A stretch of 22,542 nt of DNA, taken from positions 1 through 22,542 of IMG/VR virus record IMGVR_UViG_3300025286_000154; one strand, 5' to 3'. Positions 1 through 22,542 of this stretch are shown here, one piece after another. The stretch comes from a virus. The notes beneath the pieces were generated by a model. That model did not search any database. It was not told the DNA's origin and was given only the letters and a program-made list of their open reading frames with translations. A program made the position numbers and the translations under genes. Within the stretch, counting starts at the first letter, position 1. Every line of letters starts with the position of its first letter.

Positions 1-87
1 TCCTAAACTATCTTTATAAACTTTTAATACTATGCCTTCGTGATGTGCGATTTGTTTAATTAACTCATCTCTATCATACTTAAACAT
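1..87 (-). CDS. GH24 phage lysozyme (endolysin), N-terminal 29 codons only
   Basis: The gene starts with ATG at 87 and runs off the window edge. The 29 visible residues contain HHEGIVLKVYKDSLG, the typical start of a GH24 (T4-type) lysozyme. Glu17 in HEG is the expected catalytic acid, and Y24-x-D26 leads toward the usual TIGYGH motif, which lies outside the window. The enzyme would cleave the MurNAc-GlcNAc bond of peptidoglycan in the periplasm. No signal peptide is visible, so export would need the holin encoded upstream at 1214-1684. The ATG overlaps the stop of the preceding gene as TAATG, so translation is probably coupled. The family call rests on one motif. Confidence 0.75.
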   Translation of the reverse strand, partial: MFKYDRDELIKQIAHHEGIVLKVYKDSLG

Positions 88-272
88 TACTTTCCCATAA
101 TTTTCATAGCAGCATTATGGGAATTATCAAAGGACATACCATGTTCCATCATTACTTTCATAGCCTTAAGATGCTTTGGTGAATGTCCGTCTACTGTTTG
201 ACCCTTTTTATTTTTATGTGGTTTTGAATGAGATTTAAGTTTTGCTTTCTGTGCATCTGTAAGTTTTTTCAT
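87..272 (-). CDS. small basic hypothetical protein (61 aa)
   Basis: I cannot assign a family. The protein is Lys/His-rich in its first half and has a Met-rich helical C-terminal half (LKAMKVMMEHGMSF, then HNAAMKIMGK). An AAGGA SD sequence sits about 10 nt upstream of the ATG. The stop overlaps the lysozyme start as TAATG, placing it in the lysis operon. It has no membrane segment or signal peptide. Confidence 0.6.
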   Translation of the reverse strand: MKKLTDAQKAKLKSHSKPHKNKKGQTVDGHSPKHLKAMKVMMEHGMSFDNSHNAAMKIMGK

Positions 273-285
273 AATTTATATATCC

Positions 286-582
286 TTAAGCTTTTTTCTT
301 CTTTGCTGTTTTTCTTTTTGTAAATGTGGCTACGTTCTTAGGTTTGCCACCTACATTACTTGCTGCTCTTTTTCTTGTTACGGCACTTGTTATTTGTGCC
401 TTTGTCATTCTATTTGCTGTAGCTCTAGGTACACACTTAGGATATTTTCGTTTACTTGTCTTCGTAGATTTTCTACCACAAGCTTGAAACTTTCCCTTTT
501 TCTTTTTAGCACCTATGTCTACCCAATCACCTTTTGGGCCTTTACCAAACCACGCAGTAAGGCCACCTGTAGGTTTAGGCAT
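286..582 (-). CDS. basic hypothetical protein, second half of a DUF5872-like pair
   Basis: The protein has 98 residues. A longer reading from GTG at 594 is possible, but GGAGG lies 5 nt before the ATG at 582, which decides the start. The N-terminal part (GGLTAWF, then WVDIGAKKKKGKFQACGRKS) resembles the C-terminal part of small phage and viral proteins of the DUF5872 type, which usually follows directly after a YPSAYANAW-type motif. Here that motif is in the preceding gene, with an 8-nt overlap. The C-terminus is a Lys/Arg-rich tail (KRKTAKKKKA) that may bind nucleic acid. It could be one half of a split gene. The function is unknown and the family link is from memory. Confidence 0.6.
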   Translation of the reverse strand: MPKPTGGLTAWFGKGPKGDWVDIGAKKKKGKFQACGRKSTKTSKRKYPKCVPRATANRMTKAQITSAVTRKRAASNVGGKPKNVATFTKRKTAKKKKA

Positions 583-751
583 AACCACCTCCACGTTTCT
601 TGTAGGTACGAACTAGCCAAGCATTTGCATAGGCACTTGGATACACATCAAACTTACGTTTTGCTTCTGCCTTAACTCTTGCATAGAGTGTAGGGTTAGT
701 TGGTTTTGCACCACTCTTTTTCTTTGCGGGTTTCTTTTTCTTTGTAGTCAT
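575..751 (-). CDS. 58-aa basic protein, first half of a DUF5872-like pair
   Basis: The ATG at 751 overlaps the upstream stop as TAATG, and the TAA is at 577-575. The Lys-rich start (TTKKKKPAKKK) is followed by PTLYARVKAEAKRKF and YPSAYANAWLVRTYKKRGG, a pattern common in short phage proteins where the same chain normally continues into a WVD...CGR segment. Here that segment is encoded in another frame, starting 8 nt before this stop. Either the family is naturally split here, or the two are joined by frameshifting, or a base is missing in the assembly. Function is unknown. Confidence 0.6.
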   Translation of the reverse strand: MTTKKKKPAKKKSGAKPTNPTLYARVKAEAKRKFDVYPSAYANAWLVRTYKKRGGGYA

Positions 752-1212
752 TAGCTTGTCTTTTCACTAGCAGGATTAAAAGGCTTATCATAACCCTCCT
801 TTTGTTTTTGCAACATATAATTTAGAGAAGTAATATCTGGAGCAATAAAGGACTTTGATCCTCCTCCCATTAAACAGGCAATCTCTTTTGGAGCATTTCT
901 TATATTATAAGCTATTAGGCTCCATGAGCTTGTATCTGGATTTCTATGTAAAATATAATATACAGAATTATTTTCTGTCATTGCTCCAGATAAAATAATA
1001 AATTCTTGTTCTCTATATGAATCTATAGTTTTCTTTAAATCAAGTTTATTTCCACAAAACATTGCTGGTCCCTGTACAGGAACAACATCCTGTATTATTT
1101 GTTGTGAGTATGCAATATTTGAATAAAAAATAGAAAAAATAATCAGAAAAACAATAATTAATTCTATCATTATTTCTTTAAAGTAACTTATACTTATTTC
1201 CATATATTTCAT
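751..1212 (-). CDS. exported hypothetical protein in the lysis operon
   Basis: I do not recognise a family. With the ATG at 1212, just after the holin TGA, the product has 153 residues. An ATG at 1170 would begin exactly at a signal peptide (hydrophobic IIVFLIIFSIFYSN, then AYS-QQ, a plausible cleavage site). Neither start has a convincing SD sequence. The open frame reaches back to 1284 but that part lies inside the holin gene. The mature part of about 130 residues has two Cys (MFCGN, IACLM) that could form a periplasmic disulfide. Its position between holin and lysozyme suggests a role at the cell envelope, perhaps during lysis. It lacks the lipobox and coiled coil expected of a standard spanin pair. 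Confidence 0.6.
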   Translation of the reverse strand: MKYMEISISYFKEIMIELIIVFLIIFSIFYSNIAYSQQIIQDVVPVQGPAMFCGNKLDLKKTIDSYREQEFIILSGAMTENNSVYYILHRNPDTSSWSLIAYNIRNAPKEIACLMGGGSKSFIAPDITSLNYMLQKQKEGYDKPFNPASEKTS

Positions 1213-1213
1213 T

Positions 1214-1684
1214 TCATTTCTTAATTGCTGCCCTTGCTTTACCCATTGCCCTATTACCAAACCAAAAAGACATAATAGCGGCAAATAGGGCTTGTGTTTC
1301 GGCGTCCCATGAAACTTCTAAAGCAGTTGTCCAATCAATTCCCTGATTTGTAATCAATGAATAAATCATACCACCTTTGACAGCTAAAAATGCTCCCATA
1401 AATAAATAAGTTATAACGGGTCTTACACTTGCTTGTAACCCTACAACCCAACCACCACGTTTTGCTAATTCTGTATCGTGAGCATACAACCCTTTTGTCT
1501 CAGCAATATCAGCTTCTGCATCTAGCTCCTTAAGTTTTAATTCTGAAAGCTGTACAGCATACTGTGCTTTTGCTTCCAGCATTGCAAGTTCTTGTTTATT
1601 AGCTTGTGCCTGTTTAAAGTAACCTAAAATTTCAGGAATTATAGAAGTCCCAAAACCCAGAACACTGCCTAACAGAGTAAGAAT
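1214..1684 (-). CDS. holin of the 3-TM (GTA holin) superfamily, apparent ATT start
   Basis: The 156-residue reading has an N-terminal hydrophobic segment (LLGSVLGFGTSIIPEIL), an acidic helical linker (ELKLKELDAEADIAETK), a central membrane segment (RPVITYLFMGAFLAV) and a final ALFAAIMSFWFGNRAMGK. This layout matches holins of the PF11351 type, which permeabilise the inner membrane to release endolysin. The first ATG in frame, at 1582, would remove the conserved N-terminal segment. No ATG, GTG or TTG occurs between it and the in-frame TAG at 1687-1685. The likely start is therefore the ATT at 1684, directly after that TAG, with AAGGG about 7 nt upstream. The alternative is readthrough from the upstream gene, which is in the same frame. 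Confidence 0.72.
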   Translation of the reverse strand: MLTLLGSVLGFGTSIIPEILGYFKQAQANKQELAMLEAKAQYAVQLSELKLKELDAEADIAETKGLYAHDTELAKRGGWVVGLQASVRPVITYLFMGAFLAVKGGMIYSLITNQGIDWTTALEVSWDAETQALFAAIMSFWFGNRAMGKARAAIKK

Positions 1685-1912
1685 CTACTTACCCTTTTTT
1701 CGTGAGACTACAGCATCTGCTCCAAAAAATGCCATAATTACACCAGCCAATGAAATGTAAATCATTTCTGCTGCTGGTACCTGTGATGCACGTTCCGGCC
1801 ACACAAAGCTTGAAATAATTGTTAATACCATTGTTGCCATAGCTATGTAAGCTAAACGCCTACGATTATGCTGCCATGCAAGTTTGTCGGGTACACCAAT
1901 ATCATCTGACAT
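1685..1912 (-). CDS. small two-TM membrane protein, holin-like
   Basis: The 75-residue protein has a short charged N-terminus (KLAWQHNRRR), a first membrane segment (LAYIAMATMVLTIISSFVW), a short loop, a second segment (MIYISLAGVIMAFFGADAVV) and a basic tail SRKKGK. This two-helix topology next to a 3-TM holin and a lysozyme suggests an accessory holin or antiholin. The reading frame ends in TAG and continues in the same frame into the holin, so an amber readthrough product of about 232 residues is formally possible. Confidence 0.65.
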   Translation of the reverse strand: MSDDIGVPDKLAWQHNRRRLAYIAMATMVLTIISSFVWPERASQVPAAEMIYISLAGVIMAFFGADAVVSRKKGK

Positions 1913-1914
1913 AT

Positions 1915-2913
1915 TTATACAACCTTCTCCATAACAGATTTAATTTTACCTGTTTCTAAATCAAAATTTTCTAAAATAGATTGAGAAGTCATTTTTCGTA
2001 ACTTTTCAGCTTCTACCATATCTTGTGGTTCTACTCCAGTATTTTCACGTTGACCAAATAGCATCGTTACATTTATTCTTTTGTTGTCAAACCCCGGAAG
2101 AAAGTTTATATCTGCTGTTTTATGAAACAGATTAGAATCAAACATAACACAACGATTGTACTTATACGGAATATATACAGCTTTTGACTGTTGCTTTTCT
2201 AGATATTCCATAACCTCATTTTTGTCGTCGCCGTTATACCTATTAAAGTCCCAATCAGGAGGAGCACCTGTATCCCAAATCCACATGCCCCCTGTTTTAC
2301 CAATACCCTTTTCTTTGTCGTAGTCTGCATTTGCTTCTGTAGGTGTAATCCAGAAGTTTACATTAACAGCAGCAAAGTCTGCGTGTACATCAATGCCGGG
2401 ACATTTCGACTCATACTTAAACGCCCACATCTGAGCTAGATTACGTTTGTTAGTCGTATTAAATATATCGGGTAGGTTCTGCACCATCTCCAAAGCTAAT
2501 GTTTCTAAAGCTTGTGGTGTAAATCCATTTTGTCGAAAGGCACCTAAGTATCCTCTGCCATAGATTGTATTCCAGAATGGAAACTCAAGACAGTAGTTCT
2601 TTAGTTTCTGCAGTGCTTCCAGATTCATAAAGTCATCAATGACTACAATGTTTGGTTGTGTCTTGTAGTAATTTTTTGAAATGACATCAAAGGGAAGTTT
2701 TAAATTTAATGCTTCCTCATGCTGATGATGGTATGGAAGTGAAAGACGCCCCGTATTTAGTAACCATAAAAGATGCCCGATATCATGTGCTTCCTTCATA
2801 TGAAGCATGTGATCCTTGAAAGGCTGGTCATTAGAATTTTCTAGCGGATTGTATTCTTTCTTTGTTTCTGTCTTTTCTGTTTTAGCTTTCGCTCTACGTT
2901 CTTTACGGTTCAT
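1915..2913 (-). CDS. 2-oxoglutarate/Fe(II)-dependent oxygenase
   Basis: The 332-residue protein has a Lys/Arg-rich N-terminus, then a helical segment (residues 32-60), and from about residue 88 a jelly-roll oxygenase fold. The iron ligands are H177-x-D179 (VHADFAAVNVNFWITP) and distal H264 (NLFHKT). R279 in NKRINVTMLFG is placed to bind the 2-oxoglutarate carboxylate. This is the prolyl-4-hydroxylase-like pattern seen in many marine phage oxygenases of unknown substrate. It would hydroxylate a protein, nucleotide or other small substrate using O2, Fe(II) and 2OG. It lies 6 nt after the Cys-rich peptide gene and in the same operon as an IscA-like protein. The substrate is unknown. Confidence 0.85.
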   Translation of the reverse strand: MNRKERRAKAKTEKTETKKEYNPLENSNDQPFKDHMLHMKEAHDIGHLLWLLNTGRLSLPYHHQHEEALNLKLPFDVISKNYYKTQPNIVVIDDFMNLEALQKLKNYCLEFPFWNTIYGRGYLGAFRQNGFTPQALETLALEMVQNLPDIFNTTNKRNLAQMWAFKYESKCPGIDVHADFAAVNVNFWITPTEANADYDKEKGIGKTGGMWIWDTGAPPDWDFNRYNGDDKNEVMEYLEKQQSKAVYIPYKYNRCVMFDSNLFHKTADINFLPGFDNKRINVTMLFGQRENTGVEPQDMVEAEKLRKMTSQSILENFDLETGKIKSVMEKVV

Positions 2914-2919
2914 GTGTAC

Positions 2920-3072
2920 TCACATATCATTATATGCAGAATCGGGAAAACTATTCCACAGCATATCATTTTTAAAGTTTTCATCATGATGGCAATTACA
3001 ATTACAGCTATTACAATTTTGTCCTGTACAAGAACAATCAGGGTTATTACAATTCTTACAAGAGCAAGCCAT
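2920..3072 (-). CDS. 50-aa cysteine-rich peptide, metallothionein-like
   Basis: The frame starts with ATG at 3072, preceded by AAGGA about 8 nt upstream, and ends in TGA six nt before the oxygenase ATG. The first 29 residues hold nine Cys (3, 5, 8, 13, 15, 20, 23, 25, 27) followed by His28-His29. They are arranged as CxC and CxxC steps separated by Asn, Ser, Asp and Lys, which is how metallothioneins clamp Zn, Cu or Cd. The remaining 21 residues are acidic and aromatic (NDMLWNSFPDSAYNDM). It may store or deliver metal, or be a small zinc-binding structural protein. No homologue is recognised; the metal role is inferred from composition alone. Confidence 0.7.
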   Translation of the reverse strand: MACSCKNCNNPDCSCTGQNCNSCNCNCHHDENFKNDMLWNSFPDSAYNDM

Positions 3073-3075
3073 GTT

Positions 3076-3330
3076 TCATTCCTTTATTTTTTGATCAAGA
3101 TATTCCACTACACTTAATTCTTGTGGAACTTTTTGAATATCCAAGTTCTTTTCAGAGGTTACGAGGTTTATAATTAAATTAGTAAGTTTAATTTCACTTT
3201 TTAAAAAATCTAACTTTACTTGTAGCTTTACAAGTTCCTCTTCGTAAAAAGCAATCTCTTTTTCTTTACGTAGCTTTTGTTGAATGACCTCTTCTAAAAA
3301 GATTATATTTTTTGATTCATGTTCACTCAT
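3076..3330 (-). CDS. coiled-coil hypothetical protein (84 aa)
   Basis: The ATG at 3330 overlaps the stop of the small peptide gene upstream as TAATG, so I prefer it to the TTG at 3357. Most of the chain is predicted helical with heptad spacing of Leu, Ile and Val among Lys/Glu (LRKEKEIAFYEEELVKLQ, then LDFLKSEIKL), suggesting a coiled coil. It has no cysteines and no membrane segment. It could be a small structural or assembly protein. Confidence 0.6.
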   Translation of the reverse strand: MSEHESKNIIFLEEVIQQKLRKEKEIAFYEEELVKLQVKLDFLKSEIKLTNLIINLVTSEKNLDIQKVPQELSVVEYLDQKIKE

Positions 3331-3416
3331 TATATCACAAATATATCTATAATACAAGTCCTAATAACAAAAAGTACTAAAATTAATATTAGTAAAATAA
3401 AGTATAAAGTAGGCAT
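3330..3416 (-). CDS. 28-aa single-TM peptide
   Basis: The ATG at 3416 opens a 28-codon frame ending at TAA 3332-3330, which overlaps the next ATG as TAATG. The peptide is almost entirely hydrophobic (YFILLILILVLFVI), one Arg-Thr-Cys break, then IIDIFVI, enough to span a membrane once. No clear SD sequence precedes it. The coupled overlap and clean membrane segment argue for a real gene, but AT-rich DNA easily encodes Leu/Ile-rich frames by chance. Confidence 0.4.
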   Translation of the reverse strand: MPTLYFILLILILVLFVIRTCIIDIFVI

Positions 3417-3434
3417 CTAATATATATTGTAACA

Positions 3435-3767
3435 TTAAAATATATTAAACGATTCTCCACAACCACAACTAGATGTTACATTTGGATTGTTTATGTGTAA
3501 AATCGAACCAAAGATATCTTTTCTATAGTCTATCTCCATACCAATTAAATGCATCAAAGACATACCATCTATAATTAGTTTTTTGTCCTGCTCTATACTT
3601 ATAACCTCGTCGGTAGCTTTATACTCGTTTGCAAAATCCCATTTGTAGGAAAATCCTGCACACCCCCCGCCAGCTACAGATAAATGTATATAGTTTTGTT
3701 TTTCATCATTACATATATTTAATAGATGACTTCTTGCTTTTTCTGTAAGGCTTACGGCATTTGACAT
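3435..3767 (-). CDS. IscA/HesB-like A-type iron-sulfur carrier
   Basis: The 110-residue length and sequence match the A-type carrier family (HesB/IscA/ErpA/SufA). All three conserved cysteines are present: C36 in AGGGCAGF and C101/C103 in the C-terminal SSCGCGESF. These carriers hold iron or Fe-S clusters and pass them to apoproteins. In a phage the partner is unknown. Possible uses are supplying clusters to host or phage enzymes during infection, or carrying metal in the virion. It lies upstream of a Cys-rich peptide and an Fe(II) oxygenase in one operon, so a shared iron theme is plausible but unproven. Confidence 0.9.
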   Translation of the reverse strand: MSNAVSLTEKARSHLLNICNDEKQNYIHLSVAGGGCAGFSYKWDFANEYKATDEVISIEQDKKLIIDGMSLMHLIGMEIDYRKDIFGSILHINNPNVTSSCGCGESFNIF

Positions 3768-3819
3768 TTAAATTTTACTACTTGAAATTAAATTTTTAAG
3801 TCGTTTTTGAGTTAAATAG

Positions 3820-3936
3820 TTACGTATGTACACGTAACGACGATTTCGGTCCTAGTTTTTTTCTATGTCTTAAACCTTTTTTCTTATGTCTACGTGTTCT
3901 ACGTTTTCTAACTGTATATGTATTTGTAAACTTCAT
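3820..3936 (-). CDS. 38-aa arginine/lysine-rich peptide
   Basis: The ATG at 3936 overlaps the previous TGA as ATGA. Within residues 9-28 the chain is dominated by Arg, Lys and His (VRKRRTRRHKKKGLRHRKK), an arginine-rich motif able to bind RNA or DNA. I do not recognise a family. It might be a packaged nucleic-acid-binding peptide or an RNA-binding regulator. Confidence 0.5.
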   Translation of the reverse strand: MKFTNTYTVRKRRTRRHKKKGLRHRKKLGPKSSLRVHT

Positions 3937-4061
3937 ACTTTCTTTGTCATCTTTGCTTTTTTACCTCTGATCCATGCAGCCTTTTGCTTTGCAGACATTT
4001 TGCTCCAGTTAGCAGGATACTTAAGATGTTTCTTTTTTCCCTTAACAGTAACTACAGGCAT
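3933..4061 (-). CDS. 42-aa basic peptide
   Basis: The ATG at 4061 overlaps the stop of the upstream gene as TAATG, and the TGA overlaps the next start. It reads VTVKGKKKHLKYPANW, then SAKQKAAWIRGKKAKM, with a short amphipathic helix between basic clusters. The tail resembles short marine phage proteins with a KQKAAWI-type ending, but the function is unknown. Confidence 0.55.
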   Translation of the reverse strand: MPVVTVKGKKKHLKYPANWSKMSAKQKAAWIRGKKAKMTKKV

Positions 4062-4765
4062 TACTTTTTACCTTTATTAATAGGAGTAACTTTAGCTGAC
4101 GTGCCGCCTACGTAGAACATACCGCCTTTGCGATAATCCTTGTGGCCCGTTTTCATTAGGCCACCTCTTGCGGCTGGCATAGATGCTGTAATATTTTTTC
4201 GTTTTGTAGACTTGCGTTTTCTATTAGTTTGTTTACGAGTTAGCCCACCCTTTTTCATACCCTCTGCAGCAGGACGCTCTAGTAATTTTTCTTTTACCCG
4301 TGCTAGTGCTCTTGCCTGTTCTACATCTTTCGTATCTCCTCTCTTGTAGCGTTTACCATCAATCATGACAGTATTCGATGGAGAATCCGTCGTTGTTTTT
4401 TGCACACGTAGAGAAGGATCATTTGGTACAAAATCATCTGCTTTCCTTACTTGTCTATCTAACCTTCGCTGCGCGGCAAAATACGGAGCAAATTTACTCT
4501 CCCTTCCTTTAGCACGTTCTGCATTACGGTCACGTGGCTTTAAATCAAAAAAATCATCTCGTAGTTTTCGTTCTTTTGCACTTAACAGGTCTGTCTTGCC
4601 TTCTCCTCTTTTTACTACTTGACCTTCTCTTAGCACATCTGCGCCCATCTCTGGGTCTGAATCTGCCGGAAGAGTTGGATCAGTTGCTCTTCGCCTTGCC
4701 TGTCTTTCTGCTTCTTTTTTAGCACGATCCTTCGCCGCTTTTGCCGCTTTAGATATAATTCCCAT
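4061..4765 (-). CDS. highly basic hypothetical protein with DYRKGGM tail (234 aa)
   Basis: A helical, basic N-terminus (AAKAAKDRAKKEAERQARRR) leads into a disordered charged middle and a Lys/Arg-rich patch (RKQTNRKRKSTKRKN). The C-terminal tail has GGLMKTGHKDYRKGGMFY. The same tail occurs in the next upstream gene. AAAAGGGG lies about 9 nt before the ATG. The low complexity and charge suggest nucleic-acid or virion binding. The tail could be a processing or packaging signal, which is inference. Confidence 0.65.
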   Translation of the reverse strand: MGIISKAAKAAKDRAKKEAERQARRRATDPTLPADSDPEMGADVLREGQVVKRGEGKTDLLSAKERKLRDDFFDLKPRDRNAERAKGRESKFAPYFAAQRRLDRQVRKADDFVPNDPSLRVQKTTTDSPSNTVMIDGKRYKRGDTKDVEQARALARVKEKLLERPAAEGMKKGGLTRKQTNRKRKSTKRKNITASMPAARGGLMKTGHKDYRKGGMFYVGGTSAKVTPINKGKK

Positions 4766-4770
4766 AACAA

Positions 4771-5217
4771 TTAACCCCTTTTAACTTTAGTGCTGTACAC
4801 CATGCCACCCTTACGGTAGTCCATGTTACCGACACGAGGCTTCTTACCTGCCATACCACCGCCACGCATTTTCTTTGCTTTCATTAAACCACCGTATGCT
4901 GCTTTTTTAGGTTTTGGAATAGCTCCCCTTGCCATAAGAACATCTGCTTGTGTCATTTTATTGTCTTTGTTATGATCGGGAAAACCACCCTTTGCCATTT
5001 TAGTTGGATTCATTATTCTACGCAAGTCTTCTTTTGTTAAATCTTGCGTACCTTCTTGTGCCATAGCTATAAATGCTCTTTGTTGTTCTGCTGACATATT
5101 TAATAGTGCTCGTGTTTGCTCATCGGAAAGATTTTCACTCTCAGCAAATTTAATCACAGCTTCTTGTTGAGATGGTACTGGAGGCTTTCTTGTTGGTAGT
5201 CCGTAATGGCTTGGCAT
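4771..5217 (-). CDS. hypothetical protein with GGLM/DYRKGGM tail (148 aa)
   Basis: Residues 15-70 form an acidic helical domain (SDEQTRALLNMSAEQQRAFI). The C-terminal half is basic and Gly/Met/Lys-rich: YGGLMKAKKMRGGGMAGKK, then GNMDYRKGGMVY. Pairs of GGLMK and DYRKGGM are shared with the 4061-4765 product, so the two genes carry the same tail on different N-terminal domains. The ATG overlaps the upstream stop as TAATG. The function is unknown. Confidence 0.65.
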   Translation of the reverse strand: MPSHYGLPTRKPPVPSQQEAVIKFAESENLSDEQTRALLNMSAEQQRAFIAMAQEGTQDLTKEDLRRIMNPTKMAKGGFPDHNKDNKMTQADVLMARGAIPKPKKAAYGGLMKAKKMRGGGMAGKKPRVGNMDYRKGGMVYSTKVKRG

Positions 5218-5423
5218 TATACAAATCCTTCTTGTTTCATAGCACGTTCTACATGCGCCAAAGAATAACGAACACCCGTATCCGCTTCTATTGCAGCACG
5301 TACATAGAACACAGAGCTATGGGGTAAGTGAATTTTATGAAGCTTATTAGTACGAAGAGCCTCATAGAACTTTTCCAATACAGGTTCTTTCGCTTCAGGA
5401 TATAGTTTTACTGATTTAAACAC
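5217..5423 (-). CDS. small hypothetical protein, first gene of the leftward operon
   Basis: The frame is open to TTG at 5456. No ATG is available, and I choose GTG at 5423 (68 aa; AAGG about 11 nt upstream). TTG at 5432 or 5456 remains possible. The protein has a compact alpha/beta look (LYPEAKEPVLEKFYEALRT, then VRAAIEADTGVRYSLAHVER) with a C-terminal helix, and no recognised family. It is the promoter-proximal gene of the minus-strand block and its upstream side faces the operator-like repeats at 5464-5577, so it may be expressed first. Confidence 0.55.
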   Translation of the reverse strand: MFKSVKLYPEAKEPVLEKFYEALRTNKLHKIHLPHSSVFYVRAAIEADTGVRYSLAHVERAMKQEGFV

Positions 5424-5463
5424 AAATGTCAATACCTTATTATTATAATAATACAAAGATACT

Positions 5464-5577
5464 CACTATAGTGATACAGTTAAAGTGTATCATTTAGGTG
5501 ATATCAAAGTTTTTTTAGATAAGTGATTTTTTAAGGAAATATATAGAAAACACTTTAGTGTAACATTTAAAGTGTAT
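5464..5577. repeat. two imperfect 27-bp direct repeats, operator-like
   Basis: Copy A is 5464-5490 and copy B is 5551-5577, 87 bp apart. They match at 23 of 27 positions. Each starts with CACTWTAGTG (perfect palindrome in copy A) and ends with TTAAAGTGTAT. In copy A, GATACA and TGTATC around GTTAAAG make a second inverted repeat. Symmetric, repeated sites just upstream of an operon are typical of repressor or activator binding. Confidence 0.55.
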
Positions 5578-5818
5578 GGTACTATTATACACATATTTCA
5601 GATCGTGTCAAGCATAAAATACATGTATCATAAAATTAATTAACATATGTGGTATTAAGGATACATTAATTGTGTTACATAAGATGCCGTCCTGCCCCTG
5701 TACTAGGAACGGTAAGAAACACGCATCTGTGTAACGCAAGGTGTATATGTATTGTAAGTAATTCTAGTGGTTAACACTTCATTTTCCTGATCTGTGTAGT
5801 TATTCATGCATATATACG

Positions 5819-5849
5819 CCCGCACCCGCACTGGCCCTCGCCCCACCCC
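5819..5849 (-). other. potential G-quadruplex on the minus strand
   Basis: The plus strand has five C runs (CCC, CCC, CCC, CCCC, CCCC) within 31 bases, so the minus strand has five G runs separated by 1 to 7 nt. This fits the G3+N1-7 rule. It stands out in a region otherwise rich in A and T and lies between the two divergent gene blocks. Confidence 0.5.
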
Positions 5850-5910
5850 GCCGCATAATGCAGTCGGTGGTCGTGATGCATCATGTGACGCAAGGTGAAG
5901 GCAGGATGGC

Positions 5911-6051
5911 ATGGTGTAAACACCATAAATGTAATAAAGGCAATGATATCAATACTCTAGCTAAAGCTAGAAACTGTTGGTTCATCAGTTTCCATGCAAA
6001 GCATGGTGTGAACACAGCATTTTCAAAACCAACACATCGTCTTTGACGATG
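5911..6051. other. cluster of perfect hairpins, possible structured RNA
   Basis: Four elements follow one another. ATGGTGT-AA-ACACCAT lies at 5911-5926. TCTAGCT-AA-AGCTAGA lies at 5956-5971. TGTTGGTT at 5975-5982 pairs with AACCAACA at 6027-6034 around a nested CCATGC-AAA-GCATGG stem (5992-6006). CATCGTC-TTT-GACGATG lies at 6035-6051. Such density of exact inverted repeats is not expected by chance. It could be a noncoding RNA, an untranslated leader or cruciform DNA at an origin. The strand is not determined. Confidence 0.5.
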
Positions 6052-6077
6052 CATAAAATGAAAACCATATCTCGACA

Positions 6078-6094
6078 AGCTCTAGCTAGAGGCT
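6078..6094. repeat. cassette palindrome, copy 1 (variant)
   Basis: CTCTAGCTAGAG lies inside AGC...GGCT. It shares the core of the GCTCTA-NN-TAGAGC palindromes at 6969, 7211, 7721, 8061 and 8821 but has an extra G at the right edge and is not followed by the usual spacer and start codon. Confidence 0.6.
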
Positions 6095-6201
6095 ACCCCC
6101 TACTACCGTAGTGGTCCTTTTCCAATTCCGCACATGAGTTTCGGAACTTCGTTCCTGCAACCGTGCGCTGAATGGCAATCAAATTTATTTTCACCAACCC
6201 C

Positions 6202-6230
6202 TTGACAGTTATCTCTCTATTCCTTACGTG
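6202..6230 (+). promoter_or_regulatory. weak promoter candidate
   Basis: A perfect TTGACA at 6202-6207 is followed 17 nt later by TACGTG, a poor -10. Transcription from here would start inside the hairpin at 6218-6285, so the real start may be elsewhere. Only the -35-like hexamer is solid. Confidence 0.25.
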
Positions 6231-6285
6231 TATCTGCGGTATCTTCGATCTCTTGTGAGAAGATACCTTAGATACACTTGGAATA
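6218..6285 (+). promoter_or_regulatory. leader hairpin 1 with CTTGTGA loop end
   Basis: Three nested perfect arms pair: TATTCC/GGAATA, GTGTATCT/AGATACAC and GGTATCTTC/GAAGATACC, with small internal loops and the loop GATCTCTTGTGA. The gene at 6298 follows after AGGAG and 8 nt. The loop end CTTGTGA and the overall architecture recur at 7459-7509 and 7989-8039 with different stem sequences, which argues for a conserved RNA structure. Confidence 0.7.
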
Positions 6286-6297
6286 GGAGATAGAGAA

Positions 6298-6903
6298 ATG
6301 ACCACCGAAACCACAGTAACCCTCGACCCGACAGAGTACGAAGTACTGATCGAAGATGCCAACGAAGTTGGTGTCGAGTTCGCCAAGCGTGACAAGGCGG
6401 ATCGTGGCAGGTTCAAGCGTGATATCAAACCCGATGGGTTTGGTGTTCGATTGGCTCAAGTGCAGATTGCTGCAAGAGCAGCACTTAAGGTCGAGAGGCT
6501 CCCATCAGCTACGCTGAAGCAGCTAGGCATTGACAAGGTTTCCTCCGCTCTGCGGAGTGAGTGGGTTTGGTTCGTTCAAAACGAAACCGAAGCGAGAGAG
6601 TTCATCAAAGCCTCAAAGAAAGGCTTCACGAATGTATCGGCACTCAAGACCGCTATGGCGAAGGCTGCTAAAGCAGCGGAGAAAGCTGAAGCATCCACTG
6701 AAAGTGAGAGCGAGAGTGAAGCCACCGAAGGTGAAGCATCAGAGAATGCAACCACCGAAGGTGCAACCCTCGATGTATCAGCTATCGCTGTCGCCATTCA
6801 TGCATTGGCTTCACGTGATGGCAAGTCGGTCTATGGTGTCATCGACGAGATCATCGACCTCTTCGAGGAAACCAATCCTCTGACTTCAGAGATTGCTGCA
6901 TAA
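6298..6903 (+). CDS. hypothetical protein, first gene of the rightward operon (201 aa)
   Basis: A strong AGGAG lies 8 nt before the ATG, directly downstream of hairpin 1, so it is probably highly and early expressed. Residues 1-120 look like a folded alpha/beta domain (DPTEYEVLIEDANEVGVEFA). Residues 120-160 are an Ala/Lys helix followed by a Ser/Glu/Thr-rich acidic linker containing a repeated TEG[EA] unit. The last 45 residues are hydrophobic and helical (VSAIAVAIHALAS, then VIDEIIDLFEE). I recognise no family. The acidic linker between two domains suggests a scaffold, DNA mimic or regulatory protein, which is inference only. Confidence 0.75.
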   Translation: MTTETTVTLDPTEYEVLIEDANEVGVEFAKRDKADRGRFKRDIKPDGFGVRLAQVQIAARAALKVERLPSATLKQLGIDKVSSALRSEWVWFVQNETEAREFIKASKKGFTNVSALKTAMAKAAKAAEKAEASTESESESEATEGEASENATTEGATLDVSAIAVAIHALASRDGKSVYGVIDEIIDLFEETNPLTSEIAA

Positions 6904-6915
6904 GGTCGCTTCTGC

Positions 6916-6945
6916 TAGGCTGGTATCACCTTCGGTGCCAGCCTA
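6916..6945 (+). terminator. strong hairpin, possible terminator or processing site
   Basis: TAGGCTGG pairs with CCAGCCTA, and inner CACC pairs with GGTG around TTC, with a three-base TAT bulge. It starts 13 nt after the stop of the first gene. No U tract follows, so it may be a weak attenuator or an RNA-stabilising hairpin rather than a true intrinsic terminator. Confidence 0.45.
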
Positions 6946-6968
6946 TCGGTGGCAATCTTGCCAACTAA

Positions 6969-6982
6969 GCTCTACGTAGAGC
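6969..6982. repeat. cassette palindrome, copy 2
   Basis: GCTCTACGTAGAGC is a perfect 14-bp palindrome. It is followed by CTAACATCAACGGAGTTGA, which contains the SD sequence of the gene at 7006. Confidence 0.75.
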
Positions 6983-7005
6983 CTAACATCAACGGAGTTG
7001 AGCGC

Positions 7006-7221
7006 ATGGCAAAACGACCATTCGGCACATACGATACGCATCGCATTCTGCGTAGCTCATACGGCAGCATCGACGTGATGCCCGATGCGGAAACGCTGGA
7101 GAACAAGCGCATTGCATGGCGAGCGGATGTACATAATGCTCGTGCCATGCAAAAGTGGGAACACGAGCAGATGATTGCTCGTATGCGAAGCAGGATTGCT
7201 TCACTCAAAAGCTCTAGCTAG
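7006..7221 (+). CDS. small hypothetical protein of the cassette array (71 aa)
   Basis: The frame is open to GTG at 6949, but the ATG at 7006 has GGAG 8 nt upstream within the conserved cassette leader, which decides the start. The chain is basic and helical, with Arg/Met-rich C-terminal repeats (MIARMRSRIASLKSSS). The final Ser-Ser-Ser-stop is encoded by the next palindrome, so the repeat supplies the stop codon. There is no known family. Confidence 0.65.
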   Translation: MAKRPFGTYDTHRILRSSYGSIDVMPDAETLENKRIAWRADVHNARAMQKWEHEQMIARMRSRIASLKSSS

Positions 7222-7224
7222 AGC
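7211..7224. repeat. cassette palindrome, copy 3
   Basis: GCTCTAGCTAGAGC, a perfect palindrome. Its TAG ends the gene at 7006-7221, and CTAACATCGGAGTTGAAACG then leads to the next ATG. Confidence 0.75.
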
Positions 7225-7244
7225 CTAACATCGGAGTTGAAACG

Positions 7245-7451
7245 ATGATTAATTACGTGTGCGAAGAATGTGGTGGTGAGGATATTCGCGTTAACGCCGA
7301 TGTTACGTGGAGCAAAGAGGAGCAGCGTTGGACTGTCGTGGAGATATTTTTTGAGCAGGATAACGGTGCCATGTGTGAGTCTTGTGGTGACGAGCGCCAT
7401 ATAGGTGTTTACTCGTATGGTGACACTGGTGTGGTTTCTCCAGCCTTTTAG
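7245..7451 (+). CDS. zinc-ribbon-like small protein (68 aa)
   Basis: Two CxxC knuckles, C6-E-E-C9 and C44-E-S-C47, are separated by about 35 residues, the usual layout of a single-zinc ribbon. The segment between them is acidic and beta-rich. The conserved GGAGTTGA leader lies just upstream of the ATG. Such proteins often bind nucleic acid or host enzymes. The specific role is unknown. Hairpin 2 follows eight bases after the stop. Confidence 0.7.
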   Translation: MINYVCEECGGEDIRVNADVTWSKEEQRWTVVEIFFEQDNGAMCESCGDERHIGVYSYGDTGVVSPAF

Positions 7452-7458
7452 TTGTATA

Positions 7459-7509
7459 GTATACCTAGTGTTTCCTTGAACACTTGTGAAAGGAAACACG
7501 TAGGTATAC
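7459..7509 (+). promoter_or_regulatory. leader hairpin 2 with CTTGTGA loop end
   Basis: Outer arms GTATACCTA/TAGGTATAC and inner arms TGTTTCCTT/AAGGAAACA pair perfectly around GAACACTTGTG(A). It sits between the genes at 7245 and 7529, upstream of GAGGAG and an ATG. The outer arm is almost the same as in hairpin 3; the inner arm differs on both sides in a compensating way. Confidence 0.75.
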
Positions 7510-7528
7510 ATATAGAGGAGCAAATGAG

Positions 7529-7717
7529 ATGAATAAAGATATCATGATCGGTGCTGGATTTGGTGATGCTATCGCTCGTGTGGAGCGTGGTTCATGTGCC
7601 ATGTGCAACACAACGGTTCGCATGGAGGATTTCACAGATGAAATCAGTGTGCGAGAATTTGGCATCAGCGGCATGTGCCAATCATGTCAGAATGACATGT
7701 TCGGAGAGGACGAGTAG
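7529..7717 (+). CDS. zinc-ribbon-like phage protein (62 aa)
   Basis: C23-A-M-C26 and C50-Q-S-C53 flank a conserved-looking segment (FTDEISVREFGISGMC). I have seen this DE-S-REF-ISG-C pattern in many small phage proteins with paired CxxC, whose function is not established. AGAGGAG lies about 9 nt before the ATG, immediately after hairpin 2, suggesting hairpin-linked control of its translation or mRNA stability. Confidence 0.75.
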   Translation: MNKDIMIGAGFGDAIARVERGSCAMCNTTVRMEDFTDEISVREFGISGMCQSCQNDMFGEDE

Positions 7718-7720
7718 CTA

Positions 7721-7734
7721 GCTCTACCTAGAGC
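7721..7734. repeat. cassette palindrome, copy 4
   Basis: GCTCTACCTAGAGC, arms perfect with CC centre, three bases after the stop codon of the gene at 7529. It is followed by CAAACTTAACGGAGTTAA and the next ATG. Confidence 0.75.
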
Positions 7735-7755
7735 CAAACTTAACGGAGTTAAATT

Positions 7756-7968
7756 ATGTGTGACAACAAAGTGTCCTATTTCATTCCTAGCGGTTACGAT
7801 GTCCGCGAGGTGTTTACACCATGCGGTTACACAGATGTCTATGGCGAACGCGCCATCTGTGACGAGTGTGCATCTGATAAGCGCAAGATGCGTGACATTC
7901 GCCAGCATGAGGCCAATATTAGGGCCGACAATTGGGCGGCACGTTCTGCCGGTTATGGTGAATTTTAA
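7756..7968 (+). CDS. small cysteine-containing phage protein (70 aa)
   Basis: Four Cys (2, 23, 35, 38) include CDEC near the middle. The pattern FTPCGYTDVYGERAICDEC, followed by an Arg/Asn-rich helix ending ARSAGYGEF, is familiar from short phage proteins of unknown function. A possible Zn site uses C23, C35 and C38. The start has the standard cassette leader with GGAG. Confidence 0.7.
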   Translation: MCDNKVSYFIPSGYDVREVFTPCGYTDVYGERAICDECASDKRKMRDIRQHEANIRADNWAARSAGYGEF

Positions 7969-7988
7969 CCTAACAACGGAAATGTATA

Positions 7989-8039
7989 GTATACCTTACG
8001 TGATCTCTTGAACTTGTGAAAGAGATCACTTAGGTATAC
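7989..8039 (+). promoter_or_regulatory. leader hairpin 3 with CTTGTGA loop end
   Basis: Outer GTATACCT/AGGTATAC and inner GTGATCTCTT/AAGAGATCAC enclose the loop GAACTTGTGA. It lies between the genes at 7756 and 8093, followed by the palindrome at 8061. Its upstream flank TGTATAGTATACCT equals that of hairpin 2. Confidence 0.75.
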
Positions 8040-8060
8040 ATACACACAAGGCAATCACAA

Positions 8061-8074
8061 GCTCTACCTAGAGC
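8061..8074. repeat. cassette palindrome, copy 5
   Basis: GCTCTACCTAGAGC, the same as copy 4, followed by CAAACAACGGAGTTGACT and the ATG at 8093. Confidence 0.75.
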
Positions 8075-8092
8075 CAAACAACGGAGTTGACT

Positions 8093-8821
8093 ATGCAATG
8101 TACAGCATCGAACATACCTGCATCTAGCACATGCTACACGCAACCAGATATCACAACGCTAAAAGCTGCCATCGAAATTGGTGGCAAGGTATCAAAAGGC
8201 AACACTAAGATGCCCGGTTCCACGTTTGCACTTGATGCTTTCGAGTGCAACGTAGGATCACGGCTTGCCAATGTCGAGGGTAGCGTATGCTTCAAGTGCT
8301 ATGCTCGACGCATACAAAAGCTGCGTCCATCCGTCAACATGGGATGGGGTAACAATCAAAGCAAAACTGTGGCAACACTGGCGCTTGATCCGACACTGTG
8401 GCAAGACGCTATGGTGTTTCAAATCAACCGCATGGGATATGCGGAGCATAGGTGGCTGGATAGTGGTGACGTTCCAAACGTGCAGTTTCTCGCCAGTGTC
8501 TGCGAAGTAGCACGGCAGACACCCAATGTGCAGCATTGGTTGCCCACACGTGAGGTCAAAACTCTGCTTGCCTTCATCAAACAATATGGTGCGGATCATA
8601 TACCAACTAATCTCAACATTCGTGTGTCGGCACCAATGGTGAACGACAAACCTTTGAGTGCATTTGACAATGTGCCACAAGTTACGACAAGCACAGTGCA
8701 CGACAAGCACAACGTGCCACATGGTCACACTTGCCCAGCACGTACTCAAGGCAATGCATGTGGAGATTGTCGAGCATGTTGGTCAAGTGATGTTGCCAAT
8801 GTATCCTATCCTATTCACTAG
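8093..8821 (+). CDS. GP88-like cysteine protein
   Basis: The 242-residue protein starts at ATG 8093 (GGAG 6 nt upstream), not at the TTG at 8087. It matches the pattern I associate with the phage Gene product 88 family (PF17338): KMPGSTFALDAFECNVG, then C66-F-K-C69-YA, HRWLDSGDV, HWLPTRE, IRVSAPM, and a C-terminal cluster C214...C223-G-D-C226-R-A-C229-W. Seven conserved-looking cysteines suggest a Zn or Fe-S centre. The SGD, LPTRE and IRVSA segments recall the barrel strands of DUF5131/radical-SAM-like proteins, but the canonical CxxxCxxC is missing. The biochemical role is unknown. It is the longest gene of the palindrome-bounded array. Confidence 0.75.
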   Translation: MQCTASNIPASSTCYTQPDITTLKAAIEIGGKVSKGNTKMPGSTFALDAFECNVGSRLANVEGSVCFKCYARRIQKLRPSVNMGWGNNQSKTVATLALDPTLWQDAMVFQINRMGYAEHRWLDSGDVPNVQFLASVCEVARQTPNVQHWLPTREVKTLLAFIKQYGADHIPTNLNIRVSAPMVNDKPLSAFDNVPQVTTSTVHDKHNVPHGHTCPARTQGNACGDCRACWSSDVANVSYPIH

Positions 8822-8834
8822 CTCTAGGTAGAGC
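8821..8834. repeat. cassette palindrome, copy 6
   Basis: GCTCTAGGTAGAGC, with GG centre. Its first base completes the TAG stop of the GP88-like gene. CAAACATAACGGAGGAAACT and the ATG at 8855 follow. This is the last copy of the array. Confidence 0.75.
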
Positions 8835-8854
8835 CAAACATAACGGAGGAAACT

Positions 8855-9079
8855 ATGCGCTTTCTTAAGAAGTATCACTACGGAACGAGAGTATATCAGA
8901 ACACGGAGTGGTACGAGTATGTCGTCAAGCCTAGAGATACGCGAGACGATGACACCACATGGTACTTCACGGATGACGTTGAAGATGCCTATGCTACCGC
9001 GCAGATAATGGATGACAGCGAAGGACTTATTTGGCGCTGTGACCGTTATGGGGAACAATACAAACAATCGGAGAATTAA
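8855..9079 (+). CDS. acidic hypothetical protein (74 aa)
   Basis: GGAGG lies 5 nt before the ATG in a cassette leader. The N-terminus is basic and aromatic (FLKKYHYGTRVYQNTEWYEY), and the middle is strongly acidic (DDDTTWYFTDDVEDAYATA). No family recognised. Small acidic early phage proteins can act as inhibitors or DNA mimics, which is speculation here. Confidence 0.65.
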   Translation: MRFLKKYHYGTRVYQNTEWYEYVVKPRDTRDDDTTWYFTDDVEDAYATAQIMDDSEGLIWRCDRYGEQYKQSEN

Positions 9080-9080
9080 G

Positions 9081-9335
9081 ATGTCGTTATCACAGATAGA
9101 ACGTGACGAGCGTGACCAACGTATGTTTGGCATGTCGAGTGATGAGCTTCGCCAGATGGCCGTGACATTTCCATGCAAAATAGGTGTGGAGGGAAGGCAT
9201 GGAGATGCCATGTTTATTATGTCAATTCTGTCAGATGCACAGGAGGTCATGGCGTATGGTGACGTGGAGACAGCACGGCAGTGTATTAACCGTGCCAAGT
9301 ACCTGTTAAATTACCTTGTAATGAATGAGGAATGA
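9081..9335 (+). CDS. hypothetical helical protein (84 aa)
   Basis: The ATG at 9081 is one base after the upstream stop and has GGAG 7 nt before it. An upstream in-frame start at 9012 lies inside the preceding gene and is unlikely. It is helical with Met-rich stretches (MFIMSILSDAQEVMAYGDVETARQ) ending YLLNYLVMNEE. Function unknown. Confidence 0.65.
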   Translation: MSLSQIERDERDQRMFGMSSDELRQMAVTFPCKIGVEGRHGDAMFIMSILSDAQEVMAYGDVETARQCINRAKYLLNYLVMNEE

Positions 9336-9338
9336 GAT

Positions 9339-9569
9339 ATGACCATCAAGCGCATACATGTGAACCAGCACATCATCAAGCGGAATCGTAAACATCCTGA
9401 CGAAGCTCCGCAACCAGTGCTTACATGTAAAACGTCCAAAAGCAATACGTATGCCTATGAACTATACGTTGACGGGCCATCTCGAATTGTGTACAGACCC
9501 GACAAGCCCCTGTCATGTGGCGCACACGTATGGATCGAAACCACAGCCGAAGTCAGAAAGGAACGATGA
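9339..9569 (+). CDS. small basic hypothetical protein (76 aa)
   Basis: The start follows three bases after the previous stop, with GAGG upstream. The N-terminus is basic (IKRIHVNQHIIKRNRKH) and the C-terminal half is beta-like with two Cys. The stop overlaps the next start region as ATGATGA. No family recognised. Confidence 0.6.
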   Translation: MTIKRIHVNQHIIKRNRKHPDEAPQPVLTCKTSKSNTYAYELYVDGPSRIVYRPDKPLSCGAHVWIETTAEVRKER

Positions 9570-9712
9570 TGAGTTTACCAAACGAAGTGCAAAGTATGAT
9601 TGAGGATTTGTTTGAAGAGGAGATGGACCGCCTGTTGACATTGGGGTATGATATCGAAAAAGCTGGCCTGTTAGCTGAACAGAGAGCATGGGAGCGTATG
9701 GACCGTGACTAG
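9569..9712 (+). CDS. 47-aa acidic helical peptide
   Basis: ATG at 9569 is six nt from AGGA and overlaps the previous stop by one base; the ATG at 9566 is an alternative. The chain is one or two acidic helices (MIEDLFEEEMDRLLTLGYDIEKAGLLAEQRAW broken by Gly-Tyr). No family recognised. Confidence 0.5.
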   Translation: MSLPNEVQSMIEDLFEEEMDRLLTLGYDIEKAGLLAEQRAWERMDRD

Positions 9713-9917
9713 ATCATATGACATAGACCACGCGCAGGAAGAAATGTTTCTGCGTATGGAGGTGCTATTGCGTGAAGCGTTGTCGCAACTTATGCCTCTA
9801 TACAGTGAGAGCCATACACCTAATTGGAGATTGGATAAATTGATATCGGAGATAGAGCAATGCCTAAACGAAAAGGCCATGCTGGAACGCGACGAGGTGA
9901 TAGGAATACCTGTGTGA
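9705..9917 (+). CDS. hypothetical helical protein, GTG start (70 aa)
   Basis: The GTG at 9705 overlaps the previous gene by 8 nt, with GGAG 10 nt upstream. The product is helical (AQEEMFLRMEVLLREALSQL, later LDKLISEIEQCLNEKAM). The last 58 nt also encode the start of the next gene in another frame. Function unknown. Confidence 0.5.
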   Translation: MTRSYDIDHAQEEMFLRMEVLLREALSQLMPLYSESHTPNWRLDKLISEIEQCLNEKAMLERDEVIGIPV

Positions 9918-10069
9918 TTATTTCGGAGGATGAGTTCGCGCAGCGTAAGATTGATTGGTACACGCAGATGTGGTGGAATGAGCGCCACACGGATGACCAA
10001 TATGTGTACAACATGGTGCACTACGGGTTTGATGAGCCTACAATTCGCAACAACATATATGAGGATTAA
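9860..10069 (+). CDS. small hypothetical protein (69 aa), nested start
   Basis: GGAG lies 8 nt before the ATG, although the start sits within the preceding gene. A basic N-terminus (PKRKGHAGTRRGDR) is followed by an aromatic, acidic body (IDWYTQMWWNERHTDDQYVY). The good SD sequence supports a real overlapping gene. Confidence 0.55.
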   Translation: MPKRKGHAGTRRGDRNTCVIISEDEFAQRKIDWYTQMWWNERHTDDQYVYNMVHYGFDEPTIRNNIYED

Positions 10070-10072
10070 GTA

Positions 10073-10288
10073 ATGTACTCAGTAAGGTTAATACTCACAA
10101 AGGACGATACTATGGTTAGGGAGAGTGAGAGAAAGGATTGGTATGGTATTGTAGATAATGAAGGTATCATAGTAGTAGACAACATCTGTGCAGTCTCAAG
10201 TATCATCTTGACCACATGCGATAAGAAACTCTATGATAATGTAAACGCTGCATTGACAGAGATTAAGAGATTGGGAGAACTAAGGTGA
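10073..10288 (+). CDS. small hypothetical protein containing an inverted fragment of the 15958 gene (71 aa)
   Basis: ATG at 10073 follows AGGA by about 7 nt. The chain looks like a small beta/alpha protein (MYSVRLILTKDDTMV, DNEGIIVVDNICAVSS, then a helix). Positions 10175-10219, encoding NICAVSSIILTTC, match the reverse complement of 16017-16061 at 40 of 45 bases. Part of this gene is therefore related to the antisense strand of another gene in the window. Whether this is recombination debris or a functional antisense segment is open. Confidence 0.55.
   Translation: MYSVRLILTKDDTMVRESERKDWYGIVDNEGIIVVDNICAVSSIILTTCDKKLYDNVNAALTEIKRLGELR
10175..10219 (+). repeat. inverted repeat arm, partner at 16017-16061
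   Basis: 45 bases match the reverse complement of 16017-16061 with five mismatches. The longest uninterrupted matches are CATCTGTGCAGTCTC and AGTATCATCTTGAC. Confidence 0.8.
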
Positions 10289-10449
10289 AAAATTTAAAGG
10301 ACACCACTGCGCTAAGTACGGGTGTGGTTGAACCTAACCCTGCCATCCCACCAATCCAAACACTTGCTCTTTGGATTGCGCCGGATGCTATTCTAGTTAC
10401 AGGATACCAACCTTTATATTGTTCAAATGGATACACAAAGGAGAACTAA
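10285..10449 (+). CDS. 54-aa hypothetical protein, GTG start
   Basis: GTG at 10285 overlaps the previous TGA as GTGA and the frame ends one base before the ATG at 10451. The product is Pro-rich in the first half (VVEPNPAIPPIQ) with a hydrophobic centre (TLALWIAPDAILVTGY). There is no strong SD sequence (GGGAG at 10273-10277, 7 nt upstream, is acceptable). Not recognised. Confidence 0.45.
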   Translation: MKNLKDTTALSTGVVEPNPAIPPIQTLALWIAPDAILVTGYQPLYCSNGYTKEN

Positions 10450-10450
10450 G

Positions 10451-10945
10451 ATGACTATGGGTAAGATGTATGAGTATATGGGTCAGTATGATAAGTTGAC
10501 CTATCCGACACTGTGGCAACGTATCGTGGCATGGTTTAAAGGTTTCTTCACGAAGAAGCCCGTGCTTGTATGTGATGAAGGTATCAACCTCTCAGCACTT
10601 GCGTGTGAAGGGGATGTGAATGTCAGAAAGGTGTTAGACTTATTGTATTCAGAGGGTCTTACACCCACCATTAACCGTGACACGAATAAATGGCAGGGCT
10701 TCTACGCAGAGGTGACAGCCTTGAAGTTAAAGAAAGACCGCAAAGGTGGCATCAAGTTTACAGGCGGTAACTTTCTAAAGATTGCAGAAGGTCACAATGT
10801 CTCATACTTTCCGTTGACAGTATACGGTGGCTCGTTGTATAATAACCCGTTCTACAATGTCGAGCGGATCATTAGCACAGTAGGTGAACGTGATGACATA
10901 CACAAGAAAGTTAAAAGGAAAGCGCCGACAGTTAAGGCGGCGTAA
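10451..10945 (+). CDS. hypothetical protein (164 aa)
   Basis: AAGGAG lies about 8 nt before the ATG at 10451, preferred over an in-frame ATG at 10427 inside the preceding gene. Residues 19-38 form an amphipathic helix (TLWQRIVAWFKGFFTKKP). A folded part with alternating charged and hydrophobic segments follows (residues 40-140), ending in a basic tail (KKVKRKAPTVKAA). The family is unknown. A perfect consensus -35/-10 pair lies within its coding sequence at 10814-10843. Confidence 0.65.
   Translation: MTMGKMYEYMGQYDKLTYPTLWQRIVAWFKGFFTKKPVLVCDEGINLSALACEGDVNVRKVLDLLYSEGLTPTINRDTNKWQGFYAEVTALKLKKDRKGGIKFTGGNFLKIAEGHNVSYFPLTVYGGSLYNNPFYNVERIISTVGERDDIHKKVKRKAPTVKAA
10814..10843 (+). promoter_or_regulatory. 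internal sigma-70-type promoter candidate
   Basis: TTGACA (10814-10819), 18 bp, TATAAT (10838-10843): both hexamers match the consensus exactly. It would start transcription near 10850, ahead of the small genes at 10893-11365 and the cell wall hydrolase. Exact matches of this kind are rare in 22 kb, but it lies inside a gene and could be accidental. Confidence 0.45.
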
Positions 10946-11078
10946 CCTTGAAGCACACTCACTGGAGGACGCGCAGTTTCGGCTGCGTGTTACCCGTGAT
11001 CGGACTAAATACACACGAAAGGGAAAGTCAGATGATCGGCAGCACATACGACGCGCAGTCGAAGATGCGGAACGGTAA
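10893..11078 (+). CDS. 61-aa arginine-rich protein, overlapping start
   Basis: ATG at 10893, with AGG 8 nt upstream, lies 53 nt inside the previous gene in another frame. Strongly basic: TRKLKGKRRQLRRRN, then RLRVTRDRTKYTRKGK. Nucleic-acid binding is plausible. Its basic stretch may partly reflect the shared coding sequence. Confidence 0.5.
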   Translation: MTYTRKLKGKRRQLRRRNLEAHSLEDAQFRLRVTRDRTKYTRKGKSDDRQHIRRAVEDAER

Positions 11079-11208
11079 ACTTAAACGAGTAACAGCTACC
11101 AAACAACAGGACGATTGGAAGCAACAACGCCGTAAACAGCGGCGTGTACGGCAGCAGGAAAAGGAGCATAGATATGGCAACGCAAGAGAGATATCACGTA
11201 GGAGTTGA
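11032..11208 (+). CDS. 58-aa basic helical protein
   Basis: ATG at 11032 has AAAGGG about 8 nt upstream, and the frame overlaps both neighbours in other frames. A long Gln/Lys/Arg helix (KQQDDWKQQRRKQRRVRQQE) dominates. An upstream in-frame TTG at 10948 would lie inside the previous gene. Function unknown. Confidence 0.45.
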   Translation: MIGSTYDAQSKMRNGKLKRVTATKQQDDWKQQRRKQRRVRQQEKEHRYGNAREISRRS

Positions 11209-11365
11209 GGTAGACAACTATCATCAGGTTGAGGTGGAAGTTGACCACGAGAAGTATGAGGCAAGCGATTGGGTGAGTGCGGCGGAGTACGCCATTGAGT
11301 TGGTACAGAGCCAACACCCGCTCGCCTCTGTTGAACTGGCCTATGTAAAGGAGTTTCGGATATGA
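11174..11365 (+). CDS. 63-aa acidic hypothetical protein
   Basis: AAGGAG lies 7 nt before the ATG at 11174, better than the in-frame GTG at 11144. It reads as alternating Val/Glu strands (YHVGVEVDNYHQVEVEVD) followed by a helix (SAAEYAIELVQS) and a final strand. The stop overlaps the next ATG as ATGA, so it is coupled to the cell wall hydrolase. Confidence 0.6.
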   Translation: MATQERYHVGVEVDNYHQVEVEVDHEKYEASDWVSAAEYAIELVQSQHPLASVELAYVKEFRI

Positions 11366-11904
11366 TTGAAGTCACTTTGCCAGCACTGACCTTTTTGACA
11401 CAAATTGTCATGGGGTTAGTTGTTCCAAACTCGTATGCTGACCCAGTAGATACTCATGAAGAACTCTACTGCCTCGCTTTAAATGCCTATCATGAGGCGC
11501 GAGGAGAGGGTATGGATGAGATGCTGGCTGTGTCACAGGTAGCAATGAACCGTGTCGAGAGACACATACATGCTACTGTATGTCAAGTTGTAACAGAGGG
11601 ACCAGTAAGCGAAAGTTGGCGCACGCGACAGGATGCAACACTGCCTAATGAGGAGCGTGTGTATTTTCCTGTGCTTAATAAGTGTCAGTTTAGCTGGTAC
11701 TGTGATGGCAAGTCGGATGCAGTACACAACCTGACAGGATGGGAAGATGCAGTCATAGCTGCCTACCTCGTGTACAATGGGTACGGTGAGGATCGTGTAG
11801 ATGGTGCGCTGTATTACTATGCACATAAACGTATACCTATGCCCAAGTGGGCGAAGAGAATGACTGTGACTGCCGTTCTGAACGGTCACACGTATCTGAA
11901 ATAG
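11362..11904 (+). CDS. SleB-type cell wall hydrolase with signal peptide
   Basis: The 180-residue protein matches the Hydrolase_2/SleB domain (PF07486). It has CLALNAYHEARGEGMDEMLA with catalytic-type E46, AVSQVAMNRVE, a central QFSWYCDG, and a C-terminal ALYYYAH. Enzymes of this family act as lytic transglycosylases on peptidoglycan. The first 26 residues (LPALTFLTQIVMGLVVPNSYA) are a likely signal peptide or release signal, so it could reach the periplasm without the holin. It lies far from the lysis operon, behind small early genes (AAGGAG, 8 nt). A second wall enzyme besides the GH24 lysozyme is unusual. It may soften the wall early or act in a staged lysis. Confidence 0.85.
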   Translation: MIEVTLPALTFLTQIVMGLVVPNSYADPVDTHEELYCLALNAYHEARGEGMDEMLAVSQVAMNRVERHIHATVCQVVTEGPVSESWRTRQDATLPNEERVYFPVLNKCQFSWYCDGKSDAVHNLTGWEDAVIAAYLVYNGYGEDRVDGALYYYAHKRIPMPKWAKRMTVTAVLNGHTYLK

Positions 11905-11930
11905 GTGCAACGTTGCACTTAATTTATTTT
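11905..11930 (+). terminator. intrinsic terminator candidate
   Basis: The perfect palindrome GTGCAACGTTGCAC (11905-11918) directly after the hydrolase stop is followed by TTAATTTATTTT. Stem and T-rich tail fit rho-independent termination of the early operon. A new promoter follows. Confidence 0.6.
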
Positions 11931-11941
11931 GTACAAAGTGC

Positions 11942-11969
11942 TTGACAACTGAGATGATATCAGTATAAT
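11942..11969 (+). promoter_or_regulatory. sigma-70-type promoter with palindromic spacer
   Basis: TTGACA (11942-11947), 16 bp and TATAAT (11964-11969) lie in a non-coding gap ahead of the gene at 11996. The spacer contains ACTGA-GATGATA-TCAGT, a symmetric element that a repressor could use. It follows a terminator and opens the second rightward operon (DUF932 to polymerase). Confidence 0.75.
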
Positions 11970-11995
11970 GGTAGTAGAATTGAGAGGACGCACAC

Positions 11996-12163
11996 ATGGT
12001 AGATTATATAATACGTAAACAAATGTCAGACATCGACCATGCATATGGTGACGCTGACTTTTACTTCTGCGAAGAAGAGAATGGCAGCAAAGTAACAGTA
12101 ATTGTTTTTAAGAAACGGACTGATGGCAGTCCGTACCGTATCTCAATAGAGGAGACTGAGTAA
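11996..12163 (+). CDS. 55-aa hypothetical protein
   Basis: First gene after the promoter. ATG at 11996 is preceded by GAGAGGACG. The stop overlaps the DUF932 start as TAATG, implying coupled translation. The sequence is an acidic helix followed by beta strands (KVTVIVFKKRTD, YRISIEETE). No family recognised. Confidence 0.65.
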   Translation: MVDYIIRKQMSDIDHAYGDADFYFCEEENGSKVTVIVFKKRTDGSPYRISIEETE

Positions 12164-13035
12164 TGTTGAATACACAGATGTATAATGCGTTGAGCAACGA
12201 TGTTTTCGGAGACATTCCAGAAGACATAGACTTTCCCGTAATGTTTGAGCCTACAAAAGTGTCACATAAAAAGTATGTGGTAAATGGAAACACGGGTCAG
12301 TACCTTGACACAGTGGGCCACAAATTTAATTGTGCCAGCCACCCAGATTTCTTTCGGGGTGTGCAGGACACCATGATAGAAGAGCTAAATGCTCCCGATT
12401 TGGAGGATGTAAGAGTTACATTTCGCACTGCTCGCAACGGGTCTTGGGCTATGATGGACACTACCTTTCCTAACGTGAAGGTTAACGTCGAGACGAGTAA
12501 GCATAAGACTGAGATTGCACAGCGTGTGATTGCTCTGCATGGCATTGATGGGTCATGCTCCAATCAAGTGTTCTATGGTGGTATTGATTTCTTCTGCACC
12601 AACGGCATGATTAGTGGTGAGTACGATACGGTGCGTCGTAAGAACACTCTGTTGTTCTCATTGGACAGGTTCATCAACGAACTACGCCGTGCCAAACAGG
12701 ACTTCTACGAGCATGGTCGCAAGCTACAGACGTGGGCCTCTACTCACATTGGTGCGGTACAGGTGGAGGAATTGCTGAGTACGGTGATGTCATCTGACAG
12801 CAAGGCTGACAAGATGTTAAGTGTGTACTTTTCAGAGGCAGCAACACGTGGGCATAATCTGTTCTCACTGTACAGTGCCTTCACTAACTACTCTTCTCAC
12901 GCGAATGAAAACAACGGGTTCAAACTGCGTGACACGGGCAACGATACACAGGCACAGTCTATGTTTCGCAGAGAGCAGGACGTTAGCAAGTGGATCAGCA
13001 CACCACAGTTTCGTGCACTTGAACTAGCAGCGTAG
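12163..13035 (+). CDS. DUF932 family protein
   Basis: The 290-residue protein fits the DUF932 family (PF06067; phage/plasmid-like protein TIGR03299). It has an N-terminal domain with KYVVNGNTGQYLDTVGHKFN, a central GGIDFFCTNGMISGEYDTV segment (an NGM motif typical of the family), and a C-terminal helical region with NLFSLYSAFTNYSSH. The family is widespread in phages and plasmids near replication genes, but its biochemical function is not established. Length is normal for the family. It is the first large gene behind the promoter at 11942. Confidence 0.8.
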   Translation: MLNTQMYNALSNDVFGDIPEDIDFPVMFEPTKVSHKKYVVNGNTGQYLDTVGHKFNCASHPDFFRGVQDTMIEELNAPDLEDVRVTFRTARNGSWAMMDTTFPNVKVNVETSKHKTEIAQRVIALHGIDGSCSNQVFYGGIDFFCTNGMISGEYDTVRRKNTLLFSLDRFINELRRAKQDFYEHGRKLQTWASTHIGAVQVEELLSTVMSSDSKADKMLSVYFSEAATRGHNLFSLYSAFTNYSSHANENNGFKLRDTGNDTQAQSMFRREQDVSKWISTPQFRALELAA

Positions 13036-13106
13036 TGCACGATTTTATGTTAGGGTTTGCGTGGGCGGTGGGGTTAATCCTCATCGCCTTCGCCTTTATT
13101 TTATAG
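13035..13106 (+). CDS. 23-aa membrane peptide, copy A
   Basis: GTG at 13035 overlaps the DUF932 stop (TAGTG). The peptide is MHDFMLGFAWA plus GLILIAFAFIL, a single short membrane span. The same N-terminal coding sequence recurs at 13311-13397. Without a good SD sequence, the ATG at 13047 is an alternative start. Being one of two copies makes it more credible than its length would suggest. Confidence 0.45.
   Translation: MHDFMLGFAWAVGLILIAFAFIL
13036..13067 (+). repeat. 32-bp perfect direct repeat, second copy at 13312-13343
   Basis: The two copies are identical over 32 bases and remain similar for about 30 more (through CTCATCGCCT). They encode the start of both small membrane peptides and are 276 bp apart, indicating a local duplication. 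Confidence 0.85.
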
Positions 13107-13117
13107 GAGCAGAATGA

Positions 13118-13282
13118 ATGAATGATAACGAAATCGAAAGGGATTTAAGAACAGCCGCCCGTAGCTATTATGCTTGTTTGCGTGATAAAACAGTTCAGAT
13201 AACTAAACTGGAACAGTTACTCACACGTTATGCTGTGGCTGTACTAGCATTGATTACTCTTCTGCTGGTGCTCAACAAATGA
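13118..13282 (+). CDS. 54-aa tail-anchored membrane protein
   Basis: Of three close ATGs, the one at 13118 opens the frame and has AGGAG 8 nt upstream. The cytoplasmic helix (NEIERDLRTAARSYYACLRDK) is followed by one C-terminal membrane span (YAVAVLALITLLLVLNK). Its neighbours also encode tiny membrane peptides. Confidence 0.6.
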   Translation: MNDNEIERDLRTAARSYYACLRDKTVQITKLEQLLTRYAVAVLALITLLLVLNK

Positions 13283-13308
13283 ACGGAACTGGTATAGCTG
13301 GAGCTTAG
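13279..13308 (+). pseudogene. nine-codon remnant of a duplicated gene start
   Basis: ATG at 13279 encodes MNGTGIAGA and then TAG. The intact gene at 13981 begins MKGTGIAGAQ, and the DNA shows near-identity (GGTATAGCTGGAGC). The remnant's GGAG now lies 7 nt before the ATG of the membrane peptide at 13311, so it may serve as that gene's ribosome binding site. Confidence 0.55.
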
Positions 13309-13310
13309 TG

Positions 13311-13397
13311 ATGCACGATTTTATGTTAGGGTTTGCGTGGGCGATGTGGTGTGCACTCATCGCCTACGCAGTTGCTTCATGTATTGCGGGAGTGTGA
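13311..13397 (+). CDS. 28-aa membrane peptide, copy B
   Basis: It shares MHDFMLGFAWA with copy A (13035) and then diverges: MWCALIAYAVASCIAGV. One membrane span, two Cys. GGAG from the nine-codon remnant lies 7 nt upstream. Function unknown. Confidence 0.5.
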   Translation: MHDFMLGFAWAMWCALIAYAVASCIAGV

Positions 13398-13399
13398 CA

Positions 13400-13543
13400 A
13401 TGAAAGAAACGAAAGAATTTTTTATTACACTATTGTTTTGGGTTGTGTTGGGAGGTTGCTGGGCACTTATCGTCTACTTAATCTCTCAATGTACTATGGA
13501 AATGTGTGTAGAATTTATCCCTATGTACACTGAGGTAGCATAA
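13400..13543 (+). CDS. 47-aa single-TM membrane protein
   Basis: ATG at 13400 has GGGAG 7 nt upstream. After MKETKEF comes a long membrane span (FITLLFWVVLGGCWALIVYL), then a Cys-containing, weakly acidic tail. Its first codons resemble those of the next gene (MKEL...LLFWIGV), hinting at duplication of a signal or anchor sequence. Confidence 0.6.
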   Translation: MKETKEFFITLLFWVVLGGCWALIVYLISQCTMEMCVEFIPMYTEVA

Positions 13544-13545
13544 GA

Positions 13546-13971
13546 ATGAAAGAACTTATGATCTCATTACTTTTTTGGATAGGTGTTAACTCTTCCTTAC
13601 CCATAGAGGGAGTGGTGTTACCAAAAGTAGAATTTATTTCATCTGAAGAAATGCATTCGATGATGAATATGAAAATGCCTAAAGACATCACCGAAGTTCA
13701 AGTAAAAGCACTGTACTACATTCCCGATAAGATAATTTATCTGAGGAATGACTGGAACAAGACTGAGGCATTGGATAGAAGTGTTTTGTTACACGAATTG
13801 GTGCATCACCTACAGAAAAATGATGAATACGAATGTCGAGAAAAAAGAGAAGAAGAGGCATACGAGTTGCAGTTCACTTATATGAGAGAACATAATATAG
13901 AAAATCCAAAACGAGTCTTACATATAGGTGATTTGTTTTATACGGTTATGACATCTTGTTACTTAATGTAG
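13546..13971 (+). CDS. exported HExxH metallopeptidase-like protein
   Basis: The 141-residue protein starts with a short signal peptide (KELMISLLFWIGVNSSLP) and contains H83-E-L-V-H87-H88, the zinc-binding and catalytic motif of gluzincin-type metallopeptidases. It is followed by an acidic helix (KREEEAYELQ) where E103 or E104 could be the third ligand. One Cys lies on either side of the C-terminal half (YECRE, TSCYLM), which could form a disulfide in the periplasm. Small HExxH proteins of this kind occur in marine phages without known substrate. It could process an envelope protein or act on host surface structures. Proteolytic activity is inferred. Confidence 0.7.
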   Translation: MKELMISLLFWIGVNSSLPIEGVVLPKVEFISSEEMHSMMNMKMPKDITEVQVKALYYIPDKIIYLRNDWNKTEALDRSVLLHELVHHLQKNDEYECREKREEEAYELQFTYMREHNIENPKRVLHIGDLFYTVMTSCYLM

Positions 13972-13980
13972 GAGAATGCA

Positions 13981-14220
13981 ATGAAGGGCACAGGTATAGC
14001 TGGAGCGCAAGACTACACACCAACAGACAAAGGAGAATGGAGGTGTGCTACGTGTGGTGAAGTATTCCATGAACAGTCTTCTGCATTAGCATGGGGCAGT
14101 CCGCATGGATTGCAGCAGCAATGCAAGACATGCCACAGTAGCTGTAACAGCTACACACAAAGGCAGTGGGATAGAACCGTTGGATGGGGCAAAGTTCCGA
14201 AGGAGTATTCAGATGACTAA
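13981..14220 (+). CDS. zinc-ribbon-like protein (79 aa)
   Basis: C22-A-T-C25 and C48-K-T-C51 (plus C55) form a zinc ribbon; the segment GEWRCATCGEVF is typical of rubredoxin-like knuckles. AGGAG lies 6 nt before the ATG. Its first nine codons are duplicated as a remnant at 13279. It overlaps the next gene by 8 nt. Confidence 0.7.
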   Translation: MKGTGIAGAQDYTPTDKGEWRCATCGEVFHEQSSALAWGSPHGLQQQCKTCHSSCNSYTQRQWDRTVGWGKVPKEYSDD

Positions 14221-14509
14221 TAAAATATTTGATGATGGTCTACACGCCAAGTGGCAAAAATTTCACCATGACAACCCGCTAGTGTACAATTTATTCAAGC
14301 GGTTCACATTTCAAGCCATCCAAGCTGGACGTAAGAACTATTCCGTCAACGCAATCTTTGAACGCATAAGGTGGCACACCGACATAGAGACTTGCGGGGA
14401 TGAGTTCAAGCTGAACAACAACCACAGAGCCTATTACGGACGTAAGTTTATGCGGGACTATCCTAAATATGACGGGTTCTTTCGTACACGGGATACGAAA
14501 TCAGCTTGA
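14213..14509 (+). CDS. conserved phage protein of unknown function (98 aa)
   Basis: ATG at 14213 with AAGGAG 7 nt upstream is preferred over a start at 14105 that lies inside the previous gene. The protein has a pattern I have seen in many phages: LHAKWQKFHHDNP, then LFKRFTFQAIQAGRKNYS, FERIRWHTDIETCGDEFKLN, ending YYGRKFMRDYPKYDGFFRTR. It is compact, basic and rich in aromatic residues. A DNA-binding role is possible given its position before the integrase, but unproven. Confidence 0.7.
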   Translation: MTNKIFDDGLHAKWQKFHHDNPLVYNLFKRFTFQAIQAGRKNYSVNAIFERIRWHTDIETCGDEFKLNNNHRAYYGRKFMRDYPKYDGFFRTRDTKSA

Positions 14510-14542
14510 GGGGCAGGACATACACTACGGAAAGGCATAAGT

Positions 14543-15661
14543 ATGAAACTACCTAGATTTACACAGGTACGTGAACTAGCAGACGGGACAAAGGCATACA
14601 GGTTCAACCCACCACAGAAGTTTATAACTGCTGGTGTTGTTGAGCGTGTGGAGCTTGGGCCTGATCTGTCAGCAGCAAGGTCGGCTGCTCGTGAGCACAA
14701 TGCCAAGATAGATGAGTGGCGTAAAAGTCAAGCAGAAATATTAGATGTTCGCAAAGGTAGTAAACTATCTTTGTTAGTGCGTGATTATTGCAACAGTAGT
14801 AACTTCACTCTGTTAAGAAAATCTACACAGAAAGACTACATGTATTTTCTTAATAACATGGTGCAAACACTTGAAGATGCTAGGATTTCTGATGTAACAA
14901 CTCGACGTGCAAAAGGTGCATATGAGAAATGGATACACAGTGGTGTGCCTTATGCCAACCACGTATGTGCAGCCGCCTCTATCTTGTACAACTACGCTAT
15001 CGACAGAGAGTACGTCACATTTAATCCTTTTGCATATGTCAAGAGAAAAACACCTATACAACGTAAGGTTGTATGGCAGCACGACCATGTTGTACGGTTT
15101 CTCGACACGGCATATGGTGAGTGGCGGTGGCGCAACGTTGGGCTTATCGCACAGATGACATACGAATGGGTGCAAAGATTGGGTGACATGCGTATGTTGG
15201 AATGGGATAGCATTGACCTTGACGCAAAGAGGCTTGACTTACAGCAGTCGAAGCGTAGAGGACAGGTTAGCCTTCCCATATCCAGTGAGTTGATCAACAT
15301 GCTAACACAACAGCATGAGGACTTTGGCTTTCAGAAGTATGTGGCTCCCATGATGACACCTGTAAAGGGAGAGTTTATTCCTTACACCAAACAACGTTTG
15401 TCTAAGTTGAGCAGACAGGTCATAGTAGCAGCAGAGCTACCGACTGAACTGTGGCTCATGGACCTGCGAAGAACAGGTACAACACAGATGAATGATGCAG
15501 GTGTATCTATGGGACAGATCATGTCAGTGACGGGTCATGTCAATCCACAAAGCGTTAAGCCCTACCTTACGCACACCTATGCCAGCGCAAATTCTGCATT
15601 GACACAGAGACAAAATCATGGTAAAAGCATAGACCCTTGCCACATGAAAGGTGATACATAA
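14543..15661 (+). CDS. tyrosine recombinase / phage integrase
   Basis: The 372-residue protein has an N-terminal arm-binding part, a core-binding SAM-like domain (about residues 73-165) and a catalytic domain. Visible active-site residues are R212 (VQRLGDMRMLEWDSID), K237 (QSKRRGQVSLPI), R309 (LMDLRRTGTT), H332 (SVTGHVNPQS) and Y341 nine residues later (VKPYLTH). The first position of the HxxR box is Met306 rather than His, a departure from the canonical set. It would integrate or excise the phage, or resolve dimers. No attP-like direct repeat or tRNA fragment is evident nearby. Its stop overlaps the next start as TAATG. Confidence 0.88.
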   Translation: MKLPRFTQVRELADGTKAYRFNPPQKFITAGVVERVELGPDLSAARSAAREHNAKIDEWRKSQAEILDVRKGSKLSLLVRDYCNSSNFTLLRKSTQKDYMYFLNNMVQTLEDARISDVTTRRAKGAYEKWIHSGVPYANHVCAAASILYNYAIDREYVTFNPFAYVKRKTPIQRKVVWQHDHVVRFLDTAYGEWRWRNVGLIAQMTYEWVQRLGDMRMLEWDSIDLDAKRLDLQQSKRRGQVSLPISSELINMLTQQHEDFGFQKYVAPMMTPVKGEFIPYTKQRLSKLSRQVIVAAELPTELWLMDLRRTGTTQMNDAGVSMGQIMSVTGHVNPQSVKPYLTHTYASANSALTQRQNHGKSIDPCHMKGDT

Positions 15662-15813
15662 TGTTGAGTACAGCACAGTCCAATGTTCTTTACATACTTA
15701 AGGATGAGAAAGAACTTTTAATGACAAGAACAGATAAAGAGGACATAGAGTATCTTATGGTGCTTCGCTGGTTGCAAACTAAAATAAGAGAACTGGAGAT
15801 ACAAAATGATTAA
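15661..15813 (+). CDS. 50-aa helical peptide
   Basis: The ATG overlaps the integrase stop (TAATG). The chain is helical and charged (YILKDEKELLMTRTDKED, then YLMVLRWLQTKIRELEIQ), with heptad-like Leu/Ile spacing. A small coupled gene behind an integrase could be an excisionase-like cofactor, but it lacks a recognisable winged-helix motif, so I leave it unassigned. Confidence 0.55.
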   Translation: MLSTAQSNVLYILKDEKELLMTRTDKEDIEYLMVLRWLQTKIRELEIQND

Positions 15814-15961
15814 ACAATTGATATCTTATCTGGTAGAAAGAACAAAGACGCTAGTTATAAAAATTGAAAATAGAATGGAGCCTTGTGCCAATGACACTTA
15901 CCTTACTGGAGGTAAGCAAATAAAAGATTTCTATATTCACACAGACACGGAAGAAAAATGA
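15806..15961 (+). CDS. 51-aa hypothetical peptide
   Basis: GGAG lies 7 nt before the ATG at 15806. The frame overlaps the previous gene by 8 nt and the next as ATGA. Basic helix (IKQLISYLVERTKTLVIKIENR) followed by a polar tail. Not recognised. Confidence 0.5.
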   Translation: MIKQLISYLVERTKTLVIKIENRMEPCANDTYLTGGKQIKDFYIHTDTEEK

Positions 15962-16518
15962 ACATCTTTAGGCTAAGTGACGATCCACAAGAATGTGCGG
16001 AGATGCACTGTGACAAGCACGTTGTCAAGATGATACTGGAGACTGCACAGATGCTATCTACAGCGTGGCGTATGACAGACAGTAGCAGTGAGTATGCGAA
16101 TAAGCACGGCATGTATAGAATGGCTCACAAAAATCATCCATCTACTGTGTGGGTACGGCATGGTATTCTCAACTATATTTGGACACGCAGATTGTTTGAG
16201 CATCTGTGCAAGGAGTACACACACCGCTATGGCAAGCACCATGCAAGTGAGCGTATGCGGGAGGCTTTTGCGTATGATGTGCCAGACGAAACAAGTATTG
16301 TAAAACCACCAATACCCTTTCCTCAGTGTATGCCTGACCAGTACAAGGTCGAGGGTGATCCCGTTGCTGCATACCGTAACTACTACAAGGGAGAGAAAGC
16401 ATACTTCGCTAGGTGGAATAAAGGCAGAGCGTCACCCGAATGGTGGGACGATGACATGCAGAACTTTGTTAAACACTTTGTGACAACGGAGGAGTTGTTA
16501 AGTAGTGTAGGAGAATAG
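15958..16518 (+). CDS. conserved hypothetical protein with DKHVVKMILETAQ motif (186 aa)
   Basis: I recognise the pattern NIFRLSDDP, CDKHVVKMILETAQMLSTAW, NHPSTVWVR and RNYYKGEK as a protein common in marine and T4-like phages, but I know no assigned function. It is rich in His, Tyr and Trp. The conserved Cys19-Asp-Lys-His22 plus several His could bind metal. It sits between integrase and primase. The segment encoding KHVVKMILETAQMLS has an inverted copy in the gene at 10073. Confidence 0.65.
   Translation: MNIFRLSDDPQECAEMHCDKHVVKMILETAQMLSTAWRMTDSSSEYANKHGMYRMAHKNHPSTVWVRHGILNYIWTRRLFEHLCKEYTHRYGKHHASERMREAFAYDVPDETSIVKPPIPFPQCMPDQYKVEGDPVAAYRNYYKGEKAYFARWNKGRASPEWWDDDMQNFVKHFVTTEELLSSVGE
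16017..16061 (-). repeat. inverted repeat arm, partner at 10175-10219
   Basis: The reverse complement matches 10175-10219 at 40 of 45 positions. It lies inside the most conserved-looking motif of the 15958 gene, suggesting this copy is the original. Confidence 0.8.
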
Positions 16519-16519
16519 C

Positions 16520-17287
16520 ATGAACATAAGAGACTTTGTAGATGATCTGGATGTGGCAAACGGAGCTACGGTTAGACGTAACTGTCCTGTTTGCGACGGA
16601 TTTAAAACGTTTACAGTAACCAACAAGAATGGAATGATTGTGTGGAACTGCTACAAAGCTGGCTGCTTTGTGCATGGTGGCACTCGTACCTATCTGAGTG
16701 TAGATGACATACGAAATACCATACGCATGAGAGAGGATAATGATCCTGTCTGGAATAAACCCGACTACATAGTGCAGGGTTGCAAACACGCTGACCTTCA
16801 GAGGTTTCTAAATAGTTGGTCACTACAGAGTATGCAGCCTAGACCTTTGTATGATGTGAAGGAACATCGAATAGTCTTTCCAATATTTAAAGGCAGAACT
16901 ATGGTGGATGGTGCTGGTCGATCACTAACTGAAAGGCTTCCGAAGTGGAAGAGATACGGAGAGTCTGGGTTGCCGTATGTGTACGGCTCTGAGCGAGTGG
17001 CTGTGATTGTTGAGGACGCTATCAGTGCGGCTGTGGTGGGTTCAACGTGTAGCTGCACAGGAGTGGCATTGCTAGGTACGTCATTACAGAGTGCACATAA
17101 GAAACCTTTAGCTCAGTATGCAAAGTTAATTGTAGCACTTGATCCAGACGCATTGCCTAAGACATTGGGCATAGCACAGGAACTAAGGTCTATACATTCG
17201 GAGGTAAGTGTGTTAAGATTAAGCGACGATTTGAAGTACAGAAATCCACGAGACATTCAGAACTTGGAGAATTTAATATGGAACTAG
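16520..17287 (+). CDS. DNA primase, T7 gp4-type (zinc and TOPRIM domains)
   Basis: The 255-residue protein has an N-terminal zinc-binding domain (C22-P-V-C25, C44-Y-K-A-G-C49) for template recognition. Its TOPRIM domain has E165 (AVIVEDAISAAVV) and D208-P-D210 (KLIVALDPDALPK), the metal-binding residues that catalyse RNA primer synthesis. It corresponds to the primase half of T7 gp4, with the helicase encoded separately. The frames overlap by 10 nt (17278-17287), so the two are probably translated in a coupled way and act as a complex at the fork. Confidence 0.88.
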   Translation: MNIRDFVDDLDVANGATVRRNCPVCDGFKTFTVTNKNGMIVWNCYKAGCFVHGGTRTYLSVDDIRNTIRMREDNDPVWNKPDYIVQGCKHADLQRFLNSWSLQSMQPRPLYDVKEHRIVFPIFKGRTMVDGAGRSLTERLPKWKRYGESGLPYVYGSERVAVIVEDAISAAVVGSTCSCTGVALLGTSLQSAHKKPLAQYAKLIVALDPDALPKTLGIAQELRSIHSEVSVLRLSDDLKYRNPRDIQNLENLIWN

Positions 17288-18501
17288 CTCTTGTACGATC
17301 CTTAATGGACAAGGAGTTCTACGACGATCACAGAGGGGCGAGGTGTCCCGACAGATTGTTTAGTAAGGACATTCGGAAGATCAAACATGCACTTGATGTG
17401 GCTATGGAGAAGTATAGTCGCACCGTTACACCAGATGAGATAGAGGCGTTGTTCATGTCGGGCAACCCCTCTATGACCACAGCACAGAAGCAAGCGTATG
17501 GTGATTTGTTTCATAGAATAAAACGTGAGGCACCGTTAGGCAAAGACGTAGCACAGGAGGTGTTATCCAAACTGTTTCAGCAGGTGGTGGGTGAAGAGGT
17601 TGCGAATCTAGGTTTTGATTATGTCAACGGCACACGTGCAACTCTTGAGCCACTACGTGAGTTGCTTGACAGATACACGGATGACTTCATGCCTGACCTG
17701 CACGTGGAGTGGGATGACATATCCATTGATAACCTGCTTGCACAGAACGATCTGGAGACACGGTGGAAGTTTAACATACCTACGTTGTGCACAAAGGTAG
17801 AGGGTGTCAACGCTGGTCATTTGGTTGAGATAGGTGCACGATCTAATGTAGGTAAGACATCCTTTCATGCAAGCATGATTGCTTCTCCAAAAGGCTTTGC
17901 GGCACAAGGTGCGAACTGTATGGTGCTGTGCAATGAGGAAGGATCACCACGTGTGGGTGCACGATATCTACAGGCTTGCACTGGTATGACATTGATGCAG
18001 ATAAAACAAAACCCGAAAGCTGCATGGGATATGTATGGAAAGATCAGAGACAATATCTTTCTTAAGGATGTGACAGGCAAGGACATGGCATGGGTAGAGA
18101 GTGTATGTAAATCATATCGGCCCGACATTGTAGTGTTGGACATGGGTGACAAGTTTGCAACGATGCATGGATTTGCTCGTACAGATGAGGCGTTGAAGGC
18201 TAACGTTGTATATGCAAGACAGATTGCAAAGATGTACGAGTGTGCTATGTTCTATATGTCACAGCTAAATGCAGAAGCAGAGGGCAAGATAACATTGAAC
18301 CAATCTATGATGGAGGGTAGTAGAACAGGTAAGGCAGCGGAAGCTGATCTTATGATACTGATTGCGAAGAACCCACCTATAGAGGGAGAGGATGAGGACA
18401 GTTCACAACGGCACTTGAATGTTGTAAAAAATAAACTGTCTGGCTGGCACGGTACAATTCATTGTGAGTTGGATTGGAAAACAGCAAGGTACATAGCATG
18501 A
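17278..18501 (+). CDS. replicative DNA helicase, RecA-like
   Basis: The 407-residue protein has an N-terminal helical region (1-140). Its RecA/DnaB-type ATPase core has Walker A G186ARSNVGKT194 with K193, a catalytic-type Glu (CNEEGSPRVGAR, about residue 220), Walker B IVVLD288, and a C-terminal ELDW strand. It matches the helicase half of T7 gp4 and would unwind DNA ahead of the phage polymerase. The motif MEGSRTGKAAEADLMI is the usual H3-like sensor region. The start overlaps the primase end. The stop overlaps the SET-domain gene as ATGA. Confidence 0.85.
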   Translation: MELALVRSLMDKEFYDDHRGARCPDRLFSKDIRKIKHALDVAMEKYSRTVTPDEIEALFMSGNPSMTTAQKQAYGDLFHRIKREAPLGKDVAQEVLSKLFQQVVGEEVANLGFDYVNGTRATLEPLRELLDRYTDDFMPDLHVEWDDISIDNLLAQNDLETRWKFNIPTLCTKVEGVNAGHLVEIGARSNVGKTSFHASMIASPKGFAAQGANCMVLCNEEGSPRVGARYLQACTGMTLMQIKQNPKAAWDMYGKIRDNIFLKDVTGKDMAWVESVCKSYRPDIVVLDMGDKFATMHGFARTDEALKANVVYARQIAKMYECAMFYMSQLNAEAEGKITLNQSMMEGSRTGKAAEADLMILIAKNPPIEGEDEDSSQRHLNVVKNKLSGWHGTIHCELDWKTARYIA

Positions 18502-18890
18502 ATAAAAGAGCATTACCTATAGGATTTACTATTAACAAGTCTACTATACATGGGTTGGGTTTGTTTGCCGAAAAGGATTTTGTTGATGATGATACAATAG
18601 CTACTCATGTATACCATCCACATCTAGGCTGGCTACGAACAGCACTAGGTGCGTTCATAAACCACAGTCAAACGCCAAATTGTATAACAACAGAGGACGA
18701 GGTTTTTCTAAAAACTTCAACGGCAATTGAGTCTTTTAATTTATCGTGGGTTTTGTTAGGAACAAGAGATAACCTTGACAGAGGCCCATCAGTTAGAGTA
18801 AGATACTTACTGCCTCGTGCACCTATACATGCGGGAGATGAGATAACACTATTATATGGAGACAAAAAATACCATGACCTTAAACGATGA
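18498..18890 (+). CDS. SET-domain protein, putative lysine methyltransferase
   Basis: The ATG at 18498 overlaps the helicase stop. An upstream in-frame ATG at 18474 is less likely. The 130 residues cover a minimal SET domain. It has TIHGLGLFAEKDF with the G19-x-G21 SAM-binding turn, FINHSQTPNC with N55-H56 and N61 (the pseudoknot that binds SAM), VRYLLPRAPIHAGDEITLLYG with E115 and Y120 matching the end of the fold. It could methylate a host or phage protein. There is no target evidence. The position inside the replication operon suggests a substrate at the fork or a chromatin-like protein, which is inference. Confidence 0.8.
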   Translation: MNKRALPIGFTINKSTIHGLGLFAEKDFVDDDTIATHVYHPHLGWLRTALGAFINHSQTPNCITTEDEVFLKTSTAIESFNLSWVLLGTRDNLDRGPSVRVRYLLPRAPIHAGDEITLLYGDKKYHDLKR

Positions 18891-19278
18891 CATACTGACA
18901 ATCCCTGACTTTTTACTTCGTAAGCCAAAGCGAGGTAGGCCCAGAAAAATTAAACAAAGAGAAACTCCTGTTGAAAGCAAGTACCTTCTGTGGGATAAGA
19001 TAAAACAGGAGAGGTACGGAACACATTACGATATACAGTTGGGAGATGAAGCTCCACGTATCGGCAGCGGACTTCGTATTGTGTATGTAAAGGAGGGGCG
19101 CAAGTGGGCGCACATAACTAGCCACAGTGGTGATCCAGCCGATAGTGCAGGACGAGTACGTAAAAGACTACCACTTAAACGTTGGCTTGACATGAAGGCG
19201 CGGCACGAGAAGAGACAAGCCAGATATGAAAGAGCAGTGAAAAAAATAGGGAAGAAAGCAAATGAAACTAACGCTTGA
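18874..19278 (+). CDS. AT-hook-containing basic protein (134 aa)
   Basis: The ATG at 18874 overlaps the SET gene by 17 nt. An in-frame ATG at 18856 (140 aa) is possible, and neither has a strong SD sequence. Residues 17-27 read KPKRGRPRKIK, the canonical AT-hook (KRGRPRK) that binds the minor groove of AT-rich DNA. The middle (YDIQLGDEAPRIGSGLRIVYVKEGRKWAHI) looks like a small beta domain, and the C-terminal third is a basic helix (RHEKRQARYERAVKKIGKK). It may be a DNA-binding accessory of replication, and a conceivable target of the adjacent SET protein. The protein ends 17 nt inside the polymerase gene. Confidence 0.65.
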   Translation: MTLNDDILTIPDFLLRKPKRGRPRKIKQRETPVESKYLLWDKIKQERYGTHYDIQLGDEAPRIGSGLRIVYVKEGRKWAHITSHSGDPADSAGRVRKRLPLKRWLDMKARHEKRQARYERAVKKIGKKANETNA

Positions 19279-21334
19279 CATAGAACACACTGTCACTGAG
19301 AGGGATGGCAAGACACACTTCGATCCCTTTGAGCCGGACAATGATCTCGTAATGATAGGCACACTTACAGACAAGGGAGAGGAAAAGATATTCACTATCT
19401 ACCACAACTCTGTTCATGGACAACCTACAGAGATGGAGGACATGAGACTTATAAGTTTCGATGGTGCTGGCGTACAGGAGCTACTAAATGAAGCTACCAT
19501 TATCGTAGGACATAATATCGTACACGATCTTGTGTGGCTGTGGGAGAGCGGGTTTCAGTATGATGGTCCTGTCTTTGACACTATGCTTGCAGAGTATGTA
19601 CTGCAACGTGGACAGAAGCAGCCCCTGTCACTAGAGGTTTGTGCAGAACGCTATGATCTAAACACAAAGAAGCGAGACACCTTAAAGGAGTATCTTTCTA
19701 AGGGTGTGTCTGTTGCAGATATACCACACGATGAACTGTCCGCATACCTTAGTGCTGATCTTCATGCAACACAGGAGTTATGTGATACGTTGTACAAAAG
19801 ACTGAGTACACCTCCCGATTCTGTGTTGATGGAGCCAGTTGTTATGTCTAATCGTGTAGCTGTATCTCTTGCTCGTATATACCAACGAGGATTTAAGATT
19901 GACCAGCAAGCTCTAGCTAGAGTTAAGGAAGAGTTTGAGAATGAGAAGGAAGAGTTGGAAGCGGCTGTAGATCAGCAGGTTACAGAACTAATGGGAGATG
20001 TACCTATCAATCTAAACTCACCAGAACAATTGTCATGGGTGATTTATTCACGTAAGCCAAAAGATAAGAAAGTGTGGGCAGATGCGTTTACTCATGACAT
20101 GGTAAAGGCAGACTTCAACAGTACGGTTAACAGACTGTCCACTAAAATGTACAAAGCTCATGCTGTTCAGTGCTCCTCATGTTATGGTGCCGGTAAGGTA
20201 CGTAAGACAAAGAAGGATGGCTCTCCCTTTGCACGGCCAACAAAGTGTTCCACCTGCAACGGTGTAGGGTATTTGTTTCGTCCAACAGCAGAGTTGGCGG
20301 GGCTAAAGTTCTCAGCACCCAACATGAAATGGGTAAGTGCACATGGATTTAGCACAAGCAAGTCTAATCTTGAGATGCTGGAGCAGATAGCTTTGGGTAA
20401 GAACATGATTGAGGCTGCTAAGTTTCTTAGAAATGTGCGTAGGCTAAGTGCTCTTGATACATATCTGTCATCATTTGTGGATGGCATCAAGTCCTTTACT
20501 AAGGGTGATGGTATGTTGCACGTACAGCTAACACAGCACATGACATCTACAGGCAGGTTCAGTGGGCGCAACCCCAACATGCAGAACATGCCACGTGGAG
20601 GAACCTTTCCTATCAAGCGTGTATTTGTATCTCGCTTTGATGGGGGCAGAATACTTGAGGCTGACTTTGCACAGCTAGAGTTTAGAACAGCAGCCTTTCT
20701 CTCACAGGATAAGATTGCCATGCGAGAGGTGTCTGAAGGCTTTGATGTGCACAGCTACACCGCCAAAGTTATATCGGATGCTGGATTGCCTACCACTCGA
20801 CAGGAAGCAAAGGCACATACGTTTGCTCCTCTGTATGGAGCTACTGGTTACGGCAGAGGAGAGAGCGTGGCTGCTTACTACAGACACTTTGTGAGCAAGT
20901 ACAAGGGTATATCTGAATGGCACTCACGCCTCGCCTCTGAAGCTTTAAATACAGGTGTAGTGAGAACACCCTCACACAGAGAGTTTGCGTTTCCTGATGT
21001 GTCACGTAGGTGGAATGGTGATCCAACACACTTCACACAGATAAAGAATTATCCAGTACAGTCATTTGCTACAGCAGACATCGTACCGTTAGCACTATTG
21101 TACATGGAGGAGTTACTGAAAGGTAAGCAATCCTGTATTGTAAACACAGTACATGATAGCATAGTCGTAGATGTTCATCCACAGGAGGAAGCATATGTAG
21201 TAGAAGTTATTGAAAATACTAACAAATCTTTGCACTCATTAATACTGAAACAGTGGGGTGTTGACTTCAACGTGCCGCTGTTACTTGAGGCAAAGATTGG
21301 AAACAATTGGCTTGACACAAAAGACTTAACGTGA
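19262..21334 (+). CDS. family A DNA polymerase with 3'-5' exonuclease and zinc insertion
   Basis: The 690-residue protein has an exonuclease domain with D6-x-E8 (LTLDIEHT), D89 (HNIVHDLVW) and Y162-x-x-x-D166. Polymerase motif A has D468 (LEADFAQLEFR). Motif B runs R513-Q-E-A-K517 to F521-A-P-L-Y525-G. Motif C is H631-D632-S. Proofreading and polymerase residues are intact, as in T7 gp5. F521 is at the position of E. coli Pol I Phe762. Between the two domains, residues 304-338 hold C304SSC307YGAG and C329STC332NGVG, a DnaJ-type paired CxxCxGxG zinc element not found in Pol I. Codons at 19910-19923 contain a copy of the cassette palindrome. Confidence 0.92.
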   Translation: MKLTLDIEHTVTERDGKTHFDPFEPDNDLVMIGTLTDKGEEKIFTIYHNSVHGQPTEMEDMRLISFDGAGVQELLNEATIIVGHNIVHDLVWLWESGFQYDGPVFDTMLAEYVLQRGQKQPLSLEVCAERYDLNTKKRDTLKEYLSKGVSVADIPHDELSAYLSADLHATQELCDTLYKRLSTPPDSVLMEPVVMSNRVAVSLARIYQRGFKIDQQALARVKEEFENEKEELEAAVDQQVTELMGDVPINLNSPEQLSWVIYSRKPKDKKVWADAFTHDMVKADFNSTVNRLSTKMYKAHAVQCSSCYGAGKVRKTKKDGSPFARPTKCSTCNGVGYLFRPTAELAGLKFSAPNMKWVSAHGFSTSKSNLEMLEQIALGKNMIEAAKFLRNVRRLSALDTYLSSFVDGIKSFTKGDGMLHVQLTQHMTSTGRFSGRNPNMQNMPRGGTFPIKRVFVSRFDGGRILEADFAQLEFRTAAFLSQDKIAMREVSEGFDVHSYTAKVISDAGLPTTRQEAKAHTFAPLYGATGYGRGESVAAYYRHFVSKYKGISEWHSRLASEALNTGVVRTPSHREFAFPDVSRRWNGDPTHFTQIKNYPVQSFATADIVPLALLYMEELLKGKQSCIVNTVHDSIVVDVHPQEEAYVVEVIENTNKSLHSLILKQWGVDFNVPLLLEAKIGNNWLDTKDLT

Positions 21335-21371
21335 TATAACTGCAAACCTTAAAATGAAGGAGAACACACAA

Positions 21372-22292
21372 ATGAGCTTAACAACTATTGATACAGACAA
21401 CTACGCAGAGATGGCTAAAGCTATGGGTATTTCTGAAGAAGCACCTACGAGTAGCAAATCCAAGAGTACTCTTGCACGGCTAAAGATAAACCATACTCCA
21501 ATCATGGGTACGGCAGAAGTAAATAAGAAGAAGGTTAATGTTGAAGTTGTAGAGGGAGGAACTTATAAGCTGGAGATTCCCGACACAGAGCAGACATACT
21601 TCTCATCTGAGGTTAGTATTCGTCCATACATGCAACGCTTTATGTACAAGCGTTTTGTCAAGGGCGTAGGTGATGTGAAGAATGCCTTCATCAAAACTGT
21701 GATGGCAGACACATTGAAGATTGATTTGAAGGACACTTCAGGCAACTTTAATTGCGGCAAACCTGCTGGTTATATTGAGGACTTCAAGGCGCTGCCGGAA
21801 GATATGCAGAACCTCATTCGTCAAATCAAACGAGTGCGCGTTGTGTTTGGTACAGTGGTACTGACCAACCCTCTAGATGTGCGAGGAGAGCCAGTAGAGA
21901 TTGATGAAGTGCCTTTCATCTGGGAGGTTGATAACAGAGAAGCCTTCAAGACTATGGGTGGTCCGTTTCAAACTCTCTTTCAAAATAAGAGACTGCCTGT
22001 GCAGCACCGCATTACCGCTACAACGGCAGAGCGAAAGTTGCCTAACGGTAATTCGTACTATGTACCTGCTGTAGATTTGAACCTTTCGGATACGCTCACC
22101 ATTGAGCAAGAAGATCAGACTATGTTTGCATCTTTTCTTGAATGGATCACAAACTACAATGAGTATATTATTTCGTCATGGAATGACAGTAATAGGATTA
22201 GTGACGAACTAAACTCTGCATGGGACTTGCCGGAAGATCAAGCTCTTGACGTTGTTGAGGAGTTTGTAAACATTGAGGAGACACTTCAGTGA
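21372..22292 (+). CDS. conserved phage protein behind the polymerase (306 aa)
   Basis: AAGGAG lies 9 nt before the ATG at 21372, better than an in-frame ATG at 21354. The protein has a disordered Ser/Lys-rich N-terminus (SSKSKSTLARLKINH), a central beta-rich body with VRVVFGTVVLTNP and VPFIWEVDNREAFKTMG, and an acidic C-terminal tail (EDQALDVVEEFVNIEETLQ). The position next to the polymerase, the beta-rich centre and the acidic tail recall single-stranded DNA-binding proteins of T7-like phages. I see no decisive motif, so I leave this as a suggestion. Confidence 0.7.
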   Translation: MSLTTIDTDNYAEMAKAMGISEEAPTSSKSKSTLARLKINHTPIMGTAEVNKKKVNVEVVEGGTYKLEIPDTEQTYFSSEVSIRPYMQRFMYKRFVKGVGDVKNAFIKTVMADTLKIDLKDTSGNFNCGKPAGYIEDFKALPEDMQNLIRQIKRVRVVFGTVVLTNPLDVRGEPVEIDEVPFIWEVDNREAFKTMGGPFQTLFQNKRLPVQHRITATTAERKLPNGNSYYVPAVDLNLSDTLTIEQEDQTMFASFLEWITNYNEYIISSWNDSNRISDELNSAWDLPEDQALDVVEEFVNIEETLQ

Positions 22293-22450
22293 TCTCCTCC
22301 TCTTTGTTAGAGGCTGTCCTTAACTATATGGCAACAAAACCATATAGAGAAGTACACGCAATGATACATGCTATGCAACAAGAGGTTGCTCAGTATGAGG
22401 CACAGGCGCAGGAGAAAGATTTGGGTGACTTAACAAAGGAGGACAAATAA
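22289..22450 (+). CDS. 53-aa helical peptide, GTG start
   Basis: GTG at 22289 overlaps the preceding stop as GTGA, with GAGGAG 8 nt upstream. The chain is helical with many Gln/Glu/Ala (MIHAMQQEVAQYEAQAQEKD). Its stop overlaps the next ATG as TAATG. Not recognised. Confidence 0.55.
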   Translation: MISSSLLEAVLNYMATKPYREVHAMIHAMQQEVAQYEAQAQEKDLGDLTKEDK

Positions 22451-22542
22451 TGAACCATCCTGCTGAGTTGGCGGTGCATCAGTACCTTGAGAATGCAAAA
22501 GGTGATGCTACGGATATGTCGGAGGACACGATAGATAAAGTG
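22450..22542 (+). CDS. start of an unidentified gene, cut by the window edge
   Basis: ATG at 22450 has AAAGGAGG 7 nt upstream, one of the strongest SD sequences in the window, and 31 open codons to the edge (HPAELAVHQYLENAKGDAT...). Too short to name. Confidence 0.55.
   Translation, partial: MNHPAELAVHQYLENAKGDATDMSEDTIDKV

Follow-up and report, generated by a model that had tools for sequence, protein, structure and literature searches.

The complete IMG/VR record of an HMO-2011-type podovirus analysed here (22,542 bases, further called the window) contains at positions 2920 to 3072 of the minus strand a gene for a 50-residue Cys-rich peptide, which is a real and conserved small protein gene, with purifying selection acting on its nine Cys and on one His. 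By analogy with known metallothioneins, and with a probability that we put at roughly two in three, its product would be a cytosolic metallothionein-like peptide that is made during infection and that buffers or passes on metal or thiols through Zn(II)- or Cu(I)-thiolate binding. Phage genes for iron-sulfur assembly are already known; for a phage-encoded metallothionein we found no prior report in the open literature. Should zinc or copper binding be borne out, metal control would join the functions carried by abundant ocean phages; the HMO-2011-type phages are described as dominant and widespread in the sea (PMC9038755). As the family is short, well defined and easily expressed, the claim can be tested directly.

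The phage was identified by its DNA polymerase, which shares 64% identity over 690 amino acids (full length) with the polymerase of Puniceispirillum phage HMO-2011 and 53-62% with those of the Roseobacter phages CRP-1, CRP-345, CRP-603, CRP-207 and CRP-2, and the window is therefore assigned to an HMO-2011-type podovirus. This family A polymerase carries the CxxCxGxG insert that serves as a criterion for the type, and an HMO-2011-like polymerase is also present in four long relatives that share the putative oxygenase gene adjoining the Cys peptide gene. The peptide gene belongs to a leftward block, in which it sits between genes for an Fe-S carrier and a coiled-coil-like protein on the one side and lysis-side genes on the other. 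The block further encodes, all on the minus strand, a small basic protein of 42 residues upstream (3933 to 4061), a probable membrane protein of 75 residues that is hydrophobic by inspection and follows the oxygenase as the next gene (1685 to 1912), and a protein of 122 residues (1214 to 1582) that matches phrog_6637, a family of unknown function, and that we read as holin-like. An earlier reading made from the letters of this DNA (the sequence-only reading) had the peptide expressed together with the lysis genes; the genes do run in the same direction, and it is this common direction that suggests joint expression.

The translation of the minus-strand ORF (MACSCKNCNNPDCSCTGQNCNSCNCNCHHDENFKNDMLWNSFPDSAYNDM) has Cys at positions 3, 5, 8, 13, 15, 20, 23, 25 and 27 and His at positions 28 and 29, which bears out the nine Cys in CxC and CxxC steps within the first 29 residues that had first drawn attention to it. 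The good Shine-Dalgarno (SD) sequence claimed for it is likewise present, an SD-like AAAGGAAT preceding the ATG, whereas the remark that the frame is too short for usual gene callers does not hold, 153 nt being long enough. The gene starts 3 nt after the upstream coiled-coil gene and is followed after 6 nt by the downstream gene (1915-2913); in most loci, start and SD sequence lie 1-3 nt after the coiled-coil gene. With 5.6 kDa, a pI of 4.4 and a GRAVY of -0.93, the peptide is small and hydrophilic; Cys makes up 18% of it overall, all nine falling within 25 residues. Because it is hydrophilic and by inspection lacks a signal peptide, it is expected to be cytosolic and reduced. Its AlphaFold model is of low confidence (pLDDT 51.5), which fits an apo-metallothionein and proves nothing. 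An ORF on the plus strand (2914-3117) that overlaps the peptide gene was rejected, the opposite-strand frames of relatives being interrupted by stops.

When the window was simulated by first-order Markov copies, 0 of 200 contained an ATG-started ORF of 30-80 amino acids with nine Cys in its first 29 residues; with no limits on start or length, a stretch of 29 residues with nine Cys turned up in some frame of 1 of 60 copies, so that composition alone is not decisive. The question of chance is settled by conservation, since 18 distinct variants in marine viral contigs, 39-66% identical to the window peptide, keep all nine Cys. Loss of this Cys pattern among related phages was one of the outcomes by which the sequence-only reading would have given up its idea, and the idea survived the check. 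In the alignment of these variants no column except those of the nine Cys is invariant, N7, G17 and H28 being nearly so. Both His residues had been counted as part of the signature; His28 is retained in 17 of the 18 variants and His29 is not conserved, its position being taken elsewhere by Y, N or S. Loops between the Cys vary in length (C-x4-C or C-x5-C; C-x2-C to C-x7-C), one variant (L030) has 10 Cys in 36 residues, and a C-terminal tail, LWxxFxxxxYxDM, which about half of them share and the rest have lost, is probably a dispensable interaction segment. Six loci, 62-100% identical, came from a tblastn-confirmed scan of IMG/VR, and further, more divergent variants were recovered among 63 loci carrying the downstream gene.

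As some variants had been obtained with a regular expression that itself required nine Cys, scans with shorter patterns are the fairer test of conservation. A DNA pattern covering the first five Cys yielded 13 stretches, which all belong to this family and have the other four Cys and nearly always the His, while a six-Cys pattern brought in two more branches (L410/L415/L422 and L420/L423/L433), whose members likewise have the Cys not named in the pattern and nearly always the His. In the ungapped set, dN is about 0.2-0.36 for the majority of divergent pairs, compared to a dS of about 0.7 to saturation.

The family gave no meaningful match in Pfam, NCBIfam or PHROGs, nor to any PDB chain. A family profile that detects all seven carriers on which it was tried, divergent ones included, found no match in 385 alphaproteobacterial genomes or in 398 genomes across the phylum. 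Among isolated phages, tblastn searches started from three members of the family returned noise only; a match in a Desulfovibrio phage was rejected, there being no comparable Cys-rich gene at that place. No relative was found on plasmids, and the bare nine-Cys DNA pattern gave low-complexity noise among the matches listed for viral and bacterial contigs. The sequence-only reading knew of no described phage metallothionein in such a setting, and our search of published open-access papers found no report of a phage or viral one. The Cys peptide thus illustrates how standard family libraries miss Cys-rich microproteins.

In its broad features the peptide resembles metallothioneins: it is small, contains more than 15% Cys arranged as CxC and CxxC, has few aromatic residues in the metal-binding part, and its Cys stay fixed while other residues and loop lengths drift. 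Fixed Cys with free loop lengths are how cluster ligands behave, which speaks for a metal cluster. The beta domain of vertebrate metallothioneins binds metal as an M3S9 cluster with nine Cys; the phage peptide equals it in the number of Cys over some 30 residues, yet their spacing is different and a PDB sequence search revealed no homology. Among bacterial proteins, SmtA has nine Cys plus His ligands and binds four Zn(II) (PMC10612145, PMC9337993), so three or four ions may be expected for the phage peptide. It shares with SmtA, BmtA and PmtA a length of about 50-55 residues, nine Cys plus His, the CxC/CxxC steps and a CxCxxC start. It differs from them in having neither the SmtA Cys spacing nor the zinc-finger half of YCCxxCAxGH type, which is absent from all 18 variants, and in having been found in phages only. 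Moreover, 0 of 16 family members match PF02069 (Metallothio_Pro) even at an E-value of 10, compared to 1.5e-20 for SmtA. The Cys peptide would thus work like a metallothionein and yet lie outside the known bacterial family, its metal binding being proposed by analogy.

A pattern scan of viral contigs confirmed no SmtA-type genes. A metallothionein gene does stand in the phage-deposited record of Microcystis phage MaAM05 (WMU93301.1, annotated as hypothetical; PF02069, 5.6e-12), but its protein is a host-type BmtA unrelated in sequence to the Cys peptide family, and MaAM05 is a doubtful phage precedent because the record has neighbouring fabI and engB genes and may be partly cellular DNA. Within that record (MW495066.1, L398) this unannotated SmtA-type gene occupies 1498-1719.

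If the peptide acts in this way, a host-type (sigma-70-like) promoter would drive its production in the reducing host cytosol, where nine thiols and one imidazole could wrap three or four d10 ions, either Zn(II) or a larger number of Cu(I), in a metal-thiolate cluster. The loaded peptide might then serve during infection as a buffer, store or donor of metal, or as a thiol reserve. It might keep free zinc and copper at safe levels during the breakdown of host proteins, or it might supply zinc to phage zinc proteins, such as the DNA polymerase with its zinc-finger-like CxxCxGxG insert. Both the identity of the metal and the role in buffering or donation are inferred here from chemistry by analogy.

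The immediate upstream neighbour encodes a small coiled-coil-like protein of 84 residues (3076 to 3330, minus strand). All 20 of the 2OG loci that have this gene also have the Cys peptide, adjacent in most, and together with the conservation of the aromatic and acidic tail in about half of the variants this could mean that the peptide is a structural zinc micro-domain, docking on a partner such as the coiled-coil protein and acting by protein contact, with zinc needed for folding only. We consider this unlikely, since members of the coiled-coil family are common in other places where the peptide is absent, and since in the L410 and L420 groups the peptide has no coiled-coil gene next door; moreover, core residues beyond the Cys and three further positions vary freely, unlike those of a binding surface. 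The coiled-coil protein was also rejected as a strict partner, its family being widespread where the Cys peptide is lacking: one scan matched 195 viral loci, often directly behind a large-phage DNA polymerase and with no Cys peptide. As an observation in its own right, this family (L324-L393, apart from the window) is very widespread in marine phages and has no convincing PHROG match.

The other neighbours had led the sequence-only reading to an integrated iron set of storage peptide, cluster carrier and iron enzyme. The carrier it placed some 360 bp upstream in the same operon is there: an A-type Fe-S carrier of the HesB/IscA/ErpA kind, 110 residues long, is encoded in the co-directional block on the minus strand (3435 to 3767; PF01521, 1.8e-16; TIGR00049, 1.2e-27) and its gene ends 362 bp upstream of the peptide gene (3435 versus 3072). 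It retains the central C36 and the terminal C-x-C (C101/C103), and does not reach the equivalog cut-offs of ErpA, IscA or SufA. Fe-S assembly genes (IscU, A-type carrier) have been published for HMO-2011-type metagenomic genomes (PMC9038755) and for other marine viruses (PMC5332604), and the HesB/ErpA gene of the window is of that known kind; the main texts of these two papers make no mention of metallothionein. The Fe(II)/2OG oxygenase claimed 6 nt downstream is correctly spaced and less securely named. This protein of 332 residues (1915 to 2913, minus strand) has the HxD...H iron triad and distal Arg (H177, D179, H264 and R279) invariant in 12 members and is 29% identical to an annotated cyanophage 2OG protein (E 6e-15). 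Its homology is weak, however, with no Pfam match above cut-off and only sub-threshold profile matches (DUF6445 in 11 of 12 members, 2OG-FeII_Oxy_3 in 2 of 12), and its structure model is too poor to use (pLDDT 40.7).

These genes would suit a dedicated handling of Fe or Fe-S, in which the peptide would bind iron or a cluster and, jointly with HesB, deliver it to the adjacent 2OG oxygenase. In favour of this, the window and its close relatives have the gene order HesB, coiled coil, Cys peptide, oxygenase; the peptide of L035 lies 16 nt after HesB, and L410/L422 show the order Cys peptide, 104-residue Cys-rich protein, HesB. We nevertheless find it quite improbable, because the three genes each occur without the others, contrary to the integrated set. 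The 54.5-kb carrier G003 lacks HesB, as do G002, G004 and G005 (24.6- and 26-kb carriers are among those without HesB), about 10 loci have HesB and oxygenase and lack the peptide, and no oxygenase adjoins the peptide in the L410 and L420 groups. Thiolate clusters of metallothionein type favour Zn(II), Cu(I) or Cd(II) over Fe(II), and 2OG enzymes generally draw Fe(II) from the cytosolic pool, both of which count against this iron route as well.

In many lineages the peptide lies 0.9-2.1 kb from the oxygenase; it is followed by the 104-residue Cys-rich protein, HesB and terminase in the L410 context and stands between a glyoxalase-family protein (PF00903, 7e-10) and terminase in the L420 context. 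In the oxygenase tree, the well-supported clade of 20 rows around the window contains 15 testable loci, which are all carriers, and five that are too short to tell. By these distributions, the lineage keeps the Cys peptide gene stably, without tying it to any one neighbour. The metal-related genes around it could be a coincidence in a variable region.

A minus-strand promoter-like sequence, TTGACA-16-TATAAT with 12 of 12 consensus positions, lies upstream of the leftward block at 5584 to 5611, and the same consensus site precedes the block in L002, L004, L012, L015, L024-L026, L030 and L035. A strong promoter-like site before the block and a lineage-restricted small gene are usual for host-takeover genes, and the peptide might thus be an anti-host chelator that takes zinc or copper away from an enzyme or a defence protein of the host; its place between the Fe-S carrier and the lysis-side genes does not readily look like an early-gene region, and we regard this as very unlikely. 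That the ORF is a non-functional product of chance in composition-biased DNA, as the occasional nine Cys in 29 residues of a shuffled copy would allow, is already refuted by 18 conserved variants, a dN below dS and the conserved start and SD sequence. Directly after the consensus-perfect sigma-70 promoter (5611-5584), an inverted repeat (ACACTTTAAATGTTACACTAAAGTGT) was seen, which could be an operator.

The six-Cys scan also yielded a separate nine-Cys peptide of 26 residues (MCENPNCKCENCTCNPCKCTGRDCGC and variants) in seven marine contigs (L401, L404, L412, L425, L426, L429 and L438), in which all nine Cys are kept and a strong SD sequence, AAGGAG, precedes the start. It has the nine Cys in CxC/CxxC steps in common with the window peptide and differs in its half length, spacing and neighbours; it is probably of separate origin and possibly a second metallothionein-like family. 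The example in L404 (reverse strand, 6058-6138) is unannotated, and the peptide is found in two gene contexts, on contigs with genes of large-marine-phage type. BLAST, whose low-complexity filter may mask it, gave no match to this peptide in isolated phages. The existence of this second peptide points to metallothionein-like microproteins in two or more marine phage settings. Whether marine phages evolved their own metallothioneins, apparently more than once, in the form of at least one lineage-specific nine-Cys family of 36-58 residues in HMO-2011-type podoviruses and of the 26-residue peptide in other marine phages, and with these control zinc or copper in the infected cell, is in our judgement an evenly balanced proposition.

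Some further features of the window were recorded. Six dispersed 24-nt repeats (AAGCTCTAnnTAGAGCC...) with a palindrome lie within 6077-8842, mostly between small rightward genes, and are perhaps promoter/operator or RNA-processing sites. A 45-nt inverted repeat with 89% complementarity (10175-10219 and 16017-16061) has one arm inside a pyrimidine dimer glycosylase-like gene (15958-16518), of which the other arm resembles a displaced fragment. A 69-nt direct repeat (13036-13104 and 13312-13380; 81% identical) is located between small genes, and a SET-domain protein (PF00856, 9e-05) is encoded at 18474-18890 in the phage replication region.
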